A stretch of DNA of 64,000 nt from assembly GCF_002754935.1 (NCBI RefSeq), contig NZ_CP018092.1, positions 744,001 through 808,000 on the forward strand, read 5' to 3'. The notes below the pieces were generated by a model. That model worked only from the letters and a program-made list of their open reading frames with translations. It was not told the DNA's origin and searched no databases. Positions within the stretch are counted from its first letter, which is position 1, and each line of letters starts with the position of its first letter. This document shows, piece by piece, positions 1 to 64,000 of the stretch. Made by a program: the position numbers and the translations under genes. The DNA is from Thermostichus lividus PCC 6715 (lineage in GTDB: Bacteria; Cyanobacteriota; Cyanobacteriia; Thermosynechococcales; Thermosynechococcaceae).

Positions 1-969
1 GCCCGGTAGCCAATCCTGTGGATCCACAGACCACATCACCACCCCATACCCCTGCTGGGTGGCTCGACTCGCTAGCCCATTATTTAAGCGCCCCCCCGGC
101 GGCCGAAATAGTTTGATATTTACGCCAGTCACCTGCTCAATGTACTGCTGGGTGTGGTCAACTTCCCGCATGGCGGCGCTAGGCGTGTAGTTATGATAGC
201 GGTGCGACCACGAATGATTGGCTAAGGTATGTCCCTCCTGCACAATCTGCTGTGCCAATTCCGGATACGCTGCAACCGCACTGGCGATCGCAAAAAAGGA
301 GGCTTTGATATTTTCCTTTGCCAGAATATCTAGCACTTGAGTCGTATAAATCGGATCAGGCCCATCATCAAAGGTTAAGGCAATGAGCTTTTGGCCAGCG
401 GCAAGGGGCACAGAATTAAAGACCCGACCGCGAAACGACTCCGGCGGTACATAGCGAAACAGGGGTGGAGTGGCTGGCGCAAGTGTAGCAGCAGCATTCA
501 AAATCACTGAACGCACTTGAGCCGGACTGGCGGCGGGTGCGGCCTCTAGCCAAACGCTGGGAGACTGCCAGTGTAATCCGGCTCCCACACTGAATAAAAT
601 GGCAACCCCCGCAGCCAACAGCAGTGGCTCCGTGCGGTAGGGGCGATCGCTCCTCTGCCCAACCTGCTCGGGCGCTGGCACATCCTTTGGACGTAAGCGT
701 ACTCCCCAACCGGGCTGGCTACCCCCCAGTTGCCGCCCATAGACATCAATGGGTTGCAGCAGAGAACTAGTAAGCAAATCCCCGAGAGCATCAAGGCAGC
801 TACGCTGATCAGGAATCTGCTCTGCTTCAAGGAGAATGTTCCAACCATCTTGAGCGTATGCAACACGCACACTGGTGGCTTGGGGAGCAAGACGCAGCGC
901 CAAGGCTTGGGCAATCTCCTGAGCCGATGGCAGGCGATCGCAACCCACAACAACACCAGCAGCCGTCAC
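1..969 (-). CDS. Polysaccharide deacetylase (NodB domain), 3' end cut by window edge
   Basis: Minus-strand reading frame with a GTG start at 969 preceded by AGGGAG; 323 codons are visible and the frame is still open at base 1. Residues 1-110 form a cyanobacterial N-terminal region I do not recognise. It is followed by one membrane segment (LLLAAGVAILFSVGAG) and an Ala/Pro-rich linker. Then comes a NodB-type carbohydrate esterase domain starting IALTFDDGPDP, with the metal-binding motif HTLANHSWSHRYHN and the LFRPPGG motif further on. This architecture suggests an envelope-anchored enzyme that removes acetyl groups from a surface or peptidoglycan glycan; the exact substrate cannot be told. The C-terminal part lies outside the window. 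Confidence 0.88.
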   Translation of the reverse strand, partial: MTAAGVVVGCDRLPSAQEIAQALALRLAPQATSVRVAYAQDGWNILLEAEQIPDQRSCLDALGDLLTSSLLQPIDVYGRQLGGSQPGWGVRLRPKDVPAPEQVGQRSDRPYRTEPLLLAAGVAILFSVGAGLHWQSPSVWLEAAPAASPAQVRSVILNAAATLAPATPPLFRYVPPESFRGRVFNSVPLAAGQKLIALTFDDGPDPIYTTQVLDILAKENIKASFFAIASAVAAYPELAQQIVQEGHTLANHSWSHRYHNYTPSAAMREVDHTQQYIEQVTGVNIKLFRPPGGRLNNGLASRATQQGYGVVMWSVDPQDWLPG

Positions 970-1054
970 GGCTAATTCTCCCTAAAATAATAAAATAATC
1001 TGATCTAAATAATTAACCGTAGCCTAGCCGTGAATCAGTGATTGCGGTTACATT

Positions 1055-1080
1055 TTAGGCCACATCCTCAGGTGGCCTAA
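1055..1080 (-). terminator. Hairpin downstream of pstB
   Basis: Perfect 9-bp inverted repeat TTAGGCCAC / GTGGCCTAA with an 8-nt loop, 20 bp past the pstB stop and between pstB and the deacetylase gene. No clear U-tract follows on either strand, so it may be a weak terminator or an mRNA-stabilising 3' hairpin. Confidence 0.45.
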
Positions 1081-1100
1081 GACCAAACAGCCGCTGCTGC

Positions 1101-1904
1101 CTAGCCAAAGCGACCACTGACATAATCTGCGGTTTTTTGCTCCTGAGGATTGTTGAAGATCACCGCCGTCGGATTGTACTCCACGATCTCCCCCAAATAC
1201 ATAAAGGCCGTATATTCCGACACACGACTGGCCTGTTGCATATTATGGGTGACAATCAGTATCGTCACTTGATGTTTAAGTTCCGTAATCAGCTCCTCAA
1301 TACTGACTGTGGCAATGGGGTCTAAGGCGGATGTTGGCTCATCAAACAAAATGATGGCCGGATCCGTTGCCAGGGCACGGGCAATACACAGACGCTGCTG
1401 CTGTCCTCCCGAGAGCGCCGTTCCTGATTCCTTGAGACGATCCTTCACTTCATCCCACAATGCCGCACTCCGCAGCGATCGCTCTACCACCTCATCCAAC
1501 ACAGCCCGATTGTTAATACCGCGCACCCGCAAACCGTAGGCAATATTGTCATAAATAGACTTCGGAAACGGATTTGGCTTTTGAAAAACCATGCCAATCT
1601 GCATCCGCACTTCAATGGCATCCATTTTGAGGAGATTGCGGGGCGACTCATGCCCCAAAAGAATATCTCCCTCATAGCGGTTACCGGGATAGAGATCATG
1701 CATGCGGTTAAAACAGCGCAGCAGCGTAGTTTTGCCACAGCCCGATGGACCAATCAAGGCCGTTACTTTTTTTTCATAAACCAGCAAATTGATTGATTTT
1801 AGTGCCAATTTATTCCCATAGTAAAAGTTTAAATTCCGCACTTCAGCAAGAGTTTGCAATGGCGGATTTGTTGTTGAGGTAACAGAATCGTTAGGGTTTA
1901 CCAT
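1101..1904 (-). CDS. pstB: Phosphate ABC transporter, ATP-binding protein PstB
   Basis: 267-residue ATPase of the high-affinity phosphate importer, acting on the inner face of the plasma membrane with PstA and PstC. Walker A is GPSGCGKTT, the ABC signature is LSGGQQQR, Walker B is IILFDEP, and the switch His sits in VTHNMQQA. The frame is open further upstream, but the ATG at 1904 gives the normal family length and overlaps the pstA stop by 7 nt, typical of coupled translation. It is the last gene of pstS-pstC-pstA-pstB; no phoU follows. Regulation is expected from the Pho box in front of pstS. Confidence 0.96.
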
Positions 1905-2827
1905 TTGATACTTTTCCGAAAACGATAACGCAGATAAATTGCCAAAGCATTGACACCAAGCGTGAGAACCAACAGCACAATCCCTGCCGCTGCGGCATTG
2001 ATCTGAAATGCATCTTGAGGTCGGGACACCCAATTGAACATTTGAATGGGTAACACCGTAAAGGGTGCCCATACCCAGTTAAACGAAATATAGGGAAACT
2101 GAGTCGTTAGCGGTGAGTCCGGCAGAAATGTAATAAACGTCAATGCACCAATGGTAATGAGCGGTGCAGTTTCGCCAATTGCCCGGGAAATACCCACAAT
2201 AATGCCAGTGAGAATACCCCCCATCGAATAGGGCAGCACATGATCCGCAATCACTTGCCAACGACTGGCACCGACGGCATAGGCCGCTTCACGGATGCCC
2301 TGGGGAATGGCTCGCAACGATTCCCGAGTCGTTACAATCACAATCGGTAAAATCAGCAATGCCAACGTAAAGCCTGCGGTAAGAATACTTTCCCCCCAGT
2401 TGAGGATATAGACAAAAAAGCCTAGCGCCAGCAAGCCGTAAATAATTGAAGGAACGCCTGCTAAATTAGTGATGTTGATCTCAATAAAGTCCAACAGCCA
2501 ATTTTTGGGGGCGTACTCCTCAAGGTAAATTCCTGCTGCAATGCCAAGGGGAACCGCCACCAACGCAGTGACAAAAATGACTAGCAGACTGCCCACCCAC
2601 GCAATTAAAATCCCCGCCTCTTCAGGATCGCTACTGGGAGGAGACGTAAAAAACCGCCAATTTAACATTGGCCAGCCGCGAATCAGTAGATCAGAGACCA
2701 AAAGCACAAGGGTTGCCAGTGCTATAAACAGAGAAAAGACACCGACGACAATAAACACCTTTTCCCAGCGCTTACGGACTTGGATGGAGCGCAAAATTGC
2801 TGCCGGATGGCTAAAATGATTGGGCAT
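1898..2827 (-). CDS. pstA: Phosphate ABC transporter permease PstA
   Basis: 309-residue integral membrane permease of the phosphate importer. The first membrane helix is near residues 24-45 and the protein has about six helices. The permease coupling loop is visible as [20 protein letters not shown], the element that contacts the PstB ATPase. It starts at ATG 2827, directly abutting the pstC stop codon, and its 3' end overlaps pstB by 7 nt, so pstCAB is one translation-coupled unit. Confidence 0.95.
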
Positions 2828-3841
2828 CTAGTACACCTCCCGATAGCGGCGACTAATAAAGTACCCCGCAACATTCAAAATCAAGGTTGCCACAAAGAGC
2901 ATGATTCCAGCAGCAAAAATCGACTGGTATTCTAGGGAGCCGTGGGGTAAATCGCCTAAACTCACCGACACAATGTAGGCGGTTGTGGTCGCAGCCCCCT
3001 CTAACGGATTAAATGTTAGCTTTGGCTGCAACCCAGCGGCAATGGCAACAATCATTGTTTCGCCCACCGCCCGCGACAAGGCCAAAATATAGGCGGCAAC
3101 AATCCCGGAGGTAGCAGCAGGCATGAGAACCTTAATGGCAGTTTGCAAGCGGGTTGCCCCCATCGCGTACGAGCCTTCCCGTAGATGTACGGGCACGGCT
3201 CGCAGTGCATCCTCCGCCAAGCTAGTAATGTAAGGAACAATCATCAGCCCCACAACAATACCGGCTCCCAGCATATTAAAGCCCGGTAGCTCAAAGTATT
3301 CCCAAGACTCCTTCCCCGGAGCAAAGAACTGCTGCACCCCTAGGATGATTTTTTGCAGCACGGGCGTAACAAACAGGAGAGCAAAATAGCCATAGACTAC
3401 CGTGGGCACCCCTGCTAGAATTTCCAGAACCGGCTTGAGGAACTCCCTTACTTTAGCAGGGGCAAATTCACTTAAGTAGATGGCGGCAATGGTACCAAAG
3501 GGGATAGCGACGCAACTGCCCACCACGCAAGTGGTAAAGGTGCCCGAGAGCAGCGGCAAAATGCCAATGCTAATGGGCTGAATCAGGGGTGACCATTCAG
3601 TCCCCGTGAAAAACTCCACTAATGCTGCAAGAAGGGACTCTTGGTGCTCCTCCATCACTTTTTCAAAAAAGATCATTGTTTCTGCAAACAAAATGTAAAC
3701 GATCACGAGGGTGGTGATCACCGAAGAGATGGCTGCTAAAAACAGCACGGTGGCAATAATCCGTTCTCGCCAAAGCCTAATAGTGCGGGAGGGCAGGGTA
3801 AGGGGAACCTTATTTGTAGAGGGGAAGGGTTGTTCTACCAT
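2828..3841 (-). CDS. pstC: Phosphate ABC transporter permease PstC
   Basis: 337-residue partner permease of PstA. A membrane helix near residues 27-50, further helices, and the coupling loop EGSYAMGATRLQTAIKVLMP identify it. I use ATG 3841; a TTG six codons upstream is also in frame, but neither has a strong ribosome-binding site. The gene follows pstS after 81 bp that contain a terminator-like hairpin, which should lower pstCAB expression relative to pstS. Confidence 0.94.
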   Translation of the reverse strand: MVEQPFPSTNKVPLTLPSRTIRLWRERIIATVLFLAAISSVITTLVIVYILFAETMIFFEKVMEEHQESLLAALVEFFTGTEWSPLIQPISIGILPLLSGTFTTCVVGSCVAIPFGTIAAIYLSEFAPAKVREFLKPVLEILAGVPTVVYGYFALLFVTPVLQKIILGVQQFFAPGKESWEYFELPGFNMLGAGIVVGLMIVPYITSLAEDALRAVPVHLREGSYAMGATRLQTAIKVLMPAATSGIVAAYILALSRAVGETMIVAIAAGLQPKLTFNPLEGAATTTAYIVSVSLGDLPHGSLEYQSIFAAGIMLFVATLILNVAGYFISRRYREVY

Positions 3842-3857
3842 CAGTGCGCGTCCAACC

Positions 3858-3901
3858 AAAAAAAGTTAAAAGGGTGCAGGCCTAGCATTTACCTCCACCC
3901 T
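3858..3901 (-). terminator. Attenuator-type hairpin between pstS and pstC
   Basis: On the minus strand AGGGTG pairs with CACCCT (3896-3901 with 3871-3876), with a possible inner GG/CC pairing, and is followed by TTTAACTTTTTTT. It lies after the pstS stop and before pstC. This would allow partial termination, giving more binding protein than permease, a common arrangement in binding-protein-dependent importers. Confidence 0.6.
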
Positions 3902-3922
3902 GTAGAAAAAAAGAATCAGAAT

Positions 3923-4930
3923 TTACTGAGGGGTCATTTTTAGCAGTTGGTTAATTGTCAGCCCAATCGCCTCTTTCCCACCAAAGACAGTACCAACCCG
4001 GTTTTTGTTAAAGTTGGCCAGAATGGTTTTGTAAGCACTAGTAGGCAGGGGAACATACCGCACTTTCTTCACTAGTGCAGGTGCATTATTCAAGTAATAG
4101 GTCACAAATTGCTTGACTTCGGGGCGTTGCGCAGATCGCGAGTTAACGTAAATGAAAATAGGGCGAGAGAGGGGCTGATAGGTACCATTGAGCACGGTTT
4201 GTTCCGAAGGAAGTACAGGCCCTTTGCCATTGTCGATGGCTACCGCTTTAAGGCGGTTACGGTTTTCGGCGTAGTAAGCATAGCCAAAATACCCAAGGGC
4301 ACCGCGCTCCCGAGACACCCCTTGCACTAAGACGTTATCGTCTTCACTGGCCGTATAGTCCTTACGGCTCACTTTGGCTTTGCCGTTGATGGCCTCAGTA
4401 AAGTAGTCAAAGGTACCTGAATCAGCCCCAGCACCAAACAGCTTCAGAGGAAAGTTGGGGAATCCCTGACGCACTTGGCTCCAGTTATTGATCTTGGAGT
4501 CGGGAGACCAGATTTTTTTCAGCTCATCAACCGTTAAGTTTGTTGCCCATGTGTTTTGAGGGTTAACAACAACAGTGAGGGCATCGTAGCCAATAGGCAA
4601 TTCGATAAAGCTAATCCCTGCTGCTTTACAATCAGCAATTTCTTTCGCCAAGATGGGGCGCGATGCATTGGAAATATCTGTTTCACCACGGCAGAACTTC
4701 TTGAAACCACCACCTGTACCAGACACACCAACGGTGACTCGTACCTTACCCCCTTGGGCTTTTTGGAACGCTTCGGCAGCAGCTTCTGTAACTGGAAAGA
4801 CGGTACTCGAGCCATCAATGCGTACGGTAGGCGTGCCTTGGGAGAGGGCATGGGGCATGAGGCTGGCCGAGAGAGCAGTGACAGCTGCCAGAACCCCTAA
4901 ACGGGCATAGGTTTTTGCAGATGTGAACAT
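3923..4930 (-). CDS. pstS: Periplasmic phosphate-binding protein PstS
   Basis: 335-residue substrate-binding protein of the high-affinity phosphate importer. An N-terminal signal peptide (basic start, hydrophobic stretch LGVLAAVTALSASLM) precedes the binding domain. The phosphate-binding segment DGSSTVFPVTEAAAE and the later GAGADSGTFDYF loop are typical. I chose ATG 4930 because it gives a proper signal peptide and has AGGGA 8 nt upstream; the frame runs 33 codons further without signal-peptide character. It is the first gene of the pst operon and is preceded by a Pho box. Confidence 0.95.
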   Translation of the reverse strand: MFTSAKTYARLGVLAAVTALSASLMPHALSQGTPTVRIDGSSTVFPVTEAAAEAFQKAQGGKVRVTVGVSGTGGGFKKFCRGETDISNASRPILAKEIADCKAAGISFIELPIGYDALTVVVNPQNTWATNLTVDELKKIWSPDSKINNWSQVRQGFPNFPLKLFGAGADSGTFDYFTEAINGKAKVSRKDYTASEDDNVLVQGVSRERGALGYFGYAYYAENRNRLKAVAIDNGKGPVLPSEQTVLNGTYQPLSRPIFIYVNSRSAQRPEVKQFVTYYLNNAPALVKKVRYVPLPTSAYKTILANFNKNRVGTVFGGKEAIGLTINQLLKMTPQ

Positions 4931-5085
4931 GATGATGTTCCCTAGCGGAGTAAACAACGATAGATTCGGACATGCAATATAGCATCTAGGCTGGGTGTGG
5001 CCGCAACATGTTTGCGAAGGCATTCGCAATGGCTGAACCTTTCACACCCTTCATTCGCCAGAATAATCACCTTGTCTTAGAAATC

Positions 5086-5115
5086 AGGTTAAGTACAGGG
5101 AAAAGTTTGGTTAAA
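5086..5115 (-). promoter_or_regulatory. Pho box (three 8-mers at 11-bp spacing) upstream of pstS
   Basis: On the minus strand, read toward pstS, there are TTTAACCA (5115-5108), TTTTCCCT (5104-5097) and CTTAACCT (5093-5086), each offset by exactly 11 bp. This matches the cyanobacterial SphR/PhoB box, tandem CTTAACCT-like octamers with 3-bp spacers. A possible -10 (TATTCT, 5065-5060) lies 20 bp downstream. It should switch on pstSCAB in low phosphate. The divergent hydrolase gene at 5226 shares this intergenic region. Confidence 0.82.
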
Positions 5116-5225
5116 ATTACTACCAACTATCAGGAATTGGCCATATTGTAAGGTTGGGTAACACTGCCACCATTCAAATGGTTGGCTCAGTTACGTTTCT
5201 TAAACTCCCCTGCAAGAGGCCAATG

Positions 5226-6110
5226 ATGCAGCCACTACCAACGAAAACCTATGACTGGCAAGGGTTCTCCTGTGCCTATCGGTTTGCCCCCGCCACTGCA
5301 ACTCAAACACCGATGCTGTTCATTCATCCGGTGGGGGTGGGGTTATCGGGGCGCTTTTGGGATCGGTGTATTGCCGCCTGGCAAGAGGGCGATCGCCCCT
5401 TGTATGTCCCAGATTTACTCGGCTGTGGCGAGAGTGCTATGCCTCATGTGGCCTACTATCCTGAGGACTGGGCAGCGCAGTTAAAATTCTTTATTGAATC
5501 AGTGATTGACCAAGTGGTGGTGCTAGTGGTGCAGGGGGCACTGTTTCCAGTGGCCATGGAGCTAGTGAGCCAGTGTCCTGAACGCATACGGGGGATGATC
5601 TTGAGTGGGCCACCAACCGCGTCACTCATTACGGAATACACCGATCGCTTCTGGCAACAGGTGCGTTGGAATCTTTTTGACTCTCCCTTGGGCTGGGGGT
5701 TTTATCTCTATGCTCGCCAAGAAAGCTTCTTGCGCCAATTTTCCATTGATCAGCTGTTTGCTCAGCCAGACGCGGTGGATTCTGAGTGGTTGCGGATGCT
5801 GGCAGCGGGTTGTGCCAACCTAGACAGCCGCCACGCGGTGTATTCCTTTCTTTCAGGGTTTTGGCGCAAAGATTATCGCAGTGCGATGAAGCATGTACAC
5901 CAGCCTGTTTTGGTGGTCATGGGGAATCAAGCATCCAGTATTAGTCGCGATGGCGTTGCAGATTCACCCCTAGATCGCCTGAAGTTCTACACCGAAACGT
6001 TTCCCAATGCCGAAGGAGTTGTCATTCCGGGGCGTAATGTTCTGCCCTACGAGTCCACGACTGCCTTTGTGGAGGCCTCTCAGCAGTTTCTAGCGGCCAA
6101 AGAGCTTTAG
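5226..6110 (+). CDS. Alpha/beta-hydrolase-fold protein lacking the catalytic triad
   Basis: 294-residue protein with the landmarks of the fold: FIHPVGVG (oxyanion region), DLLGCGES, a nucleophile-elbow region, and a C-terminal IPGRNVLPYEST segment. At the elbow the usual GHSxGG reads VQGALF, so the Ser is Gly. Where the catalytic His normally sits (GH before L/P) there is Asn. It therefore looks like a non-enzymatic member or one with altered chemistry; function unknown. The start at 5226 (second of two adjacent ATGs) is favoured by AAGAGG six bases upstream; a TTG at 5154 is less likely. It is divergent from pstS, and its 3' end overlaps the next gene by 4 nt. Confidence 0.8.
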   Translation: MQPLPTKTYDWQGFSCAYRFAPATATQTPMLFIHPVGVGLSGRFWDRCIAAWQEGDRPLYVPDLLGCGESAMPHVAYYPEDWAAQLKFFIESVIDQVVVLVVQGALFPVAMELVSQCPERIRGMILSGPPTASLITEYTDRFWQQVRWNLFDSPLGWGFYLYARQESFLRQFSIDQLFAQPDAVDSEWLRMLAAGCANLDSRHAVYSFLSGFWRKDYRSAMKHVHQPVLVVMGNQASSISRDGVADSPLDRLKFYTETFPNAEGVVIPGRNVLPYESTTAFVEASQQFLAAKEL

Positions 6111-6946
6111 AGCCAACCCCGCAGACGATAGATCAGTAGTCCCTGATATTCCCGCAGCGCTATGGTAGTGATGTCCATATTATAGGGAGTAGGAATGAGG
6201 CTCAAGAAGAGATTCTGCCATGTCAATGAGCGGGCAATGGAGGGGTAGCGATAGTCAGTGGGTGCCGGAATGACCTCTAGGCCAAGTTTGCGAAAGATTG
6301 CGACGGAGCGGGGCATGTGGTAGGCCGAGGTCACCAGCAGTAGTTTGCCGGTGATGTTCTGCGCCGCTAGTAACTTTTTCACGTTCACAGCATTCTCATA
6401 GGTGTTCAGTGAGGTGGAGTCGAGCAGAATTTGGCTAGCAGGTACCCCACAGGTCTGGGCAATTTCCGCCATGTCGGCGGCTTCTCCCCGTTGTGAGGTT
6501 TCCCCTAACCAGCCAATGCGGCCACCGCTCAAGATTAGATAGGGAGCATAGCCCTGTTGCTGTAAACGCGCACCATAGAGAATGCGATCGCCCTCTTCGG
6601 TCACTTCAACCCAAGGACGGGGGGTGGTTTGGGGCACAACAGCTCCCCCTAACACCACGATCGCCGCTGCTTGAGGCATCGGTTCCGGGGGCAGATGTTG
6701 CTGCTCTAGAGATTTCATCAGGGCAGCGGCCACATAGTCATTGCCACTCAGCACCAGAATCAAAAAGCCAATGGCGAGGGCGATCGCCGCCTGTTGAGGG
6801 GCACGCCAAAAGCACACCATTGTAAAGATTAATGCCCAACAGACCAGTGACAGCGGGTAAAAAAGGGGGGCAAGAGCTTTGAAAGTAAAAGTAATAGATC
6901 GACCAAGCGCACCTGTCACAATCGAGCACAGCGGAAAAGCAGTCAA
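6107..6946 (-). CDS. YdcF/SanA-like DUF218 membrane protein
   Basis: About 279 residues. Two hydrophobic segments near residues 20-65 are followed by a DUF218 domain with IVVLGGAV, LILSGGRIGW, the STSLNTYENAVN signature and LLVTSAYHMPRS. Family members (ElyC, SanA, YdcF) act in envelope maintenance, but their reactions are poorly defined. The start is uncertain: the frame opens at TTG 6946 with no well-placed ribosome-binding site, whereas a strong site (GAGAGGGG) serves an ATG at 6956 in the +1 frame. The first codons may therefore have suffered an indel, or initiation is at a later codon. Confidence 0.8.
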   Translation of the reverse strand: MTAFPLCSIVTGALGRSITFTFKALAPLFYPLSLVCWALIFTMVCFWRAPQQAAIALAIGFLILVLSGNDYVAAALMKSLEQQHLPPEPMPQAAAIVVLGGAVVPQTTPRPWVEVTEEGDRILYGARLQQQGYAPYLILSGGRIGWLGETSQRGEAADMAEIAQTCGVPASQILLDSTSLNTYENAVNVKKLLAAQNITGKLLLVTSAYHMPRSVAIFRKLGLEVIPAPTDYRYPSIARSLTWQNLFLSLIPTPYNMDITTIALREYQGLLIYRLRGWL

Positions 6947-6973
6947 TGCTAGCCATTGTACACCCCTCTCTTT

Positions 6974-7153
6974 TCAAGCAGCGTTAACTGCACCGCTCTC
7001 GGAGGTTTTTGCTCCTTTTTTTTGTTGGCAACGTGGGCAAATCGCCTCGATTGTCTTTGCTTCCACTATAAGAATCAATTCTCCCGCAACATCGGTATAA
7101 TCTTCAACCTCAATTCCAGGTAGGTTGAGTAGCTCAGTTAGAAGTAGCTGCAT
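6974..7153 (-). pseudogene. Truncated ISL3-type transposase N-terminus
   Basis: Short minus-strand frame of 59 codons, ATG 7153 to TGA 6974. Its first 45 residues (LLNLPGIEVEDYTD..., then AICPRCQQ) resemble the N-terminal zinc-finger region of ISL3-family transposases as I recall them. Only one CxxC is left, and the remaining roughly 350 residues of such an enzyme are absent; the sequence after CQQ no longer looks family-like. No terminal inverted repeats were found. Best read as a relic of an insertion that has mostly been deleted. Confidence 0.6.
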
Positions 7154-7809
7154 ATCTCAGATTTCGTATAGCATGTTACATTAGCATACCAAGTCCGATA
7201 GACCCTGGCAGGTTTTGGTGTGGTCATTGACACTTACCATGTCTCTCCCCTTCGCACCCCCCCTTCATGCAACAGCCCCTTAAAAAGGAGATATTTTCTA
7301 ATAATTTCTTAAGAAAGCGTTCTCTTCCGGATGTACTGAGTCATCCTGACCCTAGAGCGATCAATTTAACAGCCACCAACACAGTACAAAGTTGTCTGCG
7401 CCTCCCTACAGAAGCCTGCAGAGTTTACAATAGGGCTATAGGGCAATGGCGATCGCCCCAGTTAAAATTAGCCACCACCTAGTCACCACGTTACGTGTGC
7501 ATCACGGATCAATTTTTCGCGACCATCGGCGCATTTGGGAGGTAGTGCTAGACCCTAGCTGCGAGGAAGCAATAAGCACTCAGAGCGGTAGGAGCGTTCT
7601 GCAAAGAACCGTCTAGTCACCTTCTTTGGCACGCTATAACTGCGGGCAGCGAGGCACGCAATAGGCAGCCAGAGAGAGTCAGTTGGTACTACGTTGTCAA
7701 GGAGAAAGTTGATTTGTCAAGACGAAAACTGACAGGAAACAATAACTCGATCGAGCATCGCAATCAAAGATTTCGAATTAATTGGAATCACTTTTTGGGA
7801 GAGTAAACA
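7154..7809 (+). other. Long non-coding region / leader upstream of ppsA
   Basis: 655 bp without a convincing gene; a 71-codon frame at 7267-7482 has no family character. The region has a HIP1 octamer (7449-7456), a possible -10 TACAAT just before it, and from about 7548 a stretch rich in self-complementarity and imperfect repeats. Just upstream of ppsA is GGGAGAGTAAACA, a good ribosome-binding site. The size and structure suggest a regulated 5' leader or an embedded small RNA. Confidence 0.5.
7548..7674 (+). repeat. Imperfect direct repeats and hairpins in the ppsA leader
   Basis: Two related blocks, 7561-7585 and 7649-7674, share GCGAGG, then GCAATA(A/G)GCA, then CAGAG in the same order, 88 bp apart. 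The first lies inside a possible stem formed by CTAGAC (7548-7553) and GTCTAG (7611-7616). That stem also encloses a 5-bp hairpin GTTCT/AGAAC closed by a GCAA tetraloop (7596-7609). No known RNA family was recognised. Confidence 0.55.
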
Positions 7810-10248
7810 ATGACTCAATCTATCTCCAGATCAACAACCACAGCAGCAGATCGCGAGACGGCGTTTGTTCTGGAACTCAACTCTCTGAGCTTAAAGGATC
7901 TGCCATTGGTGGGAGGTAAAAACTCCTCCCTAGGGGAAATGCTGCAACAGCTTAGCCCGAAGGGGATTAATGTTCCAGATGGCTTTGCGACCACTGCCTA
8001 CGCTTACCGTTACTTTATCCAAGCCGGGGATCTCGATAAGCAACTCCGCCGCCTCTTGACTGGATTGGATGTTGAAGATGTCGGTGAGCTACATCGCGTT
8101 GGGCAAGCCATCCGTTCACTGATCCTCCACACCCCCTTCCCGCAAGCATTGACGGATGCGATTGCGGCTGCCTATCAAAATATGTGCGATCGCTATGGTG
8201 CGAATACCGATGTTGCGGTGCGCTCTAGTGCCACCGCCGAAGACCTTCCCGATGCGAGTTTTGCCGGTCAGCAGGAAACCTACCTCAACGTCCATGGCCT
8301 CAAAGGGGTCTTAGATGCCTGCCATCGCTGCTTTGCGTCCCTGTTTACCGACCGTGCCATCTCCTACCGTCAGATCAAAGGTTTTGATCACTTTAGTGTG
8401 GCGCTGTCGGTCGGCGTACAAAAAATGGTGCGCTCAGACTTAGCCTGTTCGGGGGTGATGTTCTCCATTGATACTGAAACGGGTTTTAAGGATGCTGCCT
8501 TGATTACGGCTGCCTATGGCCTAGGGGAAAACGTGGTTCAAGGGGCGGTGAATCCTGATGAATACCTTGTCTTTAAGCCAACTCTGAAAGCAGGGTACAA
8601 ACCTATCCTCAAAAAAGCCCTCGGCACCAAAGAAATCCGCATGGTTTACGATCTCGGCGGTACCAAACTCACTCGTAATGAGCCAGTGCCAGAAACCTTG
8701 CGCAAGCAGTTTGCCCTTAACGATGAGGAAATTCTGACTCTGGGGAAATGGGCCTGTGCCATTGAAGACCATTATTCTGCACAGCGGGGCACCTATACCC
8801 CCATGGACATCGAGTGGGCTAAGGATGGTATCACGGGTGAGCTATTTATTGTCCAAGCCCGCCCAGAAACCGTGCAGTCCCAAAAAGCGGGGAATGTTCT
8901 GCGCAGCTACCACCTGCAAAAGAAAGGAACCGTGCTGGCCAAAGGTCGTGCTGTGGGTGAAATGATTGGCCAAGGCCGGGCGCGGGTGATCCGCAATGTG
9001 GCTAATATTGATCAGTTTCAAGCGGGTGAAGTGCTGGTGACCCACCGTACAGACCCCGACTGGGAACCGATCATGAAAAAAGCCAGTGCCATTGTCACCG
9101 ATCAAGGCGGTCGTACCTGTCATGCGGCTATTATTGCTCGGGAAATGGGAATTCCAGCCATTGTGGGCTGCGGCAATGCCACTGATGCTATCCCCAATGG
9201 GGCAGAGGTCACGGTGTCCTGTGCCGAAGGGGAAGAAGGTCACATCTACAGTGGTTTATTACCCTTCCACGTAGAGGAAGTGGCACTGGAGAACCTGCCT
9301 CGCACCCGCACCCAAATCCTGATGAATGTGGGCAACCCCGAAGAAGCCTTTAGTTTGGCCGCCATCCCCAACGATGGCGTGGGCTTAGCACGGATGGAGT
9401 TTATTATTGCGAACCACATCCAAGCACACCCGTTGGCGCTGTTGCACTACGACGAGTTACAGGATGAGGTGGCAAAACTGAAAATTGCCGAACTGACCCA
9501 GCAATACAGCAATAAAGCTGAGTTCTTTGTTGATAAGCTGGCGCAAGGCATTGGGGCGATCGCCGCCGCCTTTTATCCCAAACCTGTAGTGGTGCGGATG
9601 TCGGACTTCAAGAGTAACGAGTATGCCAACCTCTTGGGCGGCCGCCAATTTGAACCCCACGAAGAAAACCCTATGATTGGCTGGCGGGGTGCCTCACGCT
9701 ACTACGATCCCAAGTATGCCGAAGGGTTTGCCCTAGAGTGCCAAGCGATGAAGCGGGTACGGGATGAAATGGGGTTGACCAATGTGATCCTCATGATTCC
9801 CTTCTGCCGGACACCCGCGGAAGGACAGCGGGTCTTGGCGGAAATGGCAAAACATGGCCTCAAGCAAGGGGAAAATGGCTTGCAGGTCTATGTCATGTGT
9901 GAACTCCCCAGTAACGTTGTGCTGGCGGATGCCTTTGCGGAGGTGTTTGATGGCTTTTCCATTGGCTCCAATGACCTGACGCAGTTAACGCTGGGGTTAG
10001 ACCGTGACTCTGCCTTGGTGGCGCACCTCTTTGATGAACGCAACGAAGCCGTGAAGCGGATGGTGGCACAAGCCATTCAAACCGCGAAGGCCAAGGGGCG
10101 CAAAATTGGCATCTGTGGCCAAGCCCCTAGCGATTATCCTGAGTTTGCCGAGTTCCTTGTCACCCAAGGGATTGACTCCATTAGCCTCAACCCCGACTCG
10201 GTGTTGAAAACACTGTTGCAGATTGCTGAGGTGGAGGCTCGCGGGTAG
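7810..10248 (+). CDS. ppsA: Phosphoenolpyruvate synthase (pyruvate, water dikinase)
   Basis: 812-residue enzyme converting pyruvate, ATP and water to PEP, AMP and phosphate in the cytoplasm. The N-terminal nucleotide-binding domain (about residues 30-355) contains VGGKNSSLGEM and VRSSATAEDLPDASFAGQQ. The swivelling His domain has GGRTCHAAIIAREMGIPAIV with phospho-acceptor His438. The C-terminal PEP/pyruvate barrel includes the SIGSNDLTQLTLG and ICGQAPSDYPEFAEFL segments. Length and order are those of the family. ATG 7810 follows a good ribosome-binding site. It appears monocistronic, with a long leader upstream and a strong terminator downstream. Confidence 0.96.
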   Translation: MTQSISRSTTTAADRETAFVLELNSLSLKDLPLVGGKNSSLGEMLQQLSPKGINVPDGFATTAYAYRYFIQAGDLDKQLRRLLTGLDVEDVGELHRVGQAIRSLILHTPFPQALTDAIAAAYQNMCDRYGANTDVAVRSSATAEDLPDASFAGQQETYLNVHGLKGVLDACHRCFASLFTDRAISYRQIKGFDHFSVALSVGVQKMVRSDLACSGVMFSIDTETGFKDAALITAAYGLGENVVQGAVNPDEYLVFKPTLKAGYKPILKKALGTKEIRMVYDLGGTKLTRNEPVPETLRKQFALNDEEILTLGKWACAIEDHYSAQRGTYTPMDIEWAKDGITGELFIVQARPETVQSQKAGNVLRSYHLQKKGTVLAKGRAVGEMIGQGRARVIRNVANIDQFQAGEVLVTHRTDPDWEPIMKKASAIVTDQGGRTCHAAIIAREMGIPAIVGCGNATDAIPNGAEVTVSCAEGEEGHIYSGLLPFHVEEVALENLPRTRTQILMNVGNPEEAFSLAAIPNDGVGLARMEFIIANHIQAHPLALLHYDELQDEVAKLKIAELTQQYSNKAEFFVDKLAQGIGAIAAAFYPKPVVVRMSDFKSNEYANLLGGRQFEPHEENPMIGWRGASRYYDPKYAEGFALECQAMKRVRDEMGLTNVILMIPFCRTPAEGQRVLAEMAKHGLKQGENGLQVYVMCELPSNVVLADAFAEVFDGFSIGSNDLTQLTLGLDRDSALVAHLFDERNEAVKRMVAQAIQTAKAKGRKIGICGQAPSDYPEFAEFLVTQGIDSISLNPDSVLKTLLQIAEVEARG

Positions 10249-10270
10249 CGTCTTAATTAACTCCTAAGTC

Positions 10271-10314
10271 AAGAGCAGGGAACCGATGCCGCGATCGCCC
10301 TGCTCTTTCATTTT
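10271..10314 (+). terminator. Rho-independent terminator of ppsA
   Basis: Perfect 10-bp stem AAGAGCAGGG / CCCTGCTCTT (10271-10280 with 10298-10307), 17-nt loop, followed by TCATTTT. It sits 22 bp after the ppsA stop and just before the convergent gene's end. Confidence 0.85.
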
Positions 10315-10316
10315 AG

Positions 10317-11021
10317 TTAATTTGTTTCAATTAAACTTGTCCCAATGGTTCTACTGCCAAAGATCGCTGTTCCAACCCGCACCATCGTGGCTCCTGCCTG
10401 AACCGCCAAGGGATAATCTTGACTCATCCCCATGGAATACTCTTGCCATTGCAGTCGCTGCCACCCCTTGCGGCTAAGGGTTTCGCCCCATGCCCGCAGT
10501 TCCCTAAAAACCTGCAGTTGCTCTGTGGGGGGCAGTCCCAAGGGCAAAATTGTCATTAACCCATGGCAGTGTAAGTGGGGCAGGCGATCCAAGTGGGGCA
10601 GTGCGGCCTCTAGCTGCGATCGCTCCCAGCCATACTTGTGGGGGTCAGGGCGCAGCTTGACTTGGAGCAAACAGCGGGGAGCAGTCTGCCCGGTTTCTGC
10701 GAGAATGGCATTGATCCGTTCTGCTAGTTTCAGGCGATCTACCGTGTGAATCCAGTCAAAGAGTGTTAGGGCTTGGCGGACTTTATTGGTTTGCAGGTGT
10801 CCAATCAGGTGCCAAGTGATGTCGGTCAGATCCGCCAGTTCTAAGCGTTTAGCCGCAGCGTCTTGGACGCGACTTTCGCCAAAATCCCGAATCCCAGCCC
10901 CATAGGCCGCTCGCATGGCAGCTACCGGCGCGTACTTACTGACAGCAATGAGGCGAGTCGTGGGGGGAAGGCTCGCTTTGAGGTGCTCGACGCGATCGCG
11001 AATGTCGAGAGGGGATAGCAC
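10317..11021 (-). CDS. YggS/PipY-family PLP-binding protein
   Basis: 234-residue single-domain TIM-barrel protein of the pyridoxal phosphate homeostasis family (PLPBP/PROSC; PipY in cyanobacteria). The PLP-binding Lys lies in LIAVSKYAP, followed by FGESRVQD, WHLIGHLQTNK, and the phosphate-binding end SMGMSQDYPLAV and VRVGTAIFG. It has no known catalytic activity and modulates cellular PLP pools. The start is GTG 11021 with GAGAG upstream. In many cyanobacteria pipY follows pipX; here the upstream neighbour is an ExbB-like gene (18 bp gap) and pipX is not in the window. Confidence 0.92.
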   Translation of the reverse strand: MLSPLDIRDRVEHLKASLPPTTRLIAVSKYAPVAAMRAAYGAGIRDFGESRVQDAAAKRLELADLTDITWHLIGHLQTNKVRQALTLFDWIHTVDRLKLAERINAILAETGQTAPRCLLQVKLRPDPHKYGWERSQLEAALPHLDRLPHLHCHGLMTILPLGLPPTEQLQVFRELRAWGETLSRKGWQRLQWQEYSMGMSQDYPLAVQAGATMVRVGTAIFGSRTIGTSLIETN

Positions 11022-11039
11022 AGTACTCTCTATCAGCGG

Positions 11040-11699
11040 CTAAAAAAAGGTTTTTTCCGGCTCATTGGTAGCTCCTTGGCGCAGCCATTCTTGGCGATAG
11101 GTGAGTTCTAACTCATTGCCGGTGCGACGAAAGATTTGCGCTTGCTGTAACAAAAATGCCTGAAAGAGACGCTGAAAGGCAAGGGCAATAATGGCTACCA
11201 CTAAGCCAGAGGCGGTACTAATGAGGGCTTCGCTAATGCCCAATCCGACCCCCATGGTGGCTGGGGTGCCAATATCCCCTAAGCGAATGGAACTCAGGGC
11301 GCTAATTAACCCCAAGACGGTTCCCAGCAGCCCCAACAGCGGTGCCATGGTAATGGTTGCCTCTAACACTTTTTCGCCACGCCGCATGGCGCTGAGTTCC
11401 TCATCCGCTGCTGCTTCGAGGGCAAGGCGAAAGATCTCGGGGTTCGTGTCGATAAGTTGCAAGGGGGTATAAAGAAAGCGTCCAATCGGTTGATCGCAGG
11501 CATTCGCCGCCAGTTCCGTGGCCTCTTGCCAATCATGGCGGGCGGCATCGAGAATTTGCTCAGCTAGTTTTGTTTCCCCCCGCAGCACAATGCTCCAAAA
11601 CCATAACCGCTCAAAAATAGTGCCCAAGGTCAAGATCGAGAGAATCAGCAGTGGCCACATGGCCAAGCCACCACGGTTAAAAATTTCGGCGATATTCAC
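11040..11699 (-). CDS. MotA/TolQ/ExbB-family proton channel
   Basis: 219-residue inner-membrane protein. It has a first helix at about residues 14-35 (MWPLLILSILTLGTIFERLWF), a cytoplasmic loop, and two C-terminal helices containing MAPLLGLLGTVLGLISAL and EALISTASGLVVAIIAL. These are the ExbB/TolQ landmarks. It would energise an outer-membrane or envelope process using the proton gradient, usually together with an ExbD partner. No exbD-like gene is adjacent; the next gene in the direction of transcription is the YggS-family gene. The start is GTG 11699. Confidence 0.88.
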   Translation of the reverse strand: MNIAEIFNRGGLAMWPLLILSILTLGTIFERLWFWSIVLRGETKLAEQILDAARHDWQEATELAANACDQPIGRFLYTPLQLIDTNPEIFRLALEAAADEELSAMRRGEKVLEATITMAPLLGLLGTVLGLISALSSIRLGDIGTPATMGVGLGISEALISTASGLVVAIIALAFQRLFQAFLLQQAQIFRRTGNELELTYRQEWLRQGATNEPEKTFF

Positions 11700-11815
11700 G
11701 ATCAGTTTCCTGCGAAGTGCATCCGAGGTTTACATTAGCAAAATATCGTTTGTCTAGGGGAGTCATGGCGTTGGACTGTATCTGTTGAGCGACTGTTCCC
11801 GATGTCCGGCGTGCT

Positions 11816-12583
11816 CTAATAAAACATGGGCAAGTGGGGATAGATGGCCTCCCAAACGGGTCGTAGCGGACTCCACGGACCCGCCCCCATAATCATGCAC
11901 GCAAGAGTCATGACCCCACTTATCCACGCCCAGAGCTGGGTGTAGATGCGGGACTGAGCGTGCTGCTGGTGCAGTGCCTCAAGGGCGTTTTCTAGGGTGG
12001 CAATCACTGTGTCGCGATGCTGCAGATGGGTATAGCAGGTCTGAAGTTGCGTTTCCTGTTCGGCATGGGCAATCTGTAGGGTGGCCAAGGTGGCAGACTG
12101 CTGTTGGTAGGATGCCTCTAGCTGGATATTGCGCTCGTAAGCTGCCTCCATCTCGGCACGATGGCGATCGCATCTGTCGCGGAGGGCTTCATTTTCTGCC
12201 TGAGCGTTTGCTAACTCTGCTTGCAGGTCTTGCACCTGTTGACGATAGCTGGCAAGCTCTGCCTCAAGGGCTTGCTGGTGGGTTTGCAAGTCAGTGTAGC
12301 CAGTGCTCAAGCGTTCAATTTCTGCCCGTAGTTGCTGGATTTCTACCGCTTGGCGATCGCGCTGGGCGGTGGTGCGGGCTACTAAGTCCTTTAGCCCTTC
12401 AATGCGTTGGTTTTGGCTATTGACCGTTTGGCGGAGGCGATCGCACTGCTCCTTGAGAATGTGCAATGACCCTTTATACTGCTGTTGTACCCAAGACCGT
12501 AAAAAGGATAGCCCTGTAATCGTAAAACCAATGAGAGCATAGGTGCCCAAAATCGTGTGACTGAATGCCGACATCTGTAGCAT
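11816..12583 (-). CDS. Membrane-anchored coiled-coil protein of unknown function
   Basis: 255 residues. A hydrophobic N-terminal segment (about 8-28) is followed by roughly 160 residues of Glu/Gln/Leu/Ala heptad-like sequence (about 40-205), a long predicted coiled coil. A second hydrophobic segment (about 217-240) precedes the C-terminus. Both ends could therefore be in the membrane with the coiled coil between them. I do not recognise a family. ATG 12583 has AGGGG six bases upstream. The nearest gene in its direction is the ExbB-like gene 116 bp away, so co-transcription is possible but not shown. Confidence 0.75.
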   Translation of the reverse strand: MLQMSAFSHTILGTYALIGFTITGLSFLRSWVQQQYKGSLHILKEQCDRLRQTVNSQNQRIEGLKDLVARTTAQRDRQAVEIQQLRAEIERLSTGYTDLQTHQQALEAELASYRQQVQDLQAELANAQAENEALRDRCDRHRAEMEAAYERNIQLEASYQQQSATLATLQIAHAEQETQLQTCYTHLQHRDTVIATLENALEALHQQHAQSRIYTQLWAWISGVMTLACMIMGAGPWSPLRPVWEAIYPHLPMFY

Positions 12584-12965
12584 GATGATCCCCTAAATTC
12601 AACGAAAAACGCCGCACTCAAGCATATTAGCAGTGGTTCTGGCCTGTCTATGGCATCTCCATAGCGGTTTGTTGCCCTATGCACCGCCCACCAAGGACAA
12701 GGCTGATGATTCCAAACAATTACCAGTGTAACCAAGTCGCTCACTAGCGATCGGTGCTCCATGTGCACAGGGCAGGAAAGGATTGGCCATGAAGATGACT
12801 GGGGTAGTTCCCGGGTTCGATAAACTAAAATTCGTTGGTGTGCTCTGGGTACGTGATTGATATACCTCAGACATCTGGCGGAAAAGAGCACGTTGAGCAA
12901 TTAGTTCTCAGCCAAAGTCTTGGCCACAAATGACTTCATTGAAGTCAGCAGCGTTCCCTTGCAAC
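12584..12965. other. Intergenic region before the TnpB relic
   Basis: About 380 bp with no recognisable gene or RNA on either strand. Open frames here are short or merely continue the shadow of the coiled-coil gene. It may hold decayed upstream parts of the transposon, but I could not align them. Confidence 0.5.
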
Positions 12966-13240
12966 ATCGACTGCTGGTTTCCCGGTTCTAAACGCTGTGG
13001 AAATTGTGGTCACATCGTTGAGCGGTTGCCGCTGGATATACGGGAGTGGGACTGTCCCACGTGTGCGGTGCACCATGACAGAGATATGAATGTATGAATG
13101 CAGCGATAAACAGTTTGGCCGTGGGACACACGGTGTCAACCTGTGGAGCGATCGCCTTAGCGGCGCGGAGCGCTAACGTAAGACCAAACCCCTTCAGGGT
13201 GGCAGCAGTGGCAATGACGCATGGGATGGGGCACACCTAG
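12966..13240 (+). pseudogene. TnpB (IS200/IS605-type) C-terminal relic, frameshifted
   Basis: Plus-strand translation from 12966 gives IDCWFPGSKRCGNCG, then REWDCPTCAVHHDRDMN: the C-terminal zinc finger (two CxxC pairs) and final RuvC Asp motif (HDRDxNA) of TnpB. After DMN the frame stops. Shifting frame restores AAINSLAVGHTVSTCG, the usual TnpB tail, ending at TAG 13238-13240. The shift is explained by an 8-bp tandem duplication at 13086-13101. The N-terminal two thirds of TnpB were not found, so the gene is dead. The downstream sequence to about 13300 contains hairpin-prone DNA that may derive from the element's right end. Confidence 0.85.
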
Positions 13241-13461
13241 AACCGATAGGCAGGGAACCAAAGCGCAGTGAGACTCTACGTCTCGATCACTCCATTTTTT
13301 AGGACTACCGAAAAAATTACTCACTGAGGGTTACATATTTTGCTTAGATCTGCCAGTATTAGCCCATAGGCACTGAGGAGCACCTGCTATGATGAGCCTG
13401 AGGGTTTATACCTATTGATAAGTATCTATAAGTTAATTGTGGTGGGAGTGAGGAGTTGTCT

Positions 13462-14895
13462 GTGGGTCAGCCAGTGATGGAGTTTAATCACCGTCCATTC
13501 CACTTCATTGGCATTGGTGGTATTGGGATGTCAGCTCTTGCTTACATTCTGGCGAAACAGGGGTTTACGGTCACTGGATCGGATCTGCGCAGTAATCGCC
13601 TCACTGAGCAGTTGTCTGAACTTGGGGTACAAGTGTTTATTGGCCAAGCAGCTAGTAATTTGGAGGCCTATCCCTATCCTGATCTACCACAAATTATTTG
13701 CTCCACTGCCATTCGCGACGACAATCCTGAGTATCAAGCGGCTCAGCGACTGAATTGCCCAATATTTCACCGCTCCGATGTTTTAGCGGCCTTAATGCAC
13801 CGCTGTCACAGCATTGCCGTGGCGGGTACCCATGGTAAAACCACCACCAGCAGCATGATTGCTTATCTTCTGTTGCGGGCTGGGTTAGACCCGACAATCA
13901 TTGTTGGCGGTGAAGTGGCGGCTTGGCAGGGCAATGCCCGCGTGGGTCAAGGCCGCTATTTGGTGGCAGAGGCTGATGAGTCCGACGGCTCCCTGCGGAA
14001 GTTTCATCCCCACATTGGCGTAATTACGAATATTGAGCTAGACCACCCCGATCATTACACTTCCCTTGAAGAGGTCTTGAATACCTTTCAACAGTTTGCT
14101 AACCAAGCGGATATTGTCATTGGCTGTGCTGATTGCCCCAATGTGCGCGATCGCCTGTGTCATCCGCGCCTGCTGACCTATAGCCTCCAGCGCCAAGAGG
14201 GTGTTGATTATTGTGTTGATCATGTTTATTACAGCTCCCATGGAACGACCGCCCGGGTGTGGGAGCGAGGAACCTCCCTTGGCATTTTGCAACTCAATGT
14301 TTTAGGGGCGCACAATCTCCAAAATGCTTTGGCAGTTATTGCGGTGGGTCGCTACCTTGGCATTGACTTTGCCACGATCGCCGCAGCACTGCTCGAGTTT
14401 ATGGGGGCGCGGCGACGGTTTGAGGAACGGGGGCAAGTCAACGGCATTCGTTTTATTGATGACTATGCCCACCACCCCAGTGAGATTATGGCCACCCTAG
14501 CGGCAGCGCGACTACAGGTGGGCAGTCATTCGCCATGGCGGCGACTGGTGGCCGTGTTTCAGCCCCATCGCTACAGCCGTACCCAAGCCTTTCTCGATGC
14601 CTTTGGTCAAGCGTTTAGTGCTGCCGATCAGGTGATTCTCACTGATATTTATAGCGCGGGTGAGCCTGATCCCGGCACCATCAGCGGTATGGATGTGGCC
14701 GAGTGTACCCGCCAGTATCATGCAGCCGTTAGCTACTGCGCCACGATGGAAGCGGTGCAAGCCTATTTGGGCACGCTTCTGCAACCAGGGGATCTTGTGG
14801 TGTTTTTGGGGGCAGGTAACTTGAATCAACTGATTCCGGACATTATGGCTGATCAAGAACGTTTATCTCCCCTGCCTGAGGCGATCGCCCTATGA
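13462..14895 (+). CDS. murC: UDP-N-acetylmuramate--L-alanine ligase
   Basis: 477-residue cytoplasmic ATP-dependent ligase adding L-Ala to UDP-MurNAc, the first step of the peptidoglycan peptide. It has an N-terminal Rossmann domain with [13 protein letters not shown], the central ATP-binding domain with [15 protein letters not shown], and EADESDGS and the C-terminal domain with [10 protein letters not shown] and [10 protein letters not shown] chose GTG 13462 because AGGAG lies six bases upstream; TTG 13456 and ATG 13477 are alternatives. The last codons contain a HIP1 octamer. It overlaps murB by 4 nt (ATGA). The 220 bp upstream hold no other gene. Confidence 0.96.
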
Positions 14896-15797
14896 CTGTT
14901 CAGTATCTTCCCGATACCAGCTGTCCATTGCAAGCCCATGTCCCCCTTGCCAATTTGACAACCCTCAACGTGGGGGGGTGCGCTCAGTGGTTTGTTGAGC
15001 CACGAACCGTGTCTGAGCTACAGATAGCCTACCAGTGGGCACAGCACAAAGACCTGCCGATTACGGTACTGGGGGCAGGCTCCAATTTGCTGATTAGTGA
15101 TCAAGGGGTGGCGGGGCTGGTTATTTCGACCAAATATCTCCGCTATCTTAAAGCTGATCCTGAAAGTGGTCAAATTACGGTGGGGGCAGGCTACCCGCTG
15201 CCCAAAATGGCGCACTATGCTGCTAAGTTAGGCTGGCGCGGACTGGAGTGGATTGTGGGTATTCCGGGGAGTGTGGGCGGAGCTGTGGTCATGAATGCGG
15301 GTGCCCATGGCGGCTGCACTGCGGAGCGGTTAGTCTCTGCGTTAGTACTTGAAGCGGATGGTGGCCTTTCGGTTCTGTCGCCCCGTGAGCTGGAGTATCA
15401 CTATCGCACCTCTGCGTTACAGGGCACTCAGCGGCTGGTGCTGCAGGCAACATGGCAACTGGAACCTGGCCATGATCCCAATCACGTGAAGGCGACGACG
15501 CAAAAATACCTGAACGATCGCCTGCGCACCCAACCCTATCACTTACCCAACTGTGGCAGTGTCTTTCGGAATCCGGGAGAACGAACCGCGGGTTGGCTGA
15601 TTGAGCAAACGGGTCTGAAGGGGTATCAACTGGGTCGTGCCCAAGTGTCTGAGAAGCACGCCAACTTTATCCTTAACTGTGGTGGTGCAACGGCTCTAGA
15701 GGTCTATCAATTAATTCGCTATGTTCAAACTGCCGTGGCCGATCGCTGGGCGGTTTGGCTCAGCCCGGAAGTTCAGCTTGTTGGTGAATTTTCTTAA
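14892..15797 (+). CDS. murB: UDP-N-acetylenolpyruvoylglucosamine reductase
   Basis: 301-residue FAD enzyme that reduces UDP-GlcNAc-enolpyruvate to UDP-MurNAc. It has the FAD-binding motifs [12 protein letters not shown] and [19 protein letters not shown], and a catalytic Ser in NCGSVFRNP. It shows the type I MurB extended substrate loop region. It is translationally coupled to murC through an ATGA overlap, so two successive cytoplasmic steps of wall precursor synthesis are co-expressed. Confidence 0.95.
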
Positions 15798-15826
15798 TTA
15801 GTTCTAATTAGTTTATGTCTTAGTTT

Positions 15827-16909
15827 ATGTCAATTGCCCTTTGCATGATTGTGCGGGACGAGGCAGCACGGTTAGGGGGTTGCCTTGCCAGTGTTGCTGA
15901 GGCAGTGGATGAAATAGTAATTGTCGATACAGGCTCTCAAGATGAGACCGTGGCGATCGCCCAAGCATGGGGAGCGCAGGTCTATCATTATCCATGGCAA
16001 GAGGACTTTGCCGCCGCTCGTAATGCTGCCCTCAAGTATGTCCACAGCGATTGGGTGCTGGTTCTAGATGCCGATGAAACCCTGACACCAGCGATGGTTC
16101 AGGCCTTGCCCACAATTTGCCAACAGCCCCAGTGGTTAGCTGTTACCCTGCTGCGGCAGGAATTGGGTGTGGTGCCTCCCTATTCCTACGTGTCAAGGCT
16201 GTTTCGTTGTCATCCTCAGATCTATTTTCAGCGACCTTACCACGAAACCATCGACGATAGCGTCTTGGCACTCCAGCAGCGAGAGCCTCACTGGCAGGTT
16301 GGCCAAGTGAACGCAGTGGCCATCGTTCATTCGGGCTACCTAGGGGCACAGCGGCAACAAAAGCACGAGCGTGCCAAGCGCATCATGGCCAACTATCTGC
16401 GCCAGCACCCTGCGGATACCTACCTCTGGAGTAAACTAGCAGGGGTGTATTTAGCCGAAGGCGATTTTGCTAGCGCCCAGACCTGTATTGCCCAAGGCCT
16501 CAACGCTAGCGATCGCCCCGCCAGCGTCACCTACGAACTCTACTACCACCAAGGCAACCTCTATAGTGCCCAACAACAGTGGGCTGAGGCGATTGCAGCC
16601 TATGAGGCCGCCCTGAACACCCCAACCCCTCCCCTGAGCCACGTAGCCACCTACCTGCGGTTAGCTGATGCCCAAAAGCACTTGAAACGGTGGGGGGATG
16701 CCTTAACCACCTACGATCGCCTGCAAGCCCTTGATCCCACCCTTGCGTTGGCCTATCAAAACCAAGGTGCCTTACTCCTGCGTTTAGGGCACGTTCACGC
16801 CGCCCTCGAAAAACTACAAACGGCGATTGATCTTTGGCAGCAGCAACATCCCCCAGAAGCTGACCGCCTACGTCAAGAGCTACAGGCGATGGGACTCCTC
16901 AACGGTTGA
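15827..16909 (+). CDS. Family 2 glycosyltransferase with C-terminal TPR repeats
   Basis: 360 residues. The N-terminal GT-A domain begins ALCMIVRDEAARLGGCLAS, with the IVIVDTGSQDET nucleotide-binding strand and VLDADET as the DxD-type metal site. From about residue 190 the sequence turns into helical TPR-like repeats (for example YLWSKLAGVYLAEGDFASAQ). Such proteins are widespread in cyanobacteria; acceptor and product are unknown. It follows murB after 29 bp and may be part of the same transcript. Confidence 0.85.
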   Translation: MSIALCMIVRDEAARLGGCLASVAEAVDEIVIVDTGSQDETVAIAQAWGAQVYHYPWQEDFAAARNAALKYVHSDWVLVLDADETLTPAMVQALPTICQQPQWLAVTLLRQELGVVPPYSYVSRLFRCHPQIYFQRPYHETIDDSVLALQQREPHWQVGQVNAVAIVHSGYLGAQRQQKHERAKRIMANYLRQHPADTYLWSKLAGVYLAEGDFASAQTCIAQGLNASDRPASVTYELYYHQGNLYSAQQQWAEAIAAYEAALNTPTPPLSHVATYLRLADAQKHLKRWGDALTTYDRLQALDPTLALAYQNQGALLLRLGHVHAALEKLQTAIDLWQQQHPPEADRLRQELQAMGLLNG

Positions 16910-17128
16910 GTCACGTGTTCTAATACAACGTGCCCAGTCAACGACCAGTTGGTTTGCTCTAGTGCAGTAATGCTCGTAGGCAAGGGTGAACAATCGCTGT
17001 AGGCTAGTAGCATATAAAGAATCAGACAGTGCCGATCAGATGCCCATCAGTCAAGGGGTTGCCATGACCAGTGGTTCAGCATTCTGCAAAATACGGTAAT
17101 CTGTTGAGGCTTAAATCATGAAGTGACT

Positions 17129-18910
17129 ATGTCCAACCAGCCGTTGAAACGTCGCACCAAAATTGTTGCCACCATTGGCCCCGCTGTGAGCCAGCCGGAT
17201 AAGCTCCGTGCCCTCATCCAAGCGGGAGCCACTACGCTTCGCCTCAACTTTTCCCACGGCACCCACGATGATCATCAGCGCAGTATTCGCCTGATTCGAC
17301 AAATTTCCTACGAACTAGGGCAACCCGTCGGTATCCTGCAAGACCTGCAAGGCCCCAAAATTCGCCTAGGCCGGTTTGAGAACGGTTCAATTTCCCTCAA
17401 GCGGGGCGATCGCTTCACCTTGACAAGTCGCATTCTCATGGGCAACCAGCAGATTAGCTCCATTACCTACCCTCCCCTTGCCCAAGAGGTTCCCGTCGGA
17501 GCAACGATTCTGCTGGATGATGGCCGAGTGGAAATGGTGGTGGAGGAAGTGGACAAAACCGCTGGGGAACTGCACTGCCGAGTGGTTGTGGGGGGGCCGC
17601 TGTCCAATTCTAAGGGAGTGAATTTTCCGGGGGTTTATCTCTCAATTAAGGCACTCACAGAAAAAGATCGCGATGACCTCATGTTTGGTCTGAATCAGGG
17701 GGTGGACTGGGTTGCCCTCAGTTTTGTCCGCAACCCCCAAGATGTGCTGGAAATTAAGGAGTTGATTGCTAATCAGGGTAAGCAGGTGCCCGTCATTGCC
17801 AAAATTGAAAAGCACGAAGCCATTGAGCAAATGGATGCCATTCTTTCGTTGTGCGATGGCGTGATGGTGGCGCGAGGCGATTTGGGGGTCGAACTGCCGG
17901 CGGAGGAGGTGCCCATCCTGCAAAAACGCCTGATTGCCGCTGCCAACCGCCTAGGAATTCCGGTGATTACGGCCACCCAAATGCTCGATAGCATGGTGAA
18001 AAGCCCCCGCCCTACCCGTGCTGAAATTTCTGATGTTGCCAATGCTATCCTTGACGGCACTGACGCGGTGATGCTCTCTAACGAAACCGCCATGGGGGAG
18101 TACCCTGTAGAAGCGGTGAAAATGATGGCCACCATTGCCGCCCGTATTGATAACCAGCCCCAACTGCGCCAACCCAGCACTGATCCGTTAGGGGGGCGAT
18201 CGATTCCCAATGCCATTAGTCAAGCGGTGGGGCAGGTGGCCGCTCAACTCCACGCCAAGGCCATTATTACCCAAACCAAAAGTGGGGCAACGGCCCGCAA
18301 TGTCTCGAAATTTCGACCCCAGATCCCCATTTTGGCCGCCACTCCCCATATTGAGGTGGCGCGACGACTACAGTTGGTATGGGGGGTAGAACCCCTGCTG
18401 ACCTTGGATCATCCCTCGATGCGGCAGTCCTTTCAAGCCGCCATTAATGCCGCTCAAGAACGGGGATTACTGGCGGAAGGAGACTTAGTGGTGATGACCG
18501 CTGGCACGCTGCAAGGGGTCTCCGGTTCTACAGACATGATTAAGGTGGAATTGGTGACCTCAGTGATGGGCCGTGGCTGTGGCATTGGCCATGGGTCGGT
18601 GAGTGGGCCAGCGCGGGTGGTGCACGATGGTAGCCCTGTGCGTACCTTTAATAGTGGCGAAATTCTGGTGGCACCCCGCACGAGTGCCGATTTAGTGGAG
18701 GCCATCCGCAAGGCGGCGGGGATTATTACCGAGGACGACAGCCTCACCAGCCATGCCGCCGTCCTTGGGTTGCGCTTGGGCATTCCCGTGATTGTGGGGG
18801 TGAAAAATGCCACCCAGTTGATTCGCGAGGGCACAATTTTGACCATGGATGTCGAGCGCGGTCTCGTCTATTCAGGGGCAGTTGGCATAACCCAGCGATC
18901 GCCAGAGTAG
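17129..18910 (+). CDS. pyk: Pyruvate kinase with C-terminal PEP-utiliser domain
   Basis: 593 residues. The first roughly 470 form a normal pyruvate kinase (KIVATIGPA; substrate site motif region VIAKIEKHEAIEQMDAIL; GDLGVELPAEEVP). It converts PEP and ADP to pyruvate and ATP. The extra C-terminal roughly 100 residues are a phosphohistidine-type swivel domain (GIITEDDSLTSHAAVLGLRL), as in several bacterial and cyanobacterial pyruvate kinases; Ser-His replaces the Cys-His of ppsA. ATG 17129 is preferred; GTG 17123 is also in frame. A 219-bp gap upstream shows nothing notable. Confidence 0.95.
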   Translation: MSNQPLKRRTKIVATIGPAVSQPDKLRALIQAGATTLRLNFSHGTHDDHQRSIRLIRQISYELGQPVGILQDLQGPKIRLGRFENGSISLKRGDRFTLTSRILMGNQQISSITYPPLAQEVPVGATILLDDGRVEMVVEEVDKTAGELHCRVVVGGPLSNSKGVNFPGVYLSIKALTEKDRDDLMFGLNQGVDWVALSFVRNPQDVLEIKELIANQGKQVPVIAKIEKHEAIEQMDAILSLCDGVMVARGDLGVELPAEEVPILQKRLIAAANRLGIPVITATQMLDSMVKSPRPTRAEISDVANAILDGTDAVMLSNETAMGEYPVEAVKMMATIAARIDNQPQLRQPSTDPLGGRSIPNAISQAVGQVAAQLHAKAIITQTKSGATARNVSKFRPQIPILAATPHIEVARRLQLVWGVEPLLTLDHPSMRQSFQAAINAAQERGLLAEGDLVVMTAGTLQGVSGSTDMIKVELVTSVMGRGCGIGHGSVSGPARVVHDGSPVRTFNSGEILVAPRTSADLVEAIRKAAGIITEDDSLTSHAAVLGLRLGIPVIVGVKNATQLIREGTILTMDVERGLVYSGAVGITQRSPE

Positions 18911-18919
18911 GGGAAAGAA

Positions 18920-19873
18920 ATGCTATTTTTTCAGGCGAATACCTACCTGACGGAGCTGGTAACCCGCACGCTGCAAGCCACATGGCAGCAGTTTCCATGG
19001 CTAGGGCAGCAAGATATTGCCCTCACCCTACTGGTGTATCCACCGCCCATTCCGGTAAATACAGGGGGGGCCTTAACCGCCGCAGAGTTTTGGCAATACA
19101 CTGTCCCCGGCGCCAATTATCGCGGGGATGTGCCCTTTTACCCGGCCAGCATTGTCAAACTCTTTTACTTAGTGGCCTGCTATGAATGGCTACACAATGG
19201 AATGCTCAAGCCCGACCCAGAGCTAGAGCGAGCCATGCGAGATATGATTGTGGACTCTAGCAATGATGCAACGGGGCTGGTGGTGGATATGTTGAGCGGC
19301 ACCACCAGTGGCCCGTGCTTGCCGCCAGAACCCTTTCGGACGTGGCAGTATCAGCGCAATATTGTCAATCGTTACTTTCAGTCCTTAGGGTGGCCAGAAT
19401 TGGCGGCCATTAACGTCAATCAAAAAACCTGGTGTGATGGCCCCTATGGGCGCGAACAGGACTTTGTCGGCAGCGATCGCCAGAATCGGAATCGCCTCAC
19501 CACCGATGCAACGGCGAAGCTACTCCACAGTATTGTTGGGGGGGTGGCAGTGTCTGGGGCAGCCAGCCAAGCCATGCTGGCATTGATGCAGCGCTCCTTA
19601 GACCCAGAGGCACTCGCTGCAGATCCTGAAAACCAAGTGCAGGGCTTTTTGGGAGAAGGGTTACCTCAGGGAGCCACGCTGTGGTCAAAGGCCGGGTTAA
19701 CCAGTTGGGTGCGCCATGATGCTGCCTACATTGAACTGCCGGGGCAGTGCCCTTACACCTTAGTCGTGTTTATCGACCACCGGAGTGCCAGCACAAATAC
19801 TGAGGTGTTACCCTTCATCTCCCGTCATATTGCTGCGGGTATTCCTTCCTTAGAGGGCACCGGAGTACTGTAG
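18920..19873 (+). CDS. Class A beta-lactamase-like serine hydrolase
   Basis: 317 residues with the penicillin-recognising fold: SxxK as SIVK (Ser77, Lys80), SxN-like SSND (around 113-116) and a KTG-type triad LWSKAG near residue 255. No signal peptide or membrane segment is evident, so a cytoplasmic location or unusual export is possible. Homologues in cyanobacteria are annotated as serine hydrolases; resistance activity is not implied. ATG 18920 has GGGGAAAG upstream. Its 3' end overlaps the convergent psaK gene by 24 nt. Confidence 0.8.
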   Translation: MLFFQANTYLTELVTRTLQATWQQFPWLGQQDIALTLLVYPPPIPVNTGGALTAAEFWQYTVPGANYRGDVPFYPASIVKLFYLVACYEWLHNGMLKPDPELERAMRDMIVDSSNDATGLVVDMLSGTTSGPCLPPEPFRTWQYQRNIVNRYFQSLGWPELAAINVNQKTWCDGPYGREQDFVGSDRQNRNRLTTDATAKLLHSIVGGVAVSGAASQAMLALMQRSLDPEALAADPENQVQGFLGEGLPQGATLWSKAGLTSWVRHDAAYIELPGQCPYTLVVFIDHRSASTNTEVLPFISRHIAAGIPSLEGTGVL

Positions 19874-20101
19874 GCCACTGACCACACCGGCGGCCAACAG
19901 GTGACCAAAGCTAGTGGTGGCCAATAGTTCTGGCAGCCCAAAGCCTTCAAACAGTGCGGGCAACGACACAGGTAAGCCGGGGCCTTTCCCCCGTGATTGA
20001 ATGGCATAGCGACCAATGGCGATCGCGAACAAGTTACACAGAATGACCACTAAGCCAACCGCAGGTGACCAAGTTGTATCGGGAAGAGTGGCTAACACCA
20101 T
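19850..20101 (-). CDS. psaK: Photosystem I subunit PsaK
   Basis: 83-residue thylakoid membrane protein at the edge of photosystem I that binds chlorophyll. The sequence MVLATLPDTTWSP, two hydrophobic helices (GLVVILCNLFAIAIG and FGHLLAAGVVSG) and the loop GLPELLATTSFGHL agree with PsaK of Thermosynechococcus as I recall it. ATG 20101 is preceded by TAGGAGG. A TATAAT hexamer on the minus strand (20146-20141) is a candidate -10. The last eight codons lie inside the 3' end of the serine hydrolase gene on the other strand. Confidence 0.96.
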   Translation of the reverse strand: MVLATLPDTTWSPAVGLVVILCNLFAIAIGRYAIQSRGKGPGLPVSLPALFEGFGLPELLATTSFGHLLAAGVVSGLQYSGAL

Positions 20102-20202
20102 TGGAACCGTTCCTCCTAAGATGAGTACAATTGCCCATGAATTATACGGAACCAGCGAACCCGCCTCGGTAATTGTTCACAAAACGGTGCATCCTGTTAC
20201 AA

Positions 20203-20874
20203 ATGTTCAATGATCTTGACGCTATCGCGGTCAAAATTTGCGGTCTCACCCGGGCAGAACAAGCGGTGGCGATCGCCCAGATGGGAGTCAGCGCCCTTGG
20301 GTTTATTTGCGTTCCCAGTTCCCCCCGCTATATTCCACCGCCCGCCATTGCGGCGATCACTCAGCAGTTGCCGGAGACGGTGTTAACGGTTGCCGTTGTG
20401 GCCAATCCAACCCTTGAAGCGCTAGACAGCCTCATCCACCGCAGCAACATCAAGGCCGTCCAACTCCATGGCCACGAGTCCCCTGCCTTTTGCCAGCAGG
20501 TGCAGCAACACTATCCCCACGTGCAGATCATTAAAGCCTTGCGGGTCAAATCCAAAGACACCCTAGAGAGCATTCCCCACTACATCCCCTATGTAACTCG
20601 GCTACTCCTAGATGCTTACCATCCCCAGCAATTGGGAGGCACAGGCACCCCCTTTGACTGGCGGTTACTGCAACACCTGAGTATTGCCTGCCCATGGTGG
20701 CTGGCCGGTGGCATCACCCCAGAAAATTGCCGCCAAGCCATTGCCCAAACCCACCCCCACGGCATCGATCTTTCTAGTGGGGTGGAGGTCAGCCCCGGAA
20801 TCAAGGACTTAGGGCGCGTGGCGGCTCTCTTAAAAGCCCTAGGGGTAGATGCAAACCCTACCCCGCACTCTTAG
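20203..20874 (+). CDS. trpF: Phosphoribosylanthranilate isomerase
   Basis: 223-residue TIM-barrel enzyme of tryptophan synthesis. VKICGLTRAEQA carries the catalytic Cys, VQLHGHES and LLLDAY the catalytic Asp region, and WLAGGITPEN and GIDLSSGVEVSPGIKD bind the phosphate. ATG 20203 gives family length; a TTG ten codons upstream is also in frame. It is divergent from psaK, sharing a roughly 100-bp promoter region, and its 3' end overlaps the DUF2993 gene on the other strand by 36 nt. Confidence 0.95.
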   Translation: MFNDLDAIAVKICGLTRAEQAVAIAQMGVSALGFICVPSSPRYIPPPAIAAITQQLPETVLTVAVVANPTLEALDSLIHRSNIKAVQLHGHESPAFCQQVQQHYPHVQIIKALRVKSKDTLESIPHYIPYVTRLLLDAYHPQQLGGTGTPFDWRLLQHLSIACPWWLAGGITPENCRQAIAQTHPHGIDLSSGVEVSPGIKDLGRVAALLKALGVDANPTPHS

Positions 20875-21597
20875 GATGCCGGCCTGAAGCGATAGCTCTT
20901 GGAGGGCAACCCCTGCTCCCAAATCAATTGTGACCGGAGGATGGACTGTGGCCTCCCCCTGCCACTGTAGGCGGTGCAGGCACAGGGTTCGCTCATCCTC
21001 TAGCCGGATGCCGGTGGTACAAATCCAAGACGCCTGCTGCTGCTGGGCAGTTTGCATCGTAAAGGCCAGATCAAGCTGCTCCGTTCCCAGGGTAACCGCA
21101 GCACTAACCATCTGCCACTCCCTGAGATTAACCCCTGCTTTTCCCAGTCCCTCGTTTTGTAGGTGCCTTAGTAGAGAGCGCAACCCCGATTGCAACAGGG
21201 GTGAGTCAACAGACCCTTGCAGATCCGCTTGGGTGACCATCAGTTCGCCCTCAACCGGCACTGGTGCTAAAAGTTTGAGGGGCTTGCCCCGCACCACTTG
21301 CCCTAAGTTGATGCGAATGTGCTCTGCCTGTACCGTCACTTGCCGCAGTAGAATACCACGATAGCTGGCCACCGTTGCACCTAAGCGCACGAAGGGCAAC
21401 TGCCCTCGCAGCAGTTGGCGATCGCCCACCCTTAGATCCATCTCTAGCCCCTCAGCCCCATCAAGTTGCGACAGCAGCCACCAGCGCAAGGCCGGCACCA
21501 GCACCCGAGGAATCAGTCCCCGATCGCCAAGCTCTGGTGCCTCAACAGTTTCAACAGCGGGGCGATCGCTCACAACACGTGGGGATATAGGCGACAT
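20839..21597 (-). CDS. DUF2993 (LmeA-like) lipid-binding-type protein
   Basis: 252 residues, with the DUF2993 pattern of amphipathic strands: GDRQLLRGQLPFVRLGA, YRGILLRQVTVQAEHIRINL, then a second half with GLRSLLRHL and LREWQMVSAAVTLGTEQLDL. The family includes mycobacterial LmeA, which binds phospholipids; cyanobacterial members are uncharacterised. No signal peptide is obvious. ATG 21597 preferred over an in-frame start 16 codons earlier. The 3' end overlaps trpF. Confidence 0.75.
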   Translation of the reverse strand: MSPISPRVVSDRPAVETVEAPELGDRGLIPRVLVPALRWWLLSQLDGAEGLEMDLRVGDRQLLRGQLPFVRLGATVASYRGILLRQVTVQAEHIRINLGQVVRGKPLKLLAPVPVEGELMVTQADLQGSVDSPLLQSGLRSLLRHLQNEGLGKAGVNLREWQMVSAAVTLGTEQLDLAFTMQTAQQQQASWICTTGIRLEDERTLCLHRLQWQGEATVHPPVTIDLGAGVALQELSLQAGILRVRGRVCIYP

Positions 21598-22007
21598 CAG
21601 GCTTAAACCCTCACACCACAGTGGGCAGTAAAAATCCCTTAACAATCTAAGGCAACATCGTCATCGTTACAAAGTGGGCTAGGCCAGATCAAAAAGTTAC
21701 CCGTAGGCCACTTTTTTTGTGGCAACAAAAGAGCCTCAACCCTTGTCAATTGAGGGCTTAGGCGATCGCTCAGTTATGAATAAAACCAGTTAATGAACCA
21801 TACCAATCCCTTGGAAAGACCCGATGCCCATTGGTTATGATGACCCTAGCAAGGGATTCGCGCCAATGTCATTGCGTCAGATTTCACTGCGACAGGTTTC
21901 GCCCCCACACCCCTCGGAACTCAATGGGCTGGGACTTATAGGGTGGATTGCGGCACCTCACTCTTCACGCAGCGCATTGACGCAAACTTGACTATTCACG
22001 TCCAAGT
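21598..22007. other. Intergenic region between DUF2993 gene and pilM, with two hairpins
   Basis: 410 bp with no gene. It contains GCCAC/GTGGC around a T7 loop (21707-21723) and AGCCTCAA/TTGAGGGCT with one bulged base (21732-21758). The two flanking genes are divergent, so this stretch should carry both promoters. No clear -35/-10 pair was found. Confidence 0.5.
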
Positions 22008-23099
22008 GTGGGTGATATTGTGTTTGGGAACTTATTTGCAAAAACAAAGCAAGGCTTGGGGATTGAACTCACCCCAGAGCGGGTCAATATTGTCCAAGTC
22101 CAGCGGCAGAAGCAGGGTCTCAAGGCGAGTGCCATTGTCTCAGTTCCCCTCAGTGAAGGTGCCATCGTTGAAGGTCGAATTATTGACACCGTAGCGGTTG
22201 CCGATGCCATTCGCCAAGGGATTGAAGACAAGCGCATTAAACAAAAAGAGGTCATTAGTGCTATCCCCATGAATGAGGCCGTCATTCGCCTGATTCGCTT
22301 GCCTGCGGAGCTACCCGACTATGAGCTACGGGAGGTGGTGCTGATGCAGGAAGCTCCCCTTTACCTCCCCTTTCCGCGGGAAGAAGCGGATGTCGATTAC
22401 CAAAAGCTCGGCAGTTCCCTTGACGAAGATGGCATTGAGCGCGTAGAAATTTTGCTGGTGGGCACCCCCCGGGATGTCACTGATGCCTACATCACCACCT
22501 TTTCCCAAGCAGGACTGCAACTCACCGCCCTTGAAGTCACCAGTTTTGCCCTCATGCGTACCCTCAGGGACTCACTGCAACAGTTTGTGGGTGAAGCCGC
22601 CGCAATTATCGATATTGGCGATGAAGGCACCGAAATTAGCATTGTCAAAGATGGCATCCCCCAGTTCAATTGCAAAGTCCCGATTGGCAAGGATCAGATG
22701 CAGGAGGCCATCAGTCGTGCCATGAATTTGCCCCCCTCCATGGGGGTTGACCTCATCGAAAACTTGACAGTGCCCCTTGAACCCATGGATGTTACAGGTG
22801 CTCTCAACCCCAGTGGTGCAGCCATCCTGCGAGTACTGACGGATTTAGCAGATGAAATTCGCCGCTCCATCGACTTTTACCTCAACCAAGGCGAAAGCCT
22901 CGAAGTGTCGCAACTGCTGCTGGCCGGACCAGGCGCGAGCATTGGCCAAATCGATGAGTTCTTTAGCCAACGGCTCAATTATTCAGCCACCGTTGTGGAT
23001 CCCATTTCCCTGTTAGGGTTGCAAACCCCAGAAGAGATCCCCTTAGAAAAACGTCCTGCCCTTGGCACAGTCATTGGCTTGAGCCTACGCGGAGCCTAA
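22008..23099 (+). CDS. pilM: Type IV pilus assembly protein PilM
   Basis: 363-residue actin-like ATPase fold protein on the cytoplasmic face of the type IV pilus machine, binding the N-terminus of PilN. LGIELTPERVNIVQVQR, AIIDIGDEGTEISIVKDG (phosphate-binding loop) and LLLAGPGASIGQIDEFF are typical. GTG 22008 is used; no clear ribosome-binding site is visible. First gene of pilMNOQ. Type IV pili give this group twitching motility, phototaxis and DNA uptake. Confidence 0.95.
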   Translation: MGDIVFGNLFAKTKQGLGIELTPERVNIVQVQRQKQGLKASAIVSVPLSEGAIVEGRIIDTVAVADAIRQGIEDKRIKQKEVISAIPMNEAVIRLIRLPAELPDYELREVVLMQEAPLYLPFPREEADVDYQKLGSSLDEDGIERVEILLVGTPRDVTDAYITTFSQAGLQLTALEVTSFALMRTLRDSLQQFVGEAAAIIDIGDEGTEISIVKDGIPQFNCKVPIGKDQMQEAISRAMNLPPSMGVDLIENLTVPLEPMDVTGALNPSGAAILRVLTDLADEIRRSIDFYLNQGESLEVSQLLLAGPGASIGQIDEFFSQRLNYSATVVDPISLLGLQTPEEIPLEKRPALGTVIGLSLRGA

Positions 23100-23115
23100 C
23101 TTCAGGAGCATCCCC

Positions 23116-23814
23116 ATGTACTCAGTCGAGATTAACCTCCTAAAAGAACGCCCCGAAATTGGTGGCATGGCCGCCGCAACGCCTGCCGCTGGGGGTGCCA
23201 GCAATGTGCCTATCATTATTGGTGGTGTGGCCGCCATCTTCTTTGTGGGGCTAGCACTTCTTGGCTCTATAGGCGCCGAAATGTGGTTGAACCAGCTCAA
23301 GGCCAAGCAGCAAAGTATCCAAGACCGCTTAGCGGCCATTTCCCCAGATCTCCAGCGCATGGATGAACTCAAGAAAGAGACCGATCGCATTCAGGCAGAA
23401 ACCAAAGCCTTGGCAACGGTGTTCAACCAAGTGAAACCGTGGTCAGCAGTGATGCGTAATATGGCCACTCAAATCCCAGCCGGACTGCAAATTACTCGTA
23501 TTACCCAAGGTGGGGAGAAGGGCAATGAGCTGACCATTGAAGGGGCGGCAGTCTCCTTTGAGGATGTCAGTGAGTTCCTCCTGCTGTTGCAAAACCGTTC
23601 CCCCTTCTTTGACGGAAGTGCTACCCAACTTGTAAAAGCAGATCGCATGGGAAAAGCAAATGAAGAGACTGCGGTAGAGGTCTCCTTCAGCATTAAAACG
23701 GCGATCGCCTCGGTTCCGGCCTCCGATCTGCTCGAAGAGCTGGCCGCCAATGGCGTGGAAGGCTTAGTGGCACGCATTCAGTTTCTCAAGGAAAAAGGAG
23801 TCGTAGAGCAATGA
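23116..23814 (+). CDS. pilN: Type IV pilus assembly protein PilN
   Basis: 232-residue bitopic inner-membrane protein. It starts MYSVEINLLKERPE, the conserved NLL motif that docks onto PilM. A membrane helix at about residues 37-60 and a periplasmic coiled coil followed by an RRM-like domain come next. AGGAG lies upstream of ATG 23116. The stop overlaps the pilO start (ATGA). Confidence 0.93.
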   Translation: MYSVEINLLKERPEIGGMAAATPAAGGASNVPIIIGGVAAIFFVGLALLGSIGAEMWLNQLKAKQQSIQDRLAAISPDLQRMDELKKETDRIQAETKALATVFNQVKPWSAVMRNMATQIPAGLQITRITQGGEKGNELTIEGAAVSFEDVSEFLLLLQNRSPFFDGSATQLVKADRMGKANEETAVEVSFSIKTAIASVPASDLLEELAANGVEGLVARIQFLKEKGVVEQ

Positions 23815-24563
23815 CCCTAACTGGTGATTTTGGTGGGCCGCCGATTCAAGACTCTGCGCCAAATTATCCCACATTGTTTGGGGTCACCCTTACCCCGGTT
23901 GTCAGTGGTATTTTAATTGCCCTTGTGGGCTTAGGGGGAGCCGTTTACCTAGCAACACTATTAATTGCTCCAAAAGCGGAGGAAGCGACTAAATTGCAGC
24001 TAGAAATTACCCAGCAGGAAAACGACCTCTCCCAGCGAGAAGTCATCCTCAAGCAGCTAAACGATGTCATCGCTTCCCTAGAACGCGCTAAAGCAGAAAA
24101 TACCGATGTCCGCTCTCTGTTTGCCACCCAAGATGCCCTGAACACCCTGCTGTTAGACATCAATCGTCTCATCCTCAACAGCGGCGCTCAGCTAAACAGC
24201 TTTGAACCGGACAGTGCAGCTTCAGGAATTGTCCAAGATGGCTCCCTTGGCCCCGAATTAAATGCCAAACTAAAACGACAGGTGACCAACGTTACCATTC
24301 AAGGTGACTTCGCGAATGTTGTTGCAGTTATGCAAAAAATTGATCAACAACAAAACTTTCTTGTAATCAATAACTTAACAATGGAGCGAGTCACCGATAA
24401 GCCTGGGGACGTCATTTGCACCTTCAAGCTCATGGCCTATGTTCCCCTGACTCCCGAGGAAATTGCTGCGTTGGCACCGCCACCTGAACAGGGGGTGAAC
24501 AGCAGCAGCAGCAAGAGCAACAACAGCAGCCACAGCAGTAGCGAATGGTATCACAGGAGGTAA
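23811..24563 (+). CDS. pilO: Type IV pilus assembly protein PilO
   Basis: 250-residue partner of PilN: a helix at about residues 28-50, a coiled coil to about residue 105, then a PilO domain. The C-terminus has a low-complexity Ser/Asn tail (SSSSKSNNSSHSSSEW) encoded by AGC-type triplets, a site prone to replication slippage, so tail length may vary between strains. Translation is coupled to pilN by a 4-nt overlap. A 95-bp gap separates it from pilQ. Confidence 0.92.
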   Translation: MTLTGDFGGPPIQDSAPNYPTLFGVTLTPVVSGILIALVGLGGAVYLATLLIAPKAEEATKLQLEITQQENDLSQREVILKQLNDVIASLERAKAENTDVRSLFATQDALNTLLLDINRLILNSGAQLNSFEPDSAASGIVQDGSLGPELNAKLKRQVTNVTIQGDFANVVAVMQKIDQQQNFLVINNLTMERVTDKPGDVICTFKLMAYVPLTPEEIAALAPPPEQGVNSSSSKSNNSSHSSSEWYHRR

Positions 24564-24658
24564 CGTACTTTTTTAGGAGTGAGTTCAACAGCGTCGGCAA
24601 AAACAAGCAGCAATAATTCTTCCAAAACTTTGGTGGCATTTGTGAGGAGTCAAGCATC

Positions 24659-26950
24659 GTGAGTCAGCTATTACATCGTCTTAGTTTGGGGGTGGCCACA
24701 ACGGCCATCATTGCCGCAAGTCAAACGCCAACCTTGGCAACCAGTACCGAAATTACTGGGATTCGTCTTGTGACGGCACCTAACGGCATTCAACTCCTGT
24801 TCAACATTCAAGGCAACGTGCGGCCAGCGGTCTTTACCATTAATCGCGGCAACACATCCTTAGCAGATATTCCCAACAGTCAACTGCGGCTCCCTCAGGG
24901 AGGGGCATTTCGTCAAGATAATCCTGCGCCGGGCATTTCTTCGGTGGAAGTGGTGCAACTCGATGCCCAAACCATTCGGGTGTTAGTCAATGGCATTAGT
25001 GCTGCCCCCATTGCCGAAGTGATCCGGGAGGGACGCGATGGCCTGCAAATGAATTTTATTACTGCCCAAGGCCCTGCTGGCCCGCAAGTTCCCCCCACAG
25101 GACAGCCGATGGCAACGCCTCCCAGTGCTGGGGCAGTGCCACCCTTTTTACCCCGAGCAGTGGCTCCCCCCGTTGGCGATATGCTCATTAGCCCTATCAA
25201 CGCTGATCCTGACGTTGTGTCGTTGGCAACCAATGAGCGCATTCCCCGCCTACTGCTGCGGGAAGCCCCCGTTCGGGAGGTGTTATCACTCCTTGCTCGG
25301 GCTGCAGGGATGAACGTCGTCTTTCCGGAGGGCAATGGGGATGCTGGCGGAACCACCATTTCCCTCGACATTGAAAATGAGTCTGTACAGGATGTGTTTA
25401 ACTATGTCCTGCGGGTGGCGAACCTGAAGGCAAATCGCCAAGGGCGAACCATCTTTGTTGGTCAGTTTTTACCCCCTGATGCCCAGAACCGCATTGTCCG
25501 AACCATCCGCCTGAATCAAATGCGGGTCTTTGGTCTGGCGGGCAACACCCGGCAACAGATTTCTATCGCCCAGACCGGTGGCTCGGTAGCTGGGGTTGGT
25601 ACTGGTGGCAGTGGCGGAAGTGCTGGTGCAACGGCAGAAACCTCGGTTGTGCGGCAGTCCACCATGGGCGAGATTGATATTCAACTCGGTGCCGTGCAAC
25701 TGTTGGAGATGTATGGCGCTAACCTGCGGGATGTAGCGATCGCCCCGAACGCACCCGCCTGTGACGAAACCGTTAACTTTAACGTTGCCGGTGCGAACCT
25801 TGAGAAAGTGTGTCGCGGTACTCTCCTGCGCGGCCTAGAAGTCATGGGCGACCCGCGCACCAATACAATTACCCTCGTGGGGACTCCGCGAAAAGTAGAA
25901 ATTGCGACCCAGCTCATTCAGCAGCTCGATGTGCGCAAACGCCAAGTCATGGTGAACGTGAAGTTCATTGATGTGAACCTTCTGCGCGGGCGCACCGCCA
26001 ACGCTGACTTAGTCACTAACTTTGGCTCCTCCCTCTTTGGGGCAATTTTTGATGCCACCGGTCTAACCGTGCAGCGGGGCACCTTACCTAGTGGGGTTCC
26101 CGGCGGACAAGTGATCCAACCCCCCGTCGCCTTCCCACCGGAGCGATTTTTACTGGGGCCAGAGCGAACCGTTACGCTCGATGGCGCTGGCAACATCGTC
26201 AATGATCAGACTGCCCCGCCGCAACAATTTGTATTGCCGGGAGTGGGTGTGCCGGGGTTTTCAGTACCTGGTTTAGGGGTGGGGCAAGCCCTGAGTAACT
26301 TTTTTGCCCAGCTTCAGTTATCTATCCAAACCGGTAATGCCACGATTCTGACGAATCCTACCCTTGTCATCCAAGAAGGAAGTGCCGCGCAGGTGAACCT
26401 GACCCAAGAAATCTTCTCGGGGATTCAGTCCCAAGCGAGTACCACTGGAACCGGTAGTGGTGCAGCGGTTGCAGCAACCACCATTACCCCTATTATTCGT
26501 CCGGCCGGGGTTATCTTTAACGTCACGGTGGATCAGATTGATGACAATGGTTTTGTAACCCTGCAACTGTCCCCCGAGGTGAGTGCCCCCAGCGGTACCT
26601 ACTCCGTTGTCTTTCCGGGCGTTGCCAACCCTTCTACCGGCACCCTCTTGTCGCAGCGGCGGATGGAGTCGGGACGGATTCGCCTGCGGGATGGGCAAAC
26701 CTTGCTTTTGGCTGGGATTATCCAAGATCAAGACCGGTCACTGGTAACTAAAATTCCGATCTTGGGCGATATTCCCCTCCTGGGGCGGCTCTTCCGGCGC
26801 GAAAGCAATCAGCGCCAGCGAAACGAGCTAGTGGTGATGGTCACGCCGAAAATTGTGGATGACTCCCAAAATGCCGGTTATGGCTATCAGTACTCCCCTA
26901 GCCCTAACAGTATGCCCCCCAATATTCAAAACCGCATAATGCAGCCATAG
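24659..26950 (+). CDS. pilQ: Type IV pilus secretin PilQ
   Basis: 763-residue outer-membrane secretin forming the gated pore for the pilus. An N-terminal signal sequence (LSLGVATTAIIAAS) is followed by an AMIN domain (about 30-145), a Pro-rich linker, an STN/N0 domain (LLLREAPVREVLSLLARAAG), N1-type repeats (DVRKRQVMVNVKFIDVN) and the C-terminal secretin domain (LRDGQTLLLAGIIQDQD; VTKIPILGDIPLLGRLF). GTG 24659 follows GAGGAG. A strong terminator follows the gene. Confidence 0.95.
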   Translation: MSQLLHRLSLGVATTAIIAASQTPTLATSTEITGIRLVTAPNGIQLLFNIQGNVRPAVFTINRGNTSLADIPNSQLRLPQGGAFRQDNPAPGISSVEVVQLDAQTIRVLVNGISAAPIAEVIREGRDGLQMNFITAQGPAGPQVPPTGQPMATPPSAGAVPPFLPRAVAPPVGDMLISPINADPDVVSLATNERIPRLLLREAPVREVLSLLARAAGMNVVFPEGNGDAGGTTISLDIENESVQDVFNYVLRVANLKANRQGRTIFVGQFLPPDAQNRIVRTIRLNQMRVFGLAGNTRQQISIAQTGGSVAGVGTGGSGGSAGATAETSVVRQSTMGEIDIQLGAVQLLEMYGANLRDVAIAPNAPACDETVNFNVAGANLEKVCRGTLLRGLEVMGDPRTNTITLVGTPRKVEIATQLIQQLDVRKRQVMVNVKFIDVNLLRGRTANADLVTNFGSSLFGAIFDATGLTVQRGTLPSGVPGGQVIQPPVAFPPERFLLGPERTVTLDGAGNIVNDQTAPPQQFVLPGVGVPGFSVPGLGVGQALSNFFAQLQLSIQTGNATILTNPTLVIQEGSAAQVNLTQEIFSGIQSQASTTGTGSGAAVAATTITPIIRPAGVIFNVTVDQIDDNGFVTLQLSPEVSAPSGTYSVVFPGVANPSTGTLLSQRRMESGRIRLRDGQTLLLAGIIQDQDRSLVTKIPILGDIPLLGRLFRRESNQRQRNELVVMVTPKIVDDSQNAGYGYQYSPSPNSMPPNIQNRIMQP

Positions 26951-26976
26951 TAGATGGCTAGCCTTGCTTTTGTAGT

Positions 26977-27007
26977 GCCTCACCTTTGAACGAAGGTGGG
27001 GCTTTTT
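26977..27007 (+). terminator. Rho-independent terminator of pilMNOQ
   Basis: 10-bp stem (26977-26986 with 26993-27002, one G-T pair), 6-nt loop TGAACG, then TTTTT. Confidence 0.88.
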
Positions 27008-27055
27008 AGTCTTTTTAGTGAAGTGTTCAGTGTGCTACAGGCATTCGGAAATATT

Positions 27056-27085
27056 TGGTTAAAATAGAGTTAAGGCGAGGTTAAG
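27056..27085 (-). promoter_or_regulatory. Second Pho-box-like array, in front of a small unknown gene
   Basis: Plus strand shows TGGTTAAA (27056-27063), GAGTTAAG (27067-27074), AGGTTAAG (27078-27085), each exactly 11 bp apart. The first and last octamers are identical to those flanking the pstS box. Read on the minus strand they are CTTAACCT, CTTAACTC, TTTAACCA. Relative to the gene at 27112 the orientation is opposite to that at pstS, and the array ends 26 bp before its start codon and overlaps a possible -10 (TAAAAT, 27060-27065). If bound, it might repress rather than activate. Confidence 0.6.
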
Positions 27086-27111
27086 CAATAAGAGCACCAG
27101 GATAAGACATC

Positions 27112-27345
27112 ATGAATAGATACGATTTTTTACATTGCCAACGTCCCTATCACGGCGACTTTACGCCTGCCAATTTTGTGTTTAATGCCAATTTACAGGA
27201 ATTTGCCACCAAAGTTAGCTATATTGCCTGCCTAGAAACCAGTGGCAAGATCTCGCCCCAAGACGCCTTCGACCAGATAAGCGTGCTCTGGAAGCAACTC
27301 AAGGCCAGCAAAAAGGGGTTGTCTCTAGAAGATCTCCCTGACTAA
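27112..27345 (+). CDS. Small conserved cyanobacterial protein, unknown function
   Basis: 77 residues, soluble, no Cys pair motif or membrane segment. The core FVFNANLQEFATKVSYIACL, followed by ISPQDAFDQISVLWKQLKAS, resembles a small cyanobacteria-wide family (from memory now called DUF7219). Function unknown. ATG 27112 has AGGA upstream. The Pho-box-like array immediately upstream is the only hint to its regulation. It is convergent with aroB. Confidence 0.75.
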   Translation: MNRYDFLHCQRPYHGDFTPANFVFNANLQEFATKVSYIACLETSGKISPQDAFDQISVLWKQLKASKKGLSLEDLPD

Positions 27346-27363
27346 GGCACTGTCGGTGATAGA

Positions 27364-28470
27364 TCAGCGTTGCAGCGTTTTGAGGGTGGCCAGAATTAAC
27401 TCACTGGGCACCTGTTCAACAATCTCAGCATGGCCAATGGCGGTAGGCAGGATGAAGCGTACTTTTTGTGAGTGTACCTTTTTGTCGTGCTGCAGCAGGG
27501 CAACTAATCCATGCACATCAAACTGGCTCGGGATAGTAGTAGGTAGGTTTGCTTTGTGGATTAATTGCCGCTGGGCGGCTGCCTCGGTCTCAGACCAGTA
27601 GCCAAGGGCGATCGCCAACTCCCCGGCTGCCACCATCCCCACAGCCACCGCTTCCCCATGATTAAACACCCGGTATTGCCCCATGCTTTCAAGGGCATGG
27701 CCAATGGTATGGCCATAGTTCAAAATAGCCCGCAGTCCTGCTTCCCGTTCATCTTTGCTAACGACATCAACCTTGGCCTGACAGGAGTGCTGGAGAATAG
27801 ACGCTAGTTGATCCACCGAAAGAGCACTGATGCGATCTAAGCGGGGGAGGGATTGCAATAGCTCAAATAGTTGGGGATCCCAAATGACACCATACTTAAT
27901 CACCTCAGCCATACCGGCACGAAACTCCCGTGGTGGCAGCGTGGCCAGCACCTCTGGATCGACCACGACTAAGCGTGGCTGATGAAACGCCCCAATCAGA
28001 TTTTTCCCTTGGGGGTGGTTAACCCCAGTTTTACCCCCGATGGCGGCATCGACCATGGCTAACAGGCTGGTGGGGATTTGAACCACCGCAATTCCCCGTA
28101 GCCACGTTGCCGCAGCAAAACCAGTCATATCGCCAATGACGCCGCCACCCAAGGCAAAAAGCGTAGATCCCCGCTCTAGACGCTGAGCTAAGGCTGCATC
28201 ATAGATTTTCTGAAGGGTTTTTAAGGTTTTATACCGCTCGCCTGCGGGCAACACGCAGGGAGTTACCTGCCAGCCGTGCTCCTCTAGTACCGCTTGAATC
28301 GCACAACCGTAGTGCCGCCAAATTTGCGGGTTCGAGACAATCAGCGCTGGTGCATTTGGCCTGAGTGGGGTGTGTTCCGCCAAAAGCTGGGGTAAGGCTA
28401 GGCGGCTGCCGGCACGAATCGCAATGCAGTAGGACTGATGAGGGAGAGGAACGGGAATTAGGGTCGTCAT
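27364..28470 (-). CDS. aroB: 3-dehydroquinate synthase
   Basis: 368-residue NAD- and metal-dependent enzyme forming 3-dehydroquinate in the shikimate pathway. [21 protein letters not shown] and [21 protein letters not shown] are the nucleotide- and substrate-binding signatures. [12 protein letters not shown] and [11 protein letters not shown] supply metal and catalytic residues. ATG 28470 is preferred over an in-frame start 15 codons upstream. It lies 41 bp after the small gene ending at 28512, so the two may be co-transcribed. Confidence 0.96.
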
Positions 28471-28511
28471 TGCACAATTGCCGGGGTGGGTGCATTGGCT
28501 CAACGGGCAAA

Positions 28512-28796
28512 TCAAGAGTTGAGTGAGGTCGGCTCCCCACCTCCCCAGTTGTTAAGGCTAGGGGGAATGTCCTGAAGCTGCCAGCAGCGCTCTAACCAAT
28601 TTACCAAGGTAGCACGATCAGCCGTCAGTTGCCGTACCACTGACCAAATATACAGGGCGGTGGTGGGTGAGTGCACCTCTACTTCAAGGGGTTGATGGGG
28701 CGCATAGCGGCAGGAAATGCCCAACAGGGTCAGTCGCTGGTAGATGCTCCAGCGTAGTTGCCAGTTAACTGCAATAACTATGGGGTTTATAGACAT
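28512..28796 (-). CDS. Small cyanobacterial protein (Asr1405/Asl0597-like)
   Basis: 94 residues starting [20 protein letters not shown], then [20 protein letters not shown] and a Trp-rich C-terminal half ([20 protein letters not shown]). From memory this resembles the small cyanobacterial group called Asr1405/Asl0597; function unknown. ATG 28796. It is divergent from dpsA across 81 bp and precedes aroB. Confidence 0.65.
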
Positions 28797-28814
28797 TCAA
28801 TAAGTACTCCATTG

Positions 28815-28843
28815 TTGAAAACAGCCCTAGGCTCACTTAGTAT
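28815..28843 (+). promoter_or_regulatory. Sigma70-type promoter of dpsA
   Basis: TTGAAA (28815-28820), 17-bp spacer, TAGTAT (28838-28843), 34 bp before the dpsA start codon. The leader also contains AGGCTC and GAGCCT, which could pair around the ribosome-binding region. Confidence 0.6.
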
Positions 28844-28877
28844 GGAGGTAAGTCCTGCCGTTTAGGAGCCTATCCCC

Positions 28878-29408
28878 ATGACTACGACGACACTGCCTCG
28901 CCAAGGGTTTGGCGACATGGTTGACACTGTTGTCCTGCTGGATCGCAGCACGACGACTCCCGTTTGCGAAGGCATGAATCGACTCTTGGCCAGTTTTCAA
29001 GCCTTGTACTTGCAGTATCAAAAACATCATTTTGTGGTGGAGGGTGCGGAGTTTTACCAACTACACGAGTTTTTCCAACATTGCTACGAGCAGGTGCAGG
29101 GGCACGTTCATGATTTGGGGGAACGCCTGAATGGCTTAGGAGGTGTTCCCGTGGCAGGCTTTGAGCAGTTGGCTGCCCTGTGTTGCTTCAGCCCTGAGCC
29201 GGAAGGGGCATTTAGCTGCCGACACATGCTGAGCCACGATCTGGCGGCGGAACAGGCGGTAATACAAATTTTGCGGCAACAGGCAACGCAGGCGGAGTCC
29301 TTGGGCGATCGCGCCACTGCTTACCTCTACGATCAAATCCTGCTCAAAACCGAAGAGCGTGCCTACCATATCGCCCACTTCCTTGCCAACGACAGTCTAA
29401 AGGGATAA
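28878..29408 (+). CDS. dpsA: Dps-family ferritin-like protein (DpsA type)
   Basis: 176-residue iron-storage, DNA-protecting miniferritin that oxidises Fe(II) and stores it in a dodecameric shell. The family helix motif is present with His51 (HHFVVEG), His63 (QLHEFF), and HVHDLGERL carrying His78 and Glu82. In canonical Dps the position of His78 is an Asp ligand. The His variant is what I recall for DpsA of Thermosynechococcus elongatus, where it alters the ferroxidase centre. GGAG lies upstream of ATG 28878. Monocistronic: promoter before, strong terminator after. Confidence 0.92.
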
Positions 29409-29513
29409 TCGGATAAAGCAAGGAGTGGCCTCCCCTAGCTTTGTATGCTGCCATTTTTTCCTTAGTTTGTTGACCCTTACCCATAACCGCTTCAAGAAAC
29501 GCACGAACCTTTG

Positions 29514-29537
29514 CCCCCTAGTGGGGGGATTTTTTTT
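29514..29537 (+). terminator. Rho-independent terminator of dpsA
   Basis: CCCCC/GGGGG stem with TAGT loop (29514-29518, 29523-29527), then GA and eight T residues. Confidence 0.85.
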
Positions 29538-29627
29538 GAATTATTTTTTCATTTTTGAGCTTAGCCTAATTGAAAGATATTTGCAATATAGTGCCAAAAT
29601 GATCTTTAATTTTCCCCGGATATAGCG

Positions 29628-30047
29628 CTAAGCACCTGAGAGCCGCTGCTGCAGAATGGGACAAATCGTGTGCTCAGATGGCCGGGGAATGGTTGACCAA
29701 CCGTGCAGAAGCCCTTGCAGTTCCTGCTTGAGGTCTTGCATCTGTTGAATTTGCCGCTCCACCGCTGTTATCTGCTGCACGAGCTTTTCCTTGACGCGAT
29801 CGCAGGGCAATTCACCGCGATCGTAAATATCCAGTAGTTCTTTGATGTCTGCAAGGGTTAAGCCGAGGTGTTGGGCGCGCTTAATAAAGCTCAGGCGCAC
29901 AAAGACATCCTCACTGAAGAGCCGATAGCCCCCCTCTGTTCTGCCGCTGACTTTGAGTAAGCCTAACTCTGCGTAGTAGCGGATGGTTTTAATGGGGAGG
30001 CCACTGTGTTGGGCAACTGTACCGATGCGTTGTGCGGTTTCCTGCAT
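29628..30047 (-). CDS. MerR-family transcriptional regulator, probably metal-sensing
   Basis: 139 residues. The N-terminal winged helix has RIGTVAQHSGLPIKTIRYYAELGLL and GGYRLFSED, followed by a dimerisation coiled coil (about 80-115). Two Cys, in GELPCDRV and in HTICPIL, are placed as in metal-sensing MerR proteins (ZntR/CueR type), but no clear target gene adjoins it. AGGAGGGG precedes ATG 30047. It lies 26 bp after bioD and is probably co-transcribed with it. Confidence 0.88.
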   Translation of the reverse strand: MQETAQRIGTVAQHSGLPIKTIRYYAELGLLKVSGRTEGGYRLFSEDVFVRLSFIKRAQHLGLTLADIKELLDIYDRGELPCDRVKEKLVQQITAVERQIQQMQDLKQELQGLLHGWSTIPRPSEHTICPILQQRLSGA

Positions 30048-30073
30048 AAGCCCCTCCTATAGTGACCGGATAT

Positions 30074-30769
30074 TTAACCCCAGAGGTTGTCCAGCGGCCA
30101 GTCCGCCACGATCGCCACCAAATCTGCAGGGGAGTGAGTGCCATAGGGCAAAACCCCCAGTACCGGTACTTGAGTCAACTGGGTAAGGAAGTGTGGTGGT
30201 GTCCACTGTTGGATCTCGCTATCAGTGCACGGGGTGACACAGTTCAAGATCAGGCCGCGCAGTTCCAGCTTGTACTGGCGGGCAAGGGCAACATTGGCCA
30301 CAATCTGGGCGATCGCCCCCAAGCGCACCGTTGCCACTAACACAATGGGTAAGCGCCATGCTGCCGCCAAATCCGCCACCGTCCACTCCCACGTAATGGG
30401 TGACCCCAAACCACCAATCCCTTCAACGAGTAGGCGATCGCAGCGTTGCTGAAGTTTCTCATAGGTCTGCCACACTGGGACTAAGTCGATTTGCCGCTCT
30501 TCCAGCAGTGCAGCCATGGGTGGCGCAAGGGGGGCAGCAAAACTCACGGGGCACACTTCTTCAGGGGTTTGGTTCAGGGGCAAGGTGTCACAATAGTGTT
30601 GGCGATCGCCCGGCTCAACGGCGGTTCCGCTTTGCATCGGCTTAAAAATTCCCCACTGCTGCTGGGGGGCATACTGCTGCCCGTAGCTCCACAGCGCCGT
30701 CGTAATAACGGTTTTACCGACACCAGTGTCAACGCCGGTAATGAGTAGTGACTTGCAATGGTGCTCGAT
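30074..30769 (-). CDS. bioD: Dethiobiotin synthase, apparent ATC start codon
   Basis: 231 residues if counted from ATC 30769. It forms dethiobiotin from 7,8-diaminopelargonate, CO2 and ATP. The P-loop GVDTGVGKT lies at residues 11-19, and EGIGGLGSPI and the LRGLILNCV nucleotide region follow. The stop codon bounding the frame is at 30781-30779. Between it and the Met at 30637, which is beyond the P-loop, there is no ATG, GTG or TTG in frame. An ideal ribosome-binding site, AGGAGG (30780-30775), lies five bases before the ATC. Either a rare non-AUG start is used or a base error has removed the start. Divergent from the metOD1 gene. Confidence 0.88.
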   Translation of the reverse strand: MEHHCKSLLITGVDTGVGKTVITTALWSYGQQYAPQQQWGIFKPMQSGTAVEPGDRQHYCDTLPLNQTPEEVCPVSFAAPLAPPMAALLEERQIDLVPVWQTYEKLQQRCDRLLVEGIGGLGSPITWEWTVADLAAAWRLPIVLVATVRLGAIAQIVANVALARQYKLELRGLILNCVTPCTDSEIQQWTPPHFLTQLTQVPVLGVLPYGTHSPADLVAIVADWPLDNLWG

Positions 30770-30920
30770 AACCCCCTCCTATCGACAGCAACAAGACAAA
30801 ATTTTGTGAATAAATGTAACGCTCTGCAACACAATAGCTGTCTATCTCTAGAATAGACCGGTATAAGATTTTATAAATTTTTCATAACCAAAAACACCAC
30901 AAAACACGTTATAGGCGCTT

Positions 30921-31487
30921 ATGGCTAGTGCGTATATTGCTTCTTCTGAGGCTAACTCTGATGTTAGCACCCTTGAGGTGCCCCTAAAGCTATCTAGTTT
31001 CCTGCAAAGTTTGCTGAGCTATCTGGCCGGTACCCTTGAGGAGGTTGTGGGAGTTGACGATGCCTCGGGGTTCATTGCCCTTGTGGGGCAGCAGATGGGC
31101 AATGAGATCAATCAAATTTACCAAGAGGCAATGGGCGATCGCCTCGTGCCGCCGGAAGTTGTCGCCAAAATTCTTGTTGATCTGAAAAACCGCATTGAAG
31201 GGCAGTTTTTTATTGTTGAGCAGGATGCCGATCGCATTGTTCTTGGGAATCACCGCTGTCCTTTGGGCAGCGGGGTTGTGGGGCATCCATCCCTATGCAT
31301 GATGACCTCCAATGTCTTTGGCGTGATTACCGCCCACCACCTAGGCTATGCCAAAGTGTGTATTGAAGGGGCGATCGCGAACGGTGATCAGGGCTGTCGC
31401 GTCGTGGTTTATACCCGCCCTTCAGCAGCTGCCCAAGCCGCGATGGGTCGAGAGTACTACAAACTAGAGCAGTCAAAAGACGATTGA
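30921..31487 (+). CDS. metOD1 (methanogen output domain 1) protein
   Basis: 188 residues, no membrane segment. The C-terminal part carries IVLGNHRCPLG (Cys113), SLCMMTSNVFG (Cys126), Cys147 and Cys159, a pattern I associate with the metOD1 domain found in archaeal and cyanobacterial signalling proteins. The N-terminal half is helical (SFLQSLLSYLAGTLEEVVG). The ligand and reaction are unknown; the conserved Cys and His suggest a metal, cofactor or redox sensor. It lies 33 bp upstream of a diguanylate cyclase gene on the same strand, suggesting a sensor-output pair. Confidence 0.72.
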   Translation: MASAYIASSEANSDVSTLEVPLKLSSFLQSLLSYLAGTLEEVVGVDDASGFIALVGQQMGNEINQIYQEAMGDRLVPPEVVAKILVDLKNRIEGQFFIVEQDADRIVLGNHRCPLGSGVVGHPSLCMMTSNVFGVITAHHLGYAKVCIEGAIANGDQGCRVVVYTRPSAAAQAAMGREYYKLEQSKDD

Positions 31488-31520
31488 CAGTTCGCCAAGT
31501 TGTTAACAGCAGGGGCAATG

Positions 31521-32594
31521 ATGGATAGCACGTCAGGCTTAGCGTTATGGATTGAGCTGCTGCCAGAGCCAATCCTTGTGCTCGATAGCGCAGGCAAGAT
31601 TCTAGCGATTAATAGCGCTGCCCGTGAGTTTTTTGGTCGTATTGAAGACAACCATCGGTGCAGTGGCGATCCGTTCCTCGGTCAATCCATTGCGGCCTGG
31701 GTGGCCACTCCCACAGAGCAATTGCAGAAGAACCTAAAACTTTGGCAGCAGGCCACCACAATGGTACCCGGTAGTTTAGTTCTGAAGCAAGCAGCAAATC
31801 AGGCGCAGAAAATTGAAGTCGAAGCCGTTGGCATTCACTTTCTAAAGCCCCCCGCCATTCTATTGCGGGTGCGCAAACAGCGGCAGTTCCTCCAAGCGTT
31901 TATTCAACAGCGGTATCAATTTGAAAAACTGCAACAACAGATGGCTCGACAAACAGCCCTGATCGTTGAACTAGAGCAACGACAGCACGCCCTAGAGGCC
32001 GAGAACCGCTACCTCCAGAGTATGTCCCATCGCGACAGCCTTACCCAATTAGCCAATCGGCGCGCCTTTGAAGCTGGGTTACGCCATGGATGGCACGAAG
32101 CCTACAGCCACTCTACGCCCCTAGCAGTTGCCATGCTCGATATCGATCACTTTAAGCTCTACAACGACACCTATGGGCATCTGGCGGGCGATCGCGCCTT
32201 GCAGCGGGTTGCCAAAGCCATCCAATCCCAAGTGCGCGAGGCAGATCTGGTGGCGCGCTATGGCGGCGAAGAATTTGTTCTCCTGTTGCGGCAAACCCAC
32301 CATGATGTCGCTATCTGCGTCCTGCAGCGCATTTTTAACTACATTCGCAGTCTCAACATTCCCCACGCGGCCTCCCCAGTGCAACCCTACCTCACCCTCA
32401 GCGCAGGAATTTGTATTGCCACCGCCAGCTCTATCGATTGCCCCATTGCTGAGCTGATCGCCAGTGCAGATGCGGCTCTGTACCATGCCAAACGCTCCGG
32501 GCGCGATCGCTACAGTATTCAAACCTACCCCACTGCCGTGAATGACCTCAACCAACCCCTCAGGTACCGCCAGCAAGCGGATCAGCACCCCTAG
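31521..32594 (+). CDS. PAS-domain diguanylate cyclase (GGEEF)
   Basis: 357 residues: an N-terminal PAS domain (about 8-118), a coiled coil (about 120-168) and a GGDEF domain. The active site is RYGGEEF (248-252), the metal site AMLDIDHFK, and an inhibitory I-site READ (239-242) lies five residues before it. It should make cyclic di-GMP with product feedback. No membrane segment, so cytoplasmic. ATG 31521 is five bases from AGGGG; ATG 31518 is directly before it. Likely co-expressed with the metOD1 gene. Confidence 0.9.
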   Translation: MDSTSGLALWIELLPEPILVLDSAGKILAINSAAREFFGRIEDNHRCSGDPFLGQSIAAWVATPTEQLQKNLKLWQQATTMVPGSLVLKQAANQAQKIEVEAVGIHFLKPPAILLRVRKQRQFLQAFIQQRYQFEKLQQQMARQTALIVELEQRQHALEAENRYLQSMSHRDSLTQLANRRAFEAGLRHGWHEAYSHSTPLAVAMLDIDHFKLYNDTYGHLAGDRALQRVAKAIQSQVREADLVARYGGEEFVLLLRQTHHDVAICVLQRIFNYIRSLNIPHAASPVQPYLTLSAGICIATASSIDCPIAELIASADAALYHAKRSGRDRYSIQTYPTAVNDLNQPLRYRQQADQHP

Positions 32595-32611
32595 CCGTTG
32601 CCTGAGGTCGG

Positions 32612-32617
32612 TATAAT
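32612..32617 (+). promoter_or_regulatory. Candidate -10 element upstream of petH
   Basis: TATAAT 135 bp before the petH start codon. No good -35 is present at the usual distance, so activator-dependent use is possible. The 157-bp gap contains no other gene. Confidence 0.4.
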
Positions 32618-32748
32618 ATGTGTGGCCAAAAATCTGCGGTAGCAGTAAAAAGGGTCATTCCTGTCGCCGAAACGTAATTGAGTATCGCGGTTGGGACGTT
32701 CTGTTGCAGAATGTAAAGCTGAGTTAATGATTTTTGGAGATGGTGTAA

Positions 32749-33924
<1,176 letters not shown>

Positions 33925-34134
33925 ACGTTCTGCCGCCTTGAGCCACCTAGGGGTTGGGGTAGAAGTATCTGCCTCAGCCCTGTGCACAGGCTCGCGCAAA
34001 TTTGTCAGGATAGGAGTTAGAAGGGTTGAGAGATTCTGCATCTGTGGTGCCCCAATACAAAAATTGCTACTTCATCTGCACTGCGATCGCAATCTCTTTA
34101 GTATGCTGATGTTGACTCAACCGCACAACAACCT

Positions 34135-34419
34135 ATGATTTATCCGCGTTTTCTGCGTACCGCCTATCGCAAAGAACCCATTTCTGCCTTTCTGGTGGTG
34201 ATGGGGAGTGTCGATTTGGCCATTGGAGGGGCGGGGGGATATGGCGGGTTGCTGGTTGTGGGGGTTGGACTCATGGGCAGTGCACTTGTGTACCGTTGGT
34301 TGCAATCTCCACGGCAGCGTTCCTTACCGGAGAAAGTGGCACAGTATGCCCTGCCGCCCCAGTCATCGCAACCCCTGCCAATGCTGACGATGACTAAGAA
34401 ACCGCCGCCACACCGCTAG
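34135..34419 (+). CDS. Small membrane protein, unknown function
   Basis: 94 residues: a short basic N-terminus (YPRFLRTAYRKEP), two hydrophobic stretches (about 17-32 and 36-52, Gly-rich), and a Pro/Gln-rich C-terminal tail. It looks like other small cyanobacterial two-helix proteins; no function known. The stop overlaps the end of the convergent isochorismate synthase gene by 4 nt. Confidence 0.65.
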   Translation: MIYPRFLRTAYRKEPISAFLVVMGSVDLAIGGAGGYGGLLVVGVGLMGSALVYRWLQSPRQRSLPEKVAQYALPPQSSQPLPMLTMTKKPPPHR

Positions 34420-35810
34420 GCAAGAGCCGATATCATTGCCTGTAGCTTTAGGAGGATTTCCTGCCACTCTCGCTCTGGCTCGGAGCCTTTGACAATTCCC
34501 GCTCCTGCAAATAAATGGGCGTACTGTCCCTGGAGGTGGGCGGAGCGAATCCCCACAATAAATTCACCTTCCCCTTGAGGGGTTACCCAGCCGAGGGGAG
34601 CGGCATAGCCATGACGGTCAAACTGTTCTAAATGGCTTAGCCAGTATCGTGCCGTGGCGCGGGGGTAGCCCGCCACTGCGGGCGTGGGGTGCAGAGCCGC
34701 AACAATCTCTAGGATATGGATGGGTTGGCAAACCCGTGCCTGAATCAGCGTTTGTAGATGCTGAATATTGCTCAATTCTAAGATCCGTGGCTCTGTGGAA
34801 AATTCACAGGTCATCCCCATCTGATCTAGGGTTTGGCAGAGAAACTCAACAATGACCTGATGCTCATGTCGCTCTTTGGGGCTATGGTACAGTCCGTGGC
34901 GTAGGGTTTGGTCTTCGTGATCGGTTTGTCCGCGAGGGCGCGACCCTGCAAGGGCATCTGCCCAAAGCAAGCCATCCCCGATGCTCACCAGTCGCTCTGG
35001 GCTGGCCCCTAAAAAAACATCCTGCCAATTGGAGCCGACGCTAAAGACGTAACAATTGCGGTACTGCTGGCGTAGGTTTTGCAGGGTGCCTAGCCAGTTA
35101 AAGCCAGTAGGGTGCTCAATGGTTGTGGTACAGGCAAGAACCAGTTTTTCTAGCAGCCCCTCGTCTAAGAGTTTGAGGGCACGGTTGACGCCGATGATGA
35201 AGGACTGTGATTGCTCTGCTAGGGAGGGAAGGGCGATCGCCAGTGGCGGGGGGGACGATACAGGTGTTTCAAGGACACTGGCCAGCGTGCTCCACAGCAA
35301 TTGCCAGTCCTGCCACAGGGATACCTCAGAGCTGCTCAACCCGTCGAGGCGACCGTTTAGCGTTAGGAAGGCGTGGCCTTGGCGTTGAATAATTTGCCAG
35401 CGGGGTAAAAAAGCTCGGTTCATGGCGGTGGTCGCAGCATCCCGGAAGGCGAACTGGCAGAACACCCGTGGTTCCGCAGGGGCAGCCGCCCAAATATGGT
35501 TGAGGGTCTGTTCACTAAAGCCTTGGAGGGCTTGAAACCGCTGCTCTCCAGTGGCTACAGTAGCCGCAACTCGCCCACAGGCGGCAACAATCTCTCCGGG
35601 GTGAGGTTGCTCAATGTAAAAGTGATCCGTTTGGCCACTTGCGTGCATCAGTGCGGCCATAACTCTTAGGGGATCAATGGCCGGTAATGCTGCCCCAACG
35701 CTAAGGAACTGACATCCGGCTTGCTGGGCAGCCGCTATCACCCCACTGACATAGGTACAAAAGTCATGCTCAGACCATAGGTCAAAGGTGGGTGGCAGCG
35801 AAACGGGCAT
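34416..35810 (-). CDS. menF: Isochorismate synthase
   Basis: 464 residues of the chorismate-utilising family. The C-terminal catalytic half has KLVLACTTTIEHP, LGASPERLVSIGDG, ADALAGSRPRG, FSTEPRILELSNIQHL, AALHPTPAVAGYPR and EFIVGIRSAHLQG. The substitution pattern (LV.A near the active-site Lys, HPTPAV) fits isochorismate synthase rather than anthranilate synthase. In cyanobacteria it starts phylloquinone synthesis for photosystem I. ATG 35810; no other men gene is adjacent. Confidence 0.9.
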   Translation of the reverse strand: MPVSLPPTFDLWSEHDFCTYVSGVIAAAQQAGCQFLSVGAALPAIDPLRVMAALMHASGQTDHFYIEQPHPGEIVAACGRVAATVATGEQRFQALQGFSEQTLNHIWAAAPAEPRVFCQFAFRDAATTAMNRAFLPRWQIIQRQGHAFLTLNGRLDGLSSSEVSLWQDWQLLWSTLASVLETPVSSPPPLAIALPSLAEQSQSFIIGVNRALKLLDEGLLEKLVLACTTTIEHPTGFNWLGTLQNLRQQYRNCYVFSVGSNWQDVFLGASPERLVSIGDGLLWADALAGSRPRGQTDHEDQTLRHGLYHSPKERHEHQVIVEFLCQTLDQMGMTCEFSTEPRILELSNIQHLQTLIQARVCQPIHILEIVAALHPTPAVAGYPRATARYWLSHLEQFDRHGYAAPLGWVTPQGEGEFIVGIRSAHLQGQYAHLFAGAGIVKGSEPEREWQEILLKLQAMISALA

Positions 35811-35990
35811 AACCAGACAAAAACGGCAGGATTGCCCTTACATTTTCCCCTTGGCGGGGAACCTTTGGCAAAGTTCTTGGCAACAGCTTGCCGGCTTACT
35901 CCTACCGGTGTCCTAGACGGAGAACCGTCTGCTGATTATCCTAGAGATTGAGATCAGCATTCGCCGAACGTTATCGCTCATGAGGAAATA

Positions 35991-36401
35991 ATGGCTAAGG
36001 TGATAAAAACCGATGCGCAATGGCAGGCTCAGTTAACCCCTGAGCAATTTTACGTAACCCGCAAAAAAGGGACTGAGCGAGCCTTTACGGGCTGCTATTG
36101 GAACAACAAACAACCCGGTCTTTACCGCTGCGTCTGTTGTGGCACCCCGCTATTTCGCTCTGATACCAAGTATGATTCTGGGAGTGGTTGGCCGAGCTTT
36201 TGGCAGCCTGTTGATCCCCAGTCAATTCGTCTGGAGCAGGATCTGTCCCATGGGATGGTGCGTACTGAAGTGTTGTGCAATACCTGTGATGCGCACCTTG
36301 GCCATGTGTTTGAGGATGGTCCGCCCCCTACAGGGTTGCGTTACTGCATTAATTCAGCCTCCCTAGAGTTTGTTGCTGAATCAGCCGGTGCTTCTAGCTA
36401 G
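35991..36401 (+). CDS. msrB: Peptide methionine (R)-S-oxide reductase
   Basis: 136-residue repair enzyme reducing Met-R-sulfoxide. The zinc site is Cys47/Cys50 (RCVCCG) and Cys96/Cys99 (CNTCDAH). The GSGWPSFW segment binds substrate and Cys119 in [11 protein letters not shown] is catalytic. ATG 35991 with GAGGAAATA upstream. It precedes the histidine kinase gene by 30 bp. Confidence 0.95.
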
Positions 36402-36431
36402 ACCGTTCTTGGCTGCTGGAGTTCTCCACTG

Positions 36432-38624
36432 ATGAGCAAGGGGCTGGAGCAACTGCAACGTCTAAACCGCATTTTAGTGCAACTGGCGCGGCGACAGCAG
36501 TTCCAAGAGGATAGCTTCGAGCAATTGCTCCAAGATGTCCTGAGTACCAGTGCCCGTAGCCTGAATGTGGAGCGGGTGAGCCTGTGGTTTTATACAGGCG
36601 ATCGCCAAGAGATTGAGTGTGTCCAGTTATTTCAACACTCTGCCCACGTGTTTACAGCAGGCATGACGCTGGCGGCAGCGGACTATCCGCAGTATTTCAC
36701 AGCACTGCAGCAGGAGCGCACCATTACCGCAGACGATGCAAGGAGTGATCCCCGTACACAGGAGTTTTGCACAGCGTACTTAGACCCTTTGGGCATTACC
36801 TCCCTCTTGGATGTGCCCATTTGGGTTGAAGGCAGAATGGTGGGTATTCTCTGCCATGAGCATATTGGTACTGCCCGCCAATGGACAGTGGCCGAAGAGC
36901 AGTTTGCTGCCTCCCTTGCGGATTTGGTGTCCCTTGCCATTGAAACCCGCGAGCGTCATCGCACCCTTGCGGCACTAGAGCAAAGCGAAGCCCGCCTTGC
37001 AAGTTTCTTTCAGGCCACCTCTGAGGCGGTGATTATCCACGAGCAGGGGCAAATTGTGGATCTCAACACGGCGGCGGAACAACTGTTTGGCTACACCAGT
37101 GCTGAGTTGGTGGGGCAGTCGGTCTTGGTGCTCACCCATCCCACGTCGCAGCAATTGATTTTAGATCGAATCCGCGCCCCCCGTGAGCAGCCCTTTGAAG
37201 CATTGGCTCGCACAAAAAGCGGTGAAACCCTGATTGTGGAAGTACAGGGCAAATGGATTACCTACCAAGGTCGCCGAGCGCGGGTGGTGGGGGTGCGCGA
37301 TATTACCCAGCGGAAACTGGCGGAGCAGAGTGTGCAAATGGCGGCACAACGCCAACATCTCCTTGCGGAAATTGCCCTGCGTATTCGCAAAACCCTCGAC
37401 CTGCCAGATATTTTGCGGACAACGGTGCTCGAAGTCCGCAATTACCTCCAAAGCGATCGCGTCTTTATTGCCTGCCTCAACCTTGGCTCCGGCCAAATTC
37501 GCATTGTCGCTGCGGCCATGGCACCGGAGTGGGAGACTCATTTAGAATTACTGCTGCACAATGGTCACTACCGCACGTGGCTGTTGCACACCAGTCAATC
37601 GATTTCTTGCCAGCCCCTCCCCGACGATGATCCTGCCCTAGGGGAGCTATATCGTCAGCATCATATTCAGTCTTGTCTATTAATTCCAATTCAACACGAT
37701 TATTTGGGCGATCGCGTGCTTTTGGGGGTGCATCAGTGCAGTGCACCCCGACAATGGCAACCCTACGAACAGCAGTTTCTAGAGCAATTGGCTACCCAAG
37801 TGGCGATCGCCCTGCAACAGGCAGAACTGTACCAACAGCTTGCGGCACTGAATGCGAATTTAGAATACCAAGTGGCGGAGCGCACAGAGCAGTTACAGCA
37901 AAAGATGCGGGAACTGGAGGAACTCAACCACCTCAAAGACGTGTTTTTGCACGCGGTGTCCCACGATTTGCGCACCCCCGTCATGGGAACGATGATGCTA
38001 CTCAATCACCTGTTGCACTCCCAAACTGGCGATAGTGTGGTTGTGCCCCGCGCGACGATTGAGCGCATTCACCAGAGCCAACAACGGCAACTTAACCTTG
38101 TAGAAACCCTTTTACACATCCACCTAGACAACAACCAGTCACTGCCGCTGCAATGCACCCCGACCTCTGTGGCCACCCTGCTGGAGCAGGTGTTAATTGA
38201 CTTAAAACCGTTATTGGAAAAAAATAATACCCAGGTTCAGCAGCAGGTCAGTGACACCCTACCGCCTGCCAAGGTGGATCCTGAGCAATTGCGCCGGGTC
38301 TATGAAAACCTGATTACCAATGCCCTCAAGCATAATCCTCCGGGACTGACCCTCAGCTTTGGGGCGATCGCCAAGGACGGGATGCTCTACTGCACCGTTG
38401 CAGATAATGGGGTCGGCATTCAGCCCGAACAGCGTCCCCATCTCTTTGACCTGTACTACCGGGGTGCTGCGGCTCACCACCGTACAGGCATTGGCCTAGG
38501 GCTTTACCTGTGTCGGCAAATTATCACTGCCCATGGCGGCGATATTGGCGTTGAGAGTACCCCGCCTCAAGGGGCATGCTTCTGGTTTAGCGTACCGCTG
38601 GCTGACGCGTCAGACTTTATATAA
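36432..38624 (+). CDS. Hybrid-sensor histidine kinase, GAF-PAS-GAF-HisKA-HATPase
   Basis: 730 residues, soluble. GAF1 is about residues 25-172, PAS about 190-300, GAF2 about 320-465, a coiled coil about 465-505, HisKA with phospho-acceptor His511 in VSHDLRTP, and HATPase from about 615 with ENLITNALKH, ADNGVGI and GIGLGLYL. GAF2 lacks the Cys-His or DxCF motifs of bilin-binding phytochrome-type domains, so a light-sensing role is not supported. No response-regulator gene is nearby, so the partner is unknown. ATG 36432 lies just after msrB, possibly the same transcript. Confidence 0.9.
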   Translation: MSKGLEQLQRLNRILVQLARRQQFQEDSFEQLLQDVLSTSARSLNVERVSLWFYTGDRQEIECVQLFQHSAHVFTAGMTLAAADYPQYFTALQQERTITADDARSDPRTQEFCTAYLDPLGITSLLDVPIWVEGRMVGILCHEHIGTARQWTVAEEQFAASLADLVSLAIETRERHRTLAALEQSEARLASFFQATSEAVIIHEQGQIVDLNTAAEQLFGYTSAELVGQSVLVLTHPTSQQLILDRIRAPREQPFEALARTKSGETLIVEVQGKWITYQGRRARVVGVRDITQRKLAEQSVQMAAQRQHLLAEIALRIRKTLDLPDILRTTVLEVRNYLQSDRVFIACLNLGSGQIRIVAAAMAPEWETHLELLLHNGHYRTWLLHTSQSISCQPLPDDDPALGELYRQHHIQSCLLIPIQHDYLGDRVLLGVHQCSAPRQWQPYEQQFLEQLATQVAIALQQAELYQQLAALNANLEYQVAERTEQLQQKMRELEELNHLKDVFLHAVSHDLRTPVMGTMMLLNHLLHSQTGDSVVVPRATIERIHQSQQRQLNLVETLLHIHLDNNQSLPLQCTPTSVATLLEQVLIDLKPLLEKNNTQVQQQVSDTLPPAKVDPEQLRRVYENLITNALKHNPPGLTLSFGAIAKDGMLYCTVADNGVGIQPEQRPHLFDLYYRGAAAHHRTGIGLGLYLCRQIITAHGGDIGVESTPPQGACFWFSVPLADASDFI

Positions 38625-38668
38625 ATTACTTATATAAATTTATATAGACTTTAACTTATATAGACTTT
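38613..38668 (+). repeat. AT-rich tandem-like repeats at the end of the kinase gene
   Basis: Two similar units, ACTTTATATAAATT (from 38614) and ACTTATATAAATT (38628-38640), are followed by two copies of TATATAGACTTT (38641-38652 and 38657-38668). The kinase stop codon (38622-38624) lies in the first unit. Confidence 0.65.
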
Positions 38669-38969
38669 GCCTCTAGTTATACACAACGTCACCCTTGACA
38701 AAGTCATGCAAAAACGGGAAACTTTAGGCCAAATCAATGTTTTTCTACAGCTTTGATGTAAAATGTCCAGCTAGGGTCTCTCATTGTTTTAGTCCCCAAT
38801 TTGCTTTGGACACTTGTGCATAATGTCGCAGCCTCCTGCGCAAATTAGGATGTTGAAACACGAGATAGAATCTGGACATTAGCTTATTCTTTTGCTAATC
38901 CTTTTTGGCAAAAGAAGTCGGTTGTATTTTACCAACTCATAAATTTATTGGGAGCAATGGTGAGTCGTT
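38669..38969 (+). other. sepF upstream region with a 9-bp hairpin
   Basis: About 300 bp with no gene. TTCTTTTGC (38887-38895) and GCAAAAGAA (38908-38916) form a perfect 9-bp stem with a 12-nt loop about 55 bp before the sepF start. No T-run follows, so it is not an ordinary terminator. Promoter elements were not clear. Confidence 0.5.
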
Positions 38970-39530
38970 ATGTTGGGCAAACTACGTGACCTGATGGGTC
39001 TCACGCCAGACGGTGAAATCTATGACGAGGAATATCCTGACCCGTCAGTCGCTACAGGCACAAGTACACTGACGTTGGAATCACCCACAGAGTCAGGGTC
39101 AATGTCGCGTCCAACATTGGGTCACCATCCTGAGCCATCGCCTTCTCCTAGGATGGAGACTGCCTCTACCGGGTCAAATGTTATTGGTATGCCGAATGCA
39201 GGACGATGGTGGGGCGCCGTGGCAGAGGTCATTGTCATGCAACCCCGCAGCTTTAGCGAAATGCCAGAGGTGATCAAAGCCCTCAAAGAACGCAAATCAG
39301 TGGTGTTGAACTTGACCTTAATGGAAGCAGATCAAGCCCAGCGGTCAGTGGATTTTGTTGCCGGTGCCACATTTACGATTGATGGTCACCAAGAACGCAT
39401 TGGTGAAAGTATCTTTCTGTTTACCCCCAACTGTGTCCAAGTGAGTACGCAGGTGGGAGGGGTGCGTCCAGCTACAGCACCGGTGGCCGCTTCCCCTTGG
39501 GATCTCCAGTCGCAGCCCCGCAGTGCCTAG
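38970..39530 (+). CDS. sepF: Cell division protein SepF
   Basis: 186 residues: an N-terminal amphipathic membrane-binding helix ([11 protein letters not shown]), an acidic then Ser/Pro-rich linker, and the C-terminal SepF domain (about 85-165) with [22 protein letters not shown] and the [17 protein letters not shown] loop. SepF tethers FtsZ rings to the membrane and is essential in many cyanobacteria (Cdv2). ATG 38970. The stop overlaps the proC GTG start by 8 nt. Confidence 0.93.
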
Positions 39531-40326
39531 TTCCTACTCCCTCGGTATCCTTGGTTGTGGTCGCATGGCAGAAGCCATGCTATCGCGGCTGCTTGCCAAC
39601 GGCTATGGGGCAAATCAGGTCATTGTGTCGGCGCGATCGCCTGAGCGGCAAGCCTATCTCCATAGCACCTACGGCGTGACGGTGGCCAGTAATTCTGACG
39701 TTGCCGCTGCCCACACGGTTATCTTAGCTGTTAAGCCGCAGGTCTTTAGCGAGATTGAATCAGAGCTGGCAGATAGCTCTGTTGTGCAGCATCCCGGTAC
39801 AGTCCTCTCGATCATGGCGGGGATTCCCAGTGCGCGGCTTCGTCGCCTGTTTCCCCAGCGGCTCACGTTTCGAGCGATGCCAAACACCCCCGCCCAAGTG
39901 GGAGCCGGCGTCATTGCCCTTGCTACCGACAGTGCCGCCACCGAAGCAGAGGTGGTGGCCGTTAAAGAGCTGTTGAGTGTTCTTGGGGAGGTGGTGGTGC
40001 TCAGAGAAAACCAGATGGATGCGGTCACTGCTCTTTCGGGGTCTGGGCCTGCGTTCATTGCCCTCATTGTTGAAGCACTCTGTGATGCTGGCGTGGCGGT
40101 TGGCCTGTCGCGATCGCTGACACAAACGCTAGTTTATGGCACAATAGCAGGCACAGTGAAATTACTCGACGAGCGCGAGATCCATCCGGCGCAACTCAAA
40201 GACGCAGTGACCAGCCCGGCGGGTACCACCATTGCGGGGATTGAGGTGCTAGAAACGGCTGGCGTGCGCGGAACCCTAATCCAAACCGTAAAAGCAGCCT
40301 ATCAGCGTGCCCAAGCCCTCAACTGA
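39523..40326 (+). CDS. proC: Pyrroline-5-carboxylate reductase
   Basis: 267-residue NAD(P)H enzyme for the last step of proline synthesis. The Rossmann motif is [14 protein letters not shown], followed by [21 protein letters not shown] and the signature [18 protein letters not shown]. It starts at GTG 39523 inside the end of sepF, an arrangement commonly seen in cyanobacteria, so the two genes are translationally linked. Confidence 0.95.
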
Positions 40327-40333
40327 ATTGCCT

Positions 40334-40810
40334 ATGACCAACCCCCACGCGAGCCCTGACCCTGATCCCCCACCCATCGAGGGTCTGGATGTCAAGGTGG
40401 TATTTATTTACTATTTCGCTTGGGTCACAGCCATTACTGCTTTTACCACGAGCCACGTTTTTCACTGGAGCCTATTGTCGCCCTTTCCCTACCGTTGGGG
40501 CTTGGCAGTGGGGACTGTTGCTGGCGTGGTGGCGGCCTACTGGAACCATACAACGATGCTGGCGTTACCCCTTGCAAACCCACGACAGCTACCGCGGCAG
40601 TTACAGGTATGGCTGACGGAGCATGGCTATGCCCTTGCAGACGCCAATGAGAATATGCAAATCTATCGCCCTCGGTTTTGGCACACGTGGCTCCACGGCA
40701 CGATTGTTGTAGAATCCCTGAGCGATCGCCTGCGGCTCTATAGTCGCTCTGGCACTATCAAGCAGTTACGGCAGGATTTAGCCAAGGTTCTAGAGGAAGA
40801 CCAACAGTGA
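40334..40810 (+). CDS. Membrane protein of unknown function between proC and dapA
   Basis: 158 residues: a Pro/Asp-rich N-terminus, two hydrophobic helices (about 22-40 and 52-70), and a soluble C-terminal half ([20 protein letters not shown] ... [17 protein letters not shown]) that looks like a small alpha/beta domain. No recognised family. ATG 40334 follows proC by 7 bp. Its stop overlaps the dapA start (TGATG), so it is in the sepF-proC-dapA unit. Confidence 0.75.
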
Positions 40811-41697
40811 TGGATTTTGGGCGCGTTATTACGGCAATGATTACACCATTCCGTGCCGATGGCGCGATCGCCTACGATGTTGCTGCAGCACTTGCTGAGC
40901 ACCTTGTGGCGAACGGCTCTGATAGTCTTGTTGTGTGTGGTACAACGGGAGAGTCGCCAACCCTGACATGGGAGGAAGAGTTTCAACTCTTTCAAACCGT
41001 CCAGCAAGCAGTTGCAGGCAAGGCCAAGGTCATTGCGGGAACTGGCTCTAACTCGACCCGCGAGGCCATTCACGCCACCACAAAAGCCGCAGAGTTAGGC
41101 TTAGATGGTGCTCTACTCGTCGTTCCCTACTATAATAAGCCGCCCCAAGAGGGGCTGGAGGCCCATTTCCGGGCGATCGCCACCGCTGTGCCCGAATTTC
41201 CCCTCATGCTCTATAACATTCCTGGACGAACAGGGCAAAACCTGCTACCAGAAACGGTGGTGCGCCTAGCGGAACTGCCCAACATTGTGGCCATCAAAGA
41301 AGCCAGCGGCAACCTAGATCAAGCCAGCGCCCTACGGTCACAATTACCCGACACCTTTCGCATTTACTCCGGTGATGATTCCCTCACCTTGCCCTTACTT
41401 GCCGTTGGTGGTTATGGTGTAGTCAGTGTGGCCAGTCATCTCGTGGGGATTCAACTACAGCACATGATTCAAGCGTATATTCAAGGTAATACTGCCACCG
41501 CCACCGCCCTACACTGTCAACTCCTGCCATTGTTCAAGGCGTTGTTTGTCACGACCAATCCCATTCCCATCAAAGCGGCGCTTGCTCTACAGGGGTGGAG
41601 CGTGGGAGACCCCCGACTGCCTTTAGTGGCCGCCAACGAAGGTGTCATCAACCAGATCAAACCAGTCCTGCTCTCTTTGGGCTTACTCAAACGCTGA
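40810..41697 (+). CDS. dapA: 4-hydroxy-tetrahydrodipicolinate synthase
   Basis: 295-residue TIM-barrel aldolase joining pyruvate and aspartate semialdehyde in lysine/diaminopimelate synthesis. It has [39 protein letters not shown] with the catalytic Tyr, and the Schiff-base Lys in [16 protein letters not shown] 40810 overlaps the preceding stop by one base; GTG 40807 is also possible. It feeds peptidoglycan synthesis together with murC/murB. Confidence 0.95.
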
Positions 41698-41772
41698 GTC
41701 CCTAGATCACCAGCGACACGTTTGCGCCATCAAGCTTCTTAGTCATTTCATTCTTCAACTTAAAGGAGACTT

Positions 41773-43524
41773 ATGAGTCAATCCGTTGCTAATGCCGCTC
41801 TGAAAATTATTCCCTTAGGAGGGTTACACGAAATCGGCAAAAACACCTGCGTGTTTGAATACAACGATGAAATTATCCTGCTGGATGCTGGGTTAGCCTT
41901 CCCCACCGATGGTATGCATGGGGTGAACATTGTCCTGCCGGATATGACCTACCTGCGGCAAAACCGCGACAAAATTCAGGGAATGATTGTTACCCACGGC
42001 CACGAAGATCACATTGGCGGTATTGCCTTTCACCTCAAGCAATTTGATATTCCTGTCATCTACGGGCCACGCTTAGCAATGGCGCTACTCCAGGGCAAGC
42101 TTGAAGAGGCAGGGGTGGCCGATCGCACGGAAATTCGCACCGTTCGTCCTAGGGATATGGTGCGCCTTGGCAAAAACTTCTTAGTGGAGTACATCCGCAA
42201 TACGCACTCCATTGCCGATAGTTTCTCGGTGGCCATCCACACCCCCATCGGTGTCATTATCCATACGGGGGATTTTAAGTTTGACTTTACCCCCGTCGAT
42301 GGTGAGTGTTTCGATATTCAGCGCCTAGCCGAACATGGTGAAAAAGGGGTGCTCTGCCTCATTAGTGACTCTACTAATTCCGAAGTTCCTGGCCATACTC
42401 CCTCGGAGCGATCGGTCTTTCCCAATCTAGATCGTGCCTTTAGTCAAGCGGCAGGCCGGATTATCTTTACCACCTTTGCCTCCTCGGTGCATCGCTTAAA
42501 CATGGCCTTAGAACTGGCGCAAAAGTATGGCCGGGTTGTTTCAGTGTTGGGGCGCTCTATGCTGAATGTGATTGCCCACGCGCGACAGTTGGGGTACATC
42601 CACTGCCCCGATAACCTCTTTGTGCCCCTGCATATGATCCACAAGTACCCCGATCACCAAGTGATGTACTTGACCACTGGCTCGCAAGGAGAGCCGCTCT
42701 CGGCTTTGACCCGCATCTCCAAAGGGGAGCACAACAAAATTAAAATTCGCGAAGGCGATACCGTAATTCTCTCGGCGCACCCAATTCCAGGAAACACCAT
42801 TGCGGTGGTGAATATGATTGACCGGCTGATGATGCAAGGGGCTAAGGTAATCTATGGCCGTGAGCAGGGAATTCACGTGTCGGGGCATGCCTGCCAAGAA
42901 GATCAAAAGCTCATGCTGGCCTTGACAAAACCAAAGTTCTTTTTGCCGGTGCACGGTGAGCATCGGATGCTAGTGAAGCATGCCCAAACCGCTCAGAGCA
43001 TGGGGATTCCCCCTGAAAATATGGTGATTATTGATAATGGCGATGTGGTTGAACTCACCCGCGACTCGCTGCGGGTTGTGGATAAGGTACCGGCAGGCAT
43101 TGAGCTGATGGATCGGGGGGGGCTGGTCAAAGCCCATGTCCTGCAAGAGCGTCAGCAGTTAGCGGAAGAAGGCATTATTACTGTAGCCGTTGCGGTAGGC
43201 AGTGATGGCAGTCTGAAAGCGGCGCCAGAAATCCATTTGCGTGGTGTGGTCACCCCCATTGAACCCCCAGCATGGCAAGCATGGGTACACGCGACGGTGG
43301 ATACTGCCCTAAGCGATCGCTGGAGTGAGTATGCTCGCAACGGTGAAGTGGATTGGGCCGGCATCAAAGCACATCTAGAGCGCGAACTGGTGCGTTTAGT
43401 GCGCCGCGAGTTGCAAGGCAATGCCACTGTCTTGTTGTTGTTGCAGCCCATCGAGGTTGAGAGCAGCCCCACGGCGACAACCGGAATTCGTCGCCGCCGC
43501 AGCACGGCTTCCCTTGTGTCCTAA
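41773..43524 (+). CDS. rnj: Ribonuclease J
   Basis: 583-residue metallo-beta-lactamase/beta-CASP ribonuclease with 5'-exonuclease and endonuclease activity in RNA turnover. GGLHEIGKNTCVFEY starts the fold, THGHEDHIGG is the zinc site, and HTGDFKFDFTPVDG, TFASSVHRLNMALE (beta-CASP) and HVSGHACQEDQKLML follow. The C-terminal domain ends in a short basic tail (RRRRSTA). AAGGAG precedes ATG 41773. Single gene, 75 bp after dapA. Confidence 0.95.
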   Translation: MSQSVANAALKIIPLGGLHEIGKNTCVFEYNDEIILLDAGLAFPTDGMHGVNIVLPDMTYLRQNRDKIQGMIVTHGHEDHIGGIAFHLKQFDIPVIYGPRLAMALLQGKLEEAGVADRTEIRTVRPRDMVRLGKNFLVEYIRNTHSIADSFSVAIHTPIGVIIHTGDFKFDFTPVDGECFDIQRLAEHGEKGVLCLISDSTNSEVPGHTPSERSVFPNLDRAFSQAAGRIIFTTFASSVHRLNMALELAQKYGRVVSVLGRSMLNVIAHARQLGYIHCPDNLFVPLHMIHKYPDHQVMYLTTGSQGEPLSALTRISKGEHNKIKIREGDTVILSAHPIPGNTIAVVNMIDRLMMQGAKVIYGREQGIHVSGHACQEDQKLMLALTKPKFFLPVHGEHRMLVKHAQTAQSMGIPPENMVIIDNGDVVELTRDSLRVVDKVPAGIELMDRGGLVKAHVLQERQQLAEEGIITVAVAVGSDGSLKAAPEIHLRGVVTPIEPPAWQAWVHATVDTALSDRWSEYARNGEVDWAGIKAHLERELVRLVRRELQGNATVLLLLQPIEVESSPTATTGIRRRRSTASLVS

Positions 43525-43727
43525 TGAGCAGCATGGCAACCAAATACCATCCAATTAAGGATAGAGTGTTGCATTAGGCTGGGAGCAGCACCTAAGATCC
43601 CCAACTCCCCAATTCGCTAAGATCAAAAAGCTGAAGGATTGAAGGATGCACCACCGTTGTTGCGCTCATACGTCCTGCCCTGAATCCCTAACGGCATAGC
43701 ATAGGTGGGGTACCTCGGAGGTTTTTG

Positions 43728-44117
43728 ATGGAGCCGCCTGTCTTTGAACCCGTCGATCGCGAGGCGTTTACAAATCCCACGTTGCAGCGATTGTGGTTGT
43801 TTGTCTATCTGCTGCCCATTTTTGGCGTGATTCCAGCTCTGTGGCAGTTGAGCCAGCGCAGTGGCGATCGCCATGCTCGGCGAGTCAGTCGCTTAGCGGT
43901 GCTGATGGCCGTGGTCTGGGTGCTGGGGTATGGTCTGCTGAATGGGGCAGCGGCAGCTACGGAACTATCTTCGATCCCCCACGGGGTGGTGCTCTTGGCC
44001 AATAGTGTGTGGGGGTCGGGGTACTTTCTGCTGAATGTTTGGCTGATGGTGCGGCTATGGCGGGGGCGTTCCCTTGAGGTGCCGCTGCTGAGTCGGCTGA
44101 CGAAGTACTTGCCCTAA
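43728..44117 (+). CDS. Three-helix membrane protein, unknown function
   Basis: 129 residues with hydrophobic segments at about 22-42, 58-78 and 92-112, and short basic loops. No family recognised. GGAGG precedes ATG 43728 (TTG 43725 directly before it). It lies 10 bp upstream of the GTPase gene, so a joint membrane role is plausible but not shown. Confidence 0.7.
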   Translation: MEPPVFEPVDREAFTNPTLQRLWLFVYLLPIFGVIPALWQLSQRSGDRHARRVSRLAVLMAVVWVLGYGLLNGAAAATELSSIPHGVVLLANSVWGSGYFLLNVWLMVRLWRGRSLEVPLLSRLTKYLP

Positions 44118-44127
44118 GTCTGCTGCG

Positions 44128-45675
44128 ATGACCCCTGCACGCTGGTTTTGGCTCATCCTTGGTCTGGGTGTCATTCTGGGGCTAATGCTCTGGCTGGTGA
44201 CAGCGTTGCATTGGCTCTACATTCAGGTAGCGTTTACGACACCGTTCTTAGCCAATATTTTACTGTTACTGCTGATTGGCCTGCTGGGGGGGCTGCTCTA
44301 CGTTTTCTTTCGTTATCTGTACTTGCTGAATCGCAAAGGACGGCGATCGCCCACCTTTCAGGTGCCAGCGGCCAAAACAGATGCCGCCGCCGAAAACCTG
44401 AAAGCACTACGGCAACAACTTAGCCAAATTGAAGACGAAGTGGCACGGCAAGCTTTGCTAGCCCGCGCTCGTGAGCTAGAGGACGAGTTTCATCGCCAAG
44501 AATTGCGGCTGGTAGTCTTTGGCACTGGGTCTGCGGGCAAAACCTCCTTGGTCAATGCCCTGATTGGGGAGATGGTTGGCGAGGTTGCCCCCACCATGGG
44601 CACCACTGAGGTGGGGCAAACCTACCAGTTTTGGCTGCCCTATACGGATCAAGAGATTGTGATTACCGACACTCCCGGAATTCTAGAAGCGGGGGTGGCT
44701 GGCACCTACCGCGAACAGATGGCGCGGCAACTGGCCGCCGAGGCTGATCTGCTGCTATTTGTGCTAGACGATGATCTGCGGCAGTCGGAATATACCCCGC
44801 TGGTGAATTTGGTGGAAATGGGCAAGCGATCGCTACTGGTGCTCAACAAAATGGACTTGCGCTCAGAAGCTGATCAACTGGCGCTGCTGAAACATTTACG
44901 GCAGCGGGTCAGGGGCCTCATTCCCCCGGAAGATGTGGTGGGGATTGCCGCCCATCCGCAGCCTGTGCGCTTACCCACAGGGGAGTGGCTGGAGCCAGAA
45001 CCGCACATTTTGCCCCTCATTCGCCGCATCACCGCGGTTCTACGGGAGGAAGGGGATGATCTAGTGGCCGATAATATCCTCTTGCAATCACAGCGCCTCG
45101 GGGAGCAAGCCCGCAAAATTATTGATCAGCAGCGGCGACGACAGGCAGATAAGGTGGTGGAGCGCTATCAGTGGATTGGCGCTGGCGTGGTTTGTGTGAC
45201 CCCAATTCCTGTGGTTGATTTACTAGCGGCGGCAGCGGTCAATGCGCAAATGGTAATGGAAATTGGCACAGTTTATGGGTGCGACCTCAATCGCGATCGC
45301 GCCCGCGAGCTAGCCCTTTCCTTGGGCAAGACCTTGGCGAGCCTTGGCATTGTCAAAGGAGCGATGGATTTAATTGCCACAGCACTCCAGCTCAGCGTGG
45401 GCGGAATGGTGATTGGCAAAGCGGTGCAGAGTATTACGGCAGCTTACCTGACGCGCATTGCGGGTAAAAGCTTTATTGAATACTTCCGCCACAATCAAGA
45501 CTGGGGCGATGGCGGCATTAGTGAGGTGGTGCAGGAACAGTTTCAGTTGAATCGGCGGGATGAATTTATCCAGTCGTTTATTCAGCAGGCGATCGCCCGC
45601 TTACCCGCTCAGCTTGGGCAAGTCATTCCAGAGTCCTTCAAGCTCCCCCAAGAAGACCCCATGGCCGAGGATTAG
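44128..45675 (+). CDS. Membrane GTPase with DUF697/YcjF-type C-terminal domain
   Basis: 515 residues: two N-terminal membrane helices (about 7-30 and 37-62), a helical stretch, then an Era/dynamin-like G domain with P-loop GTGSAGKTS, DTPG (G3) and NKMD (G4). A C-terminal region with PIPVVDLLAAAAVNAQMV is typical of DUF697. Such proteins occur across cyanobacteria; cellular role unknown. Convergent with gcvT, 4-nt overlap. Confidence 0.88.
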   Translation: MTPARWFWLILGLGVILGLMLWLVTALHWLYIQVAFTTPFLANILLLLLIGLLGGLLYVFFRYLYLLNRKGRRSPTFQVPAAKTDAAAENLKALRQQLSQIEDEVARQALLARARELEDEFHRQELRLVVFGTGSAGKTSLVNALIGEMVGEVAPTMGTTEVGQTYQFWLPYTDQEIVITDTPGILEAGVAGTYREQMARQLAAEADLLLFVLDDDLRQSEYTPLVNLVEMGKRSLLVLNKMDLRSEADQLALLKHLRQRVRGLIPPEDVVGIAAHPQPVRLPTGEWLEPEPHILPLIRRITAVLREEGDDLVADNILLQSQRLGEQARKIIDQQRRRQADKVVERYQWIGAGVVCVTPIPVVDLLAAAAVNAQMVMEIGTVYGCDLNRDRARELALSLGKTLASLGIVKGAMDLIATALQLSVGGMVIGKAVQSITAAYLTRIAGKSFIEYFRHNQDWGDGGISEVVQEQFQLNRRDEFIQSFIQQAIARLPAQLGQVIPESFKLPQEDPMAED

Positions 45676-46754
45676 CGAGGGCGACGGTAAAAGGGGCGTG
45701 GCACCACAACCGCAGGGACGTGGCGATCGCGCACCTGCACTGTCAGTTCACGCCCCACATTAGCAAACTCAGGAAAGACATACCCTAGGGCGATCGCATT
45801 GCCCAGTGTAGGCGAGAGGGTGCCACTGGTGACCTTACCAACCGCCTGTGCTTGCCAGTAGATAGGGTAATCGTGGCGGGCAATCCCCTTTCCTTGCAGT
45901 TCTAGCCCCACCAATTGGCGTTCAATTCCCTCCTGCTTTTGCCGTGATAGCGCCTCGCGCCCCACAAAGGTACGTTTTTGCCAATCAATGAGCCACTCTA
46001 ACCCCGCTTCTAGGGGGGTGGTCTCCTCGTCCATATCCTGACCATAGAGCAGCATCGCCGCCTCTAGGCGCAGGGTATCCCGCGCGCCTAAGCCACAGGG
46101 AGTCACTCCCGCCTCTAAAAGGGCTTGCCAAAGGCGCTCACCCGTGTCGCTGTCCACCAGAATTTCAACGCCATCTTCACCGGTGTACCCTGTCCGTGCC
46201 ACCCAAGCGGGCTGACCCAATATCTTCACCGCCCGGTGGCGATAGGGTTTAAGGGGGGCTAGGGAGTCTGCACAGAGGGGATCAAGGGTGGCTGTTGCTG
46301 CTGGCCCTTGGACGGCTAGTAGCACCTTAGTGGCCGATTCATCAACGATTTCACACTCAGGCGGTAAATAGCGGCGCAACCACGCCATATCCTTGGCCGC
46401 TGTTGCCGCATTAACAATACAGCGTACCGCTGCCTCCTCAATGTAGAGAATCACATCATCGACAATCCCCCCCGCCTCATTGAGCAGCACCGTATATTTG
46501 GCCTGACCGGCACGGAGGCGGCTCAGATCCGTGGGCACGAGGACTTGCAGAGCCGCGTGCACCCCAGCCCCGTGTAAAAGAAACTTACCCATGTGGGAAA
46601 TGTCGAACATCCCCACTCGCTGACGCACGGCATGGTGCTCTTGCAAAATGCTGCTGTACTGTAGGGGCATCTCCCACTCGCCAAAAGGGGTAAAGCGGGC
46701 GTTCAGGGCTTGGTGTTGGGAAAATAGCGGTGTGCGGCGTAACGTGTCAGTCAT
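45672..46754 (-). CDS. gcvT: Glycine cleavage system T protein (aminomethyltransferase)
   Basis: 360-residue folate enzyme transferring the methylene group from the H-protein-bound intermediate to tetrahydrofolate. It begins RRTPLFSQHQALNARFTPFG. MPLQYSSILQEHHAVRQRVG, FDISHMGKF and VARTGYTGEDGVEI are family motifs. ATG 46754 is chosen; the frame runs 89 codons further upstream, inside the preceding gene, without family-like sequence. In photosynthetic cells the cleavage system handles photorespiratory glycine. The other gcv genes are not nearby. Confidence 0.94.
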   Translation of the reverse strand: MTDTLRRTPLFSQHQALNARFTPFGEWEMPLQYSSILQEHHAVRQRVGMFDISHMGKFLLHGAGVHAALQVLVPTDLSRLRAGQAKYTVLLNEAGGIVDDVILYIEEAAVRCIVNAATAAKDMAWLRRYLPPECEIVDESATKVLLAVQGPAATATLDPLCADSLAPLKPYRHRAVKILGQPAWVARTGYTGEDGVEILVDSDTGERLWQALLEAGVTPCGLGARDTLRLEAAMLLYGQDMDEETTPLEAGLEWLIDWQKRTFVGREALSRQKQEGIERQLVGLELQGKGIARHDYPIYWQAQAVGKVTSGTLSPTLGNAIALGYVFPEFANVGRELTVQVRDRHVPAVVVPRPFYRRPR

Positions 46755-46774
46755 GCAAACCTTGGAACTAGCAT

Positions 46775-48832
46775 TCAATGGTGTAGATAGAGGGTAGCTA
46801 GGTGAGTATGGAGTTGCTCTAAGGTAAAGGCCGGTTCTCGACAGCGCAGGCCTTCGCAAACCAAGGCAAGGGGCTGCGGCTCGCCCTCGCTCAGCCGTTC
46901 CCGCAGTTTTAGCACAGCCGTGGGTAGCCAGTAGCCAGACACCTGATCCATTGTTTCGGCACGGATCTGAAGACTGACAGGGTACAGATACCACTGCAAG
47001 GCTGCAAGCAGGCTGGGACAACTTTGGGGAGAGTCCTTGAGTAACGCGCCAAAGTAGCGTAGGCTCGTCTCCGCTTTGGTTAAATAGGCCGGGTTGTCGG
47101 TCAGCAGAAAAAGCTGCACCAAGTTGGCGATCGCCACGCCATTGGCTGAAGGGGTGGCCTGATCAATTCCCTCGCGCTGCCGCAGAATTAAATCGGGTCG
47201 CTCAGGGGCATTGTAGTACCCCCCATCCGTCGCCCCTAGGTGCTGATCAAATCGATCCTGATAGTCACAGGCAAGCTCTAACCACGGGGTCGCGGCGTCC
47301 CCCAAAACCAGACTGGCTTGGTGCAAAGTAAGCAGTGCCTGAATCCAGTAGGCATAGTCTTCCGCTTGCGCTATTTCTGCCACCGCACCACCATAGTTCA
47401 AGCGATAGAGTTGATTGCCCTGTAACTGATGCTGGTGGAGCCACTGGGCGGCGCGTACGGCTCGCTGCCAGTACCCCTGATGCTGCCAGACCAAGGCCGC
47501 CGTGGCCAAGCCGGTAATCATCAGGCTATTCCAAGCGAGGATCATCTTGGTATCGGTGACAGGGGGAATGCGCCCTGGCCATGGCTGCCCCTTAGCGGTG
47601 CGGTTATCCGTGGCCACAGGCATAGACCGATCTTTAGGGGTGGCCGCCCCATAGCGAAGGGCAAACAGCGTATCGAGGACGGGGGCGATCGCCGCCGGAT
47701 CCTCCCTGCGATGGCGAGCCTTCAAGACAATCTTGCCCTCAAAATTTCCTTCAGGCGTGATCTCAAAGTCCCTTTGCAGTTGGCTCAATTCCTCAGGGGA
47801 TAAGTGCGCTGTCAGTTCGCCGTAGTCCCAGCAGTAAAATGCCCCTTCCTCCGGTTCTGAATCCACTGCTGAGCGGAAACTATCGGCATCCTGCGCCGCA
47901 TAGAAGTAGCCTTGGGGTGCCGTCATTTCGCGGTCAAGCCACTGCACCGTTTGGGCAATGGCATAGGGGATGTGGGGGTGGCGATCGCCCTGCTGCCAGA
48001 GACGAGCTAGGTACGTGATGATCTGGCCATTGTCGTAGAGCATCTTTTCAAAGTGCGGCACCGTCCATTGGGGATCAACCGTGTAGCGATGCCAGCCGCC
48101 CCCCACATGGTCGTAAATTCCCCCCAAAAGGAGTGAGGTGCCCCGTTGGCGGCACAGCCCCTCCAGCCTCGCTGCCTCAGAACTCACCGCCACTCCCTGT
48201 AACAGCGCTTGGGCATAGGGAATCATGGGAAAACAGGTGCCGTGGGGGCGATCCTCAAGAATTGGCATAGTTTGGTGGATGCCGGAGCACAACAGATCAC
48301 GATTCAGCTCTAGCTCTGGTGAGAGGTCGGTGGTCGGTGCTAGGTATTGCCACAGCGTTGCCTGCTGCGCCGCTAGCTTCTCTTTCTGTTCATCGTAAAA
48401 CCGCCGTACCGCGTGCAGCACTTGCAAAAAACCAGGTCGCCCGTAGCGGGGTTGCAGCGGGAAATAGGTACCCCCATAAAAAGGGCGGCAATCCTGCGGT
48501 GTTAAAAAAATATTCAGGGGCCATCCCCCCTGCCCCGTCATCAATTGCAGGGCGTGCATATACAGGCTGTCAATATCTGGGCGCTCTTCGCGATCCACCT
48601 TAATCGGCAGAAAGTACTGATTGAGATAGGCCGCAATCTCTAAATCCGAGAATGCTTCTCCCTCCATGACGGTGCACCAGTGGCAACTGGAGTAGCCGAT
48701 AGACAGAAAAATCACCCGATCTTCGGCGGCCGCTTTGGCCAGAGCCGCTTCCCCCCAGGGCCACCAGTCAATCGGGTTCTCGGCGTGCTTGCGCAGGTAA
48801 AGGCTTTGGCATTGGGCAAGGCGATTTGTCAT
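46775..48832 (-). CDS. DUF255 thioredoxin-like / six-hairpin protein (YyaL/SSP411 family)
   Basis: 685 residues. The N-terminal thioredoxin-like domain has NPIDWWPWGEAAL, the motif SSCHWCTVM (CxxC) and PFYGGTYFP. The rest is an (alpha/alpha) barrel resembling glycoside hydrolase or epimerase folds, with GGWHRYTVDPQWTVPHFEKM and AILYDNGQ-like motifs. Widely conserved, including the mammalian spermatogenesis protein SSP411; reaction unknown. ATG 48832 overlaps the folB stop, and gcvT follows after 20 bp. Confidence 0.9.
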   Translation of the reverse strand: MTNRLAQCQSLYLRKHAENPIDWWPWGEAALAKAAAEDRVIFLSIGYSSCHWCTVMEGEAFSDLEIAAYLNQYFLPIKVDREERPDIDSLYMHALQLMTGQGGWPLNIFLTPQDCRPFYGGTYFPLQPRYGRPGFLQVLHAVRRFYDEQKEKLAAQQATLWQYLAPTTDLSPELELNRDLLCSGIHQTMPILEDRPHGTCFPMIPYAQALLQGVAVSSEAARLEGLCRQRGTSLLLGGIYDHVGGGWHRYTVDPQWTVPHFEKMLYDNGQIITYLARLWQQGDRHPHIPYAIAQTVQWLDREMTAPQGYFYAAQDADSFRSAVDSEPEEGAFYCWDYGELTAHLSPEELSQLQRDFEITPEGNFEGKIVLKARHRREDPAAIAPVLDTLFALRYGAATPKDRSMPVATDNRTAKGQPWPGRIPPVTDTKMILAWNSLMITGLATAALVWQHQGYWQRAVRAAQWLHQHQLQGNQLYRLNYGGAVAEIAQAEDYAYWIQALLTLHQASLVLGDAATPWLELACDYQDRFDQHLGATDGGYYNAPERPDLILRQREGIDQATPSANGVAIANLVQLFLLTDNPAYLTKAETSLRYFGALLKDSPQSCPSLLAALQWYLYPVSLQIRAETMDQVSGYWLPTAVLKLRERLSEGEPQPLALVCEGLRCREPAFTLEQLHTHLATLYLHH

Positions 48833-49215
48833 GGGGCTTGGCGATCGCGCTCCAGTTCTACACTAATCTGTCCGGTAAAGTTAGGCACAGGGGGGGCTAG
48901 TTTGGTCACCCGGATGGCCGCTCGCTGCACGTGATCGGGCCTCAAGCAAAGGTCAACAATGGCGGTGGCCAAGGTCTCGATCAGATGAAATCGCTGCTGC
49001 TGCATCAGCTCGGTAATAGCCGCGAGCAGAGGACGGTAGTCAAGGGTATCCGCCAGACAATCCGTTTGGGCCGGTTGTGTCATATCAAACCAGAGCCTAA
49101 TATCAATTTCAAACCACTGGCCGAGAATTTGTTCTTCTGGTAATGCACCAGTATAACCATAGCAGCGAATTCCTGAGAGGTGTAAGCAATCCTGATGTTT
49201 TTTCGTTGAGGGCAT
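48829..49215 (-). CDS. folB: Dihydroneopterin aldolase
   Basis: 128 residues from ATG 49215 (ATG 49224 also in frame). It forms 6-hydroxymethyl-dihydropterin in folate synthesis. CLHLSGIRCYGYTGALPEEQ opens the T-fold, with WFEIDIRLWFD, TLDYRPLLAAITELM and LIETLATAIVDLCL. The frame remains open into cax, but that part lacks family character. Folate production here fits the neighbouring folate enzyme gcvT, and folB, the DUF255 gene and gcvT are closely spaced on one strand. Confidence 0.92.
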   Translation of the reverse strand: MPSTKKHQDCLHLSGIRCYGYTGALPEEQILGQWFEIDIRLWFDMTQPAQTDCLADTLDYRPLLAAITELMQQQRFHLIETLATAIVDLCLRPDHVQRAAIRVTKLAPPVPNFTGQISVELERDRQAP

Positions 49216-49222
49216 TCTATCC

Positions 49223-50299
49223 ATGACGACGCAGCAAAAAATTCTCCTCGGGTTACTGATCTTTGTCCCTGTTGCCCTCTTAAACTTTATCTTCAAACTG
49301 CCGCCTATGGTGAGCTTTATCATCAGTGGCTTAGCCATTGTGCCCCTAGCTGCAGGGATTGCCAACGCTACGGAGGCCATCTCGGAGGTGATTGGCCCGA
49401 CCCTCGGTGGCCTGCTCAACGCCACCTTTGGCAATTTCACGGAAATGATTATTGCGATCGTGGCACTGCGGCAGGGCTTGGCAGAGGTGGTTAAGGCCAG
49501 CTTAAGCGGTTCGATTATTGCCAACTTACTCCTTGGCTTGGGGCTGGCCATCCTCGCTGGCGGGCTGCGGTTTCGTGAGCAGCAGTTTCCGGTGGCGGTT
49601 GCCCGCATTAATGCCTCCTCTCTCACCTTGGCGCTGATTGTGCTGATGACCCCCACTGCCATTCAAGCCGCTGCCCCGGGGGTGTCGCTGCAACTGGTGG
49701 ATCACTTCTCCTATGCAGCGGCTATTCTCTTGCTGGTGTTCTACGGGTTAATGCTGCTGTTTTCTATGAAAACCCACCGTCACCTGTACTTACTCAATGA
49801 GGTGGCCGGTGTTGAGACCCATGAACCTGAAGCGGCAGTCAATCTCAAGCTTCAGATTGGCATTCTGTTAGGAGGTACCATTCTCTTGGTTTTTGTGTCT
49901 GATGTGTTGGTGGACAGCCTTCAGGAAGCAATTACAGAAGTGGGGCTAACCCAGCTTTTTACGGGGGTGTTTCTCATTCCCATTTTCAGTAGCGTGGTGG
50001 AGTTCATTACCTGCGTTAAGTTTTCTCTCAATAACCGCATGGAAGGGGCAGTGGCAGTCGCCATTGGCTCGAGCTTACAGATCATTTTATTTGTGGCACC
50101 CGTGCTGGTGTTGGTTGGGTGGCTCTTGGGTCAGCCCCAGATGAACTTGAGTTTTAACTTCTTTGAACTGGTGGCGGTGGTTGCCGCAGTGATGATCACT
50201 AACTCCATTAGCAATGATGGTGCCACCAACTGGTTGGAGGGGGTGCTGCTACTGATGACTTACTTAGTGTTAGCGGTAGCCTTCTTTATCCACCCCTGA
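49223..50299 (+). CDS. cax: Calcium/proton exchanger
   Basis: 358-residue membrane antiporter with about 11 helices. The two inverted CaCA repeats are visible as GNATEAIS-like ANATEAISEVIG and GNFTEMIIAIVALRQG in the first half and IFSSVVEFITCVKFSLNN plus AVAIGSSLQII in the second; the Glu residues bind calcium. An acidic cytoplasmic segment (THEPEAAVN) separates the halves. It lowers cytosolic calcium and supports salt or alkaline tolerance. ATG 49223 lies next to the divergent folB start; its 3' end overlaps ndbB by 30 nt. Confidence 0.93.
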   Translation: MTTQQKILLGLLIFVPVALLNFIFKLPPMVSFIISGLAIVPLAAGIANATEAISEVIGPTLGGLLNATFGNFTEMIIAIVALRQGLAEVVKASLSGSIIANLLLGLGLAILAGGLRFREQQFPVAVARINASSLTLALIVLMTPTAIQAAAPGVSLQLVDHFSYAAAILLLVFYGLMLLFSMKTHRHLYLLNEVAGVETHEPEAAVNLKLQIGILLGGTILLVFVSDVLVDSLQEAITEVGLTQLFTGVFLIPIFSSVVEFITCVKFSLNNRMEGAVAVAIGSSLQIILFVAPVLVLVGWLLGQPQMNLSFNFFELVAVVAAVMITNSISNDGATNWLEGVLLLMTYLVLAVAFFIHP

Positions 50300-51469
50300 G
50301 ACGATCTCGATGAGGGGACGTGTCACCCAGTTAAGAGCGACTTTGAGTTGGTGCTCGAGGGTGGGCATCCGGTAGAGATAGGTAAGACGGCGCGCTAGGT
50401 AGGCAAGGGGGCCATCCAAGGTGAGACCCAGCCCTGAGAGGGCGGCGCGATCGGTGCCTAGGGTTAGCATTTCGCCCAAGTGGGAGTAGCGCAAGGGTAA
50501 CAGGGGGCGATCGCTCAAGCTCGCCCAGAGATTCCAAGCGGCATAGTCGGCCTGCTGAAAGGCTGCTTGGGCTGTATGGGGAAGCACCTGCCCCTGCTCA
50601 TCAATGGCATCGGCGGCATCCCCAAGGGCAAATATCTCTGGATGATCCACCACTTGTAGGGTGGGGGTCACCTCTAGGCGGCCACTGGCGGTTTTGGGTA
50701 ACTCTAGGTTGGCAATCAGGGGAGAGACAGCCGTGCCCACGGTCCACAGCACAATATCCACGGGCAGCTCATCCACCCGGTCTTTGTACTGAAGGGCAAT
50801 GGCACTGGGGTGAACCGCTACAGGGGTGGTTTCCAAATCAATCCAAACGCCGCGGTCTTCCAGCGCCGCCAAGGCAGCTTTACGATTAAACTCGGGCGAG
50901 GCTTTAAGAATGTCGGTGTTGCGATCCACTAAGCGAATGCGCCCCCGACTGCCAAGGCGTTCCGCTAGCTTGCAGGCCAGTTCCACACCACTGGGACCCG
51001 CGCCAACCACCACAACGCGGATTTTGTCAGTGCTAGATTGCTCCCGCAGGCGCAGTTGTTCTTCCAACCGATAGGCATCGGCTAAGGTACGAAAGGTGAG
51101 GGCATAGTCCCTGACTCCAGGAACGGTATTGTGCGGCGTGTCGCCCCCCAGTGCCAGCACCAAGGCGGTATAAGGGATGACTTGGGTGTCGTTGCACTGC
51201 ACGGTTTTCGCACTTAGATCAATTGCGGTGACCGTGGCTTGATGAAAAATAACGGGGGTATCCTTGAGCACTTCCACAAAGGGAGGCGCAATTTCCCAAG
51301 CCTGTAGCTCCCCCGTCAGCAATTCGTAGAGCAGGGGGGTAAAGACAAAGCGATCGTGCTGATCCACAAGGGTTAGGCGCGGTGGCGTGTCCCACGGTAA
51401 TTGACTGAGACGAAGAGCCGTGTAAAGGCCACTAAACCCACCGCCGAGAATACAAATTTGTTGAGTCAC
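50270..51469 (-). CDS. ndbB: Type II NAD(P)H:quinone oxidoreductase, NdbB-like
   Basis: 399 residues from GTG 51469 (TTG 51484 also in frame). It has two Rossmann folds: FAD motif ICILGGGFSGLYTA and NAD(P)H motif VVVVGAGPSGVELACKL, then FALGDAADA. No transmembrane helix is needed; the enzyme is membrane-peripheral. Size and context suggest the NdbB group, reported in Synechocystis to reduce demethylphylloquinone, but this assignment is from memory of family size. It is 11 bp after the HAD gene, which is 3 bp after thf1. Confidence 0.85.
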   Translation of the reverse strand: MTQQICILGGGFSGLYTALRLSQLPWDTPPRLTLVDQHDRFVFTPLLYELLTGELQAWEIAPPFVEVLKDTPVIFHQATVTAIDLSAKTVQCNDTQVIPYTALVLALGGDTPHNTVPGVRDYALTFRTLADAYRLEEQLRLREQSSTDKIRVVVVGAGPSGVELACKLAERLGSRGRIRLVDRNTDILKASPEFNRKAALAALEDRGVWIDLETTPVAVHPSAIALQYKDRVDELPVDIVLWTVGTAVSPLIANLELPKTASGRLEVTPTLQVVDHPEIFALGDAADAIDEQGQVLPHTAQAAFQQADYAAWNLWASLSDRPLLPLRYSHLGEMLTLGTDRAALSGLGLTLDGPLAYLARRLTYLYRMPTLEHQLKVALNWVTRPLIEIVSGVDKEGYR

Positions 51470-51480
51470 GGGTGTTCCGA

Positions 51481-52236
51481 TCAAGATGTAGCGCTACAGC
51501 CCAGTATAGCGTTCAATTCCCTGAGGTCGGTAATTTGCACAACGCTGTTTGGGTGCTCGATCCCGCTATCCGGCAACAGAGGGGTAGCGCGACGCAGCCA
51601 AATGGGCTGTAATTGTGCAGCTTGGGCACCTAAGACATCATCCTGCCAACTGTCGCCAATGTGCCATGCCTGCTGCGGGGAAATGCCGTAGGGGGCGATC
51701 GCCCGCTCAAAGATAGCCGGATCCGGCTTAGCAGCCCCCACCTCACTGGAGATAACAACGGCGCTGAAAAAGGGAGCGAGTCCTAACTGCTTTAGCAGAC
51801 CGTACAGGCGGCTATCAAAGTTGGAAATGATAACAAGGGGAATGCCCTGCTGATGCCATAATTCCAGAACGGTGGACACCTCAGGGTACAGATGCCACGG
51901 CGCCGCAGTGGCGTAGTAGCTAAACACCGGTGCAAAAAAGCCACGGAAATCCTCAAACTGGTCTAGCACACCAGCGCGGGCAAAGGTATCGGCGGCCACG
52001 GCTTGCCACCACGCAAACTCAGCCCTTGGACGATCCGCTGCTGCTACGTGCGCAAAGGCACAGGGAGGAGCCGCCTGAAAGGCGCTAAAGAATGCTTGAT
52101 CGAGGGCAGCGGCACTGACGCTTATGCCCCCCTTGGCAGCAAAGCGGGCATATACGGCACCGACGGATTCCTTTAGGCCAAAGAGAGTGCCGACGGCATC
52201 TAGGGCAATTAAGGTGGGGGTAGGTAAGGCGATCAC
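51481..52236 (-). CDS. HAD-superfamily protein (HDHD3-like)
   Basis: 251 residues. Motif I is DAVGTLFGL, motif II VIISNFDS, motif III Lys in AAKPDP, and motif IV HIGDSWQDDVLG. In motif I the second Asp (general acid/base) of the usual DxD is Val, seen also in HDHD3-type relatives, so phosphatase activity may be reduced or altered. GTG 52236. Its position between thf1 and ndbB in one tight minus-strand cluster hints at a thylakoid-related role, unproven. Confidence 0.85.
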   Translation of the reverse strand: MIALPTPTLIALDAVGTLFGLKESVGAVYARFAAKGGISVSAAALDQAFFSAFQAAPPCAFAHVAAADRPRAEFAWWQAVAADTFARAGVLDQFEDFRGFFAPVFSYYATAAPWHLYPEVSTVLELWHQQGIPLVIISNFDSRLYGLLKQLGLAPFFSAVVISSEVGAAKPDPAIFERAIAPYGISPQQAWHIGDSWQDDVLGAQAAQLQPIWLRRATPLLPDSGIEHPNSVVQITDLRELNAILGCSATS

Positions 52237-52239
52237 GGC

Positions 52240-52911
52240 TTAAGCGGGTGCATCGGAGCTGGTGTCAATCCTATCCGTGGGTGCTGGCTCAACACTGGCG
52301 CGTCGCTTGCGTTCTTGCTCAACTAGCTCCTGCATTAAGCTACGGGCTTGACTCATTTTTTCTAAGTTACTGCGATAGAGTTCAAGGTCTCTTTTCACTT
52401 TTTCGATAGGGAGGCTGATGACGGGAGCCAGTTGGTCTAAGGTGTCGTTGAGGTTGCTGGTGAGGTCTCCGGCCAACTGCTGTAGGAACCCATAGAGGCC
52501 GATCGCCAACAAGCGGCTATATTTGCCGTCTTCTTTGAGGGAACTCAGGGGAGCACCCACCTGTTCGCTCTGGAGTTGCTCAATGATCTGCTGTAGGGGC
52601 CACCCCTGATACTGTTGCCAACTGGCGGCATCCGCTTGGAGTTGTTGGGAATCTAGCTCCTCGGCGCGGCACAGTGCTTCAAAAATATTGGCGCGATCGC
52701 CCTCGGGGCGGTAGCCCTCCATAAATTGCTCGTAGGCTGAAACGACCCCTAGGGCAAACAGCGGGGAATAGCGAAACTCAACATTGACCCGCAGCAGGTG
52801 AAGCTCCACCAGTAATTCCTCAATGAATCGGCGATAGATGGAGTGAATGGGGCGAGTGTGCGCTGCGTAAAACGCGCGTTTAGTATCAGAAACCGTTCGG
52901 GGAGTTTGCAC
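52240..52911 (-). CDS. thf1: Thylakoid formation protein Thf1 / Psb29
   Basis: 223 residues. The family-specific N-terminus TVSDTKRAFYAAHTRPIHSI and RFIEELLVELHLLRVN is clear, followed by FALGVVSAYEQFMEGYRPEG and a C-terminal coiled coil (VKRDLELYRSNLEKMSQARS). Psb29 interacts with FtsH proteases in photosystem II repair. GTG 52911. Upstream, TTGACC (minus strand, about 52965) could be a -35 element. First gene of a likely thf1-HAD-ndbB operon. Confidence 0.94.
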   Translation of the reverse strand: MQTPRTVSDTKRAFYAAHTRPIHSIYRRFIEELLVELHLLRVNVEFRYSPLFALGVVSAYEQFMEGYRPEGDRANIFEALCRAEELDSQQLQADAASWQQYQGWPLQQIIEQLQSEQVGAPLSSLKEDGKYSRLLAIGLYGFLQQLAGDLTSNLNDTLDQLAPVISLPIEKVKRDLELYRSNLEKMSQARSLMQELVEQERKRRASVEPAPTDRIDTSSDAPA

Positions 52912-52990
52912 AAGCTTGGGGTCACAAAAATGTTATGAATCTTTACCATTATCCCTTAGCGGTAGCAGCAGGGTCAACAGCCGCCACAGC

Positions 52991-54852
52991 TCACGAGGGA
53001 TGAAAGTAGCGGTGAATTTTTTCGGCTAACCGTGGACCAACCCCATGCACCTGAGCCAATTGTTCTGGGGTGGCCATGCGAATATAGTCAATAGAGCGAA
53101 AGGTAGCTAACAACTCTTTTTGCCGTTGATGCCCCAAACCGGGAATCTGATCGAGGTGCGATCGCCGCTGGCGCTGGGCGCGTTTTTGGCGATGAAAGTT
53201 TAGGGCAAAGCGGTGCGCCTCATCCCGCACGCGGCGCAGCAGTTGCACCCCCGGCTGCTCGGGGTCTGCGGCAAGGGGGTGGCGGGCTCCGGGGCAAAAA
53301 ATCTCCTCCCGCTGTTTTGCCAAGCTAATGACCGTTAAATCCTCGAGAATTCCCAGCGGTTCAAGGACGTTAATGACCGCCGCAAGCTGGCCTTTACCAC
53401 CATCAATGAGAATCACATCCGGCCAATCCTCAGGGTCAGGTGGGGGTGCATCGGTCTGAGTATAGGGGGCAAAGCGGCGTTGCAACACTTCTGCGAGGCT
53501 GGCAAAATCGTCGGAGTGGCCAAGGGTGACCTCAGGATGGCGAATGGTGTAGTGACGATAGTGTTGCTTAGCGGGCAAGCCATCGATAAAGACGACCCGC
53601 GATGCCACGGCATCCGCTCCTTGAATATGGGAAATGTCATAGCCTTCAATGCGATGGGGCAAGGTCGCTAGATTGAGGAGGGCGGCCACATCGGCAAGAG
53701 CCGCTTGGGTGCGATCGCCAGCCTGTTGAATCCGCTGTAGCTCAAGTTGGGCATTGCGCTGCACCATCTCAATCAGTTCGGCTTTGCCTTGGCGCTGGGG
53801 AACCGTGAGGGTCACTCGCCGCCCTTTTTTTTGGCTGAGGTAGGCCTGTAAGGGGTCTGGCTCTCCTAGGGGATACTGCAACAGAATTTCACTGGGGATC
53901 TCCACCGCTTCGACGTGGGCATAGTGCTCTTCTAGCACCCGTTGTAGAATCGCCGCCGGCGAGCCGCTCTGGGCGTCGGCCAAAAAGCCTAAGCGCCCCA
54001 CCAACCGCCCGCCGCGAATTTGAAACAGTTGAATGGCGGCATGGCGATCGTCGTGGGCTAGGGCAATGGCATCGCGAGACACCGTATCATCTGGCAAGGC
54101 AACCTTTTGATCCACCCCCAACGACTCCAGACCGCGAATTTGATCCCGCAGCCGCGCCGCCAGTTCAAAGTTCATGACCTCAGCCGCCCGGTGCATCTGC
54201 TCTTGCAGGTGTGCCACCAGTTCGCCGGTGCGGCCTTGAAAAATCATCGCCACCTTGTGGAGGGTTTGCCGATACTCTTGGGGGAAATGAGTCCTTGGCA
54301 GACCCCCGGACACCGTCCCATATCATAGTTGAGACAGGGGCGATCCTTAAACAAGGGACGCGGACGCTGCCGTAGCGGAAACAACCGTTTGACTAAGGCG
54401 AGGGTTTGGCGCAGCCGTTGGCTATCGACGTAGGGGCCATAGTAGCGATCGCCGGGGGCACCTACGTGCCGCTTACGGGTAATAAAAATGCGGGGATAGG
54501 GGTCTGACCAAGTAATGCAAACGTAGGGATATTTTTTATCGTCCTTGAGCAACACGTTAAAGTGGGGCTGGTGTTGCTTAATTAAATTAGCTTCTAGGGC
54601 AAGGGCTTCGGCTTCTGTGTCGGTGACGATATACTCAATATCTGCCACCTGATAGACCATGAGTTCTAAGCGTGACCCAAGCTGCGCCGGTTGACGGAAG
54701 TAAGAGCGCACCCGCGATCGCAACCGTTTGGACTTGCCAATGTAAATAATTTGATCGGTGTTGTCCTTGAGCAAATAAACCCCCGGCTCTAGGGGAATCT
54801 GCCGCAGTACCTGATCGAGGCGATCGCGATCTTTGATCAACGGATCAAGCAT
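52991..54852 (-). pseudogene. uvrC: Excinuclease ABC subunit C, interrupted by a one-base frameshift
   Basis: The N-terminal part (ATG 54852) has the GIY-YIG nuclease fold, [17 protein letters not shown], and runs to [17 protein letters not shown], where the frame shifts and stops at 54244. The rest continues in another frame from [21 protein letters not shown] motif [13 protein letters not shown], the second nuclease domain ([27 protein letters not shown]) and C-terminal HhH repeats ([13 protein letters not shown]). A run of five C (54281-54285, G on the plus strand) would need to be six to restore about 620 residues, normal for UvrC. Mutation, assembly error, or slippage are all possible. 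Confidence 0.9.
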
Positions 54853-54863
54853 CGCCGCTCCCC

Positions 54864-56639
54864 TTAGAGATTCTGAGCCGTTGTTCCCAGCCATGCCTCG
54901 AGGTGGGCACGCTGCTCTGGCGTTGCTTGGGCACTGCACCGCAGCTGGTAGTGGGGCTGGGGCGGTTCTAGCACAAGGGTGCCCGAGTGCAATCGTTGAT
55001 CATGACACCACGTTACCTCAACGGCTTGCCCTACCTGACACTCGCGGAGGTAGTCTGACCACTCCTCCCCCTGTACCCGCCAACCATTGAGGGCAATAAT
55101 TTCGTCTCCGGGCACTAACCCTAAGGCTTCCGCTGGGGAGTGGCGCAGCACAGCTTTGATGTGCAGTGCTCCCCTGTCTTGCTTAAACTGTAAACCGGTG
55201 TAGGGGAGGGCGTCTTGTGCCACCAACTCCAACCCCACTTGGCTGAACCAATCCCCTAGGGGCAGGTCATCGGTACCGTCGAGGAACGCCTGCCGCCAGC
55301 TCTCTAAGTTTTCATCCGCTACCGTTTCAATGGTCTGCCATAGCTCGTCGGGGGTATAACCGGCTTGGGTGTCACAGAACTGCTGCCACAATCGCCGCAG
55401 TACATCCACAAGGGAGCGCTGATGGTTAAAGTTGAGACGAATGCGCAAATCCAACAGTAAGGCAACAAGTTCTCCCTTAAGGTAGTAAGACATCTGGGAG
55501 TTGAGGCTATTTTCGTCGGGGCGATAGAGCTTAATCCACGCATCAAAGCTAGCCGCTGTCAACGACTGCACGTGGCGACCGGGGGTCTGGAGATAGCGGT
55601 TAATACTTTGCCCAAGGAGCTTCAGGTAATGACTGGCATCAAACACCCCCGCCCACAGCGGAATCAGCTGATCTAGATAGCTGGTTACCCCTTCGACAAA
55701 CCAGAGGCTGGTGGTGTAGTTCTCATTGTCGTAGTCAAACTCTGCTAGGGCTTGGGGACGAATGCGCTTCACATTCCACAGGTGTAAAAACTCGTGGGCA
55801 ACCAAGCAAAGGAAACGACGATACTGATCTGGTTGCTGGAACCCAAAGCGATCAAACAACAATGAGCAACTGTTCGCGTGCTCTAGACCGCCATAGCCTT
55901 TGTGGGTTAGGTGCAAAATAAACACGTAGCGATCGTAGGGCAGCCCCCCCAAAAGCGCTGCTTCGGTACTGATGATGCGCTGAAGGTCGGCGATCGCCCG
56001 CGTTGGCTCAAAGTTACCCTCTCCCCAGACCGCTAATTCGTGGGGTTTGCCTGCCACCTCAAAATAATAAACAGAGTGCGTCCCCACTTCAAAGGGGCTA
56101 TCGACAAGCTGATCGTAGTTTGCCGCCCAAACCGTGAAAGGATCCTCTCCCCAAGGATCAAGGGGAGTCGTTAGCCGCCAATGCGGCGGGGCTGTCACCG
56201 TTACCGTCAGGGGACGATCTCGATACTCTGGAGCGTAGAGGCACACCGCCGCAGGATTAAAGTAGGCATGGCTGCGATCAACATGATTGGTGCGTACCGA
56301 TAGCTCGTGGGCATAGATGGCATAGCGCACTTGGATCGCCTCCCCCGGAGAGCATGCCACCTGCCACTGATTTTTGCGGCACTTCCACCATTCCCGCGGC
56401 GCACCATCGATAGTGGTAACAGCAAAACTCTCAAGATGGCGGGCGTATTCCCGTACTAGGTAAGAACCGGGGGTCCAAACGGGTAAGTGTAGTGCTAAGA
56501 CATCACTCTGCGGTGCCGTCAGCCGTAAGGTCACCTGTAAAAGATGAGTATGCCCCTGCTGGCAATCAATGAAATAGGCAACTGCCGGAGGCTGAACCGA
56601 CCCTCGGGATACGGAGGAGCCAATCGTCGTCTGAGTCAT
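54864..56639 (-). CDS. M61 glycyl-aminopeptidase-like protease with PDZ domain
   Basis: 591 residues. An N-terminal beta domain ([19 protein letters not shown]) precedes the catalytic domain with GGLEHANS and the zinc motif HEFLH (282-286), with Glu316 in WFVEGVTSY as third ligand. A C-terminal PDZ domain (about 490-575, [17 protein letters not shown]) recognises peptides. No signal peptide. ATG 56639. It is followed after 11 bp by uvrC and preceded after 43 bp by rpsJ. Confidence 0.92.
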
Positions 56640-56682
56640 ACCCCTAGTTTAAGCGACCTTGAGAAGCCCCACCTATCATTGC

Positions 56683-57000
56683 TTAGAGTTTGACCTCAAT
56701 GTCAACACCCGCAGGTAAGTCTAATTTCATCAGAGCATCGATGGTTTTGGGGGAGGGCTGATAAATATCGAGGATGCGCCGATGGGTGCGGGTTTCAAAA
56801 TGTTCGCGGGAATCTTTGTCAACGTGAGGCGATCGCAGCACACAGTAAACTTTGCGGCGCGTCGGCAGCGGAATCGGGCCGACTGGGGAAGCTCCTGTTC
56901 TTTTAGCCGTATCCACAATGCGCTCGCAAGACGTATCGAGTAAACGATGATCAAACGCCTTCAGACGAATGCGAATTTTTTGCTGTTGTAGAGTTGCCAT
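56683..57000 (-). CDS. rpsJ: 30S ribosomal protein S10
   Basis: 105 residues with [47 protein letters not shown] and the C-terminal [12 protein letters not shown]. Full length. It ends the str operon, 86 bp after tuf, as in other cyanobacteria. A hairpin in that gap may modulate read-through. Confidence 0.97.
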
Positions 57001-57037
57001 AGAAACGACCGTTATTTTTCAAGGTTCAGTGAACAAG

Positions 57038-57076
57038 ACACAAAAGAGGCCGCTAAACTTCAGAAGCTAACGGCCT
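57038..57076 (-). terminator. Hairpin between tuf and rpsJ
   Basis: On the minus strand AGGCCGTTAG pairs with the TTAGCGGCCT region (10 bp with two G-T pairs; 57076-57067 with 57056-57047), followed by CTTTTGTG. It resembles a weak terminator or attenuator, 10 bp after the tuf stop. Confidence 0.6.
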
Positions 57077-57086
57077 TCTTTATCAA

Positions 57087-58316
57087 CTATTTCAGGATTT
57101 TCGAGACAACACCGGCGCCGATGGTACGCCCCCCTTCACGGATGGCAAAGCGCATCCCCTGCTCAATGGCAATGGGCTGAATCAGTTCCACGGTCATCTT
57201 GATGCGATCACCCGGCATCACCATTTCTGCTTCACTGCCATCATCAGCAGTAAAGGAGGTAATTGTACCGGTCACATCGGTGGTGCGCACATAAAACTGA
57301 GGGCGATAGCCAGCGAAGAACGGAGTTTTGCGCCCACCCTCTTTGTCGGTAAGGATATAGACTTCCCCTTCAAACTGGGTATGGGGCGTAATAGAACCGG
57401 GCTTGGCCAACACCATTCCCCGCTCCACATCTTCCTTTTTCAGACCCCGCAGCAGCAGACCCGCGTTGTCCCCAGCGATCCCTTCGTCCAAGCTCTTCTT
57501 GAACATTTCAATACCGGTCACTGTGGTGGAGCGAGTTTCTCGCAGCCCAACCAGTTCAACGGTTTCATTGATTTTGATCTTACCGCGCTCAATCCGACCC
57601 GTTGCCACCGTACCGCGACCCGTAATGGAGAAAACGTCTTCCACAGCCATCAGGAAGGGCTTATCCACATCCCGCTGTGGCGTTGGAATAAATTCATCCA
57701 CAGCATCCATGAGTTCGTAAATCTTATCGACCCACTCATTTTCGCCCCGGGTGGTTTTCGGATTGGCGGTCATTGCTTCAAGCGCCTTCAACCCCGAACC
57801 ACGAATAATCGGAATATCATCCCCAGGGAATTCGTACTCACTCAGGAGTTCCCGCAATTCCAATTCCACCAGTTCCAACAGCTCTTCGTCATCCACCATA
57901 TCCACCTTGTTCAGGAAGACAACGATGCTGGGAACCCCCACCTGCCGTGCCAGCAGAATATGCTCCTTGGTCTGAGGCATAGCCCCATCGGTTGCTGCCA
58001 CCACCAGAATGGCACCATCCATCTGCGCCGCACCCGTGATCATGTTTTTCACGTAGTCGGCATGACCAGGACAGTCCACGTGGGCATAGTGGCGTTTCTC
58101 GGTTTCATACTCAACGTGAGCGGTGTTGATGGTAATCCCGCGAGCTTTCTCTTCCGGAGCCGCATCAATTTCATCGTATTTGCGGGCAGCAGCCTGACCC
58201 AGTGCTGCCAAGGTCATCGTAATCGCTGCTGTTAGCGTGGTTTTACCATGGTCAACGTGACCAATGGTACCGATGTTAACGTGGGGTTTTGTGCGTTCAA
58301 ATTTAGCGCGTGCCAT
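57087..58316 (-). CDS. tuf: Elongation factor Tu
   Basis: 409-residue GTPase delivering aminoacyl-tRNA to the ribosome. P-loop [10 protein letters not shown], switch region [22 protein letters not shown] (G3), NKVD (G4) and C-terminal domains ending [10 protein letters not shown]. Cyanobacterial/chloroplast-type length (extra residues around 180-190). GAGGAA upstream of ATG 58316; 17 bp after fusA. Confidence 0.98.
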
Positions 58317-58333
58317 GTTGTTCCTCGTATAGA

Positions 58334-60409
58334 CTATGCGTTCCCTTTATTTTTGGCAATGATCGCCTCAGCCACATTACGGGGGACTTCCTCGTAATGG
58401 CTGAATTCCATCGAGAAAATTCCCCGACCTTGGGTATTCGAGCGGATATCAGTGGCATAACCAAACATCCGTTCGAGAGGGACTTTGGCGGTCACCTTGG
58501 CAATGCCACCGTCCACCGTTTGCCCCTCAATTTGACCACGACGGGAGATCAAATCCCCCATCACTGTCCCAAGGAATTCTTCTGGAACCTCGACCTCGAC
58601 CTTCATCATAGGCTCCAACAGAACCGGATTTGCTTTCATCACCGCTTCTTTAATGGCCATGGAACCAGCGATTTTGAAGGCCATTTCCGACGAGTCAACG
58701 TCGTGATAGGAACCATCGACTAAGGTGACTTTGAGGTCAATGACGGGATACCCCGCAAGGATGCCAGATTCACAGGCCTCTCTCATCCCTTGTTCCGCTG
58801 GCGGAATGTACTCTTTGGGAACTACACCACCAACAATTTTCGAGACGAACTCAAAGCCTGTGCCAGGCTCCGCTGGTTCAACTTCAATCACCACATGGCC
58901 GTACTGACCTTTACCGCCACTTTGACGAATGAACTTGCCTTCACTGCGAGTTGGCTTGCGGATGGTTTCCCGATAGGCAACCTGAGGCTGACCGATGTTT
59001 GCCTCCACTTTGAACTCCCGCTGCATCCGATCCACAAGGATTTCAAGGTGCAACTCACCCATCCCCGCAATCACAGTTTGGTTGGTTTCGGGGTCCACAC
59101 TCACGCGGAACGTGGGATCTTCTTCCGCAAGGGACTGCAAGGCTTTGGAGAGTTTTTCCATGTCCTGCTTGGTTTTCGGCTCTACAGCGACAGAAATGAC
59201 GGGTTCTGGCACATATAGAGATTCTAGGATCACAGGGGCGCTTTCGTCACAGAGGGTGTCACCGGTGAAGGTATCTTTTAAGCCCAAGGCCGCACCGAGA
59301 TCCCCTGCGCGCAGCTCATCAACTTCAATGCGCTCATCGGCTTTTAAGATAATCAAGCGAGAGATGCGCTCTTTCTTGCCTTTGGTGGCGTTGAGAACGT
59401 AGCTCCCTTTTTTGAGCACCCCCGAATAGACCCGCACAAAGGTCAGGCGGCCGTAGGGATCCGCCATGATCTTAAAGGCCAAGGCCGCAAGGGGCTGATC
59501 ATCATCCGCTGCTCGCTCTACTTCGGTACCATCGGGCAAGTGGCCTTTGATGGCGGGGACATCGATGGGAGCAGGCAAATAATCCACTACCGCATCTAGT
59601 AACAGTTGCACGCCTTTATTCTTGAAGGCGGAGCCACAGAGCATCGGTACAATAGCACCACTAATGGTGCCTTTGCGCAAAGCAGTGCGAATTTCCTCTT
59701 CTGTGAGGTCTTCCCCTTCGAGGTATTTTTCCATCAACACATCATCGGTTTCGGCCACGGCTTCGACTAGCTTGGTACGAAATTCTTCGACCTGCTCTGC
59801 CATGTCCTCAGGAATGTCGGTATCTTCAATTTCTTTGCCCAAGTCATCTTTGTAGATCTTGGCACGCATCCGCACGAGGTCAACAATCCCCAAAAACTGA
59901 TCTTCAGCGCCAATGGGCAGTTGAATGGGAACGGCGTTTGCCCGCAGACGATCAAGGATTTGGCTATAAACTTTGTAAAAGTTTGCGCCAGTGCGATCCA
60001 TCTTGTTGACAAAAACAATCCGCGGCACGTTGTAGCGATCGGCTTGCCGCCACACGGTTTCTGACTGAGGTTGCACCCCGCCCACAGAGCAAAAGACGGC
60101 AATCACCCCATCGAGCACCCGCATGGAGCGCTCTACTTCAATGGTGAAGTCCACGTGACCAGGGGTGTCAATAATATTGATCTGGTGATCTTTCCAAGAG
60201 GTACTGATGGCTGCTGCGGTAATGGTGATTCCCCGCTCCCGCTCTTGTTCCATCCAGTCGGTCACGGTGTTTCCCTCGTGCACTTCGCCAATTTTGTGCA
60301 CCACACCGGAATAGTATAGAATCCGCTCGGTTGTGGTTGTTTTACCCGCATCAATGTGAGCGGCAATCCCAATATTTCGCACTCGCTCCAGCGGGGTCGT
60401 CCGTGCCAC
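58334..60409 (-). CDS. fusA: Elongation factor G
   Basis: 691-residue translocase GTPase. [15 protein letters not shown] (P-loop), [18 protein letters not shown] and NKMDRTGA are present; domains II-V follow, with [15 protein letters not shown] in domain IV-V. GTG 60409 is the start, with a near-perfect ribosome-binding site AGGAGGTAGCT directly before it. Part of the str operon. Confidence 0.98.
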
Positions 60410-60494
60410 AGCTACCTCCTTATTTGTTGCATTGCGTTAGAATTCTTAACTAATTGTATCCAACTCTTTGACGGGTTGTTGCATTTTGCGGCGT

Positions 60495-60965
60495 TTAATA
60501 GCGATAGTGGGCAAACGCTTTATTCGCTTCGGCCATTTTGTGGGTTTCTTCCCGTTTACGGATGGTGCTACCGGTTTCATTCGCTGCATCCATCAGTTCG
60601 TTGGCTAATTTGGCAGCCATGGAACGACCTGCTCGCTTGCGGGAAAACTGCACTAACCAGCGCAATGCTAGGGCAATGCCGCGATCGGGGCGTACTTCCA
60701 TAGGAACTTGATAGGTAGCGCCGCCAACCCGCCGGGCTTTGACTTCTACAAGGGGGGTGGCATTTTTGATGGCGCGCTCAAAAAGTTGCAGGGCATCTTC
60801 TCCGGTTCGCTCTTCTACTGTTTTCATCGCGCTATAGACGATACGGCTGGCTAGGGATTTTTTGCCGTTCAGCATGATCCGCTGGATCAGCATGTTCACC
60901 AAAATGTTGTTGTACACCGGATCAGGGGAGGTGGGGCGTTTTTGAGCGCGAGTGCGACGAGACAT
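60495..60965 (-). CDS. rpsG: 30S ribosomal protein S7
   Basis: 156 residues, the typical bacterial length. It begins [15 protein letters not shown], with [32 protein letters not shown] and the C-terminal [18 protein letters not shown]7 nucleates assembly of the 30S head and can repress the str operon. ATG 60965, second gene of the operon. Confidence 0.98.
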
Positions 60966-61043
60966 AGGAGTTTTGCGTTTGCTCTAGTGGATGATGAATG
61001 GGGTCAATCTAGGGTGGACTGAGTTAAAACTAGGAGGATAGAA

Positions 61044-61448
61044 CTATTTTTTCTTGCCGGTGGCAGTGGCTTCACCGGGTTTTGGGCGCTTGGCACCGTA
61101 TTTGGAGCGACCTTGCTTGCGATCTTTGACCCCAGCAGTGTCGAGGGTACCGCGAATAATATGGTAGCGAACACCGGGCAGGTCTTTGACCCGGCCACCA
61201 CGAATCATGACAACGGAGTGCTCTTGTAGGTTATGGCCAATACCGGGGATATAGGCGGTAACTTCAAAGCCAGAAGTAAGGCGTACCCGTGCGACTTTGC
61301 GCAGTGCCGAGTTGGGCTTTTTGGGCGTGGTGGTGTAGACCCGGGTACAGACACCGCGCCGCTGCGGACAGCTTTTGAGGGCTGGTGATTTTGTTTTCTT
61401 TTTCAACAGTTCCCGCTCTTGGCGGATAAGTTGCTGGATGGTGGGCAT
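61044..61448 (-). CDS. rpsL: 30S ribosomal protein S12
   Basis: 134 residues with [19 protein letters not shown] and [20 protein letters not shown], the two conserved loops near the decoding site; the Lys residues linked to streptomycin response are the usual ones. The C-terminal tail is slightly longer than in E. coli, as in other cyanobacteria. First gene of the str operon, ATG 61448. Confidence 0.98.
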
Positions 61449-61478
61449 TGCTGCTTACGTTAATTTCACCGAACTTCT

Positions 61479-61508
61479 AGTGTATCGAGGTTAAAGTGAC
61501 GTTGTCAA
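61479..61508 (-). promoter_or_regulatory. Sigma70-type promoter of the str operon
   Basis: Minus strand TTGACA (61508-61503), 18-bp spacer, TACACT (61484-61479), about 30 bp before the rpsL start codon. Confidence 0.75.
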
Positions 61509-61577
61509 TGCCACGTTCACTGAGGGGGCGGAACGTCCTATCTGCCTATGGGGCGGGGTAGGTAATGGAGGGCTGGC

Positions 61578-62303
61578 TCACATTGTGGGGTGGTGCTGTT
61601 CGCTGTAGTGGCTCAGCAGGCTGAGGGTGGCGATCGCCGCGGTTACGGCTCGGAGAGTGCGCCGTCCTAAGGAAAATTCTTGCCAACCAGCACTGAGGAC
61701 TAAATCCAGTTCTGGGGTTGTCCAACCGCCTTCAGGCCCGATCGCCACGGCAATTGGGGCGTTAAAGTTCATCCCTGCTAGGTAGTCGGCGAATAGGGTG
61801 GTAGCGCGCAGGCTGCCAATATAGCCCTGGGGGGCAACCTCAACCATGGCTGGCACCGTTAACGGATCGGTAATTGTGGGTACGTAGAGGCGCTCGGATT
61901 GTTCGGCAGCTTCTTGGAGGATGCGCCGCCAGCGTTGATATTTATTGGCACTGGGCTGGAGGAGCGATCGCGCTGTGCGGATGGGGATAATTTGCCTGAC
62001 CCCTAGTTCGGTGGCCTGCTGGAGCACCTGTTCAAAGGTTGCCGTTTTCAATAGAGCTAGGCAGAGGATAATCTCCGTGGCTAGTTCACTGTGGCCGCAG
62101 TGGGCGTCTAGTAACTGCACCGTGGTGCGATCGCCCCCCAATTGCGCCTGCCAGCGGTGACCGTGGCCATCCAGAATCCACAGGGGATCAGTGGGTTTTA
62201 GGCGCAGCACATGGTGGAGGTAGTGGGCTTGGGCAGGGGTTAGGGTAACAACCTGCTCCTGAATTTGGCTTGGGTCAACCACCAAGCGTTGGGGCGATCG
62301 CAT
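61578..62303 (-). CDS. rsmE: 16S rRNA (uracil-1498-N3)-methyltransferase
   Basis: 241-residue SPOUT-class methyltransferase. It has HYLHHVLRLKPTDPLWILDG in the N-terminal PUA-like part, and the knot motifs IIPIRTARS, AIGPEGGWTTPELDLVL and FSLGRRTLRAVTAAIA. It modifies U1498 of 16S rRNA. ATG 62303 lies 6 bp after the pepA stop, so the two form one transcript. Confidence 0.94.
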   Translation of the reverse strand: MRSPQRLVVDPSQIQEQVVTLTPAQAHYLHHVLRLKPTDPLWILDGHGHRWQAQLGGDRTTVQLLDAHCGHSELATEIILCLALLKTATFEQVLQQATELGVRQIIPIRTARSLLQPSANKYQRWRRILQEAAEQSERLYVPTITDPLTVPAMVEVAPQGYIGSLRATTLFADYLAGMNFNAPIAVAIGPEGGWTTPELDLVLSAGWQEFSLGRRTLRAVTAAIATLSLLSHYSEQHHPTM

Positions 62304-62309
62304 CGGAGG

Positions 62310-63806
62310 CTAAGGAGTGGCGTAGCTAGTTAACCACTCTACTAAGGTGCGCACAGGATAGCCAGTGCCACAGGGGTTATTGTAGCCATCTTCTTTTTCA
62401 GTCCAAACTGGCCCAGCAATATCCAAGTGTGCCCAAGGGGTGTTGTTGACAAATTGCTGTAAAAACAGAGCGGCTGTAATGGAGCCAGCGGCGCGTGGGC
62501 CTGTGTTTTTCATGTCGGCCACTTGGGATTTCATCCCTTCAAAATACTTGCTTTCTAAGGGCATTTGCCACAGCTTTTCGCCGCTGCGATCGCTGGCCTG
62601 TTGCAAGGCTTTGGCTAAGTCAGTATCGTTACTCCAGAGTCCGGCAATCGTGTCTCCAAGGGCAACAATGCAAGCCCCCGTCAGGGTTGCTAAATCCACA
62701 ATGGCATCCACTTCCAGCTTTTCGGCATAAACTAGGGCATCGGCAAGGGTGAGGCGGCCTTCAGCATCGGTATTATTCACTTCAATGGTCTTGCCGTTAG
62801 ATGCCGTCAGAATATCCCCCGGATGCATCGCCCGGCCACTAATCATGTTTTCGGTGGCAGCAACAATAAAGTGAACCTCAATACCTGCAGGTTTCAATTG
62901 GCCAATGACTTGCGCTGCCCCCAGCACTGCGGCGGCTCCCCCCATGTCCATCTTCATGGTTTCAATGCCGCCTTGGGTTTTGAGGTTGAGGCCACCGGAA
63001 TCAAAGGTTAGCCCTTTACCGATGAGGGCAATTTTTTTCTGAATTGGCTCGGCGCCAGTGTAGGTGAGGTGGATGAACTTGGGTGGCATCTCTGAGGCTT
63101 GGGCAACCCCTAAAAAAGCACCCATCCCCAAGGCAGCACAGTCGTCCCGCTCGAGAATTTTGGCGGTGAGGCCATGGCGATCGGCAATGGTTTGAGCTGT
63201 TTCCGCCAAAGTGACTGGGGTAACCTCGTTGGCTGGGGCATTCACGAGTTCCCGCGCCAGAATGACGCCATCGCAGATCTGTTGGGCACGGGCGAGGGCT
63301 GCACTTTGATCTCCTAACCCTAGGAAACTCACACTCTCTGGATAGGGAAGGAGTTTGCGCGCTTCTGGATCGGACTTAAAGCGCAGATCACTGTGCAGGG
63401 CTAGGAGCACTCCCTCGGCCAAGGCCTGGCTTATTTCCCCGGAATCCATGTTCTCTAGGGGGGCGCTGATGGCTAGGGTTTTTGCCCGTTCGCGACGGGC
63501 GGTTCGGGCAATGGTGGCGGCGGTGCGGCGCAGGGTATCCAGCGTAAATTCATCGCGACTGCCCAACCCAATCAGAAACAGCTTTTTAATGGGAATGTTT
63601 GGTAGCAACCGGATGAGCAACGATGTACCGGCTTTGCCCTCAAACTCACCGTCGTTAATCATCTCCTGCAGTAGACCATTGAGGCGTTGGTCAAGCTGGG
63701 TGTAGGGATCGGTGAGGGTCAGGGTGCCCTCACTTTGAAAAAGGGCGATCGCCAACAAATCACCAGACCAGTCGGGAATAGGTGTAGAAACCGTTTGCAG
63801 TTGCAT
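62310..63806 (-). CDS. pepA: Leucyl aminopeptidase (M17)
   Basis: 498-residue hexameric aminopeptidase with two metals per subunit. The C-terminal catalytic domain shows [14 protein letters not shown] (metal-binding Lys and Asp), [14 protein letters not shown] and the family signature [14 protein letters not shown]. The N-terminal domain is typical. ATG 63806. It turns over N-terminal residues in the cytoplasm. Confidence 0.96.
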
Positions 63807-63870
63807 TACTTTTCTGGGGCTTTTACGTTGAATGGCTCAATTTATCTTGCCTCATGGCATACCCTGCCGT

Positions 63871-64000
63871 CTAGAGCGGGGGGATCGCTGCGGCTGGCGA
63901 TGAATCGCCACCCTCTTGGGGTTTAACTGCAATCCAGTACTTACTCATGAAGTGGTGCTGCACCTCCTGCACCACCAGACCAGCCTTTTCTAGACGATGG
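63871..64000 (-). CDS. C-terminal end of an unidentified protein
   Basis: The last 43 codons of a minus-strand gene whose start lies beyond the window; stop TAG at 63873-63871. The visible sequence LEKAGLVVQEVQHHFMSKYW, then IAVKP and a Ser/Ala/Pro-rich tail, looks like the final strands of a class I methyltransferase, but this is a weak guess. It is upstream of pepA. Confidence 0.6.
   Translation of the reverse strand, partial: HRLEKAGLVVQEVQHHFMSKYWIAVKPQEGGDSSPAAAIPPL

Follow-up and report, generated by a model that had tools for sequence, protein, structure and literature searches.

Which codon begins translation of a dethiobiotin synthetase gene (bioD) whose reading frame offers no standard start codon ahead of its catalytic P-loop? 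The question is raised by bioD of Thermostichus lividus PCC 6715, encoded on the minus strand of the 64,000-nucleotide stretch of DNA analysed here (the window; Table 1). An earlier note on this DNA had reported that the bioD frame contains no ATG, GTG or TTG between an upstream in-frame TAG and an ATG at 30637, with the P-loop encoded inside that gap, and that AGGAGG ends five bases ahead of an ATC at 30769. These observations were reproduced on the minus strand, and the first standard start of the frame is not found ahead of codon 48. With 3 of the 64 codons counting as standard starts, roughly a tenth of frames would lack them over 47 codons by chance, and the length of the gap alone is unremarkable; what is notable is that homology to BioD and the catalytic P-loop fall within it.

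Table 1. Features of the bioD locus, in window coordinates.
Feature	Position	Strand	Remark
merR-type regulator gene	29628..30047	-	26 bases past the bioD stop
TAA stop of bioD	30076-30074	-	frame open from ATC to here
bioD, dethiobiotin synthetase	30074..30769	-	231 aa counted from ATC; TIGR00347, 1a82 alignment
Earliest in-frame standard start, ATG	30635..30637	-	inside KPMQSG motif; a start here would delete the P-loop
P-loop GVDTGVGKT	30710..30736	-	precedes all standard starts of the bioD frame
Putative ATC start codon of bioD	30767..30769	-	aligned codon ATC in 2/10, ATT in 8/10 same-genus genomes
Spacer GGGTT	30774-30770	-	between AGGAGG and ATC
Shine-Dalgarno AGGAGG	30775..30780	-	five-base spacer to ATC
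In-frame TAG stop	30779..30781	-	shuts the bioD frame upstream; overlaps the Shine-Dalgarno
Divergent neighbour with MetOD1 domain	30921..31487	+	

The bioD product and its reading frame

The predicted product is assigned to the dethiobiotin synthetase family by score, P-loop and alignment. Specifically, its match to the NCBIfam bioD model TIGR00347 begins at residue 9 counted from ATC and scores 153.1 bits against a cut-off of 83.3, and it aligns over residues 6-216 (E 1.6e-20), with an intact P-loop, to the solved BioD structure 1a82, which we take to be that of E. coli BioD. This is the only bioD in the window genome, the next-best match having an E value of 1.7e-4. Matches to bioB and bioA above the family cut-offs are also present in the window genome (bioA 538 bits, cut-off 405).

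A late first standard start is found in three of the 57 long open reading frames of the window, bioD included, when the threshold is set past codon 30. Each of the other two overlaps a neighbouring gene. One carries a GCV_T domain from residue 147 onward, past the point at which its first standard start occurs. In the other, a Shine-Dalgarno sequence accompanies an ATG at codon 38, within its overlap with a PilN gene; this frame matches no Pfam family, and homology is therefore uninformative for it.

Searches for other features around the start returned null results: no Rfam element was matched in 30000-31200 (E up to 1), no sigma-70-like promoter was found in 30000-31000, and the RNA fold around the bioD start was nothing special (z-score 0.76).

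The start codon across the genus

We compared the locus in 11 genomes of the same genus, of which 10 have sequence at the start (the contig of G027 begins inside bioD), and numbered codons from the GKT of the P-loop. The codon aligned with ATC 30769, codon -17, is ATC in two genomes and ATT in the other eight. The ATC pair consists of the window genome and its sister G026 (87% identity), and the ATT group of G019-G025 and G028. ATG, GTG or TTG occurs at codon -17 in none of the 10, and eight have no standard start codon anywhere from codon -26 to codon -12; the exceptions are G020 and G025, with an in-frame TTG at codon -19, two codons before ATT and one base past the Shine-Dalgarno core. A stop at codon -21 or -22 shuts the bioD frame in 8/10. 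The relatives also contain a GTG or ATG inside or directly after the P-loop, absent from the window genome; initiation at such a codon would truncate the P-loop. The earlier proposal of a start at ATC is thus strongly supported, a near-cognate ATC (2) or ATT (8) standing at this place in all 10 genomes.

The competing explanation offered by the earlier note was a substitution, a miscalled base or an indel in the assembly that masks a normal ATG, GTG or TTG. Such changes are an ordinary cause of missing starts, and the leader of the merR-type gene (ATAGGAGGGGCTTATG), whose start lies 722 bases downstream, is nearly identical to that of bioD, with TTATG for TTATC, that is, ATG in place of ATC. 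However, the sister genome has the same ATC, and eight more genomes have ATT at this codon. Two of these eight correspond to named Thermosynechococcus sp. records, M46_R2017_013 (L032) and M98_K2018_005 (L034), each matched through an identical 300-base stretch to L011 and L010, respectively, and showing the same start region. A normal start in the relatives was sought by alignment and found in none of the 10, and we reject the error explanation, to which we give almost no probability.

Members of the ATC pair differ from those of the ATT group by 0.47-0.60 at fourfold sites; the two members of the pair differ from each other by 0.46, and members of the group by 0.10-0.50. The divergence between the two clades is deep enough for a single substitution to have turned ATT or ATC into ATG, a change seen in none of the 10 genomes. 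The retention of AUU or AUC suggests selection on the start codon but is no proof of it; the genomes are related, and the difference between ATC and ATT may reflect a single event. Together, these comparisons look like a weak start kept for long within the genus rather than a sequencing error.

Where coding begins

Pairwise codon differences were counted among the 10 same-genus bioD genes in the alignment on GKT. The region from codon -32 to codon -18 has 565 differences, 67 synonymous and 498 non-synonymous, spread evenly over the three codon positions (369:356:429); several columns contain stops. By contrast, from codon -12 to codon -1 there are 246 synonymous versus 18 non-synonymous differences, and the third position dominates (30:9:231). 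Conservation is weak in the intervening codons -16 to -13 (16 synonymous versus 58 non-synonymous differences), the clear coding signal beginning only at -12; codons -16 and -15 encode E-H in the ATC pair and S-Q in the ATT group. At codon -17, AT is constant in 10/10 and the third base is only T or C. These patterns place the probable coding start of bioD between codons -18 and -13. Within this interval, codon -17 is the sole near-cognate codon common to all 10 genomes, and it lies at a normal Shine-Dalgarno distance. Translation of bioD therefore very likely starts, as far as comparison of these sequences can tell, at AUC in the window genome and at AUU in most of the genus. The predicted N-terminus is then Met-Glu-His-His-Cys from ATC in the window and Ser-Gln-His-Cys, with Met removed, from ATT in the relatives; for Thermosynechococcus species such as T. 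vestitus BP-1, the N-terminal peptide predicted from AUU is SQHCQSLLITGVDTGVGK, again with Met removed.

Initiation might instead occur at another near-cognate codon, either ATT at codon -8 (30742-30740) or a GTT, GTC, TTG or TTA just 5' of the ATC or ATT. The ATT at -8 is invariant in 10/10 and is the only other near-cognate shared by all genomes in columns -32 to -5. Further upstream, TTG is present at -19 in G020 and G025, and the GTC start of Streptomyces sigR is proven (PMC5472188). Nevertheless, the ATT at -8 has no Shine-Dalgarno sequence (-1.7 to +1.3 kcal/mol against the general bacterial 16S tail), the codons preceding it are conserved as coding from -12, and a start there would cut into the strand ahead of the P-loop; for want of a Shine-Dalgarno sequence we rejected this candidate. 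Codon -19 varies (GGG, GGC, TTA, TTG, GTC, ATC, TGC), as does codon -18, and neither is near-cognate throughout. We regard a start at any of these codons as distinctly unlikely compared with one at codon -17.

Translation could also begin upstream in another frame and then shift into the bioD frame. Out-of-frame upstream TTG codons are open across the site in the window, and TTG or ATG, most often TTG, is found so placed in 8/9 relatives. The sister genome G026, however, has no out-of-frame ATG, GTG or TTG open across the site in either frame within the 150 bases searched, and the candidate codons of the window are not at the places of those in other genomes. Because G026 lacks such a codon, this route was rejected, and its probability appears very small.

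Shine-Dalgarno strength

Duplex energies were scored against a general bacterial 16S tail, which may differ from the tail of this genome. On this scale, the Shine-Dalgarno sequence of the bioD leader scores -8.4 to -11.5 kcal/mol in all 10 same-genus genomes. In the window it reaches -10.7 kcal/mol with the general tail, a value equalled or exceeded in strength by four of 55 window open reading frames at their best candidate start; the median for these best starts is -5.9 kcal/mol with the same tail. A near-cognate codon behind a strong predicted Shine-Dalgarno sequence, as scored with the general tail, is thus conserved between species in 10/10.

The 16S tail of the window genome itself was sought by pattern twice: the first search gave five hits, all lacking the form GGATCACCTCCT, and the second gave no hit. 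No common pattern of a 16S rRNA 3' end was detected in the window genome, where this stretch may differ.

bioD starts outside the genus

To place the genus in context, we collected 103 bioD loci from outside it: 16 belong to other genera within the family, 84 come from a sample taken across the phylum and three are named loci. The 16 family loci derive from 18 genomes, among which G010 yielded no match and G004 just a distant match; the gene in G013 is split over two frames in a draft assembly. The phylum-wide loci are the 30 best-scoring and 54 of the same class among the matches listed, and a bioD match was obtained in 200 of 214 genomes. The start region examined was codons -26 to -12 from GKT, and two loci of the wider sample, L056 and L108, were read by eye.

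At least one ATG, GTG or TTG is present in this region in 103/103 loci, six of which have ATG at codon -12. The chance of a standard codon among 15 random codons is about half; single loci are thus weak evidence, whereas 103/103 versus 2/10 is meaningful. GTG or TTG without ATG is found in the region searched in 12 of the 16 family loci and in 25 of the 82 script-read loci of the wider sample. Weak bioD starts are therefore frequent outside the genus, and AUU or AUC is confined to this genus among the loci examined.

This frequency bears on a further reading that is compatible with the proposed start position, namely that the weak codon is merely tolerated because few copies of BioD are needed, with no regulation by IF3. 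The common occurrence of bioD genes with only GTG or TTG starts outside the genus favors it. In the other direction, the strong Shine-Dalgarno sequence is kept in 10/10, and third bases elsewhere in bioD have changed widely, yet no ATG arose at the start; both points are suggestive only. We put the probability of mere tolerance a little short of even.

Genomic context of bioD

To characterize the surroundings of bioD, we examined its neighbors, whose names, apart from the merR-type and MetOD1 genes of the window, were read by eye. On the 3' side, bioD is followed by the merR-type gene in the window genome, by a convergent gltX-like gene in G026 and by a glutathione-transferase-like gene in nine other same-genus loci. 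On the 5' side, a divergent MetOD1-like gene is found in the ATC pair, and a same-strand open reading frame of about 230 codons in several others. Because its MetOD1 gene is divergent, the window genome has no same-strand gene directly upstream of bioD. In L006, L007, L009 and L011, a same-strand frame ends shortly 5' of bioD (41 bases ahead of ATT in L006), and translation of bioD may be coupled to it in these loci. Since the neighbors differ between the clades and the start is constant, the codon goes with bioD and not with one operon. A TATAAT was spotted by eye in the alignment 34-40 bases ahead of ATT in L006 and L004.

Several additional observations were made at these and related loci. 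In L004 (G028), a transposase-like frame, identified by eye, lies directly upstream of bioD, and the AUU start and Shine-Dalgarno sequence are retained. Two adjacent, slightly overlapping segments of the L146 region of the window genome (G000:C1:1211485-1212752) match the bioA model, at its positions 156-418 and 2-167; jointly they cover the family, and this aminotransferase gene may be broken by a frameshift. In G025, an intact bioB is adjoined by fragments of another bioB (G025:C1:1422326-1422803; model positions 50-161 and 3-52), possibly a decayed tandem copy.

Discussion

Together, these observations support a start of bioD at ATC 30769 with low output, a joint claim, drawn from sequence, that we hold to be highly probable. 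In the mechanism we propose, the strong Shine-Dalgarno sequence would hold the 30S subunit at the bioD start, and initiator tRNA would pair with the AU of AUC (AUU in most relatives) notwithstanding the mismatch at the third base, so that BioD would begin with formyl-methionine. IF3 would destabilise the AUC or AUU initiation complexes, and BioD would be made at a low rate that depends on IF3 activity, the weak codon being retained throughout the genus.

Well-characterized natural starts beyond AUG, GUG and UUG are few (PMC5472188). The same source gives ATT as the start of infC in E. coli and ATC in Streptomyces, and describes a GTC start of Streptomyces sigR behind a very extensive AGGAGGTG site, repressed by IF3; impaired IF3 fidelity, or a change to a canonical start codon, raises SigR levels (PMC5472188). 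The results of an in-vitro survey indicate that the first two codon bases tolerate only Watson-Crick pairs and that weak third-base pairs are excluded by IF3 (PMC10158994). The bioD start matches this pattern, with AU kept, the third base mismatched and a strong Shine-Dalgarno sequence, and we infer from it a low, IF3-sensitive output. By analogy with infC and sigR, such an output of BioD is plausible, as is the suggestion in the earlier note that an ATC start would hold biotin synthesis at a low or tunable level.

The sigR and bioD genes are alike in that no canonical start is used, the ribosome site is strong and of AGGAGG type, and the codon is kept genus-wide; PMC5472188 reports no evidence of the GTC start in other genera, just as AUU and AUC at bioD are confined to one genus among the loci examined. 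They differ in that the sigR codon is GTC and not ATC or ATT, and in that sigR encodes a stress regulator co-transcribed with its antagonist. The sigR start was proven by codon changes and IF3 mutants, whereas that of bioD is placed by sequence comparison. The start codons of infC, AUU and AUC, are identical to those of bioD, but infC encodes IF3 itself, and its codon closes a feedback loop.

Enzyme genes may also be limited in this way. The AUU start of pcnB in E. coli limits its expression, a case that differs from bioD in function and lineage. Biotin is a cofactor of fatty-acid synthesis, and its overall production need not track the dose of BioD. We also considered whether scarcity of BioD might be explained by replacement of BioA by BioU, which can take the place of BioA; this idea was dropped, bioA being present in the window genome.

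IF3 is present in 11/11 same-genus genomes. In all 11 genomes, infC carries a GTG at a single conserved in-frame position, followed 12 codons later by an ATG; given the conserved GTG, infC of the genus need not use an AUU start. That the weak start of bioD was selected as regulation has at best an even chance, and perhaps appreciably less. A more specific version, in which bioD and not infC would be read through AUU or AUC in the genus, BioD would follow free IF3 and initiation fidelity, and this link between translation and biotin would be under selection, is tentative and in our judgment rather unlikely.

Genes started at AUU or AUC are a known but rare kind, to which bioD appears to be newly added. 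A bioD with a non-AUG start was not reported in any title or abstract listed in the literature searches, and a search for Thermosynechococcus, bioD and start codon jointly found nothing. Gene prediction depends on AUG, GUG and UUG starts, and the reading presented here predicts that automatic annotation will misplace the N-terminus of BioD, truncating the protein within the P-loop or beyond it. A metabolic gene with an AUU or AUC start kept over a genus would add a clean natural case and, if control by IF3 holds true, a vitamin pathway would be tied to the fidelity of translation initiation.
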